A stretch of DNA of 64,000 nt from Pseudoxanthomonas sp. CF385. GTDB lineage: Bacteria; Pseudomonadota; Gammaproteobacteria; Xanthomonadales; Xanthomonadaceae. Positions 1 through 64,000 of the stretch are shown here, piece by piece. The notes below the pieces were generated by a model that saw only the letters and a list, made by a program, of their open reading frames with translations, was not told where the DNA came from and did no database searches. The DNA lies in assembly GCF_900104255.1 (NCBI RefSeq), contig NZ_FNKZ01000004.1, positions 1-64,000 of the forward strand, in the 5' to 3' direction. The translations under genes and the position numbers were made by a program. Position 1 is the stretch's first letter; each line of letters starts with the position of its first letter.

Positions 1-275
1 AGCACATTGCCATCGGCATCCACCGGCACGAAGCCGTGTTGCTGGCCGGACACCGCCAGCGCGGCGATGCGCGCGCGCACGGCCGGATCGATGCGATCGA
101 AGCAGCTCTGCATCGCCGCGACCCAGTCGGCCGCGTGCTGCTCGCGGCTGCCGTCCTCGCCACTCATCAGGCCCAGCGGTGCGCTGGCCGTGGCCACGAG
201 CGTGCGCGTGGCCGGGTCGTAGACCACCACCTTCAGGCTCTGCGTGCCTGCGTCGATGCCGGCGAACAGACTCAT
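1..275 (-). CDS. xylB: Xylulokinase, N-terminal part (runs off the window)
   Basis: The first 91 residues of an FGGY-family sugar kinase are present and the rest lies beyond base 1. Xylulokinase phosphorylates D-xylulose to xylulose 5-phosphate in the cytoplasm. The start MSLFAGIDAGTQSLKVVVYD carries the family's N-terminal phosphate-binding strand, and the motif SGQQHGFVPVD near residue 80 matches the xylulokinase sugar-contact loop. The ATG at 275 lies 13 bases after the GH95 stop, so it is probably the next gene of the same operon. Xylose released by the GH31 enzyme of this locus would be its indirect source of substrate. Another FGGY kinase cannot be fully excluded from this fragment. Confidence 0.83.
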   Translation of the reverse strand, partial: MSLFAGIDAGTQSLKVVVYDPATRTLVATASAPLGLMSGEDGSREQHAADWVAAMQSCFDRIDPAVRARIAALAVSGQQHGFVPVDADGNV

Positions 276-288
276 CGGATTGCCTTCT

Positions 289-2691
289 TCATGCTTTCAC
301 CAGCGCGCCATTGCGCAGTCGCACCGTGGCCGATGCCCCGGCGGCGAGTTCGAGATCGAGCGTGTGGCCCGCGTGGACCAGCTGATAGCGGCCACCCTTG
401 TCCGAGTGCAGCGTCGCGTGCGCCAGCCGTCCTGCTTTCCAGTTGAGGTCCAGTCGTGCGGCATTGCGCACGCGCACGCCTTCGAGTTCGCCGTCGCGCC
501 ATGACGACGGCAGCGCAGGCAGCAGGAAGATCGATCCGCCCCAGCTCTGTACCAGCATCTCGACGATGCCGGCGGCGCCACCGAAGTTGCCGTCGATCTG
601 GAACGGCGGATGCGCGTCGAACAGGTTCGGGTAACTGCGCTGCGGCGACAGCAGCATGCGCAGGATCTTCAAGCTGTGCTCGCCGTCCCACAGGCGCGCC
701 CAGAAGTTCAGCCGCCATGCGATGCCCCAGCCGGTGGCCTCGTCGCCGCGGATCTCCAGCGTGCGTTGCGCGGCGCGGGCGAGCTCGGGCGTGTCGCGCA
801 GGTTGATCTGCGCGCTGGGATGCAGGCCGTACAGGTGCGAAATGTGGCGGTGGTGGATCTCGGGCGCCTGCATGTCCCAGTCCTGCTGCCATTCCTGCAA
901 CTGGCCGGCCTTGCCGATCCGGTTGGGCGGAAGCTGCTCCCGCAGCGCGGCGAGCCGCGTGGCGAAGTCCGCGTCCATGCCGAGCACGCGCGCCGCTTCG
1001 ATGCACTGGCCGAACAGGTCGCGCAGGATCTGCGCATCCATCGTCGGGCCGGCGCAGATCGCCGCACCGAAGGGATGTTCGTTCTCCGGCGACAGCGACG
1101 GTACGGTGACCTTGTGCCCGGTCTGCGGATCGTCCTGCAGCGTGTCGACGAAGAACTGCGCCGCGCCCTTGAACAGCGGCCAGACCTGCTTCAGGTAATC
1201 CGGATCGCGCCCGTAGTCCCAGCGGTCCCACAGCGCCTGCAGCAGCCACGCGCCTCCGGTCGGCCACAACGCCCAGCGCGCGCCGTCCGGCGGTGTGGCC
1301 GCGCGCCACAGGTCGGTGTTGTTGTGGAGCATCCAGCCGCCGGCGCCGTACATGTCGCGGGCGACGTCTGCACCGGTCTTCGCCAGTTCCTCCAGCATGC
1401 GCTGCAGCGGTTCGACGCACTCGCCCAGGCCGTTCGCCTCGGCGGGCCAGTAGTTCATCTCGGTGTTGATGTTGACCGTGTACTTGCTCTCCCACGGCGG
1501 ATCCATCAGGTCGTTCCAGATCCCCTGCAGGTTGGCCGGCTGGCTGCCCGGCCGCGAGCTGCACACCAGCAGATAGCGGCCATAAGCGTGGTACAGCGAC
1601 ACCAACGCGGGATCGTCGCCCTGCGCGAAGGCGGCGATACGCTCGTCGGTAGGCAGATCGGCGGCGACGGTGCGGCCCAGATCCAGCCGCACGCGATGGA
1701 AGAGCCGGTGGTGCTCGGCCAGATGGTCGGCCTGCACGGCGTCGAAGGCCTTGTCCTTCACTCGCGCCCACTGGGCGGCCGTGATCGCGTCGGGATCGCC
1801 GCTGACGTCGTCACAGGCCACATGGCTGGTCGCCGCGACGATGCGCAGTTCCAGTTCGCGCACGCCGTCGAAGGCGATCTGATCCTGCTCCACCCGCAGC
1901 TGGCCGTCCCGATGTGCGACATGCACGCGGAAGGCGAAGCGCAGGCGTCCCTCGATCCCGTGCTTGCCGACGTTGCGGCCGCTGACGTGCCAGCCGCCGT
2001 CGACGACGCGCGTGCTCGTCGCATGTTCGTTGCCGGTGCGGATCCGGCCGATCATCGCGTCGCCGCCTTCGACGGTGTAGCGCACGACGATGCACTGGTC
2101 GACCGGCGAGACGAAGACCTCGCGCCGGTGTACGCCGTTGCCGACGCGGAACGTCGTGCGCGCGGTGGCCGCGTCGAGGTCGAGTTCGCGCCGGTAGTCC
2201 GCGACGCCGTCCAGGCGGTCGAACTGCAGCCACAGGTTGCCCAGCGGCTGGTAGGCCATCTGTTTCACCGGCCGCGAGATCAGGGTCTCGTCGGCCAGGG
2301 CGGCGGCCTCCGCGTAGCGGCCGGCGAAGATCAGCTCGCGTACCCGCGGCAAGCCGTCGCGCGCGTCCGGATTCACTGCCGAGTACGGACCGCCCGAATA
2401 CAGCGTGTCCTCGTTGAGCTGCAGGCGCTCGTGCGCCACGCCGCCGAACACCATCGCGCCCAACCGGCCGTTGCCCACCGGCAAGGCCTCCACCCAGACC
2501 CGCGCCGGTTGGCGATACCACAGGCGCAGGTCCTGCGCCGTCGTCGTGCGCGACGCCGCGCCAGCCTGCCACGGCAATCCCGCCACCAGCGCGCCGCCCG
2601 CCACACCCTTGAACAGGGTGCGGCGGCCCGGATCGCGCGGCCCGGCGTCGACGGCGACCGGCGACGTGTCCGGGCGCGGGGACTGCATCAT
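289..2691 (-). CDS. GH95 alpha-L-fucosidase, Tat-exported
   Basis: An 800-residue glycoside hydrolase of family GH95, which removes alpha-1,2-linked L-fucose (some members L-galactose) from xyloglucan side chains. Recognisable family segments are the N-terminal LWYRQPARVWVEALPVGNGR with GAMVFGG, the NTEMNYWPAEANGLGEC stretch, SPENEHPF, and RHISHLYGLHPSAQI. The N-terminus has a twin-arginine signal (RRTLFKGVAGGALVAGL), so periplasmic export by Tat is expected, unlike the Sec-type signals of its neighbours. The gene starts with two consecutive ATG codons, preceded by GGGAGGG. It lies 61 bases downstream of the GH31 gene and just upstream of xylB, consistent with the late steps of xyloglucan oligosaccharide trimming. 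Confidence 0.9.
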   Translation of the reverse strand: MMQSPRPDTSPVAVDAGPRDPGRRTLFKGVAGGALVAGLPWQAGAASRTTTAQDLRLWYRQPARVWVEALPVGNGRLGAMVFGGVAHERLQLNEDTLYSGGPYSAVNPDARDGLPRVRELIFAGRYAEAAALADETLISRPVKQMAYQPLGNLWLQFDRLDGVADYRRELDLDAATARTTFRVGNGVHRREVFVSPVDQCIVVRYTVEGGDAMIGRIRTGNEHATSTRVVDGGWHVSGRNVGKHGIEGRLRFAFRVHVAHRDGQLRVEQDQIAFDGVRELELRIVAATSHVACDDVSGDPDAITAAQWARVKDKAFDAVQADHLAEHHRLFHRVRLDLGRTVAADLPTDERIAAFAQGDDPALVSLYHAYGRYLLVCSSRPGSQPANLQGIWNDLMDPPWESKYTVNINTEMNYWPAEANGLGECVEPLQRMLEELAKTGADVARDMYGAGGWMLHNNTDLWRAATPPDGARWALWPTGGAWLLQALWDRWDYGRDPDYLKQVWPLFKGAAQFFVDTLQDDPQTGHKVTVPSLSPENEHPFGAAICAGPTMDAQILRDLFGQCIEAARVLGMDADFATRLAALREQLPPNRIGKAGQLQEWQQDWDMQAPEIHHRHISHLYGLHPSAQINLRDTPELARAAQRTLEIRGDEATGWGIAWRLNFWARLWDGEHSLKILRMLLSPQRSYPNLFDAHPPFQIDGNFGGAAGIVEMLVQSWGGSIFLLPALPSSWRDGELEGVRVRNAARLDLNWKAGRLAHATLHSDKGGRYQLVHAGHTLDLELAAGASATVRLRNGALVKA

Positions 2692-2752
2692 CCGGCCCTC
2701 CCGGACAGGTTTTGTCTACCGGTTACCATGGTGCCGCCCGACCGCCCGCCTG

Positions 2753-5599
2753 TCATCTTGCACTGCGGGGAAACCGCACGACCTGCGCCTTGCCGTCGTA
2801 GCGCACGGTGACATCGCCCTCCGGCTCCAGCGTGCCGGCATCGGCGCGCGGTCCGTCGATGAAGCGCACGCGCACCTCGCGCGACGCGACCATGCCGGGA
2901 TAGCGGCCTTCGCGCGCACCGATCCGCAGTTCGCCGGCCTTCTCGTTCCACGCCAGCGGAATGCGGCTGGATTCGCCGCGCTCGTAGCCGTAGCTGCGGC
3001 CGTTATCCTCGTACAACGAGAACGCGCCGTCGGCACCGGTGTAGACCTCGATCGTCAGCGGCGCATCGGGCTTCTCGTCCACGTACTGCTGTACCACCGT
3101 GCGCGGCACGATGGCACCGGCGCGGACGAACAGCGGCATGCGCTGCAGCGGCGCGGCGGCCTGGACGGTCTGGCCGCCGTCGTAGCGCTTGCCGGTCTCG
3201 AAGTCGATCCAGCTGGTGCCCGCCGGCAGGTAGACCGGGCGCGTGGACGCCTTGAACGTGGTGACCGGTGCGACCAGGAACGCCGGGCCGAACAGGTACT
3301 GGTCGGCGATGTCGCGCACCTTCGGATCGGACGGGAAGTCCATCGCCAGGGTGCGCAGCAAGGTGCCGTCCTGATGGTAGGTGTCACCGGCCAGCGTGTA
3401 GATGTAGGGCAGCAACGTGTAGCGCAGCTTCAGGTAGTGGACGAAGCTGTCGTAGTGCGGCGTGCCTTCCGGCGCGATCTCCCAGATCTCGCGGTACGGG
3501 AACTGCCCGTGCAGGCGGAAGATCGGCACGAACGCGCCGTGCTGGAACCAGCGCAGGCTCAGCTCGCGCCATTCGGCCAGGTGCGCCGGGTCCTTCGTCT
3601 CGTAGCGACGCTCCGGCGAGAAGCCGCCAATGTCGAAGCTGACGTTCGGCGCGCCCGCCATCGACGCGTTCACCAGACCGGAGATCTGCTCGCGCAGGTC
3701 GTCCCAGCGCGGCACGATGTCGCCGCTCCAGAACGCCGCGCCGGCGCGCTGCTGCCCCGCGAAGAACGCGCGCGACAGGATGAAGACGCGCTTGTCCGGA
3801 TCCTGCTCGCGCGAGCCGCGGTAGACGCCCTCGGAGTGCACCAGCGGATAGGAATTGAAGAATTCCACCGACGGCCCCAGCGCGGTCGGCGTGGTGCGCG
3901 CCTTGCGTTCGCCGATGTCGATGTTGCTGTGCAGGTCGGGCTCGCTGGCGTCCAGCCACCAGGCGTCGAAGCCCTTGGTGTTGAGCTTGCCGTTGACCTG
4001 ACGCCAGAAGATGTCCTGCGCTTCCTTCGAGTATGGATCGTAGAAGGAGTTCAGGTAGCCCTTGCCGATCCAGTCCAGCTCGCCCACCTCGACATTGCGG
4101 TGGTACATGTGGCCGGCGGCGTCGAGTTCCTTGTAGTTCGCCGTGGTCGGATAGAACTTCGGCCACACCGAAATCATGATCTGCGCGTGCTGGTCGTGGA
4201 CGTGCTCGACCATGCCGTCCGGATCGGGGAAGTTCTTCGTGTCGAAGTCGTGCGACCCCCAGGCGTCCTCCGGCCAGTACGACCAGTCGAGCACGATGGC
4301 GTCGATCGGCAGCTTGCGCTTGCGGTACTCGTCCAGCGCGCCGGTCAGCTCGGCCTGGGTCTTGTAGCGCTCGCGGCTCTGCCAGAACCCGTACGACCAC
4401 TTCGGCAGCAGCACGGCCTTGCCGGTCAGCGTACGGTAACCGGCCAGCACCTGGTCGGCGTCGTCGCCGGCGACCACGTAGTAGTCGATGGCCTGCGCGG
4501 CTTCGGACCAGATCGACAGGTCCTTCGCCTCATCGGCCGGCAGCGGATCGCGATGCAGCAACGCGATGTAGGCCGGCTCGATGCGGTCCCACACCAGCTT
4601 GACCTTGTGGCGCTGGCCGGCCTTCATGTCCAGGGCGAACTCGTGGTGCCACGGGTTCCAGTTCTGGCGCCAGCGGTCGAGCACGAGCTTCCCGTCGACG
4701 TAGAGCTTGGCGTATTCGCTGTTGTACAGCGAGAACGTATGCCGGCCGTCGCTGCGCGCGGCGATCTCGCCTTCCCACACCACGTCGCTGCGGCCACCCT
4801 GCGCCAGGTTCTTGCCGGCGGCGGGGAAGTTGGCGAGATCCTTGATGTACTGGTAGTTCACTTCGCTTTCGCGACGCTCGACCACCTGCTTGCCGTTGAC
4901 GGTATAGCGCGCCGTCAGCGCGCCCGGCTTGCCCTGCGCGTCGAACAGGTCCAGCGATGCGCCCAACGGCTGCAGGCCGCGCGGATCGCCGTAGCGGGTG
5001 ATGGCGTTGCTGTCCCACAGGATGCCGTAGTGGCGGGTGGAGACCAGGTAGGGAATGGCCTTGTCGATGTTGTGCTGGAGCAGCTCGACATCGCGACCCT
5101 TGAGGTTCATCCAGCCCTGCTGGTGCAGGCCGGTGCCGTAGAAGGCCTCGTCGTCCGTCGATTCGAAACGCTGGCGGATGCTGTAGTAGTCCTTGCCTTC
5201 GACCTTCGTCGGCGCGAACGTGCGTGCGCGCTCAGCGAGCAGCGGCTTGCCGGCCGCATCGAAGAAGCTGACGCGGCCGGTGCGCGCATCGACCTTCGCC
5301 GAGATGCCCGACGTGCTCACCGTGACCTCGCCGCCGGCCTCGCCCACCTTGACGGCGGGCGGTGCCCCGGTCTTCGCGCGCATCAGGCTGGGCGTGCGGG
5401 CGAAGTCGCCATCGGGATCGGCCATCACCCGCAGGATCCCCGGTGCGACCGCTTCGATCTTCACGTCGGCAGCCGCCGTATCCGCCGGCCGCACGATCAC
5501 GCCGTGATCGATCTTCTCGACGGCCTCCTGGCCTGCGGCGTTGGCGCCCGCTGCGGCCAGGGCCAGCAGCGGCACCGTCAACGTCTTCAAGTAACCCAT
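2753..5599 (-). CDS. GH31 alpha-xylosidase with PA14 insert
   Basis: A 948-residue periplasmic GH31 enzyme that removes non-reducing-end alpha-1,6-xylose from xyloglucan oligosaccharides. The start at 5599 is chosen because AGGAG precedes it and a Sec signal peptide (MGYLKTLTVPLLALAAAGANA) begins there; a longer in-frame extension upstream would overlap the GH35 gene. A PA14-like beta domain (around residues 290-360, with HTFSLYNSEYAKLYVDGKLV) interrupts the N-terminal region, as in characterised alpha-xylosidases of Cellvibrio type. The catalytic barrel has WWLDASEPDLH with the nucleophile Asp, followed by SGDIVPRWDDLREQISG and IFRLHGQFPYREIWE. Family and context agree on xyloglucan; activity on isoprimeverose-containing oligosaccharides is inferred. 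Confidence 0.93.
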   Translation of the reverse strand: MGYLKTLTVPLLALAAAGANAAGQEAVEKIDHGVIVRPADTAAADVKIEAVAPGILRVMADPDGDFARTPSLMRAKTGAPPAVKVGEAGGEVTVSTSGISAKVDARTGRVSFFDAAGKPLLAERARTFAPTKVEGKDYYSIRQRFESTDDEAFYGTGLHQQGWMNLKGRDVELLQHNIDKAIPYLVSTRHYGILWDSNAITRYGDPRGLQPLGASLDLFDAQGKPGALTARYTVNGKQVVERRESEVNYQYIKDLANFPAAGKNLAQGGRSDVVWEGEIAARSDGRHTFSLYNSEYAKLYVDGKLVLDRWRQNWNPWHHEFALDMKAGQRHKVKLVWDRIEPAYIALLHRDPLPADEAKDLSIWSEAAQAIDYYVVAGDDADQVLAGYRTLTGKAVLLPKWSYGFWQSRERYKTQAELTGALDEYRKRKLPIDAIVLDWSYWPEDAWGSHDFDTKNFPDPDGMVEHVHDQHAQIMISVWPKFYPTTANYKELDAAGHMYHRNVEVGELDWIGKGYLNSFYDPYSKEAQDIFWRQVNGKLNTKGFDAWWLDASEPDLHSNIDIGERKARTTPTALGPSVEFFNSYPLVHSEGVYRGSREQDPDKRVFILSRAFFAGQQRAGAAFWSGDIVPRWDDLREQISGLVNASMAGAPNVSFDIGGFSPERRYETKDPAHLAEWRELSLRWFQHGAFVPIFRLHGQFPYREIWEIAPEGTPHYDSFVHYLKLRYTLLPYIYTLAGDTYHQDGTLLRTLAMDFPSDPKVRDIADQYLFGPAFLVAPVTTFKASTRPVYLPAGTSWIDFETGKRYDGGQTVQAAAPLQRMPLFVRAGAIVPRTVVQQYVDEKPDAPLTIEVYTGADGAFSLYEDNGRSYGYERGESSRIPLAWNEKAGELRIGAREGRYPGMVASREVRVRFIDGPRADAGTLEPEGDVTVRYDGKAQVVRFPRSAR

Positions 5600-5639
5600 C
5601 GCTTGCTCCTCGTTCGGGCGCGTGGGCACCCGGGTTCTG

Positions 5640-5658
5640 GGACCGGTACGACCGGTCC
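5640..5658 (-). repeat. Intercistronic inverted repeat between GH35 and GH31
   Basis: Perfect 8-base arms GGACCGGT and ACCGGTCC separated by ACG lie 9 bases after the GH35 stop codon and 41 bases before the GH31 start. There is no T-run, so a full terminator is unlikely. It could be an mRNA-stabilising hairpin or, less likely, a protein-binding site with ACCGGT cores. Confidence 0.55.
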
Positions 5659-5667
5659 GCGGATCGA

Positions 5668-7341
5668 TCAGTAGGTCGCCAGCTTCACCCGCAGCAATTG
5701 CGGGACGCTGGAGAAATTGAGCCCGTAGTCCGTTTGGTCGCCGTTCCAGCGGCGACGGAAGACCCACTTGCCGTCGACGTACGTGCCCTCGTCGACGACG
5801 TCATAGATCTGCCGCGCGGCCACTGCCGGATCGGCGGCGTTGATGTTGATGCGCGCGTGCGCGCCGGCGACCAGGAACTCGTCCGGCCCCAGCTGCACGA
5901 CCAGCGCGCGGCCGATCGGCTCCGGATTGCCGGGCGGTTCGCCCTGGAACCAGAACTGCGGCACGCCGTAGGTGACCACCATGTTCCAGCGGTCGTCGAT
6001 CTTCACCGTCTGCACCGCCTGCCCCGGTTGCTCGGCGGTGCCGCGCACCTTGCCTTCGAAGCTGGCCTGGGCGATGACGCGCGCGGCCGGCCGCACGATG
6101 GCGTAGTTCAGCGCGAACGATTCCAGCGCCTTCTCGTCCAGGTGCTTGGCGCCGAGCGGCCAGTTGGAGTAGCGCGAGTAGTCGATGCCGAACGGCGACC
6201 AACCGATGGCCTGCTCGCCCAGCGCGGAGAAGAAGTAGCGCGGGTACTCCTCGCGGTTGCCGGTCTCGGCGACGAACAGCGGATTGTCCGGACGCGAGTA
6301 GCGGTCCAGCACCGTGGTGTAGTGGGTGTACTCCGGCATGTAGATGTCCGGCGCCAGCAGGTCGATGTGCGGCGCGGCGGCCTTGTACACGTCCAGCACG
6401 TTGTCGGTCGGGCCGCCGCTGGCGTACTGCCCGGGCTGGCCGGGATTGAACGGTCCGCGCAGCGCCGCGTTGACCAGCATCGGCAGCGGATAGACCGCCT
6501 TGCCCGCCTCGGCCACCTGGTCGATGTAGTGCGCGATGTGCCAGGCGTGGAAGTACTCGTCCGCGTCCGCACCGAACACCGTGCGCCATGTGCCCGGCGA
6601 CTTGCCCAGTTTCTTCACCAGCGCGTCGGGCACCGGGCCTTCGAACACCTTCTGCGCCAGCGGCGAGAAGTCGCGCACGCTGCCATAGGTACCCGGCTCG
6701 TTCTGCGGCTGCACCATGATCACGGTGCGCTGCGGATCCGCGGCCTTCAGGTGGGTCATCAGAGCGACGAAGGCCTTGCGGTCGGCGTCCAGCGTGGCCT
6801 GCGCGTGCGGCGACAGCGAGTTCAACGTGCGACCGTCTGCGGTGATCACGCGCGGGAAGCGGACATTGTCCAGCTTCACCCACGCCGGCGCGTAGTTCGG
6901 CCCGTTGTTCTTCCAGGTGGCGAACCACAGCAGGATCAGCCGCACGTCCTTCTCGCGCGCCTGCTTGAGCAGCACGTCGACGAAGGAGAAGTCGAACGTC
7001 CCCTCCTTCGCTTCGATCTGCTCCCAGGCGACCGGCACCATCACCGTGTTCGGCTTGACCACGTCGATCGCCGGCCACACGTCGTCCAGCGCCTGCGGCC
7101 AGTTGCTGGAGTTGTTGACCTGCGCGCCGAGGATGAGGAACGGTGCGCCGTCGACCATCAGCGCATGGCGGCCCTCCTTGCTGACGATCTGCGGGATCGG
7201 CTTCGCACCGGCCGCCTCCGTCGCGGCGCCGTCCTGCGCGGTGGCGGGTGCGCCTTCCTTTCCGGCAGGCTGGCACGCGACCAGCGCGCACAGCGCGGCG
7301 AGCGAGAAGATCAGGGAACGCAGGGGCATCATCGAAGGCAT
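5668..7341 (-). CDS. GH35 beta-galactosidase (DUF5597 type), lipoprotein
   Basis: A 557-residue GH35-clan A protein of the DUF5597-containing type, expected to remove beta-1,2-galactose from galacto-xylosyl side chains of xyloglucan. The acid/base is visible in VQPQNEPGTYG and the nucleophile in LFVAETGNREEYP. The signal ends in a lipobox (ALCALVAC), so the enzyme is probably an outer- or inner-membrane-anchored lipoprotein. The start at 7341 sits 7 bases after the esterase stop; ATG codons at 7332 and 7329 are alternatives. It lies between the CE20-type esterase and the GH31 xylosidase, which matches the order in which galactose and then xylose must be removed. The freed galactose would feed the galactonate pathway encoded divergently at 16-20 kb. 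Confidence 0.9.
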   Translation of the reverse strand: MPSMMPLRSLIFSLAALCALVACQPAGKEGAPATAQDGAATEAAGAKPIPQIVSKEGRHALMVDGAPFLILGAQVNNSSNWPQALDDVWPAIDVVKPNTVMVPVAWEQIEAKEGTFDFSFVDVLLKQAREKDVRLILLWFATWKNNGPNYAPAWVKLDNVRFPRVITADGRTLNSLSPHAQATLDADRKAFVALMTHLKAADPQRTVIMVQPQNEPGTYGSVRDFSPLAQKVFEGPVPDALVKKLGKSPGTWRTVFGADADEYFHAWHIAHYIDQVAEAGKAVYPLPMLVNAALRGPFNPGQPGQYASGGPTDNVLDVYKAAAPHIDLLAPDIYMPEYTHYTTVLDRYSRPDNPLFVAETGNREEYPRYFFSALGEQAIGWSPFGIDYSRYSNWPLGAKHLDEKALESFALNYAIVRPAARVIAQASFEGKVRGTAEQPGQAVQTVKIDDRWNMVVTYGVPQFWFQGEPPGNPEPIGRALVVQLGPDEFLVAGAHARININAADPAVAARQIYDVVDEGTYVDGKWVFRRRWNGDQTDYGLNFSSVPQLLRVKLATY

Positions 7342-7348
7342 CCGGGGT

Positions 7349-9256
7349 TCACCACGCATCGGTGCGGAAGGGCGAGGCCGGCAGGCCCGCGGCGTTGATC
7401 AGGTTGGCATCGACCGGGTTGTCGGACCAGCCGTAGCGCACGGCGACCGGGATTGGCACTGACTTGCCGTGAACCACGACCTTGTCGCCGCTGATCGTCG
7501 CGTCAGCAGGATGGAATACACCGTCTGAGCCAGCGAGCTCGAAACCGCGTAGTTCCTCTCCCCCGCCACGCGCGGCCAGTGCTCCATCGCCGACATTGAA
7601 GCTGAGCAACGCCAGACCATGCTCTGAATGCATGCCCGAGAACACCGGGCCTTGGTGGATGACCGCTTCGCCGTACGCGACATGCCGCGCCGCCAGCGCG
7701 AGTCGCTTGCCGACGTCCTGCTTGTTGAGCGGATGGATGTCGGCCGGATTGCCGATGTCGATGGTCACCACCTGCGCGGTGGCCGGCAGCGACAGCGTCG
7801 CCGATTGCGATTCGCGCAGCACCGCCCACGGGCTCTGGTCGCCCTGGTCGACGCCGGACGAGAAATTGGCCAGCTGCACCCACAGGAACGGCAACGCGGG
7901 CGCCTGCCACTGGCGGCGCCATTGTTCGATCATCGCCGGGAACTGGGTGCGGTACTTCAGCGCGTCGGCGACGGTGTTCGCGTTCGATTCGCCCTGATAC
8001 CAGATCACGCCACGCACGGCGTAGGGCTGCAGCGGATGGATCATCCGGTTGTACAGCAGCGCGGGATGCTGGTTCTTGTCGTCGATCAGCGCCACGGTCA
8101 CGTTCGCCGGCCGGAAGGTCCAGCCTGTCAGCGCGCGCGCGGCCGCGCCCGCCGGCTGCACGAACACTTCCTCGTCCTGCCCATGGATACCGCCACCGCC
8201 ACCGGTATCGGACACGCGCACGGCGACCTGGTTGACGCCCGCGCGCAACGCCGACGCCGGCACGGTGTAGCGGCGCGGCAGGTTGTACTGCATGCGCGTC
8301 TGCCCGACCTGGGTGCCATTGACCCAGGTGGTGTCGGAGTCGTCGATGCGGCCCACGCCGAGGGTGATGCCCGCTTTCGCTTCCGCGGCGGTCAGGGTGA
8401 ACGTGGCGCGGTACCACGCCACGCCGTCCATGCCCGTCCAGCCCGCCTTCTCCCACAACGACGGCACCGTGATCGGCAGCCAGTCGCCGGCATCGAGATC
8501 GGCGGCCTGCCAGCCCGCGTCGTCTGCTGGCCCGGGGTTCCAATGCGCCAGGTTCGCGCGCGTCTGCACCAGGGCGCGCTCATCGCTGTCGCGCAAACGC
8601 TCGGCCTGGGCCTTCAGCGCGGCGGCATCCAGGCCCTGGGTAGCGGCATCGGTCCAGGCCTCGATCCGGCTGCCGCCCCAGGTGCTGTCGATGATGCCGA
8701 TCGGCACCCCGGTGACCTTGCGCAGTTCGCGCGCGAAGAAGTGCGCGGCGGCGGAGAACTTGGGCGCCGCTTTCGGCGACGACGCGACCCACTCGCCGCC
8801 TTCCAGCTGCGCCTGCGGTGCGCCGGCCCAGGACTTCGGAATCTTGAAATGGCGGATCTGCGGATCGGTCGCGCGCGCGGCTTCGACCTCCGGATCGGCC
8901 GACTGCGCGATGGGCCACTCCATGTTCGACTGGCCGCTGGCCAGCCACACGTCGCCGACCAGCACGTCGCGCAGCACGCGTGGCTGGGTGCCGTCGTCGA
9001 TGCGCATCACGTGCGGGCCACCGGCAGTCTGCGCGGGCAGCGCCAGCGACCAGCGTCCGTCCGCCCCGGCCTGCGCGGTGGCATCGCGCCCGGCGAAGCT
9101 CACGTGCACGCGCGCGCCCGGCGCGGCGTCGCCCCACACGCGCACCGGCTGGTCGCGCTGCACGACCATGCCGTCGGCGAAGATGCGTGGCATCTCGACC
9201 GCCTGCGCGGCAGGGACGGCCAACAGGCCCAACAACAGCGGGACAGCTCGAATCAT
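7349..9256 (-). CDS. Sialate O-acetylesterase-like xyloglucan acetylesterase (CE20 type)
   Basis: A 635-residue secreted SGNH-fold esterase. The Ser block is ASGQSNMEWP near residue 110, the second block is GVIWYQGESN, and the Asp/His block is NPADIHPLNKQDVG. Between the SGNH halves is an inserted beta-sandwich (around residues 250-390, with WYRATFTL and DTTWVNGTQVGQ), the architecture described for the xyloglucan acetylesterase of Xanthomonas citri that founded family CE20. The signal peptide is MIRAVPLLLGLLAVPAAQA. The automatic family name is sialate O-acetylesterase, but no sialic acid gene is nearby and every neighbour acts on xyloglucan, so removal of acetyl groups from galactosyl residues is the better reading. 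Its ATG overlaps the GH74 stop by four bases. Confidence 0.88.
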   Translation of the reverse strand: MIRAVPLLLGLLAVPAAQAVEMPRIFADGMVVQRDQPVRVWGDAAPGARVHVSFAGRDATAQAGADGRWSLALPAQTAGGPHVMRIDDGTQPRVLRDVLVGDVWLASGQSNMEWPIAQSADPEVEAARATDPQIRHFKIPKSWAGAPQAQLEGGEWVASSPKAAPKFSAAAHFFARELRKVTGVPIGIIDSTWGGSRIEAWTDAATQGLDAAALKAQAERLRDSDERALVQTRANLAHWNPGPADDAGWQAADLDAGDWLPITVPSLWEKAGWTGMDGVAWYRATFTLTAAEAKAGITLGVGRIDDSDTTWVNGTQVGQTRMQYNLPRRYTVPASALRAGVNQVAVRVSDTGGGGGIHGQDEEVFVQPAGAAARALTGWTFRPANVTVALIDDKNQHPALLYNRMIHPLQPYAVRGVIWYQGESNANTVADALKYRTQFPAMIEQWRRQWQAPALPFLWVQLANFSSGVDQGDQSPWAVLRESQSATLSLPATAQVVTIDIGNPADIHPLNKQDVGKRLALAARHVAYGEAVIHQGPVFSGMHSEHGLALLSFNVGDGALAARGGGEELRGFELAGSDGVFHPADATISGDKVVVHGKSVPIPVAVRYGWSDNPVDANLINAAGLPASPFRTDAW

Positions 9257-11445
9257 TGCGGATCTCCATACCAGATGCCGCGCCCTTCGGTGCCGAAGTA
9301 GACGCGGCCATGCAGGCGGGGATCGCCTGTCACATGGCGGATGATGCCGCCGAATCGCAGTGCGTCATCGTCGATACGGCGCCACTGCCGTCCGCCATCG
9401 TCGGAACGGAACAGGCCACGCAGTCCGCGCACCTCGCCGAACACGAACAGCACCGGCGGGTCGCCCGCCTTCGCCGCCTTGCCCAACCCCACCGACATGA
9501 CGTTGTCCACGCCGGGCACGCGCTGCAGCTTGCCTGGCGAAAGATGCAGCAGGCCGCGCCACGAGGCCGCGATCCACGCTTCGCCGACCTTGTCCGGATG
9601 CGGCTTGATCTCGGCGCGATACCAGGTGCCGATCTCGCCGACCGGCGCGCGTACTTCCTCGAAGGCGACGCCGCCGTTGCCGCTGACATAGAGCTTCCCG
9701 CTGATCGCATCGAAGGCGTAGTAGACGCCTTCGTCGACCCGGTCGGCCTCCACCACGGCCGTCTTCGGCAGCCCCTTCACCTGCTGCCAGCGCCCGCCCA
9801 TATCGGCCGTGATCCAGTGGTGTTCGCCGTTGCGCGGATGCCAGATCGCGCGCTTGCCGTCGGCCGCGAGGGTGATCTGTCCCGCGCCCTCGCCGTCCGG
9901 CGGCTCGCTGGCGAACGCCGTCCAGGTCCGCCCACCATCGTTCGACCAGGCCCCGCGCACGGCGCCTTCGGGCCGGTTGTGGAAGTAGCCCGTGCGCACC
10001 GTCACCTGCGGCGCGCGGCCAGCGAAGGCCAGGCTTTCGGTGTTGGAGAAACGCACGCCTGCGAAGCGCTGCTGCGAAACATCGAGATCGTCGTGGACGA
10101 AGCCGTCCACATCGCCGAGGCCGCTCACCAGGTGCGCGCCCTGCGGCGGACTGGCGAGCGCGAGCGGCACCGTTTCCTCGAAGCCGGCCTGCTCGAAACG
10201 CCACGTCATCCCGGCGCCGGCATCGAACGCTTTCGCATTGGTCGAAGCCCAGACGCCATAGCCGGTGACGAACAGGAGGCGGTTGGGATCGAACGGATCG
10301 ATCTCGATGTCTGCCATCCAGTGCGGCTTGGCGTCCTGCGTCCAGGGCGCGGAGGCGTGGTCGAACGACGAGCGCGGGAACAGCGCGGTCCAGCTGCGCC
10401 CGCCATCGGTGCTGCGGTAGATGTCATCGTGCGGCTGGTAGCGACGGAACGTGCTGGCGATGAGGATGTCGGGGTTCGACGCATCCACGGCCACCGCGCC
10501 CCAGCCGAAGCCGGCATCGGCCTTCGAGCGGCGTACCGGGGTGATGTCGTCCCAACGATCGCCGGCGGGGTCGAAGCGCCACACCGCGCCGTCGGCCATG
10601 TTGTTGGGCCCGGGCTCGTCGCCGTAGCTCAGCAGCCAGCGGCCGCGCGCGTCGCGCACCATATGACTGGGACGCAGGCCGACCGGCTGCCCGGGTACCG
10701 CCTGCCAGCTGGCGCCGCCGTCGCGCGAACGATAGAGGCTGGTCTGGTTCGTCGACACGCCCGCGTAGATCGTCTTCGTCGGCGTGCCCGCCGCGCCGTC
10801 GACCGGGTCGAACACCACGAAGGCGATGCCGACCGGCCGCAATTCGCGCCAACCCATCGCCCAGGCCGAACGGTCCTTCGCGATGGCGGGAAAGCCCGCC
10901 ACTTCACGCCAGCTGGCGCCGGCATCGTCGCTGCGCCACAGGCCATTGGCGCGCGTGCCGAACAGCAGCACGCGGCCGTCGTGGGGATCGACGGCGAGGC
11001 GCTCGCCATTGCCGCGCCCCTGTTCGTTGCCGCCCAGTTTGAACGGCAGCGGCGTGCGCTTGAAGGTCGTACCCCGGTCGGTCGACCGCAGGAGGGCGCC
11101 GTCCTGCCCGCGCTCATGGAGATAGGTGCCGACGGCCAGGTAGAGGCGGTCGGGATCGGACGGATCCAGGGCGAGGCTTTCGACGCCGAAGCGCCCGCTG
11201 TCCTCATGGCCCATCCAGTCCATCAGCGGTTGCCAACGCTGTTCGCGGGGCTGCCAGCGGTAGGCGCCGCCGATGTCGGTACGGGCGTAGAGGAGCCCCT
11301 GCTCGTGCGGATGGAAGACCAGGCCGCTGACGAAGCCGCCACCGCCGATGGCGACGTTGCGCCAGCGGTAGCCGGTGACGTCGTCCTTCGCCGCCGCACC
11401 GGGCACCAGCAGGAAAGCGAAGAGCGCTAGGGTCAGGCGAAGCAT
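9253..11445 (-). CDS. GH74 endo-xyloglucanase
   Basis: A 730-residue secreted GH74 enzyme that cleaves the beta-1,4-glucan backbone of xyloglucan. The start at 11445 is supported by AGGAGA and a Sec signal (MLRLTLALFAFLLVPGAAA); in-frame codons further upstream run into the receptor gene's downstream hairpin and are rejected. Repeated sialidase-like propeller motifs of the form S-x-D-x-G-x-x-W recur (YRSRDGGASW, YRSTDGGRSW, WSNDGGRTW). The likely catalytic Asp residues lie in YARTDIGGAYRW near residue 50 and in the second-propeller segment around DAGFGWGAVAVD. It is the first enzyme gene after the TonB receptor and its stop overlaps the esterase start, so the four genes form one unit. No carbohydrate-binding module is present. 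Confidence 0.93.
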   Translation of the reverse strand: MLRLTLALFAFLLVPGAAAKDDVTGYRWRNVAIGGGGFVSGLVFHPHEQGLLYARTDIGGAYRWQPREQRWQPLMDWMGHEDSGRFGVESLALDPSDPDRLYLAVGTYLHERGQDGALLRSTDRGTTFKRTPLPFKLGGNEQGRGNGERLAVDPHDGRVLLFGTRANGLWRSDDAGASWREVAGFPAIAKDRSAWAMGWRELRPVGIAFVVFDPVDGAAGTPTKTIYAGVSTNQTSLYRSRDGGASWQAVPGQPVGLRPSHMVRDARGRWLLSYGDEPGPNNMADGAVWRFDPAGDRWDDITPVRRSKADAGFGWGAVAVDASNPDILIASTFRRYQPHDDIYRSTDGGRSWTALFPRSSFDHASAPWTQDAKPHWMADIEIDPFDPNRLLFVTGYGVWASTNAKAFDAGAGMTWRFEQAGFEETVPLALASPPQGAHLVSGLGDVDGFVHDDLDVSQQRFAGVRFSNTESLAFAGRAPQVTVRTGYFHNRPEGAVRGAWSNDGGRTWTAFASEPPDGEGAGQITLAADGKRAIWHPRNGEHHWITADMGGRWQQVKGLPKTAVVEADRVDEGVYYAFDAISGKLYVSGNGGVAFEEVRAPVGEIGTWYRAEIKPHPDKVGEAWIAASWRGLLHLSPGKLQRVPGVDNVMSVGLGKAAKAGDPPVLFVFGEVRGLRGLFRSDDGGRQWRRIDDDALRFGGIIRHVTGDPRLHGRVYFGTEGRGIWYGDPQ

Positions 11446-11531
11446 GGACACGGAATCTCCTGTCGGGGAACAACGGTGCGCCGGCAGGAAGCACACCTCG
11501 GGCGCCGCACCAGGCGTGCACCGGTCCATCG

Positions 11532-11561
11532 ATGGAACGGCCGGCGCACCGGCCGTTCCAT
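11532..11561 (-). repeat. Perfect 13-base hairpin between receptor and GH74 gene
   Basis: Arms ATGGAACGGCCGG and CCGGCCGTTCCAT flank a 4-base loop (CGCA), only 8 bases past the receptor stop codon. No T-run follows on either strand. The stem would protect the 3' end of the receptor message or cause partial attenuation, so that receptor is made in excess over the enzymes (inference). Confidence 0.7.
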
Positions 11562-11569
11562 GGGCTGCA

Positions 11570-14527
11570 TCAGAACGTGAAGCGGAGCGTCGCGGCGTAG
11601 CGGCGATCGTTGACGTACCAGGAGGTGATGCGCTTCCCGGCACCGTTCTGGTCCATCAGCGTGCGCTGCTCGGCATTGTTGAGGTTGTTCATCTCGAGGC
11701 CGAACTGCACGTTGTCGGAGATGCGATAGAAGATCGATCCGTCGAGCTGGCCGAAGCTGTCGCTGTACACCGGCAGTTTCCACGGGATGCCGCCGTCGCC
11801 GCCGTTGTAGCCGTTGGGCCCGATCGACAGCAGGTATTCGCTGCGCCAGTTGTAGGCCAAGCGGACCTGCCAGGGACCCTTCTCGTAGAACGCCGCGACG
11901 TTGTACGAGTTCTTCGAGAGGCCATCGGCCGGCAGGTCGTCGAACAGCGACCCGTCGGTGTCGACGGGCACCGCGTTGGACGCGGCCGGAATCCTCGTGG
12001 AGCTGTCGATGTAGGTGTAGTTGGCGGACATGCCGAGGCCGTCGAACGGCGCGGGCAGGAAATCGAAGAACTGGTTCCAGCCGATTTCCGCGCCCTGGAT
12101 CTTCGCCTTGCCGACGTTGACCAGGCGTGACACGCGATAGTCGTAGTCGTTGCCGTCGACGCCCGGATAGGCGAGCAGCTCGGTCTGCTGGCGGAAGTAG
12201 TCCTTGATGTCCTTGTAGAAGAAGTTCACCCAGGCCATGCCGCCGCTTTCCGGCGCGAAGTACCACTCCAGCGACAGGTCGAACTGGTTGGCCTTCATCG
12301 GCGTCAGGTACGGGTTGTCGGTGGAACTGCCGGTGAGCTCCAGATCCTCGGGGCCGAGTTCGTCGCCCGGCTGCGGATTGACGCCGTCGCGTACGGCCAC
12401 GCTGAGCACCTGATAGGCCTGCATGTCGCTGAAGGCCGGGCGCGCGATGGCCTTGGACGCGGCGAAGCGGACGATCCAGTTATCCGCCGGCTCCCACTTC
12501 AGGTTGGCGCTGGGCAGCACGTCGGTGTACGAGTTCTCCGCGGAGATCGGCTCCGACTGGCCCGTGCCCAGATACGGCGCGAAGGCATTGTTCGGATAGA
12601 CCAGGTAACCGCTGGCGCTGTTCTCGGTGCGCACGACGCGGACGCCGACGTTGCCGTCGATGCGCGCATCGTCCATCGCGAAGTTCAGCATCGCGTAGGC
12701 GGCGTAGGTGCGCTCGTTCTGCACGTTGCCCCACTGCGGATCGGCGAGGTTGCGCGGCGTGATCTGCCCGTAGGGCGCGCCCGGCAGATAGTACGGAATG
12801 GCCGCGCCGTGGATGTCGAGGTAGCTGTTCGGGAAATTGAGCGCCGTCGCCAGCACGGGCGAGTAGAACGAGCCGGGCGTCGAAGCGCCGCCACGGTAGA
12901 AGTTGTCGAAGGTGATCAGGTTGGTCAGGCTGGAATTGACCGTGCCGTTGAGGTCCAGGCCCGGCAGCGGCACGCCGCCCGGCAGCGCCCACCATTGCAT
13001 CCACGGCTGGAAGACCGGCTGCCAGTCGTAGCCGGTATCGATGCTGTGCGCATCGCGGTCGGTGACGCGCACGCCGAACTTCACCGAATCGAAGAAATTG
13101 CTGTCGAAGCTGTGCTTCAGGTCCGCGCGCCAGGCGACTTCATCGGCCGTGTTGTCGTCCTGGTGGTCCATCGTGAACCCCCAATAGTAGTTCGCGGGGT
13201 TGGCGGTGAACTGGTTGTCGACGCCGATGCGCGGAACGCCATGGCCCAGGTCGATGTCGATGTAGGGCACGTTGAGGCCCAGCGATACCGTGGAATCCAG
13301 CGCTTCGGTATTCGCCTTGATGTACTGCAGGTCGGTCGAGAACTCGGTGCGGTCGCTGAACAGCCATTTCAGGCCGAACGAGTAATCGGTGGTGTCGGAC
13401 TTGCGGTGCGAGGCGCGGATGTCCGTCCCCATCGGGATGTCGCCGTTCGAGCGCAGGCGGCCCGAGACGAAGACGTTGCCGTCGAGTTCGTAGGGCTGGC
13501 TGGCATCGACGCGCACCTGCAGCGGATCATTGGAGACGAAGATCGCGTCTTCGTACCAGAGTTCGTCGTAGCGGCTCTGGAAGGCGGTGGCGAACAGCTC
13601 CAGGCGGTCGCTCGGCCGCCATTGCAGGGCGACGTAGGCGCCCTGGCGCTCGCGTTCGTACTCCAGCGTGCGCCAGTCGGCGCCGCGGGGCAGCCACAGG
13701 TTCTCGTTGGTGCCGTCGTTGTTGAGGTCGGAGTTGGCGGTATTGAAGAACGGCCGCACGAACATGCCATCGGTGCGGGTGGCCAGTTCGGAGTGGGCGA
13801 GGTTGACCAGGATGCCGAACTCCCCTGCTTCGGTGTCCCAGCGGTTGCTGAAGAGCACCGAACCCGAGGGCTTCAGCTGGTCGGCGAAATCGCCCTGGTT
13901 GGCGCTGAACGACATGCCGAACCGGCTGCCCTCGATGTCGAACGGCATGAAGGTGCGCAGGTCGACGGTGCCGCCGAGGCCGCCTTCGATCATGTCGGCC
14001 TTCTGGTTCTTGTACACGTCCACGCCGGCCATCAGCTCGGCGGGCACGTCCTGGAAGCTGAGGCTGCGGCCACCGGACGCGGAGAAGCTGTCGCGGCCGT
14101 TCAATTCGGAGCGCACCTGGGTCAGGCCGCGCACCTGCACGCCACCGCCTTCGGCAGAGAAATGCTCCGGATCGCCGACCGTCAGGAAGCGGTCGATGGT
14201 CACGCCGGGAATACGCGACAGCGTTTCCGTGACGCTGCGGTCCGGCAACGCGCCGATGTCGAGCGCGGTGACCGAGTCGACGAACGTGTCGGCGTCGCGC
14301 TTGATGTCCTGCGCCCTGTAGACGGAGCCGCGGATACCGGTGACGACGACCGCATCGAGTTCGGTGGTCTTCTCGCCGTCCTTCGCTTCCGGCGCGGCTT
14401 CCTGCGCGAACGCGGGCGCGGACAGCAACAGGGCGATGCCGAGGGCGAGGACGGTGGGTTGCAGGGGGCGGCCGGCGGAACGGCCCGCACGGGGCCCAGC
14501 CGCGGTGCGGCGCTGACGCGTTGACAT
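11570..14527 (-). CDS. TonB-dependent outer membrane receptor for xyloglucan oligosaccharides
   Basis: A 985-residue TonB-dependent transporter of the carbohydrate type common in Xanthomonads. The signal peptide ends at APAFAQ; a TonB box-like ELDAVVVTGIRGSV follows, then the plug (DIGALPDRSVTETLSRIPGVTIDRF), and the chain ends RYAATLRFTF with the terminal Phe of outer-membrane barrels. The start at 14527 is preceded by GGGAGGG. It is transcribed first in the GH74-CE20-GH35-GH31-GH95-xylB series, so its natural cargo is probably xyloglucan oligosaccharides, although the ligand cannot be read from sequence. A promoter with -35 TTGGTA and -10 TATGCT lies about 220 bases upstream, leaving an unusually long leader of about 210 bases. 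Confidence 0.92.
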   Translation of the reverse strand: MSTRQRRTAAGPRAGRSAGRPLQPTVLALGIALLLSAPAFAQEAAPEAKDGEKTTELDAVVVTGIRGSVYRAQDIKRDADTFVDSVTALDIGALPDRSVTETLSRIPGVTIDRFLTVGDPEHFSAEGGGVQVRGLTQVRSELNGRDSFSASGGRSLSFQDVPAELMAGVDVYKNQKADMIEGGLGGTVDLRTFMPFDIEGSRFGMSFSANQGDFADQLKPSGSVLFSNRWDTEAGEFGILVNLAHSELATRTDGMFVRPFFNTANSDLNNDGTNENLWLPRGADWRTLEYERERQGAYVALQWRPSDRLELFATAFQSRYDELWYEDAIFVSNDPLQVRVDASQPYELDGNVFVSGRLRSNGDIPMGTDIRASHRKSDTTDYSFGLKWLFSDRTEFSTDLQYIKANTEALDSTVSLGLNVPYIDIDLGHGVPRIGVDNQFTANPANYYWGFTMDHQDDNTADEVAWRADLKHSFDSNFFDSVKFGVRVTDRDAHSIDTGYDWQPVFQPWMQWWALPGGVPLPGLDLNGTVNSSLTNLITFDNFYRGGASTPGSFYSPVLATALNFPNSYLDIHGAAIPYYLPGAPYGQITPRNLADPQWGNVQNERTYAAYAMLNFAMDDARIDGNVGVRVVRTENSASGYLVYPNNAFAPYLGTGQSEPISAENSYTDVLPSANLKWEPADNWIVRFAASKAIARPAFSDMQAYQVLSVAVRDGVNPQPGDELGPEDLELTGSSTDNPYLTPMKANQFDLSLEWYFAPESGGMAWVNFFYKDIKDYFRQQTELLAYPGVDGNDYDYRVSRLVNVGKAKIQGAEIGWNQFFDFLPAPFDGLGMSANYTYIDSSTRIPAASNAVPVDTDGSLFDDLPADGLSKNSYNVAAFYEKGPWQVRLAYNWRSEYLLSIGPNGYNGGDGGIPWKLPVYSDSFGQLDGSIFYRISDNVQFGLEMNNLNNAEQRTLMDQNGAGKRITSWYVNDRRYAATLRFTF

Positions 14528-14747
14528 GGATGTTCCCTCCCAGGACACATGACAAACGATTGAGTTGTGGTCCCGCCGGGGCGTCTTCGCGCCCTGTGGC
14601 CGGATGAAGCGGTGACGCCGGCAGCGCCCGGCTGCGGTGTCGTTACATCGGTCTTTCCCGTGGGACGCCGCGGCATCCGGGGCCTTGCGGCCGGTGCCTG
14701 GCGATCACCTGGCGGCCGTGGGACCGCCTTCCTGTGACTGCGGCGGG

Positions 14748-14792
14748 AGCATAGGCGGCGCTGACATGCCGTACCAATGAAATATTGATCAC
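14748..14792 (-). promoter_or_regulatory. Receptor promoter with shared 20-base motif
   Basis: On the minus strand, GTGATCAATATTTCATTGGT (14792-14773) overlaps a -35 TTGGTA (14777-14772); 18 bases later is TATGCT (14753-14748). The same motif, 15 of 20 bases identical, lies at 15870-15889 facing the galactose operon. Binding by the LysR protein encoded in between is inferred. The remaining region 14528-14747 holds no gene and would be a long 5' leader. Confidence 0.6.
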
Positions 14793-14824
14793 CAGCTATA
14801 TCCAACCCGAATAGGTCTTCGGGC

Positions 14825-15826
14825 TCAGTCGGCCCCGTCGCCGCGACCGGGCGGCACCGTGCCTGTCGGGGAGGGCTCCAGGTCGGCATACAGGCGACGG
14901 GCTGTGGCGCGCAATGCGTCCAGCACCCGCTCGGCGCCCGGCGACAGCAACTGGTCGCGGCGACGGACGATGCCGAAGAACTCCATGCGCACGCCCAGTT
15001 CGATCGGCAGCACGCACATCTGCCCCGTCTGCAGGTACGGGCCCACCGATTCGGCCGGCAGCGCGGTCAGCAGGTCGCTGTGCCGCAGCAGGTGGATGAT
15101 CACCGGCAGCGATGCGGTTTCCACGATGTTCTGCGGCGGCGGCTGGCCGTGCTCGAGGAACACCGCGTCCAGGCGCGAACGCAGCACGCTGGCGGCCGGC
15201 GGCATGATCCAGCCGTAGTCGGCGAGATCGGCATGGGTGATGCGCGGACGCCGGGTGAGCGGGTGCCCCGCACGCACGATGACCGCGTGCGGTTCGTCGG
15301 CCAGCGGCTCGAAATCCAGCTCGCCGGCGCCTTCCGGGCCCATGATGCGGCCGACCACGATATCCAGCTGGCCGTCCAGCAGCTTGGCCACCAGCGGCCG
15401 GCTGTAGTCCATCTCGACCTTGATCAGGATGTCGGGGAAATCGCGCTTCACCGCGGCGATCGCCTGCGGCACCAGGGTGGTACCGGGATTGACCACGGTG
15501 CCGATCGCCGCCTGGCCCATCCGCCCGCTGCGCAGCGCGGCGATCTCGTCATGGGCGCGGCCGATCTCCGACAGCGCGGAGCGGGCGCGGCGGATCAGCA
15601 CCTGTCCGTACCAGGTCGGCTCCACGCCGCGCGCGTGGCGCTCGAACAAGGGCACGCCCAACAGGCTTTCCATCTCCGCCAGCAGCTTGGATGCCGCCGG
15701 CTGGGTCATGTTGGCGGCCTCGGCCGCGCGCAGGACCGAGCGCTGTTCGTAGAGGTGCAGCAACAGGGACAAATGGCGGGTCTTCAGGCGCGTGGCGCCG
15801 AACCAGCCGGTGGTGGGGTGGACCAT
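14825..15826 (-). CDS. LysR-family regulator, GbpR-like
   Basis: A 333-residue LysR-type regulator. The N-terminal winged helix-turn-helix spans roughly residues 15-75 (LHLYEQRSVLRAAEAANMTQ, then PAASKLLAEMESLLGVPLFER), and the effector-binding domain follows (IGTVVNPGTTLVPQAIAAVK). It resembles the galactose-binding-protein regulator (GbpR) group. The ATG at 15826 is preceded by GGAGG and preferred to the GTG at 15844. The gene lies between the receptor it faces away from downstream and the divergent galactose-oxidation operon, so it probably senses galactose or an intermediate and controls both sides; that link is inference backed by the shared motif at both promoters. Its C-terminal tail is Pro/Gly-rich and poorly conserved. 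Confidence 0.88.
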   Translation of the reverse strand: MVHPTTGWFGATRLKTRHLSLLLHLYEQRSVLRAAEAANMTQPAASKLLAEMESLLGVPLFERHARGVEPTWYGQVLIRRARSALSEIGRAHDEIAALRSGRMGQAAIGTVVNPGTTLVPQAIAAVKRDFPDILIKVEMDYSRPLVAKLLDGQLDIVVGRIMGPEGAGELDFEPLADEPHAVIVRAGHPLTRRPRITHADLADYGWIMPPAASVLRSRLDAVFLEHGQPPPQNIVETASLPVIIHLLRHSDLLTALPAESVGPYLQTGQMCVLPIELGVRMEFFGIVRRRDQLLSPGAERVLDALRATARRLYADLEPSPTGTVPPGRGDGAD

Positions 15827-15869
15827 GGTCGCCTCCGGGAACACGAGCTATTCGTGTGCGGAATAGCCT

Positions 15870-15889
15870 ATGACAAAAATTTCATTTGT
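15870..15889 (+). promoter_or_regulatory. Shared motif upstream of the galactose operon
   Basis: ATGACAAAAATTTCATTTGT matches the receptor-promoter motif at 15 of 20 positions and points toward the galactose genes. Within it GACAAA and TTTGTC form 6-base arms around a 7-base spacer, typical of a LysR-type dyad. A -10 is less clear (GAGGCT at 15909 or TATGCC at 15914). Bases 15890-16116 hold no gene. Confidence 0.55.
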
Positions 15890-16116
15890 CGTACATAGAT
15901 GCCCACGCGAGGCTATGCCACGCTTCGAACGCGGGTCGGCGGCCATGCCTGACCGTCCGCGAGGGGAGGTCCCGGCGACGGCCGGCACAGGTCCGCCGCG
16001 GGGGTTCCCGCATCCGATCACCGCCGGGAGGAGGGCCCCATGGCGACATCGCAGTCCGACGGCACGTCGCGTGCCGCCGCCATCGTCGCGTCCACGCCAC
16101 GTGGAGCCGTGCGTCC

Positions 16117-16857
16117 ATGAGCGGACGCCTGGCAGGCAAGATCGCACTGGTCACCGGCGCCGCCAGCGGCATCGGTGCGGCCACGGCGCAGCTGTTCGCA
16201 CGCGAGGGCGCCACGGTCGTGGGCCTGGACAGGCAGACCGCCCCTGCCGCCGATGACGGCGTGCAGCACCACATCGCCGACATCACCGACGCCGCTGCGG
16301 TCGATGCCGCCGTGCAGGCGGTGCTCGCCGCGCACGGACGCATCGACGTGCTGGTCAACAACGCCGGCGCGGATGTGTTCTCGGATCCGCTCACGCTGTC
16401 CGACGAGGACTGGGAGCGCTGCCTGGCCCTCAACCTCAAGGGCGCATGGCATGTGTGCCGCGCGGTGCTGCCGTCGATGCAGACGCAGGGCGCCGGCAGC
16501 ATCGTCAACATCGCCTCGGTGCACGGGCACAAGATCATCGCGGGCTGCTTCCCGTATCCGGTCGCCAAGCACGGGCTGGTGGGACTGACGCGCGCGCTCG
16601 GCATCGAGTACGCCGCGCGCGGCATCCGGGTGAATTCGATCTCGCCGGGCCTGATCCTGGTGCCGCGCATCGAAGCCTGGTTCGCACGCGAACACGGTGC
16701 GCGCGAGCGCCAGGCCGAGCTGTTGCCGCCCAAGCGCATCGGCACGCCGGAGGAAGTCGCCTACACCGCGCTGTTCCTCGCCAGCGACGAAGCGCGCTTC
16801 ATCAACGCCACCGACATCACCATCGATGGCGGCCGTTCGCAGGTCTACCACGACTGA
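16117..16857 (+). CDS. SDR sugar 1-dehydrogenase, probably D-galactose dehydrogenase
   Basis: A 246-residue classical short-chain dehydrogenase. The nucleotide site is [12 protein letters not shown] near residue 13, NNAG lies near residue 83, the catalytic Ser is in NIASVHG and the Tyr/Lys pair in YPVAKHG. The next four genes are the lactonase, galactonate dehydratase, KDGal kinase and KDPGal aldolase, so this enzyme fills the missing first step, oxidation of galactose to galactonolactone. The start at 16117 is chosen because the Rossmann strand follows directly and GGAG precedes it; upstream in-frame codons have no domain. L-fucose or L-arabinose dehydrogenase activity is possible because related SDRs accept these sugars, and fucose is also released by the GH95 enzyme. 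Confidence 0.82.
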
Positions 16858-16862
16858 CCCGC

Positions 16863-17486
16863 ATGGACGCGCCCACCCTTCCCTTCGCCCTGCCGCTGAT
16901 CGCGATCCTGCGCGGCATCACGCCGGACGACGTGCCCGCGCACGTCGGCGCGCTGGTGGAGGAAGGCTACGACGCGATCGAGATCCCGACGAACTCGCCG
17001 GAGTGGACGCGCAGCGTGCGCGTCGCTGCCGATGCGTTCGGCGGCCACGCGCTGATCGGCGCCGGTACCGTGCTGACGACCGCGGATGTCGATGCGCTGG
17101 TGGCCGCGGGTGGCCGCCTGGCGGTCACGCCGAACACACGCCCGCCGGTGATCCGGCATGCGGTCGAGCGCGGCCTGCAGGTCGCCGCCGGCGTCGCCAC
17201 CGCGAGCGAAGCCTTCGATGCGCTCGACGCCGGTGCGCAGATGCTCAAGCTGTTCCCCGCTTCCGTCTACGGACCGGCCATGGTGCGTGCCCTGCGCAGC
17301 GTGCTGCCGCCGGTTCCCCTATTCGCCGTCGGTGGCGTCACGCCCGACACCCTCTCCGGCTACCTCTCAGCCGGCTGTCAGGGCGCCGGCATCGGCGGCG
17401 AACTTTACAAGCCCGGCCAGCCGGTCGAGCGCACGCGCGAGCACGCGCGACGCTTCCGCCAGGCCTACCTGGACCACGCCGCATGA
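16863..17486 (+). CDS. dgoA: 2-dehydro-3-deoxy-6-phosphogalactonate aldolase
   Basis: A 207-residue class I aldolase of the KDPG/KDPGal family that splits 2-keto-3-deoxy-6-phosphogalactonate into pyruvate and glyceraldehyde 3-phosphate in the cytoplasm. The proton-transfer Glu is in [14 protein letters not shown] and the Schiff-base Lys in [12 protein letters not shown]. The C-terminal phosphate loop is visible in [14 protein letters not shown]. The gene starts 6 bases after the dehydrogenase stop and its stop overlaps the dgoD start (ATGA). The size matches E. coli DgoA. Assignment to galactose rather than glucose metabolism rests on the neighbouring dgoD and dgoK. Confidence 0.92.
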
Positions 17487-18634
17487 AGATCGTCCGCGTC
17501 AGCACCTTCCACGCCGCACCGCGCTGGCTCTTCCTCAAGGTGGAGACCGACGAGGGCGTCACCGGCTGGGGCGAGCCCGTCATCGAAGGGCGGGCGAGCA
17601 CGGTGGAAGCCGCGGTGCACGAACTGGCCGACTACCTCATCGGCCAGGATCCGGCGCGCATCAACGACCTGTGGCAGGTGCTCTACCGCGGCGGGTTCTA
17701 CCGCGGCGGCGCGATCCTGATGAGCGCCATCGCCGGCATCGACCAGGCCTTGTGGGACATCAAGGGCAAGGCGCTGGGCGTGCCGGTGTACCAGCTGCTC
17801 GGTGGCCGCGTGCGCGACCGCATGAAGACCTACCGCTGGGTGGGCGGCGACCGGCCGGCGGACATCGTCGCGCAAATGCAGCGTTACCAGGCGCAGGGCT
17901 TCGATACGTTCAAGTTCAACGGCACCGAGGAGCTGAAGCTGATCGACAGCCCGCGCGCGATCGACGCGGCGGTGGCGAAGGTCGCGGCGATACGCGAGGC
18001 GATGGGCGACCGCGTGGATTTCGGCATCGACTTCCACGGCCGCGTCAGCGCGCCGATGGCGCGCGTGCTGCTGCGCGAACTGGCGCCGTTCAAGCCGCTG
18101 TTCGTCGAAGAGCCGGTGCTGCCGGAACAGTGGGAGTACTACCGCCCGCTGTCCGATGCGACCTCGATCCCGCTCGCCGCGGGCGAGCGCATGTACTCGC
18201 GCGCGGAGTTCAAGCCGGTGCTCGCGGCCGGCGGGCTGGCCATCCTGCAACCCGACCTGTCGCACGCCGGCGGCATCACCGAGTGCGTGAAGATCGCCGC
18301 GATGGCCGAAGCGCACGACGTCGCGCTGGCGCCGCATTGCCCGCTGGGCCCGATCGCACTGGCCGCCTGCCTGCAGGTGGACTTCGTCGCGCACAATGCG
18401 ATGCTCCAGGAACAGAGCATCGGCATCCACTACAACACGGGCGCAGACCTGCTGGACTACGTGCTCAACCAGGAGGATTTCCGCTGCGACGACACCGGCA
18501 GCATCGCCGCGCTGCCGAAGCCCGGATTGGGCGTGGAGATCGACGAGGACCGCCTGGTCGAAGCGCACCGGCATCCGCCGCGCTGGCGCAACCCGTTGTG
18601 GCGGCATGCCGATGGCAGCGTGGCCGAGTGGTGA
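17483..18634 (+). CDS. dgoD: D-galactonate dehydratase
   Basis: A 383-residue enolase-superfamily dehydratase, almost the same length as E. coli DgoD, converting D-galactonate to 2-keto-3-deoxygalactonate. Metal and acid/base residues are in place: Asp and His in [10 protein letters not shown], Glu in [12 protein letters not shown], Glu in AAGERMYSR, Asp in [13 protein letters not shown] and His in [12 protein letters not shown]. The N-terminal capping domain starts [20 protein letters not shown]. It overlaps dgoA by 4 bases, and the lactonase gene starts 4 bases after it, so translation is probably coupled along the operon. Confidence 0.94.
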
Positions 18635-18638
18635 TGCC

Positions 18639-19538
18639 GTGACCACGGCGCTGGCGACCCTGGCCGTCGACAGCCGCTGCACGCTGGGCGAAGGCATCCT
18701 GTGGTGCGATCGCCGGCGCGTCCTGTACTGGACCGACATCCTCGCCGCCGAGCTGTGGCGGCACGATCCCGACAGTGGCCACACGCACACGTGGTCGCTG
18801 CCCGCCCCGCTGGGCTGCCTGGCGCTGGCCGAGGACGGGCGCCTGCTGCTGGGCCTGGCCAAGGGCCTGTACGCAAGCGATGTCGAAGCGCAGCTCACCA
18901 GCCGAGAACTCGCCCTCGAGCGCCTGGCTGACGTCGACGCCGACGACCCGATGAGCCGCGTCAACGACGGCCGCGCCGACCGCCATGGCGGTTTCGTGTT
19001 CGGCACCAAGAGCGAGCACGCCGACCTGCGGCCGACCGGCCGCTTCCATCAGTACACCGCGGCGCATGGCCTGCGCGAACTCGCATTGCCGCGCGCCGCG
19101 ATCCCGAATTCGATCTGCTTCGACGCCACCGGCACGCGCCTGTACTTCTGCGATTCGGTGACGCCGCGGATCCTGCATTGCCGCTACGACGCCGCGACCG
19201 CGACCGTGTCCGACGTCGGCGTATTCGTCGACCTCGACGTGCCCGGCGCGGAGCCCGACGGCTCGATCGTCGATGCCGAGGACGCCGTGTGGAACGCGCA
19301 GTGGGGCGCTGGTCGCGTGGTGCGCTATCTGGCGGACGGCCGCATCGACCGCATCGTGACGGTGCCGGCCCCGCAGCCGTCGTGCTGCGTGTTGCGCGAC
19401 GACACGCTGTACGTGACCAGCGCACGCGTCGGACTCGACGCCGTGGCGCTCGCCGCGGCGCCGCTGTCGGGCGGCGTGTTCGCCCACTGCCTCCCGCGCG
19501 CGCTGGCGCGCGCGACCGACCGGGTGCGCCTGCCATGA
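18639..19538 (+). CDS. SMP-30/gluconolactonase family sugar lactonase
   Basis: A six-bladed propeller lactonase of about 299 residues that would hydrolyse galactonolactone to galactonate. The metal ligands of the SMP-30 family are seen: Glu in LGEGILW, Asn in IPNSICFDATG and Asp in EPDGSIVDAE, with the substrate Asn/Asp in RVNDGRADRHGGF. The GTG at 18639, four bases past the dgoD stop, is preferred because the first beta strand (LAVDSRCTLGEG) follows closely; ATG codons at 18606 and 18612 inside dgoD are alternatives. Its stop overlaps dgoK by 4 bases. The sugar specificity comes from context, since this family also includes gluconate, arabinonate and xylonate lactonases. Confidence 0.85.
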   Translation: MTTALATLAVDSRCTLGEGILWCDRRRVLYWTDILAAELWRHDPDSGHTHTWSLPAPLGCLALAEDGRLLLGLAKGLYASDVEAQLTSRELALERLADVDADDPMSRVNDGRADRHGGFVFGTKSEHADLRPTGRFHQYTAAHGLRELALPRAAIPNSICFDATGTRLYFCDSVTPRILHCRYDAATATVSDVGVFVDLDVPGAEPDGSIVDAEDAVWNAQWGAGRVVRYLADGRIDRIVTVPAPQPSCCVLRDDTLYVTSARVGLDAVALAAAPLSGGVFAHCLPRALARATDRVRLP

Positions 19539-20443
19539 TCGCCGTCGACTGGGGCACCAGCAGCCTGCGCCTGTACCGGATGGCCGACGACGGCCAGGTG
19601 CGCGAGCGCCGCCGCAGCGACCAGGGCGTGCTGGCGTGCGCTGGTCGTTTCGGCGATGTGCTCGCGCAGGAAATCGCCGGCTGGGACGATGCCGACATCC
19701 TGCTGTGCGGCATGGTCGGCGGACGCGGCGGCTGGCACGAGATGCCGTATCTCCCGTGCCCGGCCGGCAACCATGCGCTGGCGATGGGCATGCAGCGCTT
19801 CCATCCGCCCGGCTTCGACGACCGCGCGCTGTGGCTGGTGCCCGGCCTGCGCGACAGCGATTCGGACAGCGTGCCCGACGTGATGCGCGGCGAGGAAACG
19901 CAGTTGGCCGCCCTGCTCGATGCCCTGCCCGGCGGCACCCATGTCGTGTGCCTGCCCGGCACCCACAGCAAGTGGGTGACGGTGCGCGACGGCCAGGTAC
20001 AGCGCATCGCCACCGCGATGACCGGCGAACTCTTCGCCCTGCTGCGCCAGCACAGCATCCTCGGCCGGCTGATGCCCGCCGGCGATGCGCGCTTCGACGG
20101 TTACGCCTTCGACGCCGGCCTGAAGCGCAGCGCGGAGGGCGGCGGCCTGCTCCATCATCTCTTCGGCGTACGCACGACGGGTCTGTTCCAGCAGTTCGCC
20201 GAACCGGCACTGCCGTCGTACCTGTCCGGCCTGCTGATAGGCCACGAGCTGCGGGCGTCGGGTCTGCTTTCGCACGCGCCGCGTCCGGCACAGGTGCACC
20301 TGATCGGCAACGATCGCCTGCTCGCGTCCTACGCGCACGCACTGACCACCCTGGGCGTGGGCGTGCAGCGCCATCCCGAAGACCTGTCCGCGCGCGGCCT
20401 GCACGCGCTGTGGGCCCGGCGGACCGCGACCGCCCCCTACTAG
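19535..20443 (+). CDS. dgoK: 2-dehydro-3-deoxygalactonokinase
   Basis: A 302-residue DgoK-family kinase, slightly longer than the E. coli enzyme, that phosphorylates 2-keto-3-deoxygalactonate before aldol cleavage. The N-terminal phosphate motif is MIAVDWGTSSLRLYRM; the family pattern PGTHSKWV appears near residue 145 and a GNDRLLASYAHAL segment near the C-terminus. It starts inside the lactonase stop codon (ATGA), and its own stop is followed after 14 bases by the first GH43 gene. With this gene all five steps of the De Ley-Doudoroff route from galactose to pyruvate and glyceraldehyde 3-phosphate are present. Confidence 0.93.
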   Translation: MIAVDWGTSSLRLYRMADDGQVRERRRSDQGVLACAGRFGDVLAQEIAGWDDADILLCGMVGGRGGWHEMPYLPCPAGNHALAMGMQRFHPPGFDDRALWLVPGLRDSDSDSVPDVMRGEETQLAALLDALPGGTHVVCLPGTHSKWVTVRDGQVQRIATAMTGELFALLRQHSILGRLMPAGDARFDGYAFDAGLKRSAEGGGLLHHLFGVRTTGLFQQFAEPALPSYLSGLLIGHELRASGLLSHAPRPAQVHLIGNDRLLASYAHALTTLGVGVQRHPEDLSARGLHALWARRTATAPY

Positions 20444-20457
20444 TAGAGGAAAACCGG

Positions 20458-22131
20458 ATGCTGAAGCACTGCGCGTGGATCCTGGCGGCATGGTTGACGA
20501 TTGATCCCGCATGGGCGGGCGATGCGGTCTTCCGCGAGGTGCGCTACCACGGCGACGATGGCGGCCCGGCCGTGGGAGCGGACGCGTATCGCAATCCGGT
20601 CGTCGCGGGCTTCTACCCCGACCCATCCGCGATCCGCGTCGGCGACGACTTCTACCTGGTGACATCGACGTTCGGCTATTTCCCGGGGCTCCCGATCTTC
20701 CGCAGCACCGACCTGGTGTCGTGGACGCAGGTCGGCAACGCGATCCACCGTCCCGGGCAGATCAACTACGGCGAGAAGGAAGAACTGACGCGCGGCTTGT
20801 TCGCCGCCACCCTCGCCCATCACGACGGCACGTTCTACATCGCCAACACCTGCTTCTACTGCGACCGCGGCAACTTCGTGGTGACGGCGAAGGATCCCGC
20901 CGGACCGTGGTCTGACCCGATCTGGCTCGGCGTTAGCGGCATCGATCCCTCGCTGTTTTTCGACGACGACGGCAGCGCATGGGTGGTCCATAACGACGTG
21001 CCCGACGGGAAGCTCCGCTACGACGGCCATCGCGCGATCTGGCTGCAGCGCTTCGACTTCGCGAAGCGCGAACGCGTCGGCACGCGCCTGCTGCTGGTGG
21101 ACGGCGGCGCCGATCCGGCGACGAACCCGGAACATGTCGAAGGCCCGCACATCTTCAAGCACGACGGCTGGTACTACCTGACCGCCGCGGAAGGCGGCAC
21201 CGGTGAGCAGCATGCGCAGATGGTCTGGCGCAGCCGTGCGCTCGCCGGCCCGTATCAGCCCGCACCCTCCAACCCCTCGCTGACCCAGCGCGACCTCGAC
21301 CCGAAGCGCGCCGATCCAGTGACCTCCACCGGTCATGCGCAGTTCGTCAAGCTCAAGGATGGCACCTGGTGGGCGGTGTTCCTCGCCACGCGACCCTATC
21401 GCGGCAATCAATACAACCTGGGCCGCGAGACCTTCCTGCTGCCGGTCACCTGGAAGGACGGCTGGCCGGTGATCCTGCCACGCGGCGAACGCGTGCCGAT
21501 GGTCGCGAAGCGCCCGGACCTGCCGCGCAACCCGCAACCGCTGCCGACCAGCGGACCGATCACGTGGACGGAGCGCTTTGAGGCGCCCACGCTGCCGCTG
21601 GCGTGGATGACGCTGCATCCGCCGCAGAGCCGCTGGTATGCCACCGGCAAGGACGGCCTGACGATCACGCCGGGCGCGATGCCGCTGGGCGCCTTCGGCA
21701 CGGCGCCTGGCCAGCCGTCGTACATCGCCCATCGCTTGCAGCATCACGCAGCCACGCTTGAAACCACGCTGGCATCGTTCGAGCCCGCTACCGGCGAACT
21801 GGCGGGCCTCGTCCTGCTGCAGAACGAATACGGGCACTACGTGCTCGGCGTCGAACGCGATGAACGCGGGCTGGCCGTGTCGCTGTACCGGCGCAGCGGT
21901 CGCGAGGGCGCGAAGGAAGGAGATCGCCTGGCGCGCATTCCGCTGGACGAAGGCCACGGTCCGGTATCGCTGCGCTTCCGCGTCGACGGTCCGCGCCTGG
22001 ATGCCGCGTACGCGCTGGCCCCCGGTGAATGGACGTCGGTCGCGACGGGCCTCGATGCCAGCCTGTTGAGCGTGGAAACCGCGGGTGGCTTCATCGGCAA
22101 CACGTTCGGCCCTTACGCCGTCCGCCGCTGA
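20458..22131 (+). CDS. GH43 glycosidase (arabinofuranosidase/xylosidase type), secreted
   Basis: A 557-residue secreted five-bladed propeller enzyme of family GH43. The three catalytic carboxylates are in FYPDPSAIRVGDDFYLVTS (base Asp), GIDPSLFFDDDG (pKa Asp) and VEGPHIFKHDGWYYL (acid Glu). A C-terminal beta-sandwich (from about residue 365, with WMTLHPPQSRWYAT) is typical of the subgroup that holds xyloglucan-active alpha-L-arabinofuranosidases and beta-xylosidases. The signal peptide ends AWLTIDPAWAG. GAGGAAAA precedes the ATG, 14 bases after dgoK. In a xyloglucan context it may trim arabinosyl side groups; xylan oligosaccharides are an alternative substrate that sequence alone cannot rule out. 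Confidence 0.86.
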   Translation: MLKHCAWILAAWLTIDPAWAGDAVFREVRYHGDDGGPAVGADAYRNPVVAGFYPDPSAIRVGDDFYLVTSTFGYFPGLPIFRSTDLVSWTQVGNAIHRPGQINYGEKEELTRGLFAATLAHHDGTFYIANTCFYCDRGNFVVTAKDPAGPWSDPIWLGVSGIDPSLFFDDDGSAWVVHNDVPDGKLRYDGHRAIWLQRFDFAKRERVGTRLLLVDGGADPATNPEHVEGPHIFKHDGWYYLTAAEGGTGEQHAQMVWRSRALAGPYQPAPSNPSLTQRDLDPKRADPVTSTGHAQFVKLKDGTWWAVFLATRPYRGNQYNLGRETFLLPVTWKDGWPVILPRGERVPMVAKRPDLPRNPQPLPTSGPITWTERFEAPTLPLAWMTLHPPQSRWYATGKDGLTITPGAMPLGAFGTAPGQPSYIAHRLQHHAATLETTLASFEPATGELAGLVLLQNEYGHYVLGVERDERGLAVSLYRRSGREGAKEGDRLARIPLDEGHGPVSLRFRVDGPRLDAAYALAPGEWTSVATGLDASLLSVETAGGFIGNTFGPYAVRR

Positions 22132-22150
22132 GCGCACGCAGGAGATCGGC

Positions 22151-23758
22151 ATGCCAGGCACGTCGCGTCGCGCACTCATCAAGGCCGGACTTGCCGGCTT
22201 GGCCACCTGGCCGCTGTCGTCGCGCGCGGCAGCGACCCTCCGCGCGCCAACGCACGCCTCGCAGGCCACCGGCGTGGAAGGCCAGCGCAAGGCCGATCTC
22301 GGCGACGGCACCTACCTCAACCCCATCGTCGCCGGCGATCGTCCCGACCCCACGATCCTCAAGGACGGCGACGACTACTACATGACGTTCTCGTCGTTCG
22401 ACGCCTATCCCGGCCTGGTGATCTGGCACTCGACCGACCTCGTCAACTGGACGCCGCTCGCGCCCGCGCTGCGCACGCCGGTCGGTACCGTGTGGGCGGT
22501 CGACCTGTGCAAGCACGGCGATCGCTATTTCATCTACCTGCCGGCGCTGGCGCAGGGCGGCGCGTGGAAGATCCACGTCATCTGGGCCGACGCTATCCGT
22601 GGCCCCTGGAGCGCACCGGTCGACCTGCACATCGACGGCTGCATCGATCCCGGCCATGCCGTGGGCGAAGACGGCCGGCGCTACCTGTTCGTCAACGGCA
22701 TCCGCAAGGTGCGCCTCACCGACGATGGTCTGGCGACGGACGGGGCGCTCGAACCTGCGTACCAACCGTGGCGCTATCCGGACGACTGGATCACCGAGAA
22801 CTTCGCCCCGGAAGGCCCCAAGCTGACGCGGCGCGGCGACTGGTTCTACCTGGTCACCGCGGTCGGCGGCACGGCCGGTCCCGTGACCGGCCACATGGTG
22901 ATCGCCGCGCGTTCGCGCTCGATCCACGGCCCGTGGGAGCATTGCCCGCACAACCCGCTGGTGCGCACGCAGAACGAGGCCGAGCCCTGGTGGTCGCGCG
23001 GGCACGCGACGCTGGTCGAAGGCCCCGCGGGCGGCTGGTGGATGGTCTACCACGGCTACGAAAACGGCTATCGCACGCTCGGCCGGCAGACGCTGCTGGA
23101 ACCGATCGAATGGACGGACGATGGCTGGTTCCGCGCGCGCGGCGGCGACCTGTCGCGCCCCCTGCCCGTGCCGCGCGGTGGCAAAGCAGGCGTCGCCGGC
23201 ATCGCGCTGTCGGATGATTTCTCGCGCGACCGGCTCGGCACGCAGTGGGCCTTCCAAGCGCCGCGACCGGACGAGATGCGACGCGTGCGGTATGGCACGA
23301 AATCGCTTCGCCTCGCCGGTGCGGGCACGTCGCCTGCCGACGGCAGTGCGCTGGCATGCATCGTCGGCGACCGCGCCTATCAGGCCGAGGTCACGCTGAC
23401 GTTGATCGACGGCGGCGAAGGCGGCCTGTTGCTCTTCTACAGCCCGAAGGCCTTCGTCGGCCTTGGCTTTGCGCCCGAGGGCCTGCGCGTCTTCCAGTAC
23501 GCGGAAGAGCAGACCTGGGCACGGCGAGCGATGCCGACGCGGCGCGTGCGCCTCCGCCTGACCTACGATCACCACGTCGTGACCTGGCATCACTCGCACG
23601 ATGAAGGCCGCACCTGGAAGCGTCTGGACACCCGGATGGAAGTGTCCGGCCTGCACCACAACGTGTTCGGTGGCTTCCTCAGCCTGCGGGTGGCGCTGTA
23701 CAGCGCCGGTGCGGGGACCGTCGAGTTCAGCGACTTCCGCTACCGCGCTCTCGCCTGA
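22151..23758 (+). CDS. GH43 glycosidase, Tat-exported
   Basis: A second GH43 enzyme, 535 residues, clearly paralogous in fold to the preceding gene but diverged. Catalytic residues are in GDRPDPTILKDGDDYYMTF, GCIDPGHAVGEDG and EGPKLTRRGDWFYLV. A C-terminal concanavalin-like domain starts near residue 350 (ALSDDFSRDRLGTQWAFQAP). The N-terminus carries a twin-arginine signal (TSRRALIKAGLAGLATWP). AGGAG lies 8 bases before the ATG, which is 19 bases after the first GH43 stop; codons further upstream lie inside that gene. Substrate is probably a xylosyl or arabinosyl oligosaccharide. The gene is last in the operon and converges with the flavoprotein gene 4 bases away. Confidence 0.84.
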   Translation: MPGTSRRALIKAGLAGLATWPLSSRAAATLRAPTHASQATGVEGQRKADLGDGTYLNPIVAGDRPDPTILKDGDDYYMTFSSFDAYPGLVIWHSTDLVNWTPLAPALRTPVGTVWAVDLCKHGDRYFIYLPALAQGGAWKIHVIWADAIRGPWSAPVDLHIDGCIDPGHAVGEDGRRYLFVNGIRKVRLTDDGLATDGALEPAYQPWRYPDDWITENFAPEGPKLTRRGDWFYLVTAVGGTAGPVTGHMVIAARSRSIHGPWEHCPHNPLVRTQNEAEPWWSRGHATLVEGPAGGWWMVYHGYENGYRTLGRQTLLEPIEWTDDGWFRARGGDLSRPLPVPRGGKAGVAGIALSDDFSRDRLGTQWAFQAPRPDEMRRVRYGTKSLRLAGAGTSPADGSALACIVGDRAYQAEVTLTLIDGGEGGLLLFYSPKAFVGLGFAPEGLRVFQYAEEQTWARRAMPTRRVRLRLTYDHHVVTWHHSHDEGRTWKRLDTRMEVSGLHHNVFGGFLSLRVALYSAGAGTVEFSDFRYRALA

Positions 23759-23762
23759 CGCG

Positions 23763-25829
23763 TCAGGCCCCCGGTGTGTCGTGGTGGAAGTGCCGTTTGA
23801 ACGGCACCTCGTCGTGCTTCGGTGCGTCCAGTTCCTGCGCATAGCGATGGCCGGCGTACACCGCGTGCGCGATGAGGCCGGGCGCCAGCGCGTCGCCGAT
23901 GCAGGACACGGTGCGGATGCCGGCCCCCTCCCACTCGGCTTCGCGCTGCCGGAGCGCCTGATAGAGGGCATCGTCCGGTAGGCGCGCGGTCACGAGCACC
24001 ACGGCATCGCACGTGAGCGACGCGGCGGCACCGCTCCACACGTGCTCCAGCGCCAGCGTGGTGTCGGCGTAGCCCGTGACCATGTGCGAGACACATTGCG
24101 CCACGCCGAGTTCGGCCATCCGCCACTGGATATGGCGGTAGTCCAGCGTGTTCGCGCTCCACGAGGCGATGGTGTCGTCCGGGGTGAGGTACGTGACCTC
24201 GCAACCACGCTGGCGCAGCGCCTCGGCGACGACGCTGGCGGTGTAGAAATAGTCGTCGTCGTAGACCGCCACGCGGCCTTCCGGCCAACGCCCGTCCATC
24301 AGGTCGTCCGGGGTGAAGATGCGCGGGTTGCCGACGAAGTCGGCGACCCCCAAGCCATGCGTGCGGCCGAACCCATCGCGCCGCCACTGGCAGCCGGTGG
24401 CGATGACGACATGGTCGGCGCCGAAGTCGAGTACGTCCTGCGCGGTGAGTGCGGAGTCGAGGTAGGTGCTGACGTTCGCCAGCTTGCCGATCTGCCCCAG
24501 CCGCCAGTCGCGCACGCGCGCCCATTCGGCCAGGCCCGGCAGCCGCGCTTCGCGGGTGACACGCCCACCCAGTTCGCGCCGTGCTTCGGCCAGATGCACC
24601 TCGTACCCACGCTGGCCCAGCGCGCGCGCCGCCTCCAGTCCAGCCGGACCGCCGCCGACCACCAGCACGCGCGCCTCGCTCGCCTTCGCGGCGATGCGCT
24701 CCGGATGCCAGCCCTTGCGCCACTCCTCGCCCATGCTGGGATTCTGGGTGCAGCGGATCGGCGAGATCGTCATGTCGCCGGACACGCAGATGTTGCAGCC
24801 GATGCATTCGCGGATGTCGTCGACGCGCCCCTCCTCGATCTTGCGCGGCAGGTAGGGGTCGGCGATGGAGGGGCGTGCCGCGCCGATCAGGTCGATCACG
24901 CCGCGACGGATCTGCGACACCATCGTGTCCGGCGAGGTGAAGCGGCCCACGCCGACCACCGGCTTGGTGGTGGCCTTGCGGACGAAATCGATGAAGGGTT
25001 CCTGCGCACCTTCGCGGGCGAAGCGCGACGGCACCGAATCGTTGTACCAGGCCGCGAGGTTGACGTCCCACAGGTCCGGCAGCTCGGCCAGCAGGCCGAC
25101 GATGTCCTGCGCCTCGGCCAGTTCCACGCCGCCCGGACCCAGCAGTTCTTCGGTGGCGAAGCGCAGCGCCACGGCGCAGCGATGGCCGACCGCCTCGCGC
25201 GTATCCTGCAACACCTCGCGCAGCAGGCGCACCCGGTTCTCCAGGCTGCCCCCGTAGGCGTCGCTGCGCTGGTTGCGGCGCCGCTGCAGGAAGTGCATCG
25301 GCAACGACAGGTCGTGCGCGGCATAGACATAGACGATGTCCATGCCGGCCTTCATGCCGCGTACCGCCGCCTCGCGGTGCCAACGGCGGTACTCGGCGAT
25401 GTCGCGCAGGTCCATCGCGCGCGCCTGCGCCGGGTAGCCGTACTTCGACGGCTGGTGCGAGGGCGCCAGCAGCACTTCGCGCGAATACAGGTTGGACGCG
25501 GTCGGTCCGTTGTGCGACAGCTCCACCGCCGCCAGCGCGCCATGCGCGTGCACCTTGTCGCACATCAGGGCGAGCGCCGGGATGTCGCGGTCGTCCCACA
25601 GCCGCGCCTCGACATAGGGCGTCAGGTCGCTGCTGGGATGGATCTCGCACTCTTCCGTCGAGACCACGCCCCAGCCGCCTTCGGCCTTCACTTCGCGCAT
25701 GGCCGCGTGCGCCAGCGGCATCGCATGGCCCATGCCGTTGCAGTGCGGCACCTGGAAGAAGCGGTTCTTCGTCGTCACCGGCCCGATGCGCACCGGTTCG
25801 AACAGGATGTCGTAGCGCGGATCACGCAT
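23763..25829 (-). CDS. Trimethylamine-dehydrogenase-like flavoprotein (N-methyl amine demethylase)
   Basis: A 688-residue Old-Yellow-Enzyme/TMADH-type protein. Residues 1-330 form the FMN barrel (MRDPRYDILFEPVRIGPVTT, RSDAYGGSLENRVRLL); around 335-360 is the 4Fe-4S site with Cys spaced as in CIGCNICVSGDMTISPIRC; the C-terminal half has an ADP-binding fold (LVVGGGPAGLEAARALG). Relatives include trimethylamine, dimethylamine and histamine dehydrogenases and the dimethylglycine and N-methylproline demethylases. Lying behind a Rieske oxygenase and a permease, it probably removes the second methyl group of a betaine-like compound; the exact substrate is unknown. The ATG at 25829 is favoured over 25847 because GGGCGG precedes it. 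It overlaps the permease stop by 8 bases. Confidence 0.8.
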   Translation of the reverse strand: MRDPRYDILFEPVRIGPVTTKNRFFQVPHCNGMGHAMPLAHAAMREVKAEGGWGVVSTEECEIHPSSDLTPYVEARLWDDRDIPALALMCDKVHAHGALAAVELSHNGPTASNLYSREVLLAPSHQPSKYGYPAQARAMDLRDIAEYRRWHREAAVRGMKAGMDIVYVYAAHDLSLPMHFLQRRRNQRSDAYGGSLENRVRLLREVLQDTREAVGHRCAVALRFATEELLGPGGVELAEAQDIVGLLAELPDLWDVNLAAWYNDSVPSRFAREGAQEPFIDFVRKATTKPVVGVGRFTSPDTMVSQIRRGVIDLIGAARPSIADPYLPRKIEEGRVDDIRECIGCNICVSGDMTISPIRCTQNPSMGEEWRKGWHPERIAAKASEARVLVVGGGPAGLEAARALGQRGYEVHLAEARRELGGRVTREARLPGLAEWARVRDWRLGQIGKLANVSTYLDSALTAQDVLDFGADHVVIATGCQWRRDGFGRTHGLGVADFVGNPRIFTPDDLMDGRWPEGRVAVYDDDYFYTASVVAEALRQRGCEVTYLTPDDTIASWSANTLDYRHIQWRMAELGVAQCVSHMVTGYADTTLALEHVWSGAAASLTCDAVVLVTARLPDDALYQALRQREAEWEGAGIRTVSCIGDALAPGLIAHAVYAGHRYAQELDAPKHDEVPFKRHFHHDTPGA

Positions 25830-27147
25830 TCCGTACCGCCCGGCCATGACGACGGCGCAGCAGGAAGTACAACGGCAGGCCGGCCACCGTCAGCGCCAGC
25901 GCCAGCCAGAACGGCTGCGACCCCATGCCGATGAAGGCGAAGACCGTATAGGCCGTGCCCAGCACCGCGGCGACCAGCAGGTCGCGCCCCGCATCGCGCT
26001 GGCCGCGCCACCACAGCACGCCGAGGGCCAGCGAACAGCCCAGGTACAGCGGCAGGTTCGCGGCGGTGACCACGGTGCTGAGGAAGGTGAAGCCCGCCAC
26101 CGCGGATTCGCTGTAGTTCATCAGCACCATCGCACTGGCCAGCGAGGCCGTCAGCACCAGCGCCGCCGTGGGTGCGCCAAACGCGTTGGTGCGCGCGAAG
26201 ACCTTCGGCATCGTGCCGTTGTCGGCCATCGTGCGCATCATTTCGCCACTCAGCAGCGTCCATGCGTTCAGGGCCCCGAGGCCACTGACGACGACGAACA
26301 ACGCGATCCACCGGCCCGTGCCCTCACCTGCGAAACGCTCCATCACCAGCGCGAACGGCGCGCTCGACTGGGCGAGTTCGGCATGCGGCAGCAGCAGCAA
26401 CGGCACGGCGGAGACCACGAGGTAGATGGCGGCGGTGATGCCGGTGCCGGTCAGCGTCGCGCGCGGAATGGTGCGACCCGGGTCGTCGACCTTCGCGGCG
26501 GGAATCGTCGCCGATTCGATGCCCAACATCGCGAACAGCGCCAGCGTGGAGGCCGCCATCGCATCGCCCAGGCTGATCGGCTTCGCCGGCGGGTGCGCGG
26601 CATACGACGCCGGCGATTCGATCAGCATCCAGGCGCCCAGCACCGCCACGGCCAGCATCGGCAGCAGCTTCATGACCGTGGTCACCACCTGCACGCGGCC
26701 GCCGCTGCGCACGCCCAGCAGGTTGACCCCCACGAACAGCCACAGCACGCCGAGGCCCAGCACGGCCGGTTGCACGCGCGCCAGCGGCGGGAAGATCGCC
26801 GCGGCGTAGCCGGCCACACCGGTGGCCAGCGCCGCGAGGGTGATCCAGTTCGACACCCAGTACGACCACAGCACCGCATACGCCGGCAGGCCGCCCAGCG
26901 TGTGCTCCACGTAGCCGTAGGGCCCGTCCGCACCGGGCAGCAGGCGCGCCAGGCGGGCGAGCACCCGGGCCAGCGCGAGGCAGCCCAGCACCGTGATGCC
27001 CCAGCCCAGCAGCGCGTTGTAGCCGAACGGCGCCAGCGAGGCCGGCAGCACGAAAATGCCCATGCCGATGGTGTTGCCCACCACCAGCGCGGTGCAGGTC
27101 CAGAAGCCGATCGTCCTTCCGTCGCGCGGCGGCGTGGGCGGCTTCAA
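25822..27147 (-). CDS. APC-family amino acid/amine permease
   Basis: An inner-membrane transporter of about 441 residues with 11-12 hydrophobic helices, of the basic amino acid/polyamine antiporter branch of the APC superfamily. The first helix carries the substrate motif TALVVGNTIGMGIF. The start is uncertain: a TTG at 27147 gives a 4-base overlap with the Rieske stop and has GAGGG 7 bases upstream, while an ATG at 27180 would overlap the Rieske gene by 37 bases with a poor ribosome site. Flanked by two demethylation enzymes, it probably imports the methylated amine substrate or exchanges it for the product (inference). Confidence 0.8.
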   Translation of the reverse strand: MKPPTPPRDGRTIGFWTCTALVVGNTIGMGIFVLPASLAPFGYNALLGWGITVLGCLALARVLARLARLLPGADGPYGYVEHTLGGLPAYAVLWSYWVSNWITLAALATGVAGYAAAIFPPLARVQPAVLGLGVLWLFVGVNLLGVRSGGRVQVVTTVMKLLPMLAVAVLGAWMLIESPASYAAHPPAKPISLGDAMAASTLALFAMLGIESATIPAAKVDDPGRTIPRATLTGTGITAAIYLVVSAVPLLLLPHAELAQSSAPFALVMERFAGEGTGRWIALFVVVSGLGALNAWTLLSGEMMRTMADNGTMPKVFARTNAFGAPTAALVLTASLASAMVLMNYSESAVAGFTFLSTVVTAANLPLYLGCSLALGVLWWRGQRDAGRDLLVAAVLGTAYTVFAFIGMGSQPFWLALALTVAGLPLYFLLRRRHGRAVRNA

Positions 27148-28184
27148 TACGCGGCCCTCAGCAGGGTGTGGAAATGCCATACGCCGCTTTCCCGCTTCGG
27201 GCACAAGCGTCCTGCGTCGTAGAAACCGGACGCCAATCCCTGCTGCACCGCTTCGCAGATGCGGATGTCCTCGTCCTGCACTTCATCGCTGAAGGCCTGG
27301 TCGTTGGCGATGCGCGCCAGCGCCGCCTCGTCCTGCGCGTAGTAGTAGTCGAACTCCACCCGGCAGCGCTCCGGCCCCAGGGGCAGGATGCGGTTGGTCT
27401 GCAGGCGCCCCGGCATGATGTTGAGCATCACGTTGGGAAAGACGAAGTAATAGAACGCATCGCCATCGCCATAGACGTCGCCGCTGCCGCGCAGCGGCGA
27501 GTGCTGCAGCGAATGCCAGGGGAACAGCTCCGTGTCGTAGGCGCGGTAGTCGAGCACCTTGGACAGGCCCGGGTGCACGTGCGGCAGGTGGTAGCCCTCG
27601 AGGAAGTTGTCCACGTAGACCTTCCAGTTGCACGCGATGTCGTAGCTGTCACGGCGGTGGAAGCGCATCGCGGCCAGGTCGATCGGCGCGATGCGCTCTG
27701 CGATGCCGGCGTAGACGTCCTCGAACGGCGGAACGTTCTCGTGCAGGGCGACGAACACCAGTCCCTGCCAGGCGTGCACGCGCAGCGGCGGCAGGCGGAT
27801 GTCGGCGACGTCGAAATCCACGGCGCCCTGCATCTCGGGCGCACTGCGCAGCTGCCCGTCCAGCGTGTAGGTCCAGCCGTGGTACTTGCAGTGCAGCGCG
27901 CGTGCGCCCTTGCCGTTGCACAGGGCCAGCGGGCCCGCGCGGTGGCGGCACACGTTGGGGAAGGCGCGCAGCACGCCGTCCTGGCCGCGCACCACCAGCA
28001 CCGGCACTCCGCCGACGCGCTCCACGACGTGGTCGCCGGGGTCCGCCAGCTGCTCCTGGTGGGCGACCAGCTGCCAACTGCGCTGGAACACGGCCGCCTG
28101 CTCCATCGCCAGCGTCGCCTCGCCGGTGTAGTAACGGGCGGGCAGCGCATGGGCGCGCTCAAGGGGAATGGCGGTGCTCGGCAT
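27144..28184 (-). CDS. Rieske non-haem iron oxygenase, alpha subunit (quaternary amine type)
   Basis: A 346-residue aromatic-ring-hydroxylase-type oxygenase. The Rieske cluster ligands are CRHRAGPLALC and CKYHGW, and the mononuclear iron site is DNFLEGYHLPHVHPG with its two His. The overall look (N-terminal LPARYYTGEATLAMEQAAVFQ and the C-terminal HFHTLLRAAY) is that of choline, glycine betaine, carnitine and stachydrine mono-oxygenases rather than of aromatic dioxygenases, so oxidative removal of a methyl or side group from a quaternary ammonium compound is likely. No reductase gene is adjacent; electrons must come from a partner elsewhere. The ATG at 28184 is preferred to the GTG at 28208. 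A possible promoter lies at 28270-28242. Confidence 0.82.
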   Translation of the reverse strand: MPSTAIPLERAHALPARYYTGEATLAMEQAAVFQRSWQLVAHQEQLADPGDHVVERVGGVPVLVVRGQDGVLRAFPNVCRHRAGPLALCNGKGARALHCKYHGWTYTLDGQLRSAPEMQGAVDFDVADIRLPPLRVHAWQGLVFVALHENVPPFEDVYAGIAERIAPIDLAAMRFHRRDSYDIACNWKVYVDNFLEGYHLPHVHPGLSKVLDYRAYDTELFPWHSLQHSPLRGSGDVYGDGDAFYYFVFPNVMLNIMPGRLQTNRILPLGPERCRVEFDYYYAQDEAALARIANDQAFSDEVQDEDIRICEAVQQGLASGFYDAGRLCPKRESGVWHFHTLLRAAY

Positions 28185-28241
28185 GGCGTTCCCGTCGGTG
28201 GTGGTCACGCCGCAACCCGGGTTCCCGGGCGGCGCCGCCCA

Positions 28242-28270
28242 AGCCTACGCGGCGCGAACGGGCCCGGCAA
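28242..28270 (-). promoter_or_regulatory. Putative promoter of the Rieske-permease-flavoprotein operon
   Basis: On the minus strand TTGCCG (28270-28265) and TAGGCT (28247-28242) are 17 bases apart, giving a leader of about 50 bases. Between it and the gene are GC-rich palindromes (GGGCGGCGCCGCCC and CCCGGGAACCCGGG) that could form hairpins. Base matches are moderate. Confidence 0.4.
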
Positions 28271-28324
28271 CGAAGCGCCCCGGGGCGGGGCAGGACTTTG
28301 CCGTACAGCGGAACAGGCGCGCCG

Positions 28325-28441
28325 TCAGGCGTCGCGTTCGGCCGCCTCGCGATCGTTCTCGCGCATCTCGTACCACATGCCGTTGAGGATGGCGAAGCTC
28401 GCGGCGAGGCCGGCGCCGAGTATCCAGGAGAAGTACCACAT
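28325..28441 (-). CDS. cydX: Cytochrome bd oxidase small subunit CydX
   Basis: A 38-residue single-pass membrane protein. It starts MWYFSWILGAGLAASFAILN, which is the family signature (MWYF-W-LG followed by one hydrophobic helix), and has a charged, Glu/Arg-rich tail. CydX binds the CydAB core and stabilises its haems. The ATG lies 9 bases after the cydB stop, as expected for the third gene of the cydABX operon. Confidence 0.9.
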   Translation of the reverse strand: MWYFSWILGAGLAASFAILNGMWYEMRENDREAAERDA

Positions 28442-28450
28442 GGTCGTTCC

Positions 28451-29599
28451 TCAGTAGGCGTTGTGGTTCTGTTCCATGCTTTCCGCACTCACCTTGCCGC
28501 GCAGCACGCGGTACACCCAGGCGGTGTAGAACAGGATCAGCGGCAGGAATACGCAGGTCGCCAGCAGCATCACGAACAGCGTCATGTGGCTGGACGACGC
28601 ATCCCAGAGCGTGAGGCTGGAGCCGGGATGGGTGGACGAGGGCAGCAGGAACGGGAACACCGCCAGGCCCTCGGTCAGGATGATGGCAGCGATCGCCAGC
28701 GCGGAGGCCAGGAACGCGGCCATGCCGCGGCCGGCGCGCAGCAGCCATGCCGCGGCGAGCGAGCCGGCCACGCCGAGGACGGGGAAGAGCCAGGTCCATG
28801 GCATGGCCTGGTAGTTGGCCATCCATCCGCCACGCGTGCGCGCCACCTCCTTGAACAGCGGATTGGACGCTGCGTCGGCCGCCGGCGCCGCCACCACGGC
28901 GTAGCCATCCAGGCCCAGCGCCAGCCACGCGCCGGCCGATACGAACAGCACGACCGTCGCCAGCGCCGCCCACGCGCCGAACCGGCGTGCCCGCGCCGCA
29001 ACCGGCCCCTCGGTCTTGATCACCAGCATGCTGGCGCCATGGGCCACCAGCATCGCCACGCTGACCAGCCCGCACAGCACCGCGAACGGGGACAGCAGCG
29101 CGAAGAATCCACCGGAATAGTGGATACGCAAGGTCTCGTCGAAATGGAAGGGCACGCCCAGCAACACGTTGCCCATCGCCACGCCGAACACCAGCGCCGG
29201 CACGAAGCCGCCGACGAACAGCGCCCAATCCCACGCCGCACGCCAGCGCGGGTCCTCCACCTTGCTGCGGAACTTGAAGCCGACCGGCCGCAGGATCAAG
29301 GCGAACAGGATCAGGAACATCGCCAGGTAGAAGCCGGAGAAGCTCACCGCGTACAGCGCCGGGAACGCCGCGAAGATCGCGCCGCCGCCGAGGATCAGCC
29401 AGACCTGGTTGCCTTCCCACACGGGCCCCACCACGTTCAGCACCAGCCGGCGCTCGGCATCGGTGCGCGCGACGGCGGGCAGCAGGGTGCCGACGCCCAG
29501 GTCGAAACCGTCCATCACCGCGAAACCGATCAGCAGGACGCCGAGCAGCAGCCACCAGATGAGGCGGAGCGTGGCGTAGTCGAGGGGAATCGTGTCCAT
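28451..29599 (-). CDS. cydB: Cytochrome bd ubiquinol oxidase subunit II
   Basis: A 382-residue inner-membrane protein with about nine helices, the structural partner of CydA in the quinol:oxygen oxidoreductase. The start [20 protein letters not shown] and the segments [15 protein letters not shown] and [20 protein letters not shown] are conserved CydB signatures. Its length is close to the E. coli protein (379). It begins 12 bases after the cydA stop and is followed by cydX. It serves high-affinity, non-proton-pumping oxygen reduction under low oxygen or when cbb3 is inhibited. Confidence 0.95.
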
Positions 29600-29611
29600 G
29601 TCGTCCTCCTG

Positions 29612-31198
29612 TCAGGGTGCGGTCGTGGACGCGGGGGCGAGCGGTGCGCCGGCCTGGTCCGGGTGCCGCCCGCCGCCCGGGATGTCGTCCGGCCCCTTCA
29701 GGATCACCTTGCGCAGCAGGTACACGTCGATGACGGCGAGGGTCGTGTACACCAGCACGAAGCCGGTCAACGAAATGACGACCTGGTGCAGCTTCAGTCC
29801 GGACGCCGCCAGGAAGGTCGGCAGCACGCCATCGATGGCCCAGGGCTGCCGTCCGTACTCGGCGATCAGCCAGCCCGCCTCGATCGCCAGCCATGGCAGC
29901 GGCAGGCTGTAGAGCGCGAGTTTCAGGAACCAGCGGTAGCGGTCCAGCTTCTGCACCGTGGCCAGCCAGAACGCCACGGCGAAGAAGGCGATGAAATAGA
30001 AACCGATGCCCGCCATCAGGCGGAAACTCCAGAAAAGCGGCGCCACGCGCGGGATGGTGTCGGCCGCGGCGCGTGCGATCTCCTGCTCGGTGGCGTTGCC
30101 GATGTCCTCGCGATAGCGCTTGAGCAGCAGCGCATACCCCAGGTCGCGCCAGTGGTGGTCGAACACGGCCTTGGCCTGCACGTCGCCGCGGTCGGCGCGC
30201 AGCTGCTGCAGCGCCGCGTACGCGAGCTGGCCATTGCGGATCCGGCCCTCCGCCCGTTCGACCAGTTCGCCGATGCCCGGGATCTCCGTATTGAACGAGC
30301 GCGTGCCGATCAGGCCCATCACCCACGGGATATGCACCGCATAGTGGTTGGCGCGCGCCTCCTGGTTGGGGATCGCGAACGCGGTGAATCCCGCCGGTGC
30401 AGGCTCGGTCTCCCACATCGCCTCGATGGCGGCCAACTTCATCTTCTGGTTCTCGCCGGCCACGTAGCCGCTTTCGTCGCCCAGCACCACCACCGACAGC
30501 GCCGCGGCCAGGCCGAAACTGGCGGCCACCGCCATCGAGCGCTTGGCCAGCTCCACGTGCCGTCCCCGCAACAGGTAGAACGCGCTGATCGACATCACGA
30601 ACACCGCACCCAGCACGTAGCCGGCGCTGACCGTGTGCACGAACTTGGCCTGCGCCACGGGATTGAACAGCACCGCGGCGAAATCGGTCACTTCCATGCG
30701 CATGGTGGCCGGATTGAACTCCGCCCCCACGGGGTACTGCATCCACCCGTTGGCGATCAGGATCCAGAGCGCGGAGAAATTGGTGCCCAACGCCACCAGC
30801 CAGGTCACCATCAGGTGCTTGACCCGCGACAGCTTGTCCCAGCCGAAGAAGAACAGGCCGATGAACGTGGCCTCCAGGAAGAACGCCATCAGGCCCTCGA
30901 TGGCCAGCGGCGCCCCGAAGATGTCGCCCACGTAGTGGCTGTAGTAGGACCAGTTCATGCCGAACTGGAACTCCATCACGATGCCGGTGGCCACGCCCAT
31001 GGCGAAGTTGATGCCGAACAGCGTGCCCCAGAAGAGGGTCATGCGCCGCCAGATGTCGCGTCCGGTCATGACGTAGACGCTCTCCATGATGGCGATCATG
31101 AAGGACAGCCCCAGGGTCAGCGGCACGAAAAGGAAGTGGTACATCGCCGTCAGCGCGAATTGCAGACGGGACAGCTCGACGACGGTCATGTCCGGCAT
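29612..31198 (-). CDS. cydA: Cytochrome bd ubiquinol oxidase subunit I
   Basis: A 528-residue inner-membrane subunit that carries haems b558, b595 and d. Conserved pieces include [20 protein letters not shown] with the axial His, [13 protein letters not shown], and a long quinol loop ([27 protein letters not shown]), so it is of the E. coli long-loop bd-I type rather than the short-loop cyanide-insensitive type. The ATG at 31198 has GGGAG 10 bases before it; ATG 31189 is an alternative. A -10-like TAGAAT lies on the minus strand at 31234-31229. It is transcribed divergently from ccoN with a perfect Fnr box in the 206-base gap. Confidence 0.96.
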
Positions 31199-31335
31199 GG
31201 GGATGCGGCTCCCGGTTGTCTGACGGGGATTCTAGCCCCGCCGCTGTCATGGGCAGGGGCGACCATCTGTCGCACCCCCCGGCGCCCCGACCTGCGGCAT
31301 CCTGCGCGCCCCGCGGCCACCGGCTCCGGGAGGGG

Positions 31336-31349
31336 TTGATCCTGATCAA
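31336..31349 (+). promoter_or_regulatory. Fnr/Anr box upstream of ccoN
   Basis: TTGATCCTGATCAA is a perfect match to TTGAT-N4-ATCAA. Placed at -41.5 it predicts transcription starting near 31384, 21 bases before the ccoN ATG, the geometry of an activated class II promoter. The matching Fnr-type regulator is encoded at 43788-44555, whose recognition helix contains ETVSR. Whether the site also affects cydA, about 140 bases away on the other side, is open. Confidence 0.85.
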
Positions 31350-31404
31350 TGCGGCCCGCCCGACCGGGCCGGAGAATCCACCGTACCAGAATAGGAGAGG
31401 CCGC

Positions 31405-32844
31405 ATGCAAGGCGTCCAGGGGACTTACAACGACAAGGTGGTGCGCCAGTTCACGGTGATGACCGTGGTCTGGGGCATCGTGGGGATGCTGGTGGGGGTG
31501 CTGATCGCCGCCCAGCTGTACTGGCCGGCCCTGAATTTCGACCTGCCGTGGTTGAGCTACGGTCGGCTGCGGCCGCTGCACACCAATGCGGTGATCTTCG
31601 CGTTCGGCGGCTGCGCGCTGTTCGCCACCAGCCTGCACGTGGTGCAGCGGACCAGCCACGTGCGGCTGATCTCGGACAAGCTGGCGGCCTTCGTGTTCTG
31701 GGGCTGGCAGCTGGTCATCGTGGCCGCCGCAGTGTCCCTGCCGCTGGGCCTGACCCAGGGCAAGGAGTACGCCGAACTGATCTGGCCGATCGACGTGCTG
31801 ATCGCGGTGGTCTGGGTCTCCTACGCCGTGCTGTTCTTCGGCACCATCGCCAAGCGCGCGGTGAAGCACATCTACGTGGCGAACTGGTTCTTCGGCGCCT
31901 ACATCATCGCCGTGGCCCTGCTGCACATCGTCAACAGCCTCGCCCTGCCCAGCGGCCTGCTGCATTCCTACCCGGTCTACAGCGGCGCGGTCGATGCGAT
32001 GGTGCAGTGGTGGTACGGCCACAACGCGGTGGGCTTCTTCCTGACCGCCGGCTTCCTCGGGATGATGTACTACTTCGTGCCGAAGCAGGCCGGCCGCCCG
32101 GTTTACTCCTACCGGCTGTCGATCGTCCACTTCTGGGCGCTGATCGCCATCTACATGTGGGCCGGCCCGCACCACCTGCACTACACCGCGCTGCCGGACT
32201 GGGCGCAGAGCCTGGGCATGGTGTTCTCGCTCATCCTGCTGGCCCCCAGCTGGGGCGGCGCCATCAACGGCGTACTGACGCTATCCGGCGTGTGGCACAA
32301 GCTGCGCACCGATCCGATCCTGAAGTTCCTGATCGTCTCGCTGTCGTTCTACATGATGTCGACCTTCGAAGGTCCGATGATGTCGATCAAGACGGTCAAC
32401 TCGCTGAGCCATTACACCGACTGGACCATCGGCCACGTGCACGCCGGCGCCCTGGGCTGGGTGGCGATGATCACCATCGGCTCGGTCTACGCGATGCTGC
32501 CCAAGCTGCTGGGCCGCGAGCAGATGCATTCGGTCAAGGCCATCGACACGCACTTCTGGCTGCACACGCTGGGCGTGGTGTTCTACATCGCCTCGATGTG
32601 GATCGCCGGCGTCATGCAGGGCCTGATGTGGCGCGCCACCAACGCCGACGGCACGCTGACCTACAGCTTCGTCGAGGCGTTGAACGCCACCTACCCCTAC
32701 TACCTGGTCCGCCTGGGCGGCGGCCTGCTGGTCTTCTGCGGCATGTTGCTGATGGCCTGGAACACCTGGAAGACCTTCCAGGCAGCCAAGTCCGTCGCGC
32801 CGCAGCCGATCCTGCAGCCCGATGCCAGCCAAGCGCGCGCCTGA
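31405..32844 (+). CDS. ccoN: cbb3-type cytochrome c oxidase subunit I
   Basis: A 479-residue haem-copper oxidase subunit with about 12 helices. Haem and copper ligands are in the expected places: [15 protein letters not shown] (low-spin haem His), [15 protein letters not shown] (CuB His), [15 protein letters not shown] (CuB His pair) and [17 protein letters not shown] (haem His pair). GGAGAGG precedes the ATG at 31405. As catalytic subunit of the C-family oxidase it reduces oxygen with very high affinity. It heads the ccoNOQP operon that continues through ccoGHIS and cydDC with hardly any gaps. Confidence 0.97.
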
Positions 32845-32856
32845 GGAGCCGACGAC

Positions 32857-33477
32857 ATGAGTAACGGAAATTCGCACGAGAAAGTCGAGAAGAACGTCGG
32901 CCTGATGGCGGTGCTGATCGCGGTGGCGGTGTCATTTGGCGGCCTGGCCGAGATCGTCCCCCTGATGTTCCAAGCCGAGGCGATCAAACCGCTGGAAGGC
33001 GTGAAGCCCTACCCGGCGCTGCAACTGGCCGGCCGCGACATCTACATCCGCGAGGGCTGCTACAACTGCCACTCGCAGATGGTCCGCACGCTGCGTTTCG
33101 AATCCGAGCGCTACGGCCACTACTCGCTGGCCGGCGAATCGGTCTACGACCGCCCGTTCCAGTGGGGCAGCAAGCGCACCGGACCGGACCTTGCCCGCGT
33201 CGGCGGTCGCTACTCCGACGACTGGCACCGCGTGCACCTGTTGAACCCGCGCGACGTGGTGCCGGAATCGAACATGCCGTCCTTCCCCTGGCTGGAAAAC
33301 GCCAGCGTCGACGGCGCCGAAGTGGCCCAGCGCATGAAGACGCTGCAGCGCATCGGCGACCCGTACACGGACGAAGAGATCAACAACGCCGCCTCCGATG
33401 TCGAAGGCCGCACAGAACTGGACGCCGTGGTCGCCTACCTGCAAGGGCTGGGCAAGGCCGCGCCGAGGGGAGGCTGA
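32857..33477 (+). CDS. ccoO: cbb3-type oxidase monohaem cytochrome c subunit
   Basis: A 206-residue membrane-anchored cytochrome c with one N-terminal helix ([20 protein letters not shown]) and a periplasmic domain. One haem c site, CYNCH, lies near residue 69 and the distal Met is in [10 protein letters not shown]. It passes electrons from CcoP to CcoN. TGAGGAG precedes the ATG. Length and composition are typical for the family. Confidence 0.96.
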
Positions 33478-33480
33478 GCC

Positions 33481-33621
33481 ATGGTATCGGGGATCGTGAC
33501 CGGAGCACTGATCGTGCTCTTCATCGCCGGCTGGGCGTGGGCGTGGAGCCCGCGCCGCAAGGCTGATTTCGAGGACGCGGCTCGCATGCCGCTGGGTGAG
33601 GACGGGGAGAACAACCCATGA
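33481..33621 (+). CDS. ccoQ: cbb3-type oxidase small subunit CcoQ
   Basis: A 46-residue single-helix protein (MVSGIVTGALIVLFIAGWAW followed by a charged cytoplasmic tail). Position between ccoO and ccoP and the WAWSPRRK junction after the helix are characteristic of CcoQ/FixQ, which stabilises the oxidase complex. It starts 3 bases after ccoO and its stop overlaps the ccoP start. Confidence 0.9.
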   Translation: MVSGIVTGALIVLFIAGWAWAWSPRRKADFEDAARMPLGEDGENNP

Positions 33622-34553
33622 GCGCAGGCTGGATCGGGTTCATCGTCGCGCTGGTCGTACTGAACATCCTGGGCTGCGTGTGGCTGCTGTGGTGGACCGG
33701 CCGCCGCCGTCCCGGCGACCCCGCGCCGGAGGACACCTCCCACGTGTGGGATGGCGACCTCACCGAGTACAACAAGCCGCTGCCGAAGTGGTGGATCAAC
33801 CTCTTCTACATCACCATCGTCTTCAGCATCGGCTACATCGCCTGGTACGGCGGCCTGGGCGTGATTCCCGGCTACGCCAAGTGGTCGTCCAACGGCGAGC
33901 ACGACCAGCAGAAGGCCGTGGAAGACAAGAAGCTGGAAGCGACCTTCGCGCCCTTCGCCGGGCAGTCGATCGACGCACTGGCCAAGGATCCGAAGGCGCT
34001 GGCGCTGGGCCGCTCGATCTTCAACAACACCTGCGCCACCTGCCATGGCTCGTCGGGCCAGGGCGCCATCGGCTATCCCAACCTGACCGACAACATCTGG
34101 CATTGGGGCGGCACGCCGGACCTCGTGCTGCAGACGGTGCTGGATGGCCGCGACGGCGTGATGCCGGAATGGGGCACCGCGCTCACCAACATGGGCGGCG
34201 AGAACGCGGTCGACTACGTGGTCGCGTACGTCAACGTGCTCGGCAATCCCGAGGAAGGCATGAAGAACAACTTCATGGCCGCCCAGGGCAAGCCGCTGTA
34301 CGATGGCCTTTGCGTGGCCTGCCACGGCGTGAACGGCAAGGGCAATCCGGAACTGGGCGCGCCCGACCTGACCGACGACTACTGGCTGTACGGCAACAGC
34401 AAGGAGAGCATGCGCACCACGATCACGAAGGGTCGTCATGGCGTGATGCCCGCCCACCGCGAGCTGCTGGGCGAGACCCGCGCGCGCCTCGTGGCCTCGT
34501 ACGTCTGGTCGCTCTCGCACAAGGAGGGTCAGGCGGCAGCCGGCGCGCAATGA
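33618..34553 (+). CDS. ccoP: cbb3-type oxidase dihaem cytochrome c subunit
   Basis: A 311-residue protein with two N-terminal helices (around residues 5-25 and 60-80) and two periplasmic cytochrome c domains. Haem sites are CATCH near residue 139 and CVACH near residue 233. It receives electrons from soluble or membrane cytochromes and hands them to CcoO. The start overlaps ccoQ (ATGA) and the stop overlaps the next small gene in the same way, so expression is tightly coupled. Confidence 0.97.
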   Translation: MSAGWIGFIVALVVLNILGCVWLLWWTGRRRPGDPAPEDTSHVWDGDLTEYNKPLPKWWINLFYITIVFSIGYIAWYGGLGVIPGYAKWSSNGEHDQQKAVEDKKLEATFAPFAGQSIDALAKDPKALALGRSIFNNTCATCHGSSGQGAIGYPNLTDNIWHWGGTPDLVLQTVLDGRDGVMPEWGTALTNMGGENAVDYVVAYVNVLGNPEEGMKNNFMAAQGKPLYDGLCVACHGVNGKGNPELGAPDLTDDYWLYGNSKESMRTTITKGRHGVMPAHRELLGETRARLVASYVWSLSHKEGQAAAGAQ

Positions 34554-34846
34554 CCGATTTCACCGAGCCCCGCCTCGACCACCCGCCCCGGCCGCTCGCG
34601 CAGCGCGTCGGGGCGGTGCTCTGGCCCAGTTTCTTCGCCGCCGGCGTGGCGACGATGGTGTTCTTCGCCTTCGTCGATCCGCTGACGCTGCGCGACATGA
34701 CCTTCCCCGACCTGGCGATCAGCCGCGAACTCGGCTACACGCTGGGTTTCTTCATGTTCTGGCTGGCCACCGCCGCCAGCAGTCTCTTCACCTGGATCCT
34801 GCTGCGTCCCGCGAGCCGCTTCAACCGCGCGCTGCCGCCCGACTGA
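34550..34846 (+). CDS. Small two-helix membrane protein of the cco operon, function unknown
   Basis: A 98-residue protein I do not recognise. It has two predicted helices (around residues 22-42, AVLWPSFFAAGVATMVFFAF, and 62-85, LGYTLGFFMFWLATAASSLF) joined by a short loop with LTLRDMTFPDLAISRE. No haem or metal motif is visible. The start overlaps the ccoP stop by 4 bases, and ccoG follows after 50 bases, so it is translated with the structural subunits and could be an accessory or assembly factor for cbb3 oxidase. It is much longer than CcoQ or CcoM. Confidence 0.8.
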   Translation: MTDFTEPRLDHPPRPLAQRVGAVLWPSFFAAGVATMVFFAFVDPLTLRDMTFPDLAISRELGYTLGFFMFWLATAASSLFTWILLRPASRFNRALPPD

Positions 34847-34896
34847 GCGCGCCTGCGACAAACCGTCGCTCCCTCGCGCACGCGCGCAGCGCGAGC

Positions 34897-36516
34897 ATGA
34901 CGCCAGCCAAGACAGACACTGCCATGTCCACGCCAGCCTCGTCCCCTTCCCCCGCTCCCGACAGCAAGCGCCGCATCCCGCTGGATGTGGTCGACGCGCA
35001 GGGCAACTCGTTCTACGTCAGCGAGCGCAAGGTCTACCCGCGCGATGTGGCGGGCACGCTCAACCGGCTGCGCGTGGCAGCGGTCTGGTGGCTGCTGGGC
35101 ATGTACTACGTGTTCCCGTGGCTGAAGTGGGACGACCGCCAGGCGGTGCTGTTCGATCTTCCGGCCCGCAAGTTCTACGTGTTCGGGCTGGTTTTCTGGC
35201 CGCAGGATTTCCTGCTGCTGGCCGTGCTGCTGATCATCGCGGCGATGGCGCTGTTCTTCTTCACCGCGCTGGCGGGACGCCTGTGGTGCGGCTATGCCTG
35301 CCCCCAGACGGTGTGGACGGAAGTGTTCCTGTGGATGGAGCGCTGGACCGAGGGCGATCGCAGCGCGCGCATCAAGCTGGACGCGGCGCCGTGGAGCGCG
35401 AACAAGCTGCTGCGCAAGGGCAGCAAGCACGTGCTGTGGGCCGTGTTCGCCCTGTGGACGGGCTTCACCTTCGTCGGCTTCTTCACCCCCATCCTCGATC
35501 TCGGCGCACGCCTGTGGCCGTTCGCCTGGGGCGGCTGGGAAACCTTCTGGGTGTTCTTCTACGCCCTGGCCACGTGGGGCTTCGCCGGCGTCCTGCGCGA
35601 GCAGGTCTGCAAGTACATGTGTCCGTACGCGCGCTTCCAGGCGGCGATGTTCGACCGCAACACGCTGATCATCGCGTACGACCCGATGCGCGGCGAGCCG
35701 CGCGGCCCGCGCAAGCGCGGCCTCGGCAGCGTGCTGGAACGCGCGCGCGGCCTGCTGGAGAACACCACCGCGTACGACTACGTGATGCGCGCCGCCGCGC
35801 ATCCGAGCCTCGCCGACCAGCGGCTCGGCGCGCACGGCACCATCACCTTCGCCGGTGCCGGCGCGGTGATCGAGCCGCTGCCGAAGTTCGTCCCCGAGCA
35901 GCTGGGCGACTGCATCGACTGCACGATCTGCGTGCAGGTCTGTCCCACCGGCATCGACATCCGCAACGGCCTGCAGTACGAATGCATCGCCTGTGGCGCG
36001 TGCATCGACGCCTGCGACGACGTGATGGACAAGATGGGCTACCCGAAAGGCCTGATCCGCTACACCACCCAGAACGCCATCGACGGCAAGCCGTCGAAGG
36101 TGCTGCGCCCCCGCATCTTCGTGTACGGCGCGATCCTGCTGGCACTGGTGACGGCATGGGGCTGGGGCGTGTTCAACCGCGACGTGCTGATCGCCGAGGT
36201 GCTGCGCGACCGCAATGCGCTGTACCGCGAGGTCGCGGGTGCGCAGGTCGAGAACAGCTACACGCTCAAGCTGGTGAACAAGGATCAACAGGCGCACCGC
36301 TACCGGGTGACGCTGGCCTCGGGCTCACCCGGCATCCGCCTGCGTGATGGCGACCTGTCGGTGCGCGCCGAGCCCGAGGAAGTGCTCTCGCTGGCGGTCA
36401 CCGCCGCCGCTCCCGCCACCCTGCGCGGCCGCCATGCCGTGACGTTCACCGTCCGCGACGTCGACACCGGCACCGAGAAGACCGTGGACAGCAGTTACTT
36501 CGGACCGATCCAATGA
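34897..36516 (+). CDS. ccoG: cbb3 oxidase accessory protein CcoG (polyferredoxin-like)
   Basis: A 539-residue membrane protein with about five helices and two 4Fe-4S ferredoxin motifs (CIDCTICVQVCPTGIDIRNG and CIACGACIDACDDVMDKMGY, near residues 340-375). WCGYACPQTVWTEVF lies between the helices and an Ig-like FixG C-terminal domain closes the protein. CcoG proteins reduce copper(II) to copper(I) for CuB insertion in cbb3. No strong ribosome site is seen for the ATG at 34897; ATG 34924 is an alternative. Its stop overlaps ccoH by 4 bases. Confidence 0.95.
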   Translation: MTPAKTDTAMSTPASSPSPAPDSKRRIPLDVVDAQGNSFYVSERKVYPRDVAGTLNRLRVAAVWWLLGMYYVFPWLKWDDRQAVLFDLPARKFYVFGLVFWPQDFLLLAVLLIIAAMALFFFTALAGRLWCGYACPQTVWTEVFLWMERWTEGDRSARIKLDAAPWSANKLLRKGSKHVLWAVFALWTGFTFVGFFTPILDLGARLWPFAWGGWETFWVFFYALATWGFAGVLREQVCKYMCPYARFQAAMFDRNTLIIAYDPMRGEPRGPRKRGLGSVLERARGLLENTTAYDYVMRAAAHPSLADQRLGAHGTITFAGAGAVIEPLPKFVPEQLGDCIDCTICVQVCPTGIDIRNGLQYECIACGACIDACDDVMDKMGYPKGLIRYTTQNAIDGKPSKVLRPRIFVYGAILLALVTAWGWGVFNRDVLIAEVLRDRNALYREVAGAQVENSYTLKLVNKDQQAHRYRVTLASGSPGIRLRDGDLSVRAEPEEVLSLAVTAAAPATLRGRHAVTFTVRDVDTGTEKTVDSSYFGPIQ

Positions 36517-37049
36517 CCATGAAATCCGCTGCTCCCGCCAGCGATGCCCCTGCCGGCACCGCCCGCCCGTTCTGGAAGGAACCGATGGTGTGGCTGGTGT
36601 GGGGCCTGCCACTGGCCTCGGTCGTCGCCGGCATCTGGCTGGTGGTGACTGCCGTGCGCGCGGGTGGCGCCGACCCCGTCATCGACGACGTGCAGCGCGT
36701 GTCGCAGATCCAGACCACCGATCTGGGACCCGACGAACGCGCCGCGCAGCGCCAACTCAGCGCGATCCTGCAGGTACGCCCCGATCACGTGGAGCTGACC
36801 GCGGTGACCGGTGAGTTCGGTCGCGAGACCGGGCTCGTCCTCGTGATGACGCACCCCACCGAGGCCGCGCAGGACGTGCGCCTGCCGCTAGCGCGCACCA
36901 CCACCGGCTGGACCGCGCCCGCCGAGATCGACACGCGCCACGACTGGAACCTGCAGTTGACGCCCGACAACGACCAGTGGCGCATCCGCGGCCGCCTGCA
37001 GAAAGACACGCAGGCCTCGCGCCTGGCGCCGTCGCTCGGGGGCGGCTGA
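36513..37049 (+). CDS. ccoH: FixH/CcoH family cbb3 assembly protein
   Basis: A 178-residue protein with one N-terminal helix (EPMVWLVWGLPLASVVAGIW) and a periplasmic FixH domain (DHVELTAVTGEFGRE, HDWNLQLTPDNDQWRIRGRL). CcoH is needed for stable assembly of cbb3 and contacts the oxidase directly. It sits in the canonical order ccoG-ccoH-ccoI-ccoS, overlaps ccoG by 4 bases and is followed by ccoI after 8 bases. Confidence 0.9.
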   Translation: MTMKSAAPASDAPAGTARPFWKEPMVWLVWGLPLASVVAGIWLVVTAVRAGGADPVIDDVQRVSQIQTTDLGPDERAAQRQLSAILQVRPDHVELTAVTGEFGRETGLVLVMTHPTEAAQDVRLPLARTTTGWTAPAEIDTRHDWNLQLTPDNDQWRIRGRLQKDTQASRLAPSLGGG

Positions 37050-37057
37050 GTCCTGCC

Positions 37058-39430
37058 ATGGACGCGCCCGTGGTGCCCTGCCATCACTGCGGCGAACCGG
37101 TCGCCAGCGGGCACCCGGTCACGGCGGGCAGCCATGTCTTCTGCTGCGAAGGCTGCGCCGCCGCCGCCGCGTGGATCGAGGATGCCGACCTCGGCAGCTA
37201 CTACCGCCTGCGCAGTGCCAGCGCCAACCGCGTGCAGGCCGACCGGTTGGATCTCGCAAGCTGGGACCGCACTGAACTGCTGGACGAACACAGCCGCGAC
37301 GTCGACGGCGGCCGCGAGATCGTGCTACTCACCGACGGCATGCGCTGCGCGGCCTGCGCCTGGCTGATCGATCGCGCATTGGCGCGCGAAGCCGGCGTGC
37401 TCGACACCACCGCGAACGCGGTCACCGGCCGCATCCGCATCGCCTGGGATCCCGCCCGCACGACACTCTCCACACTGCTGCATCGCCTGGCGATGCTCGG
37501 CTACCGGCCCTATCTGGCGACCGGCGATGCGCGCGAACAGGCACGCCTGTCCGAACGCCGCCGCTGGCTGCTGCGGCTGGGCGTGGCCGGCCTGGGATCG
37601 CTGCAGGCGATGATGCTGGCCGAGGCGCTGTACCTCGACGTCAACGCGACGATGCCGCTACCGACGCGCGACCTGTTCCGCTGGCTGACCTTCCTGGTCA
37701 GCACGCCGGTGGTGTTCTACAGCGGCTGGCCGTTCCTCGCCGGCATGGCGCGCGAGCTGCGCGCCCGCCACCTCGGCATGGACACGTTGATCGCGGGCTC
37801 CACGCTGCTGGCTTACTTCGCCAGCCTGGTGGAGACGATCCGCGGCGGCACCCACGTCTGGTACGACGCCGCGGTGATGTTCGTGTTCCTGCTGCTGGCC
37901 GCACGCATGCTGGAACAGCGCGCGCGCAACGTCGCGACCGCGCAGGTCGATGCGCTGGCGCGGGCGCAGCCGGTGTTCGCCACCCGCGAGCGCGAAGACG
38001 GCACCCGCGAATCCGTGCCGCCGTCGGCGCTGCGCATCGGGGACACCGTCTGCGTGGCCGCCGGCGATGGCGTGCCCGCCGATGGCGTACTGCTCGACCA
38101 GGACGCGGATTTCGAGGAGGCGTTGCTGACCGGCGAATCGCGCCCCGTGCGGCGGCGCGCGGGCGAGACGGTGTATGCGGGTACGACCTGCCGCGAGCGT
38201 CCGGCGCGGTTGCGCGCCACCGCCACCGGCACGGCCACGCGCCTGTCGCAGCTGGCCGAGTTGGTCGACCGTGCGCAAGGCCATCGGCCACCGCTGGCGC
38301 GCATGGCCGACCGGGTCGGCCGCCATTTCGTGGTCAGCCTGCTGGTGCTCGCGGTCGCCGTCTACATCGGCTGGCGCGTCTACCAGCCGGAGCGCGCGTT
38401 CGAAGTGACCCTCGCCCTGCTGGTGATCAGCTGCCCCTGCGCGCTGTCGCTGTCGGTGCCGGCGGTGCTCGCTGCGGCGCACGGTGCGCTGGCGCGCTGC
38501 GGCGTGCTCGCGACGCGACCGGAAGCGCTGGACACGCTGGCGCGGGCCACCGACATGGTGTTCGACAAGACCGGCACGCTCAGCGACGGCCGTCCGGCGC
38601 GGGTGGCGGTCGATGTGTTCAACGGTGTGGACGCGGAGGCCGCCACGCGCATCGCAGCCGCGCTGGAGAAGGACAGCGGCCACCCCATCGCCGCCGCCTT
38701 TTCCGACGTCGACGTCCGCGCGACCGCGCTGGCGGTGGTGGCGCATCCTGGCCACGGCGTGGAAGGCGAGATCGATGGCCGGCGCTGGCGCCTCGGCCGC
38801 GCGGACTGGGCGGCGGGACGCGTGGACGACGGAGGCCTGTGGCTCGGCGACGGCACGCACGGCGTGGCGCGCTTCACGCTGAGCGAGCGCCCGCGCGAGG
38901 ATGCGGCCGCCGCGCTCGATGCGCTGCGCACGCAGGGGCTGCAGCTGCACCTGGCCAGCGGCGACAGCGAAGGCGCCGTGCAGCGGCTCGCGCATGCGCT
39001 CGGCATCGACGCGCCGCGCGCGCGCCAGTCGCCCGAGGACAAGCTGGCGTGGGTGCGCCAGTTGCAACAGGAAGGGCGCATCGTGGCGATGGTCGGCGAC
39101 GGCCTCAACGACGCGCCGGTGCTCGCCGGTGCCGACGTCTCCATCGCGATGGGCGAAGGCGCGCCGCTCGCGCAGCAGGCCGCGGACCTGGTCGCTACAG
39201 GCCCCTCGCTGCTGCGCATCGCCGACGCCATGCGCGTGGCCCGGCTCGCGCGTCGCCTGGTGAAGCAGAACCTCGCCTGGTCCGCGGGCTACAACCTCCT
39301 CGCCGTGCCGCTCGCCGCCGCCGGCCTGGTCACGCCGTGGATCGCCGCGCTGGGCATGGCGGTATCCTCGCTGGCCGTGACGGTCAACGCGCTGCGACTG
39401 GCGCGCGACGACAGGAGACTCGCCGCATGA
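37058..39430 (+). CDS. ccoI: P1B-type copper-transporting ATPase for cbb3 assembly
   Basis: A 790-residue P-type ATPase that moves copper across the inner membrane for the CuB centre. An N-terminal Cys-rich zinc-ribbon-like stretch (CHHCGEPV, FCCEGC) precedes a heavy-metal-associated motif MRCAACAW near residue 100. Core motifs are TGESRP, the transmembrane CPCALS, the phosphorylation site DKTGTLSDG, HPIAAAF and GDGLNDAPVL. The ATG at 37058 is chosen because the Cys-rich domain begins there. The stop overlaps ccoS. Confidence 0.95.
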   Translation: MDAPVVPCHHCGEPVASGHPVTAGSHVFCCEGCAAAAAWIEDADLGSYYRLRSASANRVQADRLDLASWDRTELLDEHSRDVDGGREIVLLTDGMRCAACAWLIDRALAREAGVLDTTANAVTGRIRIAWDPARTTLSTLLHRLAMLGYRPYLATGDAREQARLSERRRWLLRLGVAGLGSLQAMMLAEALYLDVNATMPLPTRDLFRWLTFLVSTPVVFYSGWPFLAGMARELRARHLGMDTLIAGSTLLAYFASLVETIRGGTHVWYDAAVMFVFLLLAARMLEQRARNVATAQVDALARAQPVFATREREDGTRESVPPSALRIGDTVCVAAGDGVPADGVLLDQDADFEEALLTGESRPVRRRAGETVYAGTTCRERPARLRATATGTATRLSQLAELVDRAQGHRPPLARMADRVGRHFVVSLLVLAVAVYIGWRVYQPERAFEVTLALLVISCPCALSLSVPAVLAAAHGALARCGVLATRPEALDTLARATDMVFDKTGTLSDGRPARVAVDVFNGVDAEAATRIAAALEKDSGHPIAAAFSDVDVRATALAVVAHPGHGVEGEIDGRRWRLGRADWAAGRVDDGGLWLGDGTHGVARFTLSERPREDAAAALDALRTQGLQLHLASGDSEGAVQRLAHALGIDAPRARQSPEDKLAWVRQLQQEGRIVAMVGDGLNDAPVLAGADVSIAMGEGAPLAQQAADLVATGPSLLRIADAMRVARLARRLVKQNLAWSAGYNLLAVPLAAAGLVTPWIAALGMAVSSLAVTVNALRLARDDRRLAA

Positions 39431-39621
39431 ACATCCTGCTGATGCTGCTGCCGATCAGCCTGCTCCTGCTGGGACTGGCGATCGCCGCGTTCGCCTGGGC
39501 AGTGCGCAAGGGCCAGTTCGACGACCTCGACACGCCGGCGTTGGACATCCTCGACGATGCGCCGCCGCGCCCCTCGGCACCGCCGGCCTCCGCCCCGCGC
39601 GAAGGCGACGATGGGGCCTGA
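39427..39621 (+). CDS. ccoS: cbb3 oxidase maturation protein CcoS
   Basis: A 64-residue protein with one N-terminal helix (MNILLMLLPISLLLLGLAIA) followed by FAWAVRKGQFDDLDTPALDI, the diagnostic CcoS signature, and a Pro-rich tail. CcoS is required for cofactor insertion into cbb3. It overlaps ccoI by 4 bases and the next gene by 11. Confidence 0.93.
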   Translation: MNILLMLLPISLLLLGLAIAAFAWAVRKGQFDDLDTPALDILDDAPPRPSAPPASAPREGDDGA

Positions 39622-40336
39622 TGTTCCCGTCCTGCTCGCCGCGCTGCTCGCGGGGCTCGTGGGCAGCACGCACTGCGCCGTGATGTGCGGCGGCATCGCC
39701 ACCGGGTTTTCGGCCATGTCGACCCGGCAGGGCTGGCGCGAAGCGCTGCAGCTGAACCTGGGTCGCGTCGGTGGCTACGCGCTCGCCGGCGCGCTGGTGG
39801 GCGCGTTCGGCGGGGGCCTGCTGGCGCTGGCGCGCCAAGAAACGGCCGTGCTGGCGATGCGTGTCGGCGTGGGGCTCGCCCTGGTGGTGCTCGCGCTGCG
39901 CCTGCTCGACCAGCGCGGGCGGCTGGATTTCCTCGCCCGTCCCGGCGCGAAGGTCTGGCAGGCGCTGCGCCCGCTGCATGCGCGCGTGCTGCCCGCGGAC
40001 ACGCTGCCGCGCCGCCTGGCAGCGGGCGCGCTGTGGGGCTGGTTGCCGTGCGGCCTCAGCCTCAGCCTGCTGACCGTCGCGTGGCTGCAGGCCAACGCAC
40101 GCGACGCCGCGCTGACGATGGCCGCGTTCGGCCTGGGCACGCTGCCGATGATGGTCGCTCTGACCTGGTCGGGCGCACGCCTGGGGCGACGCTGGCAACA
40201 GCCGGCGTTCCGACGCATCGCCGCGGGCTTCGTGCTGGCGGCCGGCCTGCTGACGATCGCGTCGCCCTGGTTGATGCAGCATCCCGCGCTGCACGGCATC
40301 CTGGCGGCGCTCGGCTGTCGTCCGCTGCCCGCATGA
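39611..40336 (+). CDS. SafE/TauE-like membrane protein linked to cbb3 assembly
   Basis: A 241-residue membrane protein with about six helices, of the DsbD/SafE-related group. The first helix carries GLVGSTHCAVMCGGIATGFS, a Cys-containing motif common to this group, and the middle has WGWLPCGLSLSLLTVAWLQA with another Pro-Cys. It is commonly encoded directly after ccoS in proteobacteria; a role in copper handling or redox supply for oxidase assembly is inferred, and sulfite export is not supported. The ATG at 39611 overlaps ccoS by 11 bases and its stop overlaps cydD. Confidence 0.82.
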   Translation: MGPDVPVLLAALLAGLVGSTHCAVMCGGIATGFSAMSTRQGWREALQLNLGRVGGYALAGALVGAFGGGLLALARQETAVLAMRVGVGLALVVLALRLLDQRGRLDFLARPGAKVWQALRPLHARVLPADTLPRRLAAGALWGWLPCGLSLSLLTVAWLQANARDAALTMAAFGLGTLPMMVALTWSGARLGRRWQQPAFRRIAAGFVLAAGLLTIASPWLMQHPALHGILAALGCRPLPA

Positions 40337-42030
40337 GCGACGCGCCTGCCGCCGGCGCGCGCCCGGCATCGCCAACGCTGACGCCCCAGGCGCGGCTCGC
40401 GGGCCTGGGGCGCGAAGCCGCCTTGCCATTGCGTGGCGCGAGCGGCTGCGCCGTGCTCGCCGGTGTGTTGGTGGTGCCGCAGGCGGCGTTGATCGCGCTG
40501 TGCATCCAGCGCGTGTTCGTCGCCGGCGAATCCGCCGCGGCGCAGGCCCCGCTGCTGGCCGCATTGCTCGGCACGCTGCTGCTGCGCGCGTTGCTCGGCT
40601 GGGCCGGCCGGCGCTGGGCGGACCAGGCCGTGGAGCGGATCCGGGTGGCGTTGCGCGCGCGCGTCGCGCATGCGGTGGTCGCACGCGGGCCGGCCTGGGT
40701 ACGCACGCAGCAAAGCGGCGCACTGGCCGAGCACCTGGGCGCACACGTCGATGCGGTCGAGGGCTACTACGGTGGTTTCGTGCCGTTGCGGGCGGAAGTC
40801 GTCGGCGTGCCGCTGGCGATCCTGCTGGCGGTGTTCGCCGTGGATCGCGCGGTCGGGCTGGTGCTGCTGCTGACGATGCCGCTGGTACCGGTGTTCATGA
40901 TGCTGGTCGGCTGGGGCGCCGAAGCGGCGAGCCGCCAGCAGTTGCAGGCGCTGGCGCGCATGGGCGGCCATTTCGCGGATCGGTTGCGCGGCCTGGGTCT
41001 GATCCGCCTGTACGGACGTGGCGAGGCCGAACTGCGCGGCATCCGCGCCGCCGCCGAGGCGCTGCGCGTGCGTAGCTTGCGCGTGCTGCGCATCGCTTTC
41101 CTCTCGTCGGCGGTACTGGAGTTCTTCGCGTCGCTGAGCGTGGCAATGGTCGCGCTGTACCTGGGCCTGAGCTACCTGGGCATGATCGACCTGCGCACGC
41201 AGCCGCTCACCCTGGGCATGGGCGTGTTCTGCCTGCTGCTCGCACCGGAGTTCTACGCGCCGCTGCGCCGGCTGGCGACGCACTACCACGACCGCGCCGC
41301 GGCGCGTGCGGCGATGGACGAACTCGCGCCCCTGCTCGATACGCCTGAAGATACGCGTACCGCGCGCGCGCAGCACGATCCCGATCCGGCCTCCCTGGTC
41401 GTGGCACGCGGACTGACGGTACGGCACGCCGGCGCAGCGCGGGATGCCCTGCACGACGCGGACATCGAGCTGCGCCGCGGTCAGTGCGTGGCGCTGGTCG
41501 GCCCCAGCGGCGGCGGGAAGAGCACGCTGCTCGATGCCCTGGCCGGCCTCGTGCCTCCGACCGGGGCCGAGCTGACCCGCGCGCCCGGCCTGCGCATCGG
41601 CTACGCACCGCAGCGGCCGTTCCTGTTCGCCGGCAGCCTCCGCGAGAACCTGCGGATGGCCAGGCCCGACGCCAGCGACGAGGACCTGCGGGCCGCCGCC
41701 GACGCCGCGCAGGTGTTGCGCTTCGCCGACCGGCTGCCGGACGGGCTGGACACCGTGATCGGCGAGCGCGGGTTCGGGCTCTCGGGAGGCGAAGCGAGGC
41801 GCGTGGCGCTGGCGCGCGTGTTCCTGCGCGCACCGGATCTGCTGCTGCTCGACGAACCCACCGCCTTCCTCGACCCCGATACCGAAGCCGCGGTGCTGCA
41901 GGCGATCGTCCGCTTCGCCGAAGGGCGCTGCGTGGTGATGGCGACGCACAGCGCGGCCGCGATGGCGGCGATGGACGCGATCCGGCGCATCGACGAGGGT
42001 CGCATGCGCGCGCTGGAGGCACCCGCATGA
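40333..42030 (+). CDS. cydD: Thiol reductant ABC exporter subunit CydD
   Basis: A 565-residue half-size ABC exporter with a six-helix N-terminal domain and a C-terminal ATPase. Walker A is GPSGGGKST near residue 392, the signature is LSGGEARRVALARV and Walker B is DLLLLDEPTAFLD. CydDC exports glutathione and cysteine to the periplasm, or handles haem, for bd oxidase assembly. It overlaps the SafE-like gene by 4 bases and cydC in the same way. Having cydDC at the end of the cco operon ties bd maturation to cbb3 expression. Confidence 0.93.
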   Translation: MSDAPAAGARPASPTLTPQARLAGLGREAALPLRGASGCAVLAGVLVVPQAALIALCIQRVFVAGESAAAQAPLLAALLGTLLLRALLGWAGRRWADQAVERIRVALRARVAHAVVARGPAWVRTQQSGALAEHLGAHVDAVEGYYGGFVPLRAEVVGVPLAILLAVFAVDRAVGLVLLLTMPLVPVFMMLVGWGAEAASRQQLQALARMGGHFADRLRGLGLIRLYGRGEAELRGIRAAAEALRVRSLRVLRIAFLSSAVLEFFASLSVAMVALYLGLSYLGMIDLRTQPLTLGMGVFCLLLAPEFYAPLRRLATHYHDRAAARAAMDELAPLLDTPEDTRTARAQHDPDPASLVVARGLTVRHAGAARDALHDADIELRRGQCVALVGPSGGGKSTLLDALAGLVPPTGAELTRAPGLRIGYAPQRPFLFAGSLRENLRMARPDASDEDLRAAADAAQVLRFADRLPDGLDTVIGERGFGLSGGEARRVALARVFLRAPDLLLLDEPTAFLDPDTEAAVLQAIVRFAEGRCVVMATHSAAAMAAMDAIRRIDEGRMRALEAPA

Positions 42031-43691
42031 GCACGCATGACGCCCGCCTGCGCGACGCGCTGGGCGCGCATCGGCGCCGCACGGTCCTGGCCGTGGCCTT
42101 GTTGCTGCTCACGCTGCTGGCGGGCACGGCGCTGCTGGCGGTGTCGGGGCACTTCCTGACCGCGGCCGCGCTCGCAGGCACCGGCGCGCTCGGCTTCAAC
42201 TTCTTCGGCCCGTCCGCTGGCATCCGCGCGCTGACCTTCGTGCGCATCCTGTCGCGGTATGCGGAAAAGCTGGTGGGCCACGATGCCACGCTGCGCATCG
42301 CCCGCGATCTGCGGGTGTGGTTCTTCCGCCGCGCCCTGCCGCTCGCTCCGCTGGGACTGGGCCGTTACCGCGTCGGCGAACTGGTCACGCGACTGTTGGC
42401 CGACATCGATGCCGTGGATGGTCGGCTGGTGCGCGCGATCGGTCCCCTGCTCGCGGTGCTGGCACTGGGCGTACTCGCGGTCGGCATCGCGGTCTGCGTG
42501 CTGCCCGTTGCCGGCGCGCTGCTGCTGGCGGCGCTGCTGCTGCTCGGCGTCGTGGTCCCCGGGTGGTCGGTCCGTCGCGCGTCGGCGCTCGAAGACGCGC
42601 GTGCGCAGGCCCGCACCCAGCTGCGCGCGAGCGTACAGGAAGGCATCGAGGGCCAGGCGGATCTCGCGGCGATGGATGCCACCACGGCTTGGCTGAGGGC
42701 GCTGGACGCGCGCAGCCATGACGTCGCGCGCTGGGACGGCGCGCGCAGGCGGCGGATTGCCGATGCCACCGGGCTGCAGGCGCTGGTCGCTGCGTTCGCG
42801 CTGCCTGCGATGTTGTGGGTGTTGCTGTCCGCGGTGGATGCGGGCCGGCTCGACGCGGCCCTGGCCGGTGCGTTGTTCTTCATGACAATCGCGGTGCTGG
42901 ACGCATGCACCGCCGTCGTGCCCGCGTGGCAGGCGTGGCACGCTTCCTCCGTTGCCGCGCGCCGCTTGGAAGGCGTCGCCGATGCACCTGCGCGCACCTC
43001 GCCTGCGGGCACGCGCGTGCCGGATGCGCAGGGCGCGCTGGTGCTGCAGGCGATGACGTTCGCATGGCCGGGAGCATCGCGCCCGGTGCTCGACGGAGCA
43101 GAGTTGAGCATCGCGCCGGGCGAGCACGTGGTCATCGCGGGCGACAGCGGCGCGGGCAAGTCGTCGCTGGTGGCGTTGGTGCTGGGCCTGTGCGAACCCC
43201 AGGCGGGCGCGGTGTCGTTCGCGGGCGCCGACCTGCGCACGCTCTCGCCCGCGGACTGGCATGCACGCATCGCGTGGCTGCCGCAGGATGCGCCGGTTTT
43301 CTCCGGCAGCGTGCGCGGGAACCTTCAGCTCGGCGATCCGACCGCTGATGACGCGCGACTGTGGTCCGTGCTCGCCCAGGTGCGGCTGGAAGCGCACGTG
43401 CGCAGCCTCCCCGACGGCCTGGACGCGTGGGTCGGCGAGAATGGCGCCACGCTCTCGGCCGGCCAGGCGCGCCGACTCGCGCTGGCGCGCGCCCTGCTGC
43501 GCGATGCCCCGCTGCTGCTGCTCGACGAACCTACCGAGGGCCTGGACCAGGACACCGCCGATGCACTGATGCGCGACTTCGCCGACGCCGCGCGCGGACG
43601 CAGCGCGCTGATCATCAGCCATGCGGTGTTGCCGGACGGTGTGGCGGATGCGCGCTACCGGTTGCAGGGTGGGACGCTGGTGCGCGAGTAA
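42027..43691 (+). CDS. cydC: Thiol reductant ABC exporter subunit CydC
   Basis: A 554-residue ABC exporter subunit, partner of CydD. The membrane domain contains FGPSAGIRALTFVRILSRYAE, a typical CydC segment. In the ATPase domain Walker A is GDSGAGKSS, the signature is LSAGQARRLALARA (Ala in place of the first Gly of LSGGQ) and Walker B is LLLLDEPTEGLD. It ends the long cco-cyd transcription unit; a 65-base palindromic repeat follows 13 bases later. Confidence 0.92.
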   Translation: MSTHDARLRDALGAHRRRTVLAVALLLLTLLAGTALLAVSGHFLTAAALAGTGALGFNFFGPSAGIRALTFVRILSRYAEKLVGHDATLRIARDLRVWFFRRALPLAPLGLGRYRVGELVTRLLADIDAVDGRLVRAIGPLLAVLALGVLAVGIAVCVLPVAGALLLAALLLLGVVVPGWSVRRASALEDARAQARTQLRASVQEGIEGQADLAAMDATTAWLRALDARSHDVARWDGARRRRIADATGLQALVAAFALPAMLWVLLSAVDAGRLDAALAGALFFMTIAVLDACTAVVPAWQAWHASSVAARRLEGVADAPARTSPAGTRVPDAQGALVLQAMTFAWPGASRPVLDGAELSIAPGEHVVIAGDSGAGKSSLVALVLGLCEPQAGAVSFAGADLRTLSPADWHARIAWLPQDAPVFSGSVRGNLQLGDPTADDARLWSVLAQVRLEAHVRSLPDGLDAWVGENGATLSAGQARRLALARALLRDAPLLLLDEPTEGLDQDTADALMRDFADAARGRSALIISHAVLPDGVADARYRLQGGTLVRE

Positions 43692-43704
43692 GGCGAACGC
43701 TGCA

Positions 43705-43769
43705 GTGGGAGCGACGTAAGTCGCGATGAGGCATTCCAGGTGGGTCATCGCGACTTACGTCGCTCCCAC
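43705..43769. repeat. REP-like palindrome between cydC and fnr
   Basis: Two perfect 25-base arms (43705-43729 and 43745-43769, containing GAGCGACGTAAGTCGC) flank a 15-base loop. This matches a family of intergenic palindromes frequent in Xanthomonadaceae genomes. It lies between convergent genes and can act as a terminator-like structure for either. Confidence 0.85.
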
Positions 43770-43787
43770 AAGAAACTTCAGCAGCTC

Positions 43788-44555
43788 TCAGGCCCGCGCT
43801 TCGGCCAGGGCATCCAGGCGCGTGCGGTTCAGCAGGCGCACGTGATGCGGGTCTTCGGTGGCGATGCTGCCTTCCTGGCGCAGGCGGGTGAAGCTGCGGC
43901 TCACCGTTTCCACGGTCAGGCCCAGGTAGTCGGCGATGTCGGTGCGCGTCATCGGCAGGATCACTTCGGTGTCGTCCTGGCCCTGCCGGCGGCGACGCTG
44001 CGCCATGTCGACGAGGAAGCCGGCCAGCCGCTCCATCGGGTTCAGGCGGGCGAGCGACATCAGGTTGCCGCGGGTGGCGTCCAGCTCCACGCAGGCACGC
44101 TCGAGCAGTTCGCGCTCGAGTTCGGGGTGGTCGTTGCACAGGCTGCGCATGTCGGCCATCGAGAATTCGCACAGCGCGCTGTCGGTGATCGACTCGATGG
44201 TGTGCCGGTAGTGCGAAGTGCCGCTGAAGCCGATGAAGTCGCCCGGCATCAGGAAACCGGCCACCAGCCGGCGCCCGTCGGGCAGCAGGCGGATCCGGCG
44301 CAGCGCGCCCTTGGTCACCGTGAACACGCCGCGGCGCGGCTCGCCCTCGCGGACCAGGGCCTCGCCGGCCCCCAGGCGGACGTCGTCGGCCAGCGATTCC
44401 ATCGCATGCGCCTTCTGGACCGGCAGCGCCGCGCAGACGGCCAGATGCCGGACCAGGCAGCCGCTGCAGCCGCGCGAGGCCTGACACACCACGGCCTCGC
44501 TGCCGGCGGAACCGGTCACGGGGGCGTCGTTCTGGCGGAGGATGCGAAGGCTCAT
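43788..44555 (-). CDS. fnr: Fnr/Anr-type oxygen-responsive transcription regulator
   Basis: A 255-residue CRP/Fnr-family regulator. Four N-terminal Cys (24, 30, 33, 41) and an internal Cys at 129 (SALCEFSM) are available for a 4Fe-4S cluster, although the spacing CSGC-x7-C differs slightly from E. coli Fnr. A cyclic-nucleotide-type beta roll (GEALVREGEPRRGVF) is followed by the helix-turn-helix TRTDIADYLGLTVETVSRSF, whose E-VSR matches recognition of TTGAT-N4-ATCAA. Perfect boxes of this kind lie before ccoN and fabA in this window. The gene faces the end of cydC. Confidence 0.9.
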   Translation of the reverse strand: MSLRILRQNDAPVTGSAGSEAVVCQASRGCSGCLVRHLAVCAALPVQKAHAMESLADDVRLGAGEALVREGEPRRGVFTVTKGALRRIRLLPDGRRLVAGFLMPGDFIGFSGTSHYRHTIESITDSALCEFSMADMRSLCNDHPELERELLERACVELDATRGNLMSLARLNPMERLAGFLVDMAQRRRRQGQDDTEVILPMTRTDIADYLGLTVETVSRSFTRLRQEGSIATEDPHHVRLLNRTRLDALAEARA

Positions 44556-44955
44556 GGCGGTCGGCTACGTGGGTCTTCACGGGCCATGATACGCCCGCAA
44601 ACCCTTGATTTCCGTAGTGCGACAATCGGTCGCAGCAGGGTCTTTCAGCGGGGATTCCCCCATTCAGGCCCGGATTCGGGTACAGTGCGCGCCGCTTGCC
44701 TGCGGCCGTTCGTTTCCCCGATGGTCCGCCGGCGCAGGGAATTCCCCGCGAGTTCCCGCGCCCGCCCCGCTCCGACTTCTTTCGTTGCGCAAGCTCGGTA
44801 GCGCCGTTTTGGCGCCTCCGCACCCCTTCTCGCAGCGCGGTTTCAGGGAACGCTTCGAGTCACGGTCTTGCCGCATTCCGCGCGTCCTACGTTGCCGCAC
44901 ATCGCTGTGCCGGCGTTGCGTGCGTGTTCGGCCGACCCGCTTTGGAGCCTCATCC
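44556..44955 (+). promoter_or_regulatory. Divergent gap with rhlE promoter and long leader
   Basis: This 400-base stretch has no convincing gene. A -10-like TACAGT (44681-44686) is followed by TGCGCGCC, the same context seen before the btuB riboswitch, which suggests transcription starts near 44693 and leaves a leader of about 260 bases before rhlE. A small stem (GCGCC-GTTTT-GGCGC) lies near 44815. A half Fnr site TTGAT is at 44605. Confidence 0.4.
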
Positions 44956-46317
44956 ATGACGTTTGAAACCCTTGGCCTTGCGCCCGCCCTGCTGCGCGCG
45001 CTGGACGAACAGGGCTACACCCAGCCCACCCCCGTGCAGGAACAGGCCATTCCGCTGGCCCTGGCCGGCCATGACCTGCTCGCCGGCGCGCAGACCGGTA
45101 CCGGCAAGACGGCGGCCTTCGGCCTGCCGCTGATCCAGTACCTGGCCACCACCCCGCAGGAAGTGCAGCGGGGCGGGCCGCGCAAGCCGCGCGCCCTCGT
45201 CCTGACCCCCACCCGCGAACTGGCCGTGCAGGTGCACGACAGCCTGCGCGGTTACGGGAAGTACCTGCGCATCCCCAGCACCACCATCTACGGCGGCGTC
45301 GGCATGGGCAACCAGCTGGACGCGCTGCGCCGTGGCGTGGACCTGGTGATCGCCTGCCCGGGCCGCCTGATCGACCACCTCGAGCGCCGCAGCGTGGACC
45401 TGTCGGGCATCGAGATCCTGGTGCTGGACGAAGCCGACCGCATGCTCGACATGGGCTTCCTGCCGTCGATCAAGCGCATCCTCGCCAAGCTGCCGCGCCA
45501 GAACCGCCAGACCATGCTGTTCTCCGCGACCTTCGCCGATCCGATCCGCGAGCTGGCGCTGGAGTTCATGCGCGAGCCGAAGCAGATCCAGGTGACCCCG
45601 CGCAATACCGTCGCCGAGACCATCACCCACCGCGTCCATCCGGTGGACGGCAGCCGCAAGCGCGACCTGCTGCTGCACCTGCTGGCCCAGGACAGCCGCC
45701 TGCAGACGCTGGTGTTCGCCCGCACCAAGCACGGCAGCGACAAGCTGGCGACGTTCCTGGAGAAGAGCGGCATCAAGACCGCCGCCATCCACGGCAACAA
45801 GTCGCAGGGCGCCCGCCAGCGCGCGCTCAGCGACTTCAAGGCCGGCCGCATCAACGTGCTGGTCGCCACCGACATCGCCGCGCGCGGCATCGACATCGAC
45901 CAGCTGCCGCAGGTGATCAACTTCGACCTGCCGATGGTGGCCGAGGACTACGTGCACCGCATCGGCCGCACCGGCCGCAACGGGTCGACCGGCCAGGCGA
46001 TCTCGCTGGTCGCGCAGGACGAAGCCAAGTACCTGCGCGCCATCGTCCGCCTGCTCAACCGCGACATGGACCTGCGCGACGTGCCGGGCTTCGAGCCGCA
46101 GACGCCGATCCGCTGGGGCAACAGCGCCCCGGGCAAGGCCGACCAGCCGGGTGGCGAACGCACCCCGCGCCGCAACGGCCCGCAGAAGCACGCGCGCCGC
46201 CCGCACGGCGATGCGCCGCGCCACGCGCACGCCGGCCCGAAGAAGCACGGCGGCCAGCGCCGCGACGGCGGCCGCTCCGGCGGCGCGCGCCAGGGCCAGT
46301 CGCGCCCGGCCCGCTAA
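44956..46317 (+). CDS. rhlE: DEAD-box ATP-dependent RNA helicase RhlE
   Basis: A 453-residue DEAD-box helicase. Motifs in order: a Q motif near YTQPTPVQEQAIP, AQTGTGKT, PTRELAVQ, VLDEADRMLDMGF, SATF, HGNKSQGAR, VATDIAARGIDI and HRIGRTGRNG. The last 75 residues are a Gly/His/Arg-rich basic tail (QKHARRPHGDAPRHAHAG and GQRRDGGRSGGARQGQ) typical of RhlE, which binds RNA. It remodels structured RNA in ribosome assembly, decay and cold adaptation. GGAG lies 8 bases before the ATG at 44956. Confidence 0.93.
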   Translation: MTFETLGLAPALLRALDEQGYTQPTPVQEQAIPLALAGHDLLAGAQTGTGKTAAFGLPLIQYLATTPQEVQRGGPRKPRALVLTPTRELAVQVHDSLRGYGKYLRIPSTTIYGGVGMGNQLDALRRGVDLVIACPGRLIDHLERRSVDLSGIEILVLDEADRMLDMGFLPSIKRILAKLPRQNRQTMLFSATFADPIRELALEFMREPKQIQVTPRNTVAETITHRVHPVDGSRKRDLLLHLLAQDSRLQTLVFARTKHGSDKLATFLEKSGIKTAAIHGNKSQGARQRALSDFKAGRINVLVATDIAARGIDIDQLPQVINFDLPMVAEDYVHRIGRTGRNGSTGQAISLVAQDEAKYLRAIVRLLNRDMDLRDVPGFEPQTPIRWGNSAPGKADQPGGERTPRRNGPQKHARRPHGDAPRHAHAGPKKHGGQRRDGGRSGGARQGQSRPAR

Positions 46318-46328
46318 GCCGTCCCGTA

Positions 46329-46356
46329 CGCGCGGCACCTTCGCGGGTGCCGCGCG
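46329..46356 (+). terminator. Hairpin after rhlE
   Basis: An 11-base stem (CGCGCGGCACC with GGTGCCGCGCG) and 6-base loop lie 11 bases after the rhlE stop, without a clear T-run. It may be a weak terminator or a 3'-end stabiliser; queD starts 24 bases downstream. Confidence 0.5.
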
Positions 46357-46380
46357 CTTCCACGTTCCAGGAACCGTCGC

Positions 46381-46737
46381 ATGGACATCTTCAAGGTCTT
46401 CACCGTCGAAGCCGCGCACCGCCTGCCGCACGTCCCGGAAGGCCACAAGTGCGCGCGCCTGCACGGGCACTCGTTCCGCATCGAGCTGCACCTGTCCGGC
46501 CCGGTCGATCCGCACGCCGGCTGGGTGATGGACTTCGCCGACGTCAAAGCGGCCTTCAAGCCGATCTACGACCGGCTGGACCACCACTACCTCAACGACA
46601 TCCCGGGCCTGGACAACCCCACCAGCGAGCGGCTGGCCATCTGGGTCTGGGAGCAGGCCAAGCCGGTGCTGCCGCTGCTCAGCGCCGTCGTGGTGCATGA
46701 AACCTGTACCTCCGGCAGCCGTTACGCCGGCCCCTGA
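46381..46737 (+). CDS. queD: 6-carboxytetrahydropterin synthase
   Basis: A 118-residue QueD/PTPS-family enzyme converting dihydroneopterin triphosphate to 6-carboxy-5,6,7,8-tetrahydropterin for queuosine biosynthesis. Zinc ligands are His13, His28 and His30 and the catalytic Cys is Cys24 (CARLHGHSF). Asp and His of the active-site relay appear in MDFADVK and LDHHYLND, and the C-terminal substrate Glu in VVHETCTSG. It stands alone; no other que genes are nearby. AGGAA precedes the ATG. Confidence 0.93.
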
Positions 46738-46824
46738 GGCGTGTAACCGGTTTCATACCACTTCCTACAAGCGTTTGATTTTTAACGGCTCCTGACCGTT
46801 CGTCGGATTTCCATACGCCAGTTA

Positions 46825-46864
46825 TTGCACCGCAACATGGATCGTCTTATGCTGCGCCGCAACA
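46825..46864 (+). promoter_or_regulatory. Phasin promoter with two direct repeats
   Basis: TTGCAC (46825-46830) and TATGCT (46848-46853) are 17 bases apart. The 13-mers TTGCACCGCAACA (46825) and CTGCGCCGCAACA (46852) match at 11 positions and cover the -35 and the expected start point, a layout fitting a repressor. A PhaR-type polyhydroxyalkanoate regulator is a candidate because those bind TGC-rich sites. Confidence 0.6.
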
Positions 46865-46892
46865 GATGGGAATCCCCTTTTAGGAGCACGCC

Positions 46893-47285
46893 ATGACCAC
46901 GCAATTCAACGAAAGCTTCAGCCAGTTCACGCACCAGTTCGCCGCTGCCGCCTCGCGCGCCAATCGCCTGGCCCTGGAAAGCGCCGAGACCGTGTTCGGC
47001 GTGCAGCTGAAGACCTTCGAAAAGAACATCGACGCCACCACCGCCTTCTTCGGCGAGCTGGCCGAGACCCGCGACCTGGACGGCTACAAGAACCTGTGGC
47101 CGAAGGGCCTGCAGGTCGCCAAGGACAACGCCGAGCGCGTCGTCGCCGCCAGCCAGGAAGTGTTCGGCCTGAGCCTCAAGACCGGTGAGGCCTTCGGCCA
47201 GCTGGTGAAGACCCAGTTCGAAACCGCGACCGACAACGTCCAGGCCTCCGTGGCCAAGGCGACCAAGGCCGCGAAGGCCAAGTAA
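46893..47285 (+). CDS. Phasin family protein
   Basis: A 130-residue, almost wholly helical protein with the phasin pattern (NESFSQFTHQFAAAASRANR, then GVQLKTFEKNIDATTAFFGE) and a Lys/Ala-rich C-terminus. Phasins coat polyhydroxyalkanoate granules, though members without granules act as stress or chaperone-like proteins. No phaC or phaR is in the window. TAGGAG lies 8 bases before the ATG, the promoter is strong and a canonical terminator follows, which suggest high expression as a single gene. Confidence 0.9.
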   Translation: MTTQFNESFSQFTHQFAAAASRANRLALESAETVFGVQLKTFEKNIDATTAFFGELAETRDLDGYKNLWPKGLQVAKDNAERVVAASQEVFGLSLKTGEAFGQLVKTQFETATDNVQASVAKATKAAKAK

Positions 47286-47337
47286 GCCCGCTTCAACCGG
47301 TTATTGCGCGGCCCTCCCCTCCCTCCGCGCAAACCCG

Positions 47338-47368
47338 ACCCGGCAGCCCCCACGCTGCCGGGTTTTTT
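47338..47368 (+). terminator. Rho-independent terminator of the phasin gene
   Basis: A 10-base stem (ACCCGGCAGC with GCTGCCGGGT), 6-base loop and a run of six T. It also separates the phasin from convergent bioD. Confidence 0.93.
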
Positions 47369-47386
47369 ATTTTCCGCGCCGCCTTC

Positions 47387-48055
47387 CTACACGGGAATCG
47401 CGATGTGCCGGCTGAGCAGCGTGGGGTCGATGTCCGGCGCATGCGGCAGGCGTCCCCAGCAGGGCACGGGCATGCGCGCGGACAGCAGCGCGAAGTTCTC
47501 GTCGCGACGCGCCATCTCCGGATCGACTTCGTTGGCGATCCAGCCCACCAGGCGCGCACCGTCGTCCTGGATCGCGCGCGCACTGAGGCGCGCATGGTTG
47601 ATGCAGCCCAGCCGCATGCCCACCACCAGCACCACCGGCAGACGCAGTTCCTGCACCAGGTGGCGCTGGTCCAACGTGGCGGTCAGCGGCGCGGCCCAGC
47701 CGCCGACGCCTTCCACCAGCACCATGTCGGCCAGCGGATGCAGCCGCTCGAAGGCGGACACCAATACGCCCAGCTGCACGTCCACGCCGGCGTCGCGCGC
47801 GGCGATCTCCGGCGCGAGCGGCGCGGGCAGCGCATAGGGGTTCACGTCCTCGTACGGCGGCACGGGATCGCTGGCGGCCTGCAACGCGAGCGCGTCCTCG
47901 TTTCGCCATCCCCCCGGCGTCGCCTCGCAGCCGCTGGCGACCGGCTTCATGCCTACCGCGCGCAGCCCGCGGGCGCGGAACGCGTGCAGCAGCGCAGCGC
48001 TGGCGACGGTCTTGCCCACGCCGGTGTCGGTGCCGGTGACGAACAGCCTGTCCAC
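47387..48055 (-). CDS. bioD: Dethiobiotin synthase
   Basis: A 222-residue ATP-dependent carboxylase-type enzyme closing the ureido ring of dethiobiotin. The P-loop is TGTDTGVGKT near residue 8, the substrate Lys and Thr/Ser follow in GMKPVASGCE, and Glu/Gly in LVEGVGGWAAPL. Translation must begin at GTG 48055, since the P-loop strand starts right away and no ATG lies before it. The other bio genes are not adjacent. It begins 4 bases after the stop of the TMEM175-like gene and is probably cotranscribed with it. Confidence 0.94.
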   Translation of the reverse strand: MDRLFVTGTDTGVGKTVASAALLHAFRARGLRAVGMKPVASGCEATPGGWRNEDALALQAASDPVPPYEDVNPYALPAPLAPEIAARDAGVDVQLGVLVSAFERLHPLADMVLVEGVGGWAAPLTATLDQRHLVQELRLPVVLVVGMRLGCINHARLSARAIQDDGARLVGWIANEVDPEMARRDENFALLSARMPVPCWGRLPHAPDIDPTLLSRHIAIPV

Positions 48056-48059
48056 CGGC

Positions 48060-48785
48060 CTAGCCCTCCACGCGTTCCGGCCAACGGCGTGTGCCGAAAC
48101 GCTGGCCCCACACGTGGACGAACCCGGTGAACGACAGCAGGAAGTACACGCTGCCCGGCATGGCGACCTGCCAGGAACGCGAGTCTTCGGTCAGCAGGCC
48201 GGCGATCGCCACCGACAGCAGCCCGACCAGGACGAAGTACGCATGCGAGGCGAACTCGCCCGCGGCGTTGGCGGCGGCGTCGCCATCCAGCCCCAGCCGC
48301 GCGCGCGCGCGCCATGCCAGCGCGTACAGGCCGCCGATGCAGGCGGACATCGATGCGAACGCCAGCCCGTAGAAGGTGAACATGAAGGCCAGCGGGCGGG
48401 CGCCATTGGCGTCGTTCAACGGCATCGGCAGCCAGCCGTTGGTGATCCACGCGAAGAAGGTGCCCAGCAGCAGGCGCAGCGGATACACATAGACCAGCAC
48501 CAGGAACACCAGCAGCAGGCTGAGCAGCGTGGCCGGCACCGTGCCGAGGCGGTAGCGCCGGCTCCAGCGCACGTGCGCGTACCAGAACATCGCCACCATC
48601 GCGAAGCTGGCGGCGAATGCGGGCACGTTCTTCAACGCCTGCAGCAGCGCGCCGATGCTGTCCGGGATGCGGTCCACCGAGATCACCAGCAGGGTCACCG
48701 CGAACGCGAAGGCCGCGTCCACGAACGCTTCCAACCGGGTCACACCGTGGCCGCGCCACGCGGCTTCGTCATCGCCTGCCTTCAT
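48060..48785 (-). CDS. TMEM175/DUF1211-family potassium channel-like membrane protein
   Basis: A 241-residue protein with about six hydrophobic helices. The first helix contains RLEAFVDAAFAFAVTLLVIS, matching the TMEM175 selectivity segment R-x3-F-S-D except that Ser is replaced by Val. Bacterial members form tetrameric, weakly selective potassium channels. ATG 48785 is preferred to GTG 48791 because a GGAG site precedes it. The substitution leaves open whether it conducts potassium. Confidence 0.78.
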   Translation of the reverse strand: MKAGDDEAAWRGHGVTRLEAFVDAAFAFAVTLLVISVDRIPDSIGALLQALKNVPAFAASFAMVAMFWYAHVRWSRRYRLGTVPATLLSLLLVFLVLVYVYPLRLLLGTFFAWITNGWLPMPLNDANGARPLAFMFTFYGLAFASMSACIGGLYALAWRARARLGLDGDAAANAAGEFASHAYFVLVGLLSVAIAGLLTEDSRSWQVAMPGSVYFLLSFTGFVHVWGQRFGTRRWPERVEG

Positions 48786-48867
48786 GCTCACCCTTCTCCC
48801 CGTCGGGTCCGCCGCTGGAATGCATCATATCGGGCCGCCGCGAGGGGCCGGGAGTAGAATCGACGAC

Positions 48868-49353
48868 ATGTCATTCGCCTCCCAGACGCTCACCGGCAGC
48901 AAGCCGGAACAATACGCACAGCTGGCCGAACAGGCCCGTGCCCTCTTGGCCGGCGAACCGGACCGGATCGCCAACGCCGCCAACCTGGCCGCACTGGTCT
49001 ACCACGCCCTGCCCGACTTCAACTGGGTGGGCTTCTACTTCTTCGATGGCCGGGAATTGGTGGTCGGTCCGTTCCAAGGACTACCAGCCTGCGTGCGGAT
49101 CCCGTTGGACAAGGGGGTCTGCGGAGCCGCCGCACGCACCCGCCAGACCCAGCGCGTGGACGACGTGGACGCCTTTCCGGGCCACATCGCCTGCGACTCC
49201 GCATCGCGCTCGGAATTGGTGGTCCCGCTGGTGAAAGGGGGCGAACTCGTCGGCGTGCTCGACCTGGACAGCCCCCGCCTGGCCCGGTTCGATGCGGACG
49301 ACCAGGAGGGCATGGAACGCATCGCCGCCATCTTCCTGGATTCACTGACATGA
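48868..49353 (+). CDS. msrC: Free methionine-(R)-sulfoxide reductase
   Basis: A 161-residue GAF-domain enzyme reducing free methionine R-sulfoxide. The three redox Cys are at 75, 85 and 109 (QGLPACVRI, KGVCGAAA and FPGHIACDS), and SELVVPLV closes the signature. The ATG at 48868 follows GGAG by 14 bases. Its stop overlaps the start of a TfoX C-terminal domain gene. Older annotation may call it only a GAF domain protein. Confidence 0.92.
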   Translation: MSFASQTLTGSKPEQYAQLAEQARALLAGEPDRIANAANLAALVYHALPDFNWVGFYFFDGRELVVGPFQGLPACVRIPLDKGVCGAAARTRQTQRVDDVDAFPGHIACDSASRSELVVPLVKGGELVGVLDLDSPRLARFDADDQEGMERIAAIFLDSLT

Positions 49354-49718
49354 CAGGCACCAAGCTGCGCAACATCGGCCCCAAATCCGCCGCCTGGCTC
49401 CGCCAGGTCGGCCTGCGTACGCAGGAGGACCTGGAGTCGGTGGGCGCGGTCGAGGCCTTCATCCGGGTCAAGCGCGCGGGGTTCCGGCCCAGCCTCAACC
49501 TGCTGTACGCGCTGGAAGGCGCGCTGCTGGACTGCCACTGGCAGCAGCTGCCCGAGGCGCGTCGCGGCGAACTGCTGGTGGCCTACGATGCCGCCGCCGC
49601 CCTGCTGCCGCCGCCGCGCGGCCGCCCGGCCGCCGGTCCGGTGACCACGACCCACACCGAGCCGGAAGAAGACAGCGGTCCTTCGCTGAACCTGTTCGAT
49701 TCGCGCGGCGACGACTGA
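49350..49718 (+). CDS. Stand-alone TfoX/Sxy C-terminal domain protein
   Basis: A 122-residue protein whose first 85 residues form the helix-hairpin-helix-like TfoX C-terminal domain (KLRNIGPKSAAWLRQVGLRT, RPSLNLLYALEGALLDCHW). The N-terminal half of full TfoX is missing, which is common in this lineage. The tail is Pro/Glu-rich and disordered. It overlaps msrC by 4 bases. A direct role in competence is doubtful without the N-terminal domain; DNA or protein binding is possible. Confidence 0.85.
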   Translation: MTGTKLRNIGPKSAAWLRQVGLRTQEDLESVGAVEAFIRVKRAGFRPSLNLLYALEGALLDCHWQQLPEARRGELLVAYDAAAALLPPPRGRPAAGPVTTTHTEPEEDSGPSLNLFDSRGDD

Positions 49719-49726
49719 TCGCACGT

Positions 49727-49798
49727 CGTAGCGTCGCGCTTGCTCGACGCCGCACACCCTCCGTTGCCGGAAAGCACCGGAGCAAGCTCCGCTCTACG
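49727..49798. repeat. Pair of inverted REP-like elements
   Basis: Two degenerate elements face each other: CGTAG followed by GCGTCG...CGACGC (49727-49750) and CGGAGCAAGCTCCG followed by CTCTACG (49778-49798). Both share CGTAG and GCTTGCTC when read outward, the pattern of GTAG-type repetitive palindromes common in Xanthomonadaceae. Confidence 0.65.
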
Positions 49799-49835
49799 TG
49801 GCGGACGGATGCTTCCCGTATACTGCGCGCGCTTT

Positions 49836-50035
49836 CAGGTGACCCGCGCCTCGTGCCGGGTTGAAACGGGAAGCCGGTGACCCGCCCCATGGCGGCATTC
49901 CGGCGCTGCCCCCGCAACGGTAGGCGAAGACAGCCGCGGCATCGGCCACTGTGCGTCCACGACGCATGGGAAGGCGCCACGGCGGAGTGCCCTGCACTCG
50001 TTCGCAAGCCCGGAGACCGGCCTGGGAGTCCACTG
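49836..50035 (+). ncRNA. Cobalamin riboswitch controlling btuB
   Basis: Conserved blocks appear in order: GGGAAGCCGGTG, GCTGCCCCCGCAACGGTA (the B12 box region), GGCCACTG, TGGGAAGGCG and AAGCCCGGAGACCGGCC. A -10-like TATACT (49819-49824) lies just upstream. The leader ends at the btuB ribosome site. Binding of adenosylcobalamin is expected to shut down translation or transcription of the receptor. Confidence 0.95.
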
Positions 50036-50158
50036 GTTGCGATGCGGAGGGCGTCGCGGCGTGCCGCGCCGCTTCGCCCGCGCTGTCCGCTCCGCTTCCC
50101 TTTCCATCGCGACTCCACGCCGAAGAATGCGCGCGGGGCGCGCGATGGAGTTGTTCCG

Positions 50159-52030
50159 ATGCAGAGCCGTAGTGTTTCCTCCCCTTCCCTGTTGGCCCTC
50201 GCGGTCGCGATGGCGCTGCCGTTCGCGGCGCAGGCGCAGGACGCCACCAACCTCGACGAGGTCGTCGTCTCGGGCACGCGCACCGAGGTGTCCGTCGAAG
50301 ACAGCCTGGTCCCGGCCCAGGTGATCGGCCGCGATGCGATCCAGCGCAGCCAGGCGCGCTCGCTGGGCGAACTGCTGCAGGGCCGCGCCGGCATCTCGAT
50401 CGCCAACCAGGGCGGCGCCGGCAAGATCACCACGCTCAACCTGCGCGGCGCGGAGTCCGACCACGTGCTGGTGCTCGTGGACGGCGTGCGCATGGGCTCG
50501 GCGACCGCCGGCCTGCCCGCGCTGCAGGACCTGCCGATCGACCAGATCGACCGCGTCGAAATCGTGCGCGGCCCGCGTTCGAGCCTGTGGGGCTCGGAGG
50601 CGATCGGTGGCGTGATCCAGGTGTTCACCCGCCGTAACACCGGCAAGGTGCGCCCGAACTTCCGCATCGGCGTGGGCAGCGACAGCACCCGTGAAGCCAG
50701 CGCCGGCATCGGCGGCGGCAACGCGCGCGGCTGGTTCGGCGCCGACGTGGCGTACACGCGCACCGACGGCTTCAACGCCTGCCGCGGACGCGGGCCGGAC
50801 CCGAGCATCCCGTTCGACTTCGGCGCCGGCTGCTTCACCGACGAGCCCGACCGCGACGGCTACCGCAATACCTCGGCCAACCTGCGCGGCGGTTATTCGT
50901 TCACCGACACCTTGACGCTGGAAGCCAACGCGCTTCGCGCCGACGGCGAGAGCGAATTCGACGGCAGTTTCACCAACCGCTCCGAGACCGTGCAGCAGGT
51001 GCTGGGCACCAAGCTGCGCTATGCGCCCAGCGAGAAGGTCAACCTGCTGCTGAGCCTGGGCCGCAACGACGACAAGTCCGATGACTTCCTCGACGACGTG
51101 CAGTCCGGCTACTTCGAGACGCGTCGCTACGTGGCCTCGCTGCAGGGCGACTTCAGCGTGGCGGCGAACCAGCTGCTGACCGCCGGCATCGACTGGCAGG
51201 ACGACAAGGTGGAAAGCGCCACCGATTTCGACGTCACCCAGCGCGACAACCTGGCCGGCTTCGTCGAGTACCAGGGCCGTTTCGGCGCGCACCAGCTGCA
51301 GGCCAGCGTCCGCAACGACGACAACGAACAGTTCGGCAACCACACCACCGGCAGCTTGGGCTACGGCTTCGGCTTCGGCAACGGCCTGAAGCTGACCGCC
51401 AGCGTCGCGACAGGCTTCAAGGCACCGAGCTTCAACGACCTGTACTACCCGTTCTTCGGCAACCCGGACCTGAAGCCGGAAGAATCCGAAAGCGTCAACG
51501 TCGGCATCGCGCAGTACGCGGACACCTGGAACTGGACGTTCAACGTCTACCAGAACAAGGTGGACCAGCTGATTTCGTACGACGCGTCGATCTTCCTGCC
51601 CAACAACATCGACGAAGCCCGCATCCGCGGCGCCGAGTTCACCGTCGACGTCACCCTGGCCGGTTTCGACGTCGCTACGCAGTTGAGCCACACCGATCCG
51701 CGCAACCGGTCGGCGGGCGCCAACCACGACAACCTGCTGGCGCGCCGTCCGCGCAACACCGCGCGCATCGACGTGGACCGCGCGTTCGGTGCGTTCCGCA
51801 CCGGCGTGACGTTCAACGCCGCGGGCGAGCGTTATGACAACCTGGCCAACACCGATCGCCTGGGCGGCTACAGCACGCTGGACCTGCGCCTGGAGTACGC
51901 CATCGCACCGGCCTGGACGCTGCAGGCGAAGGTGGGCAACGTGTTCGACCGCGCGTACGAAACCGTCGCCTGGTACAACCAGGCCGGTCGCACCTACGGC
52001 CTGAGCCTGCGCTACCAGCCGACCGAGTAA
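50159..52030 (+). CDS. btuB: TonB-dependent vitamin B12 receptor
   Basis: A 623-residue outer-membrane transporter. The signal peptide ends PFAAQAQD, a TonB box-like DEVVVSGTRTEV follows, and the plug contains LGELLQGRAGISIANQ and VLVDGVRMG, close to BtuB. The protein ends FDRAYETVAWYNQAGRTYGL with a short barrel tail. The cobalamin riboswitch directly upstream makes cobalamin or a corrinoid the cargo. GGAG precedes the ATG at 50159. A bidirectional terminator follows 25 bases after the stop. Confidence 0.95.
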   Translation: MQSRSVSSPSLLALAVAMALPFAAQAQDATNLDEVVVSGTRTEVSVEDSLVPAQVIGRDAIQRSQARSLGELLQGRAGISIANQGGAGKITTLNLRGAESDHVLVLVDGVRMGSATAGLPALQDLPIDQIDRVEIVRGPRSSLWGSEAIGGVIQVFTRRNTGKVRPNFRIGVGSDSTREASAGIGGGNARGWFGADVAYTRTDGFNACRGRGPDPSIPFDFGAGCFTDEPDRDGYRNTSANLRGGYSFTDTLTLEANALRADGESEFDGSFTNRSETVQQVLGTKLRYAPSEKVNLLLSLGRNDDKSDDFLDDVQSGYFETRRYVASLQGDFSVAANQLLTAGIDWQDDKVESATDFDVTQRDNLAGFVEYQGRFGAHQLQASVRNDDNEQFGNHTTGSLGYGFGFGNGLKLTASVATGFKAPSFNDLYYPFFGNPDLKPEESESVNVGIAQYADTWNWTFNVYQNKVDQLISYDASIFLPNNIDEARIRGAEFTVDVTLAGFDVATQLSHTDPRNRSAGANHDNLLARRPRNTARIDVDRAFGAFRTGVTFNAAGERYDNLANTDRLGGYSTLDLRLEYAIAPAWTLQAKVGNVFDRAYETVAWYNQAGRTYGLSLRYQPTE

Positions 52031-52054
52031 TACGCCGCCACGGCGCTTGAAACG

Positions 52055-52083
52055 AAAAAAGCCCGGCGATGCCGGGCTTTTTT
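52055..52083. terminator. Bidirectional terminator between btuB and DUF3861 gene
   Basis: GCCCGGC and GCCGGGC arms with a 3-base loop are flanked by six A on the left and six T on the right, so it terminates both converging genes. Confidence 0.93.
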
Positions 52084-52394
52084 CATGCAGGTTCCGCAGG
52101 TGCGGATGGGCCTTGCTTGAGTGTCTTCATGAAATCGCGGAAATGCGGGGCGAACTCGGCGAAGAGAGGATGGCCGCGGTTCTCCAGCATCACCTCGCTG
52201 AAGAGCTTCAGGCCCACCGCCAACGGCGTGGCCGCATCCGGGGGCAGATCGTCGCGCTGGCGCAACCGCGCGACGATGGCGAACACGTCGTCGTGGTTGC
52301 CCACCTCGAAGCGCAGCGGTGCGTCGTAGGTGGACGCTGCGCCTTTCGCATCCGCCAGGTGCTCGAGGGTGACGCGGTAGCGGTGCTGCTTCAT
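52083..52394 (-). CDS. DUF3861 family protein
   Basis: A 103-residue protein starting MKQHRYRVTLEHLADAKGAA, the DUF3861 signature, with a conserved middle (LRFEVGNHDDVFAIVARLRQ) and FKLFSEVMLENR-like C-terminus (here GLKLFSEVMLENRGHPLFAE). The function of this family is unknown. Its start overlaps the stop of the PadR-like regulator (ATGA), so the two are cotranscribed and the regulator probably controls it. Confidence 0.85.
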   Translation of the reverse strand: MKQHRYRVTLEHLADAKGAASTYDAPLRFEVGNHDDVFAIVARLRQRDDLPPDAATPLAVGLKLFSEVMLENRGHPLFAEFAPHFRDFMKTLKQGPSAPAEPA

Positions 52395-52981
52395 GGCGTG
52401 TCCTCCGTGGCGCGCGCAGGGGCGCCAGTGTCGCGACCGATGTCCACCGCGGCACGGTCGATCGCATCGGCGATGCGCTGCAGGGCCTCGGTGTCGGGCG
52501 TGCCGTCGGTGAAGCGCAGGCGCAGCGCGGTCTTCAGGTTCTCCATCGCGCGCTCGATCTCGGGCGCGCGCCGGGCGAGCGCGTGGCGGCGGCCTTCGCG
52601 CAGGCGCATCAGCAGCGCATCGAGATGCTCGCGCCGCGACTGCAGCTGCACGCACCCCTCGGAGGTGATGCGGTACTGGCGGCGCCCGCCGTCTTCGGCG
52701 AGGGCCTCGGCCAGGCCCATGTCCTCCAGCCAGGTGAGCGTTGGGTAGACGGTGCCGGGGCTGGGGCTGTAGTCGCCACCGGCGAGGTCGGCGATCGCGC
52801 GGATCACCTCGTAACCGTGGCTCGGCTGCGCATCGAGCACGTGCAGGACCAGCAGCTTCAACTGGCCCTGGTCGAACATGCGGCCCCGGCGACCGCGGCC
52901 GGACCCATCAGCCTCGGTACCGTGGTGGCCCGGATGGCCGTGCCGGCCGCCGCGGCCGTGGGAGGAGGAAAAAGGGGACAT
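52391..52981 (-). CDS. PadR-family regulator, YqjI-like with His-rich N-terminus
   Basis: A 196-residue PadR-type repressor. The first 35 residues are Gly/His/Arg-rich (His 8, 14, 16, 19, 20), then comes the winged helix (LKLLVLHVLDAQPSHGYEVI, SPSPGTVYPTLTWLEDMGL) and a C-terminal dimer helix (RAMENLKTALRLRF). This is the layout of E. coli YqjI, a nickel-responsive repressor of the ferric reductase gene yqjH; here no yqjH is adjacent. A perfect 32-base palindrome 24 bases upstream is the likely operator. No ribosome site precedes the ATG. Confidence 0.85.
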   Translation of the reverse strand: MSPFSSSHGRGGRHGHPGHHGTEADGSGRGRRGRMFDQGQLKLLVLHVLDAQPSHGYEVIRAIADLAGGDYSPSPGTVYPTLTWLEDMGLAEALAEDGGRRQYRITSEGCVQLQSRREHLDALLMRLREGRRHALARRAPEIERAMENLKTALRLRFTDGTPDTEALQRIADAIDRAAVDIGRDTGAPARATEDTP

Positions 52982-53004
52982 GGGGGGATTTCTTCGTTAT
53001 CTCT

Positions 53005-53036
53005 AGACACACTCAAGATATATCTTGAGTGTGTCT
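53005..53036 (-). promoter_or_regulatory. 32-base perfect palindrome, operator of the PadR-like gene
   Basis: Each half reads AGACACACTCAAGATA from its outer end, with no mismatch and no spacer. It lies between the dinB stop and the regulator start, where the regulator's promoter must be, so autoregulation is likely. It contains CAAGATATATCTTG, resembling PadR/YqjI-type sites (from memory). Confidence 0.85.
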
Positions 53037-53061
53037 TTTCCAATCCCCAGGCCCACCTCGT

Positions 53062-54144
53062 TCAACCGGCGGCCAGCTCGGTCCCGTCGAACAGGCCCGG
53101 CTGGGTCGCCCCCTCGTCCCGGTCACGGAAGCCCGACAGGCCCACGCCCACCAGCCGGTAGCGGGTCGAGGCCGGCAGGTCCACGCGCTCGCGCAGGGCC
53201 ATCGCGATGTCGATGAACTCCTGGGCCGACGCCGGCGGCGCTTCCGGCGTGAAGCTGCGGGTGAGGATGCGGAACTGCGCGGTCTTCAGCTTCAGCACAA
53301 CGGTGCGGCCCACGCGCTCGGTCTTGCGGCTGGCCTGCCACGCCTTCTCTGCGATGCGCACGATGTGCGGCTCCAGTTCGGACAGCAGCAGGTCGGTCGC
53401 GAACGTGTCTTCGGACGAAATCGACTGCACCGGCTGGTCCGGCTCCACCGGCCGCTCGTCGATGCCGCGCGCGCGCCGGTACAGGCTGCCGCCGAAGCTG
53501 CCGTAGCGCGCCTCCAGTTCGTGCTGCGCATGCAGACGCAGATCGCCGACGGTACGGATGCCGTCCGCATTGAGCTTGCCCTGCATCACCTTGCCCACGC
53601 CGGGGATGCGCTCCACCGGCAGCGGCGTCAGGAAGGCCTCCACCTGGTGCGGCCGGAGCACGAATTGCCCATCGGGCTTGCGCCAGTCCGACGCGATCTT
53701 GGCGAGGAACTTGTTCGGCGCCACGCCGGCGGATGCGGTCAGCTGCGTTTCTTCGCGGATCTGCGCGCGGATCGTCTCGGCCACGGCGGTGGCGGTCGGC
53801 AGGTCGGTCTTCGGCGCGGTGACATCGAGATAGGCCTCATCCAGCGACAGTGGTTCGACCAGGTCGGTGTGGCGCAGGAAGATCTCGCGCACCTGCCGCG
53901 ACACCGTCTTGTAGCGGGTGAAGTCCGGCGGCACGAACACCGCCTGCGGACACAATCGTTCCGCGCGCACCGCCGGCATCGCCGAGCGCACGCCGAACAC
54001 GCGCGCTTCGTACGACGCCGCGCAGACCACCGAACGCTCGCCGCGCCACGCCACCACCACCGGCCGTCCACGCAGTGAAGGATCGTCGCGCTGTTCCACC
54101 GACGCGTAGAACGCGTCCATGTCGATGTGGATGATCTTGCGCAT
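53062..54144 (-). CDS. dinB: DNA polymerase IV
   Basis: A 360-residue Y-family translesion polymerase. It begins [20 protein letters not shown] with metal ligand Asp8, has [10 protein letters not shown] with the catalytic Asp-Glu, a helix-hairpin-helix in [12 protein letters not shown], and the little-finger domain after residue 240. A longer frame upstream is rejected because the family signature starts at 54144. No Xanthomonas-type LexA box (TTAG-N6-TACTA) was seen upstream, so damage induction is unproven. No clear beta-clamp motif beyond the C-terminal QPGLFDG, which fits Q-x-x-L-F. Confidence 0.94.
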
Positions 54145-54289
54145 CACGCGATGATATCGGCCGCCGTACGCGATCGCATGGATGCATGCGCGCACGATAC
54201 GCACGCGTGTGGAGTCGAGGGCAGAAAGCGCGAAACCCTTGCCGCGATTGCACTTTGTCGATGGTACGCCGGCGTATGGAAAAACCCGG

Positions 54290-54334
54290 TTGATTTGCAT
54301 CAAGACAAGCGTATGCACATGTGTGCATTATTTA
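54290..54334 (+). promoter_or_regulatory. fabA promoter with Fnr box and overlapping dyad
   Basis: TTGATTTGCATCAA (54290-54303) is a perfect Fnr box. Placed at -41.5 it gives a start near 54338 and a -10 at CATTAT (54326-54331), with a leader of 21 bases, as at ccoN. A second dyad, ATGCACA-TG-TGTGCAT (54313-54328), overlaps the -10 and could bind a repressor of the FabR or similar type. Confidence 0.7.
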
Positions 54335-54358
54335 CGGCTTCGCAGAACGGACCATGCA

Positions 54359-54874
54359 ATGAACGCCCCCGCTTCCTTCTCGCGCGAACAGCTGCTGGCC
54401 AGCGCACGCGGCGAACTCTTCGGCCCCGACAGCGGCCGTCTCCCGAACGACCCGATGCTGATGTTCGACCGCATCACCGAGATCCGCCAGGACGGCGGTG
54501 CGCACGGCAAGGGCATGGTGCGCGCCGAACTCGATATCCATCCCGACCTGTGGTTCTTCCAGTGCCACTTCCTCGGCGATCCGGTGATGCCCGGCTGCCT
54601 GGGCCTGGATGCGATGTGGCAGCTCACCGGGTTCTTCCTCACCTGGATCGGCGCGCCCGGCCGCGGTCGCGCGCTCGGTTCCGGCGAAGTGAAGTTCACC
54701 GGGCAGGTACTGCCCACCGCCAAGCGCGTGAGCTACGAGATCGACGTCAGCCGCGTGGTCAACCGCAAGCTGGTGCTGGCGGTGGCCGACGGCCGCATGC
54801 TCGTCGACGGACGCGAGATCTATACCGCGCGCGACCTGCGCGTGGGCCTGTTCACTTCGACGGAGAGCTTCTGA
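54359..54874 (+). CDS. fabA: 3-hydroxydecanoyl-ACP dehydratase/isomerase
   Basis: A 171-residue hot-dog-fold enzyme that dehydrates 3-hydroxydecanoyl-ACP and isomerises the trans-2 to the cis-3 product, the branch point to unsaturated fatty acids. Catalytic His70 ([15 protein letters not shown]) and Asp84 (LGLDAMWQL) are at the same numbers as in E. coli. The ATG at 54359 is preceded by an Fnr box and a dyad. fabB follows after 2 bases, so the two unsaturated-fatty-acid genes form an operon. Confidence 0.96.
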
Positions 54875-54876
54875 CC

Positions 54877-56085
54877 ATGCGCCGTATCGCCATCACCGGC
54901 CTAGGCATCACCTCCTGCCTGGGCAACGATGCGGATACCGTGTCGGCCGCGCTGCGCGAAGGCCGTTCGGGCATCCGTCATATCCCGCAATACGCCGAAC
55001 TCGGCTTCCGCAGCCAGGTGGGCGGCGCGCCCGAGATCGACCTCGACGCGCAGATCGACCGCAAGCAGAAGCGCTTCATGGGCGATGCCGCGGCGTTCGC
55101 GCACATCGCGCTGCGCGATGCGATCGCCGATGCCGGCCTGGACGAGGCGCTGGTCAGCCAGCCGCGCACCGGCCTGATCGCCGGTTCCGGCGGCGGCTCG
55201 GCCGAATGGCAGATCGAAGCCGCTGACCTGCTGCGCGCGCGCGGTATCCGCAAGGTCGGGCCGTACATGGTGCCGCGCACGATGTGCTCGACGGTGTCGG
55301 CGACGCTGGCAACCGCGTTCAAGATCAAGGGCGTGAGCTATTCGATCTCCGCGGCCTGTGCGACCTCCGCGCACTGCATCGGTGCCGCCGCGGATCTGAT
55401 CCGCGCAGGACGCCAGGACATCGTGTTCGCCGGCGGCGGCGAAGAACTGCACTGGGCGCTGACGATGATGTTCGACGCGATGGGCGCGCTGTCGAGCAAG
55501 CGCAACGACGACCCCACCCATGCCTCGCGGCCGTACGACGCGGACCGCGATGGCTTCGTCATCGCCGGCGGCGGCGGCATGCTGGTGCTGGAGGATTACG
55601 ACCACGCGGTGAAGCGCGGCGCGCGCATCCACGCCGAATTGCTGGGCTATGGCGTGACGTCCGATGGCGCCGACATGGTGGCGCCGTCCGGCGAAGGCGC
55701 CGTGCGCTGCATGCAGATGGCGCTGGAAGGCGTCACCGCGCCGCTGGACTACCTCAACACGCACGGCACCTCGACGCCACTGGGCGACGTTATCGAACTC
55801 GAGGCGATCCGCACCGCGCTCGGCGACACCCTGCCGCCGATCTCCTCGACGAAGGCGCTGTCGGGCCACTCACTGGGCGCGGCCAGCGTGCACGAAGCGA
55901 TCTATTGCCTGCTGATGATGCGCGATGGCTTCATCGCGGGCTCGGCCAACATCGAGACGCTGGATGAGGGCGCGGCGGCGTTCCCCATCGTGCAGACGAG
56001 CCGCGACGCGACGCTGAACACCGTGATGTCGAACAGCTTCGGTTTCGGCGGCACCAACGCCAGCCTGGTGTTCGGGCGCGCCTGA
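54877..56085 (+). CDS. fabB: Beta-ketoacyl-ACP synthase I
   Basis: A 402-residue condensing enzyme that elongates cis-unsaturated acyl-ACP. The catalytic triad is Cys in [12 protein letters not shown], His in [12 protein letters not shown] and His in [19 protein letters not shown] closes the protein. Directly after fabA with a 2-base gap, it is FabB rather than FabF by context and sequence ([18 protein letters not shown] start). Regulation by the fabA promoter is expected. Confidence 0.95.
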
Positions 56086-56132
56086 TCCTGTCGGGGGCTG
56101 AACGTCCCTCCCGCGCGTGATCGTGGGGGGGC

Positions 56133-56159
56133 TCAAGTCCGAAGCGTAGCGGCCGATAC
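56133..56159 (+). promoter_or_regulatory. Probable FliA (sigma-28) promoter
   Basis: TCAAGTCC (56133-56140), 11 bases, then GCCGATAC (56152-56159) matches the flagellar sigma-28 consensus of gammaproteobacteria (TCAAG...GCCGATA). Transcription would start near 56166, about 33 bases before the diguanylate cyclase gene. Confidence 0.72.
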
Positions 56160-56198
56160 AGTTCCGACAGCCCTTACTGGGCATCGGTGCGCCCCCCC

Positions 56199-58283
56199 AT
56201 GTCCGGAACCTACAACGAGGTCCTCGTCCTCTTCTCGCTGCTGGTCGCCATCCTGGCGTCCTATACGGCGCTGGACATGGCCAGCCGCGTGACGACCACC
56301 CGCGGCACCGCCGCGGCGCGCTGGTGGTTGGCGGGCGGTGCGATGGCGATGGGCCTGGGCATCTGGTCGATGCACTTCGTCGGCATGCTGGCCTTCGACC
56401 TGCCCATCCCGCTGGGCTACGACCTCGCCATCACGCTTTATTCGATGCTCGCCGCGCTGGGCGTGTCCGCCTTCGCGTTGTGGCTGGTGTCCCGCCCGGA
56501 CCTGCCCCGGCGCCTGCTGTGCGTCGGCGCCGTGCTGATGGGCGCGGGCATCGCGCTGATGCACTACATCGGCATGGCCGCGCTGCGCATGCAGCCCGGC
56601 ATCGACTACGACCCGCTGTGGTTCAGCCTGTCCATCGTCATCGCCGTGGTCGCGTCGGGCGCGGCGCTCTGGATCGCCTTCCATCTGCGACGCGGTCACC
56701 GCCGCCACTGGATGCGTCTGACCGCCGCGGTGGTGATGGGCTTCGCCATCGTCGGCATGCATTACACGGGCATGGCCGCCGCGCGCTTCCCGGCCGACAG
56801 CTGGTGCGGGGCCGCCCGCGACGGCGGCGTCCCTGCGCAGTGGCTGGCGGTGCTGGTGGTGGTGGCCACGGTGGCGATCATGGGCATCGCGCTGATCGTC
56901 TCCGTGCTGGATCGGCAGATGCACCTGCGCACGCGCCACCTGGCCATTTCGCTGGCCCGCGCCAACGAGGAACTGGTGCAGGCTGCGCTGCACGACCCGC
57001 TCACCCGCCTGCCCAACCGCGTGCTGCTGCAGGACCGCATCGAGCAGGCCATCGAGAAGGCCAAGCGCAAGCAGGAATCCTTCGCGGTGATGTTCCTGGA
57101 CCTCGATGGCTTCAAGAGCGTCAACGACGCCTACGGCCACCAGGCCGGCGATGCGCTGCTGGCCGACGTCGCCACCCGCGTGCGCGGCCTGCTGCGCAGC
57201 CAGGACACGCTGTCGCGGCTCGGCGGCGACGAATTCGTGCTGGTCGCGCCATCCAGCGACCCCGACGATGCGGCGGTGGTCGCGCAGCGCCTTCTCGATG
57301 CGGTGGCGCTGCCGATCCGGACGCAGGGGATCGACGTGCAGGTGACCGCCAGCATCGGCATCGCCATGTACCCGTCCGATGGCACCACCGAACGCGACCT
57401 GATGGCGCACGCGGACGCCGCGATGTACCACACCAAGGACAACGGCCGGAACGGCTACACGTTCTTCGCGCCCTCGATGAACATCAGCGCGCACCAGCAG
57501 CTGAAACTGCTCAACGACCTGCGCCGCGCGGTGGAGCGCAACGAACTCCTGCTGCACTACCAGCCCAAGTTCGCCGCACCCGACTACCGCATGGCGGGCG
57601 TGGAAGCCCTGTTGCGCTGGCAGCATCCCGAGATGGGCTTGCTGCCGCCGGGCGCGTTCATCGCCGCGGCCGAGCGCAGCGGACTGATCCTGAGCCTGGG
57701 CGAGTGGGTGCTGGACGAAGCCTGCCGTCAGCTGCGCGCCTGGGACGACGCCGGCCACGACGTGTCCACGGTCGCGGTGAACCTGTCGCCGCTGCAGTTC
57801 TCCTCGCCCGCGCTGGTGGACACCGTACGCGACACGCTGGCGCGGCACGCCCTGGACCCCACGCGGCTCACCCTGGAGATCACCGAGACCACCGCCATGC
57901 GCGACGCGGATGCCAGCGTCGGCATCCTCGACGAACTGACGCGCATGGGCATCCGCATCTCCATCGACGACTTCGGCACCGGCTATTCCAGCCTGCTGTA
58001 TCTCAAGCGCCTGCCCGCCACCGAGCTGAAGATCGACCGCGCCTTCGTCCGCGAACTGGAGTCCAACGCCGACGATGCCGCGATCGTGGCCTCCATCGTC
58101 GCCCTGGGCCGCACGTTGAACCTCAAGGTCGTCGCCGAGGGGGTCGAAACGCCGGGCCAGCAACAACAACTGCGCCAGTTGGGTTGCGACTTCTACCAGG
58201 GCTACCTGCTCGGTGAGCCGGTGCCGGCGGATCGGCTGGCCGGCACGATGGAAGCGACACGCGCCGCCTGCACCACGGCCTGA
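56199..58283 (+). CDS. MHYT-GGDEF-EAL cyclic-di-GMP signalling protein
   Basis: A 694-residue membrane sensor. The N-terminal MHYT domain has seven helices with three copies of the metal-binding motif (MHFVGMLAF, MHYIGMAAL, MHYTGMAAA), suggesting sensing of oxygen, CO or NO through copper (family knowledge). The GGDEF domain has an intact LGGDEFVLVA near residue 345, and the EAL domain has VEALLRW, DDFGTGYSSLLYLKRLP and EGVETPGQ, so both synthesis and hydrolysis of c-di-GMP are possible. No Shine-Dalgarno precedes the ATG at 56199; instead there are seven C. GTG 56187 is an alternative. A FliA promoter is upstream. Confidence 0.93.
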   Translation: MSGTYNEVLVLFSLLVAILASYTALDMASRVTTTRGTAAARWWLAGGAMAMGLGIWSMHFVGMLAFDLPIPLGYDLAITLYSMLAALGVSAFALWLVSRPDLPRRLLCVGAVLMGAGIALMHYIGMAALRMQPGIDYDPLWFSLSIVIAVVASGAALWIAFHLRRGHRRHWMRLTAAVVMGFAIVGMHYTGMAAARFPADSWCGAARDGGVPAQWLAVLVVVATVAIMGIALIVSVLDRQMHLRTRHLAISLARANEELVQAALHDPLTRLPNRVLLQDRIEQAIEKAKRKQESFAVMFLDLDGFKSVNDAYGHQAGDALLADVATRVRGLLRSQDTLSRLGGDEFVLVAPSSDPDDAAVVAQRLLDAVALPIRTQGIDVQVTASIGIAMYPSDGTTERDLMAHADAAMYHTKDNGRNGYTFFAPSMNISAHQQLKLLNDLRRAVERNELLLHYQPKFAAPDYRMAGVEALLRWQHPEMGLLPPGAFIAAAERSGLILSLGEWVLDEACRQLRAWDDAGHDVSTVAVNLSPLQFSSPALVDTVRDTLARHALDPTRLTLEITETTAMRDADASVGILDELTRMGIRISIDDFGTGYSSLLYLKRLPATELKIDRAFVRELESNADDAAIVASIVALGRTLNLKVVAEGVETPGQQQQLRQLGCDFYQGYLLGEPVPADRLAGTMEATRAACTTA

Positions 58284-58285
58284 GA

Positions 58286-59371
58286 TCAGCGACCGTCCAC
58301 GGCGCGCCGGCCCACGGCCGGGTCATCGGTGAAGAAGCCGCCGATGCCGAGCGCCAGGTAGGCGCGGATCTCGTCGATCGCACCGTCCTCGTGCCGTGCG
58401 CGCGGATCTTCGCCGCGACGCAGCGCACGCGGCAGGAACGCGTTCTCGGGCCGGAACGTGTACGGCCACACCGGCAGTCCCGCCGCGCGTGCATCGCGCA
58501 TCAGATCGGTCGGCTTACCCAGCGTGCCGTCCGCCGCTTCCGGCATCAGGCTGCGCGTCCACGGCCCGAGCAGGTCCGCATACGTCGCGATGTCCTTCAG
58601 CCCCGCCGGCGTCATCAGGTCGGCGTAGCGCCGGGCAACGCCCGCGGCCAGCGCATCGCCCGGCACTGCTTCGGCAGGACCGAGCAACTGGAGCAGGCGG
58701 ATGTTCGCATGCGTGTCGCCGAGGCGTGTCCGCAGCATGCGCAGGTTGTCCTGTTCGAACGACTGGATCACCACCGGCGCTTCGCGTGCATAGGCGTGCG
58801 CCGCCAGCGTCTCCAGCAGGCGCTCCTCCATCGGCAGGCCGATGCGGCGGAAATGGGTGGGATGCTTGATCTCCGGGATCAGGCCCACCATGCGCTCGCT
58901 GCGTGATGCGTGCTCCGCAGCGAGCGCAATGATCTCGTCCAGCGTGGCGATCTGGAATGCACCATCGTTCGCAGTGCCACGCAGCTCGGGCAGGCGCTCG
59001 CGGGCGCGCAGGGTCTTCAGCTCCGCAAGGGTGAAATCTTCGGTGAACCAGCCTTCGAACACGTCGCCATCGATCACCTGCCGGCGCTTGCGCGCGGCGA
59101 ACTCGGGCCGCTGCGCGACGTCGGTGGTACCGCCGATCTCGTTCTCATGACGGGCGACCAGCACACCGTCACGGGTGGCGACCAGGTCCGGCTCGATGTA
59201 GTCGGCGCCGTCCTCGATGGCGCGCGCATAGGCAGCCAGCGTGTGTTCCGGCAGGTGCGCGCTGGCCCCGCGGTGGCCGATGACCAGGGGCGTCGCCGGC
59301 GGTTCGCCGGCCATGGCGGACGAGAAGCTCATCAGGGCGACCAGGAACGGCAACAGGCGAAGGAGCAGCAT
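58286..59371 (-). CDS. glpQ: Periplasmic glycerophosphodiester phosphodiesterase
   Basis: A 361-residue secreted enzyme of the GlpQ type hydrolysing glycerophosphodiesters to glycerol 3-phosphate and an alcohol. The signal is MLLLRLLPFLVALMSFSSAMAG. Catalytic residues are in VIGHRGASAHLPEHTLAAYA (two His, Glu) and DYIEPDLVATRDGVLVARHE (Glu, Asp, His). The ATG at 59371 follows GAGGAA. It converges with the c-di-GMP gene 2 bases away and lies behind a terminator-like hairpin that separates it from the halogenase gene. Confidence 0.92.
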   Translation of the reverse strand: MLLLRLLPFLVALMSFSSAMAGEPPATPLVIGHRGASAHLPEHTLAAYARAIEDGADYIEPDLVATRDGVLVARHENEIGGTTDVAQRPEFAARKRRQVIDGDVFEGWFTEDFTLAELKTLRARERLPELRGTANDGAFQIATLDEIIALAAEHASRSERMVGLIPEIKHPTHFRRIGLPMEERLLETLAAHAYAREAPVVIQSFEQDNLRMLRTRLGDTHANIRLLQLLGPAEAVPGDALAAGVARRYADLMTPAGLKDIATYADLLGPWTRSLMPEAADGTLGKPTDLMRDARAAGLPVWPYTFRPENAFLPRALRRGEDPRARHEDGAIDEIRAYLALGIGGFFTDDPAVGRRAVDGR

Positions 59372-59426
59372 GGACGATTCCTCATCGCGCCGGCGCGCGC
59401 TGCGCGGATCGGCATCATGAAAGCAC

Positions 59427-59450
59427 AAAGCCCGGCAGGGACCGGGCTTT
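59427..59450 (-). terminator. Terminator-like hairpin after the halogenase gene
   Basis: AAAGCCCGG and CCGGGCTTT arms with a 6-base loop. On the minus strand the stem ends in CTTT and is followed by GTGCTTTC, a weak T-rich tail. It lies between the halogenase stop (87 bases) and the glpQ start. Confidence 0.65.
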
Positions 59451-59536
59451 GGAGCAACGCGGGAGGAGAGAGGATCCTCGTTGCGGCTGCCATTGTCGGC
59501 GCCGACTGTTACAGGGGCGCGACAAAGGCACCGACG

Positions 59537-61060
59537 TCATACGGCCGGCGCCCTGCAGTGACGATCGATGAAGTCCTGGTGCAGGGGCATCGCCTCCACG
59601 CTGCCGGCGATGGCGCGATGTACCCGGGCGACATGCTCGATCAGCGCCTGCTCCGGCATGTCGTCGACGATCGGATGGTAGCCGGTGGGCACGATGCCCT
59701 GCCCCAGCATCACCTGCACCCAGCTCGGCAGTGCGAAGAACTCGTCGCCCGTGCGGAAGTAGCGACCGCCTTCGCGGAACATCTCGATCTTGCGCTGCAA
59801 CGTGGCGGGAATCCGCATCGTCCGGCAGTAGTCCCAGAACGCGCTGTCGCTGCGGCGGGTGGCGCAGTAGTGGAGGATCAGGAAATCGCGCGTGCTCTCG
59901 TACTCGAAAGCGGACTCCTCGTTGAACTGGCGCTCGAGCAGGGGATCGAAGTTGCGGCCGGGAAACAGGCCCAGCAGGCGCTGTATGCCCGATTGCACCA
60001 GATAGATGCTGGTCGATTCCAGCGGTTCCATGAAGCCGCTGGCGAGGCCGAGCGCGACGACATTCTTGTTCCACAGCTTCCTGCGCATGCCGGTGGTGAA
60101 CCGCAGCGGGCGCGGATCGGCAAGGGCGCGGCCATCGAGGTTCGCCAGCAGGGTGGCGGCGGCCTCGTCGTCGCTGATGTGCTCGCTGGAATAGACATAG
60201 CCGTTGCCGACCCGGCTCTGCAGGGGGATGCGCCACTGCCAGCCGGCCGCAAGCGCGGTGGAGCGGGTATAGGGCGTAGGCGGCCCCACGGTGGCGCACG
60301 GTACCGCCATCGCCCGATTGCACGGCAACCAGTGGGTCCAGTCGACATAGCCCGTTTTCAGCGTCTGCTCGATCAGCAGGCCGCGGAAGCCGGAGCAATC
60401 GATGAACAGATCGCCCGTCACCTGCTCCCCGCTGTCGAGCACGACGGCTTCGATGAACCCGTCTTCGCTCCGCTGCAGCACGCCGGTGATCTTTCCTTCC
60501 GTGCGCTGGACGCCCCTGCGTTCCGACAGCTCGCGCAGGAAGCCCGCATAGAGCGCGGCATCGAAGTGATACGCGTAGGCGATATCGGCCAGCGGCGATT
60601 CCGGCGGTGCGTTGGCCGGGCTCGCCATGAATTTCCCGCGCGGCGCGGCCAGCGTCGGCAGCGAGTACTCGCCGATCGGCCGCGCATGGCCGGCCAGGAA
60701 GAGCTTGAGCCAGAACTGGTGGAAAGGCAGTGGCCCGACGCCCTGGCCGATCTTGCCGAAACCGTGGACGTAGCTTTCCCCGAGGCTGCCCCAGTCGTTG
60801 AACTGGATGCCGAGCTTGAAGGTCCCCTGCGTGCGAGCGACGAACTCGAACTCGTCGATGCCCAGCACGCCGCTGTTGAACTGCTTCATGTAGGGCACGC
60901 TGGCTTCGCCGACGCCGACGATCCCGATCTCTTCGGATTCGACGAGGCGGATCGATGCCTGCTTGCCGAGGTAGGTCGCCAGCGCGGCGGCCGCCATCCA
61001 GCCCGCACTGCCTCCGCCCACGACGACGACGGACCTGATCCGGTGGTGGCTGGCCGTCAT
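59537..61060 (-). CDS. Flavin-dependent tryptophan halogenase-like protein
   Basis: A 507-residue FAD-dependent halogenase. The FAD site GGGSAGWMAAAAL is at the N-terminus, the halogenase-specific WQWRIP lies near residue 285, and the Lys in TFKLGIQFNDW near residue 82 corresponds to the catalytic Lys of the family. No reductase or secondary-metabolite genes are adjacent; instead a PfkB sugar kinase and LacI regulator precede it. Halogenases in this genomic setting in Xanthomonas and Caulobacter relatives lie near TonB receptors, and some brominate indole; the true substrate is unknown. It starts 40 bases after the kinase stop. Confidence 0.88.
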   Translation of the reverse strand: MTASHHRIRSVVVVGGGSAGWMAAAALATYLGKQASIRLVESEEIGIVGVGEASVPYMKQFNSGVLGIDEFEFVARTQGTFKLGIQFNDWGSLGESYVHGFGKIGQGVGPLPFHQFWLKLFLAGHARPIGEYSLPTLAAPRGKFMASPANAPPESPLADIAYAYHFDAALYAGFLRELSERRGVQRTEGKITGVLQRSEDGFIEAVVLDSGEQVTGDLFIDCSGFRGLLIEQTLKTGYVDWTHWLPCNRAMAVPCATVGPPTPYTRSTALAAGWQWRIPLQSRVGNGYVYSSEHISDDEAAATLLANLDGRALADPRPLRFTTGMRRKLWNKNVVALGLASGFMEPLESTSIYLVQSGIQRLLGLFPGRNFDPLLERQFNEESAFEYESTRDFLILHYCATRRSDSAFWDYCRTMRIPATLQRKIEMFREGGRYFRTGDEFFALPSWVQVMLGQGIVPTGYHPIVDDMPEQALIEHVARVHRAIAGSVEAMPLHQDFIDRHCRAPAV

Positions 61061-61100
61061 GGAAACTCCTGGTCCTGGCGTGCGATGCGTTCGGGAGGTC

Positions 61101-62084
61101 TTACGACAACAAAGCGTTCACTTCGTCCACGTTCGGCATGGCCGCGAACGCGCCCTTGCGCGTGACGGCCAGCGCGCCGACGGCCGCGGCGAACCGGATG
61201 GCCTCGGCGATGTCGTCGGCACGCGAAACGAAGCGCACGAAGCCCGCGGGATCCATGTCGGACTTGCCGAGGTGGAACAGCAAGCCCCCCACGAACGCAT
61301 CCCCTGCCGCCGTGGTGTCCAGGGCCGTGACGCGGAAGGTGTCCACGGCGCCATGCGCTGAAGGCGTATGCCAGTTGACCGGCTTGTCGCCGTCCGTCAC
61401 CACCAGGATCTTCGCATGGTGCTGCCAGAGGCGCGCCATGACCGCCGCCTCGCCGCCCAGTGGTCGAGCGAGGTACTCGAACTCTTCGCGCGAAAGCTTC
61501 ACGAGGTCGGCCTCGGCGAGCGCCTGCCACAGCCGCGGAGAAGGATCCTCGCCTTGCGGCCACAAGGCGGGACGCAGGTTCAGGTCGATGCTGACGATCG
61601 CACCACTGGCGCGCGCGCGCCGCATGCCGTCGTACGTGGCCTCGGCGATGCCCGCCTCGGTAAGGCTGTTGGAACAGACGTGGAAAACGCGGGTCCCCTC
61701 GAAGCACGCCGGCGCGAAATGGGCGGCGCGGAACAGCAGGTCGGCCGCGGGCGGACGGTAGAAACTGAAGCTGCGTTCGCCATGCTCGTCCAGCGCGACG
61801 AACGCCAGCGCCGTCTTGGCTTCGTTCGTGCGCACGATGCAGTCCGTCGCCACGCCCGCCGATGCCAGGCTGTCGAACAGGAAATCGCCGAACATGTCTT
61901 CGCCCAGCATGCCTGCGAAGTGCGCGTCGGCCCCCAATCGCGCCACGGCCACCGCGACGTTCGCTGGCGCCCCGCCGGCGTACTGCAGGAAGCTGCGCGG
62001 TGCGTCGGGCGATGCCGGCGGCTCCGCCAGCATGTCGATCAACACCTCGCCGAAACACACGATCTTGCGCGCCCGAGTGCTCAT
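61101..62084 (-). CDS. PfkB-family sugar kinase, probably fructokinase
   Basis: A 327-residue ribokinase-fold kinase. The N-terminal signature is VCFGEVLIDMLAEPP with GGAPANVAVAVARLG, and the C-terminal one is DTTAAGDAFVGGLLFHL with the catalytic Asp. Fructokinases of this branch phosphorylate fructose at C6; ketodeoxysugar kinase activity is a less likely alternative. AGGGGG lies shortly before the ATG. The LacI-family gene is 165 bases upstream on the same strand, and that gap shows no further gene. The kinase probably serves sugar taken up through the neighbouring cluster. Confidence 0.85.
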   Translation of the reverse strand: MSTRARKIVCFGEVLIDMLAEPPASPDAPRSFLQYAGGAPANVAVAVARLGADAHFAGMLGEDMFGDFLFDSLASAGVATDCIVRTNEAKTALAFVALDEHGERSFSFYRPPAADLLFRAAHFAPACFEGTRVFHVCSNSLTEAGIAEATYDGMRRARASGAIVSIDLNLRPALWPQGEDPSPRLWQALAEADLVKLSREEFEYLARPLGGEAAVMARLWQHHAKILVVTDGDKPVNWHTPSAHGAVDTFRVTALDTTAAGDAFVGGLLFHLGKSDMDPAGFVRFVSRADDIAEAIRFAAAVGALAVTRKGAFAAMPNVDEVNALLS

Positions 62085-62249
62085 GCCATGCCCCCTGGCG
62101 TACGGGCAGGCGATGGCACCGCGGCATCGGCGCGGCGAGGGAGTCGAGTGTGCGGAGCGATCGGATTCATGGAGAGTAGGACGATGGAAAGGAGATCGGG
62201 AAGGGTCGTCGTCGCACGGATACGATGACTGGCGGGGATGCGGGTCGGC

Positions 62250-63401
62250 TCATTTCAGCCGCGCCCCGCTGCTCTCGCGCACGGACAACGCCACCGGCGC
62301 GATCGTCCTGCCGGGCGCGGCGCCGTCGTCGAGTTGCCTGAGCACCAGCTGCGCCGCCTGCCGCCCGCGCTCTCGCGGGTTGGCGGCCAGCGTGGTCAGC
62401 GGCGGCGTCGTTACGGCCGCTTCGGGGATGTCGTCGAAGCCGGTGACCGCGAAGCCCTTGCCGGGCTGGATGCCGCGCGCCAGCAGGCCCAGCATCAGGC
62501 CCAGCGCGACCGTGTCGTTGTAGCAGACCGCCGCCGTCGGCGCCGCGTGGTCGCCGAACAATTCGCCGGTGCGTGCGGCCGCTTCGAGTCGATTGGGCGC
62601 GGATTCGATCAGCCACGCCGCATCGACGGGCAGACCCGCCTTCTTCATCGCCAGCGCATGCCCGGCGCGGCGCTGGCGGCACGAACTCGAGTCGGCATGA
62701 CCGCCGTAGAACGCGATGCGCCGATGGCCCAGCGAGATCAGGTGCTCCGTGGCGAGCTGCGCGCCGTTCTGGTTGTCCAGGCCCAGGAAGCCCCAATCGT
62801 CCGCGCCCGAGAGTTCGCGATTGAAGAGCAGTACGTTGGCCCGCGCGTCCAGGACCTTGTGGAGTTGCGCGGCGCTGCTGCCCTCGGCGGGCGAAAGGAT
62901 CACGCCTGCCGGCGTATGCTCCATCAGCGAGGTGAGTACCGCCTGCTGGCGCTCGGGAGATTCGCCCGTGCTGCCGAGCAGCGTCACGTAGCCCTTCTCG
63001 CCCAAAGCCTCGTCGACGCCGGCCGCGAACTCCGCGAAGAACGGATTGGCCAGGTCGTTGATGACCAGCGCCACGCTGGACGACGTGCGCCTGCGCAGAT
63101 TGGCCGCGCCCCGGTTGTAAACGTAGCGCTGCCGCTTCAGCTCGGCCTCCACCCTCGCCCGCGTGTCCACGTGCACGAGCGGACTGCCGCGCAACACCAG
63201 GGACACGGTGGCGCGTGAGACACCGATCGCGTTGGCAATGTCGGTAACGGTCACCACGCGTTGGGGATCGCGCTTGCGCTCGCTCTCGGCCGGCTTGCCG
63301 GCCTTGGCCCGGGATGCAGCGGCTGTCCCCTTGGCGGCCTTGGAAGCAGCGGCCTTGGACGTGCGTGCGGATCCCGGACGGGGCGGGCGCTTCGAGCTCA
63401 T
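62250..63401 (-). CDS. LacI-family regulator with Lys/Ala-rich N-terminal tail
   Basis: A 383-residue regulator. Residues 1-48 are a low-complexity basic tail (repeats of the KAAASKAAKG type). The LacI helix-turn-helix follows (VTVTDIANAIGVSRATVSLV, hinge at NRGAANLRRR), then the periplasmic-binding-protein-like effector domain (NDLANPFFAEFAAGVDEALG). The first ATG at 63401 includes the tail; a start nearer the helix-turn-helix cannot be ruled out, but no better site was seen. It lies between the GH92 gene and the kinase and probably represses them in the absence of a sugar ligand. Confidence 0.88.
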   Translation of the reverse strand: MSSKRPPRPGSARTSKAAASKAAKGTAAASRAKAGKPAESERKRDPQRVVTVTDIANAIGVSRATVSLVLRGSPLVHVDTRARVEAELKRQRYVYNRGAANLRRRTSSSVALVINDLANPFFAEFAAGVDEALGEKGYVTLLGSTGESPERQQAVLTSLMEHTPAGVILSPAEGSSAAQLHKVLDARANVLLFNRELSGADDWGFLGLDNQNGAQLATEHLISLGHRRIAFYGGHADSSSCRQRRAGHALAMKKAGLPVDAAWLIESAPNRLEAAARTGELFGDHAAPTAAVCYNDTVALGLMLGLLARGIQPGKGFAVTGFDDIPEAAVTTPPLTTLAANPRERGRQAAQLVLRQLDDGAAPGRTIAPVALSVRESSGARLK

Positions 63402-63415
63402 ATGGATCGATCCAT
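63402..63415 (-). promoter_or_regulatory. Palindrome at the LacI-family start codon
   Basis: ATGGATCGATCCAT is a perfect 14-base palindrome with a central CG, as in LacI-family operators, immediately before the start codon. Autoregulation is inferred. The rest of the gap, 63416-63476, contains a looser GATGGT...ACCATC pair. Confidence 0.5.
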
Positions 63416-63476
63416 TGCGATGGTGCTCCCAGCGTAAACCATCACGTTGACCTCGATGCCATGGCGCCCAGTGGAC

Positions 63477-64000
63477 TCAATGGCCCGCCCCGGATGCCGT
63501 CGCCGCGTCCGCAGCGCAGGGCGATGCCGGCAGGTCCTGCGGACGCGTGCCCCAGCCCTGCGGTTGCGGCGCATCGGTCAGATCGAACCGCAGGCGGCCG
63601 CCCTGGCGGAGGCGGTTCCAGTCCAGCCACACGGCCGGGTGCGCGCTGCCGTCCAGCGACACGCCCCGGATGTACCGTGGCTTCCCGTCGCCGGCCTGCG
63701 GCGCCTCGATACGCAGGGTGCGGCCGGGGGCCACGTCCACGTCGATGCGGGAGAAGCGTGGCGCATGCAGGACGAACTGGCCCGTGCCGGGCACCACCGG
63801 ATACAGGCCCATCGCGCTGAAGAGATACCAGGCGGACATGGTGCCCAGGTCGTCGTTGCCGGTGACGCCATTCGGCGCGTTCGTGAACAGCTGCTGCGCG
63901 GCATGCAGGACGGTGGACGTCTTCCAGGGCTGGCCGATCAGCGTGTACATCCAGGGCACATGCAGGTCGGGCTCGTTGTTGGGGTTGTAGCGGAACTGGT
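63477..64000 (-). CDS. GH92 alpha-mannosidase, C-terminal part
   Basis: The last 174 codons of a GH92 enzyme; the rest lies beyond the window. Family signatures are NNEPDLHVPWMY near the left edge of the fragment, PNGVTGNDDLGTMSAWYLFS with catalytic residues, and GLYPVVPGTGQFVL. GH92 enzymes are calcium-dependent exo-acting alpha-mannosidases, often on N-glycans. The tail is Ala-rich. It ends 76 bases before the LacI-family gene on the same strand. Confidence 0.92.
   Translation of the reverse strand, partial: QFRYNPNNEPDLHVPWMYTLIGQPWKTSTVLHAAQQLFTNAPNGVTGNDDLGTMSAWYLFSAMGLYPVVPGTGQFVLHAPRFSRIDVDVAPGRTLRIEAPQAGDGKPRYIRGVSLDGSAHPAVWLDWNRLRQGGRLRFDLTDAPQPQGWGTRPQDLPASPCAADAATASGAGH

Follow-up and report, generated by a model that had tools for sequence, protein, structure and literature searches.

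The promoter described here resembles the class II promoters activated by FNR, Anr or FnrL, such as those of ccoN and hemN, in having a TTGAT-N4-ATCAA box and, 22 nt further on, a -10-like element. It differs in its target, which is fabAB. In Pseudomonas aeruginosa, where fabAB is likewise the oxygen-independent route, Anr is reported to activate fabA'-lacZ when tested in E. coli (PMC3462791). On the other hand, deletion of anr in P. aeruginosa lowered fabA'-lacZ by only about 25%, and the authors conclude that Anr plays a minor and probably indirect role, as opposed to the direct control proposed here. A term search for fabA gave no hit in the main texts on the Pseudomonas Anr core regulon (PMC6588701) and on FnrL of Rhodobacter capsulatus (PMC4634722), nor in that of PMC2908626. 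No report of direct control of fabAB by an Fnr protein was found in the literature, taken mostly from outside subscription journals. This agrees with the original prediction, according to which such control is not a standard feature; Anr of P. aeruginosa is a partial precedent.

A second described system is the control of fabA by FabR and FadR in enteric bacteria and Shewanella (PMC4273635, in part), where, as here, an operator-like palindrome with GCGTAC halves lies near fabA. The halves of the FabR motif AGCGTACACGTGTTCGCT stand, however, in the opposite order to those of GTACGC-N2-GCGTA(C/T) at our locus; judged by eye, the TACGC palindrome shows the half order AGCGTACA...TGTTCGCT of the FabR operator reversed. 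A FabR-like form of the palindrome is found at fabA of Idiomarina.

The window, i.e. the whole analysed stretch of 64 kb from a bacterium of Pseudoxanthomonas type, contains fabA and fabB, with dinB transcribed divergently (Table 1). FabA, FabB and DinB all pass their NCBIfam equivalog cut-offs, and the closest named relatives by FabA are Pseudoxanthomonas sp. PXM01, PXM02 and 3HH-4, all three of which have the perfect Fnr box at fabA. Upstream of fabA, the palindrome TACGCCGGCGTA, the Fnr box TTGATTTGCATCAA, a second dyad and the hexamer CATTAT follow each other in this order, the palindrome being centred 26 bp upstream of the centre of the Fnr box. A perfect Fnr box at the same distance as at ccoN had been claimed, and this was borne out: the box is a full TTGAT-N4-ATCAA, and 22 nt separate box and hexamer both at fabA (CATTAT) and at ccoN (GAGAAT). 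Each hexamer agrees with TATAAT in 4 of 6 positions and hence is a weak -10 element. The 22-nt spacing fits a class II site at the predicted position -41.5.

Table 1. Features of the fabAB locus, the ccoN promoter and the Fnr-type regulators
Feature	Position	Strand	Remarks
dinB	53062-54144		divergent from fabA and fabB
Palindrome TACGCCGGCGTA	54265..54276	.	extended form TACGCCGGCGTATGG reaches 54279
Fnr box TTGATTTGCATCAA	54290..54303	+	perfect; centre 54296.5, predicted -41.5
Second dyad ATGCACA-TG-TGTGCAT	54313..54328	.	overlaps -10
-10-like CATTAT	54326..54331	+	22 nt past Fnr box end; predicted start near 54338, deduced from class II geometry
fabA	54359..54874	+	TIGR01749, 306 bits (cut-off 238)
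fabB	54877..56085	+	NF005935, 654 bits (cut-off 630)
ccoN Fnr box	31336..31349	+	yardstick; ccoN by TIGR00780
ccoN -10-like GAGAAT	31372-31377		
Third Fnr box of the window	32377-32390		within ccoN
Fnr1, Fnr-type regulator	43788..44555	-	CSGCLVRHLAVC and ETVSR; 10 kb from fabAB
Fnr2, second Fnr paralogue	G000:C1:403400-404152 (L235)		CxxC-x5-C and ETVSR

Between the box and a -10-like element lie 22 nt, the box of ccoN and several other boxes of the genome are arranged alike, the genome carries an intact Fnr-type gene, and the layout is conserved in relatives. On this basis we consider it quite probable that fabAB has a class II promoter directly activated at low oxygen by an Fnr-type regulator, most likely Fnr1. 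At low oxygen, an iron-sulphur Fnr dimer would bind at -41.5 and recruit RNA polymerase at fabAB, and the oxygen-independent route of FabA and FabB would rise as the genome's oxygen-requiring desaturases are deprived of their substrate. Two proteins of the FA_desaturase family are encoded in the genome; for one of them a DesA-family model gives a match that stays under the cut-off. Given these predicted oxygen-requiring desaturases, a rise of the oxygen-independent route at falling oxygen would be sensible. Promoter anatomy and conservation in relatives give good support to the proposal that Fnr raises fabAB at low oxygen.

A chance origin of the box was considered and rejected on the basis of the genome-wide reversed control and of the shuffles of window, family and order. 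The window holds 3 Fnr boxes with at most one mismatch, 2 of them perfect, compared to a mean of 0.25 and a maximum of 2 in 100 dinucleotide shuffles. Over the whole genome (3.88 Mb), 11 boxes are perfect and the reversed control pattern is not matched at all. By family models, perfect boxes precede ccoN, hemN, the gene of a type I GAPDH, that of a RoxA-like JmjC protein and that of a glutamate-synthase-domain protein; named by eye, they also precede genes for a universal stress protein, a bacteriohemerythrin-like protein and two TonB-dependent receptors, and one (L007) has no gene assigned. The RoxA-like JmjC oxygenase is an oxygen-using enzyme, and its perfect box lies about 70 bases before the gene (L004, near base 1501). 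When offsets of 12-33 were scanned, with the orientation set by the gene and L007 tried both ways, the top or joint-top -10-like hexamer was exactly 22 nt downstream for 7 of the 11 boxes and elsewhere for L001, L006, L008 and L009.

Fnr1 is encoded by an intact gene. The protein has an N-terminal cysteine cluster of the Fnr/FnrL type, CSGCLVRHLAVC (CxxC-x7-C), and an internal cysteine in ALCEF, which together we take to be the cluster ligands. It further contains a cNMP-binding domain and a Crp-type HTH (PF13545 and PF00325, both above cut-off) with the recognition helix ETVSR. Its best matches among solved structures are FixK2 and an entry described as 'FNR type regulator'. The best NCBIfam match is FnrL (NF045989) with 140 bits against an equivalog cut-off of 300, and therefore Fnr1 is called Fnr-type here and not FnrL. 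The box might instead be used mainly by the paralogue Fnr2, or by both proteins, with the same oxygen logic. Fnr2 combines a cysteine cluster of the Fnr type with the ETVSR helix, and its 196 bits fall short of the Fnr cut-off of 228. Its occurrence in the genus is patchy, with 22 of 38 genomes giving a match at E 1e-100 or better; the Fnr homologue seen in the genera g4, g42 and g39 is nearer to Fnr2. However, in three genus genomes (G206, G284 and G301) the fabA box is perfect and there is no Fnr2 orthologue at E 1e-100. For this reason Fnr1 is the more economical candidate, and use of the box mainly by Fnr2, or by both proteins, seems unlikely.

Fnr sites in promoters can also repress. If this were the case here, Fnr would bind the box and lower fabAB expression at low oxygen, and such a reading could draw on anoxic P. 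putida, in which the fabA transcript fell according to the relevant part of PMC11389600. It is, however, at odds with the geometry of the fabA promoter, which is that of ccoN, a gene activated by FnrL in R. capsulatus (excerpts of PMC4634722), and with the lack of a good -35 element 17 bp upstream of CATTAT, as judged by eye. Repression therefore appears highly improbable to us, and activation remains the preferred reading.

Relatives were searched for the site, and it was retained in 17 of 21 fabA promoters of the genus and in further genera and families. The genus corresponds to group g1 of the genome set, in which FabA was detected in 21 of 38 genomes. At E 1e-30 the other 17 gave no match to FabA, and matches to the FA_desaturase family occur in all 38. 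Box and dyad counts in the genus were read from the printed promoter sequences. The box is perfect in 15/21 promoters, has one mismatch in G300 and G158, two mismatches in G016, G091 and G306, and three in G253 (4/21 with two or three). FabA of G158 is divergent (72% identical) and encoded at another locus, with the promoter layout unchanged. Among 20 aligned genus promoters (the window included, G158 left out), identity to the window was 0.91 in the Fnr box, 0.96 in the TACGC palindrome and 0.94 in the second dyad, and 0.73 in the upstream stretch 54146-54260. P. kaohsiungensis and J35, which are named Pseudoxanthomonas and fall outside g1, have no box at fabA.

The second dyad had been taken to suggest a second repressor, acting against Fnr, for which it would be a local operator. 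The dyad itself is real: its 7-base arms are perfect, it shares three bases with the -10 element, and it is the sole copy in the genome with fewer than 2 mismatches, the pattern ATGCACANNTGTGCAT recurring at 4 other places that all have 2 mismatches. Perfect arms occur in 18/21 genus promoters, of which 15 have TG and 3 have AT as the spacer. As points against an operator, the dyad is decayed in G298 (two mismatches), absent from G300 and G158, and in family promoters outside the genus not found within 2 mismatches; moreover, the adjoining promoter bases are conserved as well, and there is no second copy that would point at a regulator gene. The dyad may thus serve as a local operator or simply be part of the promoter, and a repressor that opposes Fnr here appears somewhat unlikely. 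Of that claim, the dyad stands, restricted to part of one genus.

For the family, 130 fabA promoters were sampled, drawn from the stronger matches listed for 201 genomes with a match; 119 of them, from 28 genera, lie outside the genus of the window. The strict pattern TTGATNNNNATCAA is perfect at the expected place in none of these 119 and within one mismatch in 6 (L113, L114, L137-L140). With the relaxed pattern TTGAYNNNNRTCAA (TTGAY-N4-RTCAA), 17/119 promoters from five genera are within one mismatch, with the box placed as in the window (g4 7/8, g6 2/2, g21 1/1, g42 4/8, g45 3/3), compared to a mean of 0.70 and a maximum of 4 in dinucleotide shuffles; as the pattern was relaxed after viewing the family promoters, this count is not an independent test. 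Since FnrL ChIP sites include the variants TTGACgcagGTCAA and TTGACttcaGTCAA (PMC2908626, in part), the relaxed boxes are plausible Fnr sites. The 17 box-bearing promoters match TATAAT on average in 3.35 of 6 positions at offset 22, and in 0.65-2.0 at the other offsets between 10 and 35. Three g4 promoters (L112, L123, L124) have a perfect Fnr box far upstream of fabA (-221, -306 and -317) in addition to a TTGAC/GTCAA dyad at the promoter.

The promoters at order level were fetched later, with TTGAYNNNNRTCAA already fixed. FabA was matched in 98 of 200 genomes, 68 of them outside the family, and 20 promoters were hand-picked to cover the families; the count refers to the 19 outside the family, leaving out G028, which belongs to the family itself (best box with 3 mismatches). 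The relaxed box occurs within one mismatch in 11 of the 19 (shuffles: mean 0.12, largest 2), and 9 of these 11 boxes start at -68 to -74 (f2 1/1, f3 2/2, f12 6/8). The hexamer at offset 22 matches TATAAT in 3 or 4 of 6 positions in 7 of the 9 promoters, the exceptions being G352 with the hexamer at 21 and G327 with the hexamer at 23 (by eye). The 8 promoters of f6, f7, f8, f9 and f11 have no box at the expected place. It should be kept in mind for all family and order counts that these promoters are related sequences and not independent of each other. An initial view that the box is confined to the genus of the window was dropped once TTGAC/GTCAA variants were allowed and other families were sampled. 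Among named fabA promoters of Brevundimonas, Idiomarina, Pseudidiomarina, Halieaceae, Parahaliea and Oceanospirillaceae, none is within one mismatch of TTGAYNNNNRTCAA (30 of 80 loci examined). The fabA loci of two entries labelled Bacillus subtilis and Rhizobium sp. (L176 and L211) closely resemble those of Xanthomonadaceae, perhaps by contamination or mislabelling.

The remaining 102 of the 119 family promoters have no box, and none within one mismatch was seen in the sampled Xanthomonas-, Stenotrophomonas- and Thermomonas-type promoters. A sequence of the TTGATTGA, TTGATCGG or TTGATCGA type is kept at the box position in 57 promoters in which the full box is absent (g17 16, g7 13, g11 13, g29 12, and one each in g30, g2 and g43); these are of Xanthomonas, Stenotrophomonas and other types, g7 being Xanthomonas-like by eye. 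Fnr1-type genes are present in the four examples that were examined (G017, G006, G098, G087). The absence of the full box from the 57 promoters counts against a universal role and may reflect a switch to another type of promoter. A replacement -10 element at 17 bp from TTGATT was looked for in the 57 and not found (mean match 0.58/6), the best offsets being 11, 32 and 18 with about 2/6 each. The persistence of TTGATT- or TTGATC-type sequence without the second half could also be taken to mean that TTGATT is a mere -35-like promoter element, with the dyad symmetry of the box as a by-product. Where this dyad exists, however, TTGATT is 30 bp from the conserved -10 element instead of about 17, and the second half-site is retained across genera and families, which makes this explanation very hard to maintain. 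We hence return to the box as an Fnr site; its layout in several related genera and families suggests that oxygen supply and the synthesis of membrane lipids have long been connected.

The palindrome TACGCNNGCGTA (54265-54276), overlooked in the original prediction, is more widely conserved than the second dyad. It is present with at most one mismatch at -150 to -50 in 88 of the 130 family promoters, compared to a mean of 0.37 and a maximum of 4 in shuffles that preserve base content only. Its centre lies 26-27 bp from that of the Fnr box in 11/11 genus promoters compared and 25-26 bp in 14 of the 17 other box-bearing promoters, with other distances in L118, L120 and L127, where there is no good palindrome or a different copy was picked. 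In the own genome, the shorter form TACGCNNGCGTAYG speaks against the palindrome with 4 matches vs 4 for the reversed control, and with one additional G there are 4 matches vs 0. Across the genus, 89 matches to TACGCNNGCGTAYGG are spread over 35 of 38 genomes, vs 27 for the reversed control. Thirty of these loci comprise 16 at a FadH/OYE-like oxidoreductase, 9 at aceE, 3 at fabA and 2 without assignment; the next 20 places comprise 7 at aceE, 5 at the oxidoreductase, 5 at an AraC-type gene and 3 without assignment (two repeat earlier ones). In these counts aceE and the AraC type were named by eye, and the oxidoreductase is below every NCBIfam cut-off. Hence, fabA, aceE, the oxidoreductase gene and the AraC-type gene seem to share TACGCNNGCGTAYGG (54265-54279 in the window, and near base 1501 in L231, L232 and L233) as members of a small, unnamed putative regulon. 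The product of the AraC-type gene, which lies beside one TACGC site, was considered as the regulator of the palindrome, which is unlikely: 75 of 297 family genomes match it at E 1e-70, none of them in g7 or g17, and the fabA promoters of both genera carry the palindrome. Through a separate putative regulator, the palindrome would add a second input at fabAB, perhaps the lipid or acetyl-CoA state.

As a tentative scenario, which we rate a little below an even balance, direct Fnr activation of fabAB may be ancestral in the order. Oxygen and a second, lipid- or acetyl-CoA-related regulator (with TACGCNNGCGTA as operator and fabAB, aceE, the FadH-like oxidoreductase and the AraC-type gene as targets) would jointly set the oxygen-independent route, and the Xanthomonas and Stenotrophomonas lineages would have lost the oxygen input, the box turning into an ordinary promoter element.

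The data bring to light an uncharacterised small regulon which seemingly ties fabAB to pyruvate dehydrogenase. If direct activation by Fnr is true, membrane unsaturation would respond to oxygen directly through Fnr in much of a bacterial order, which would explain membrane fluidity at low oxygen in cells that also own oxygen-dependent desaturases.
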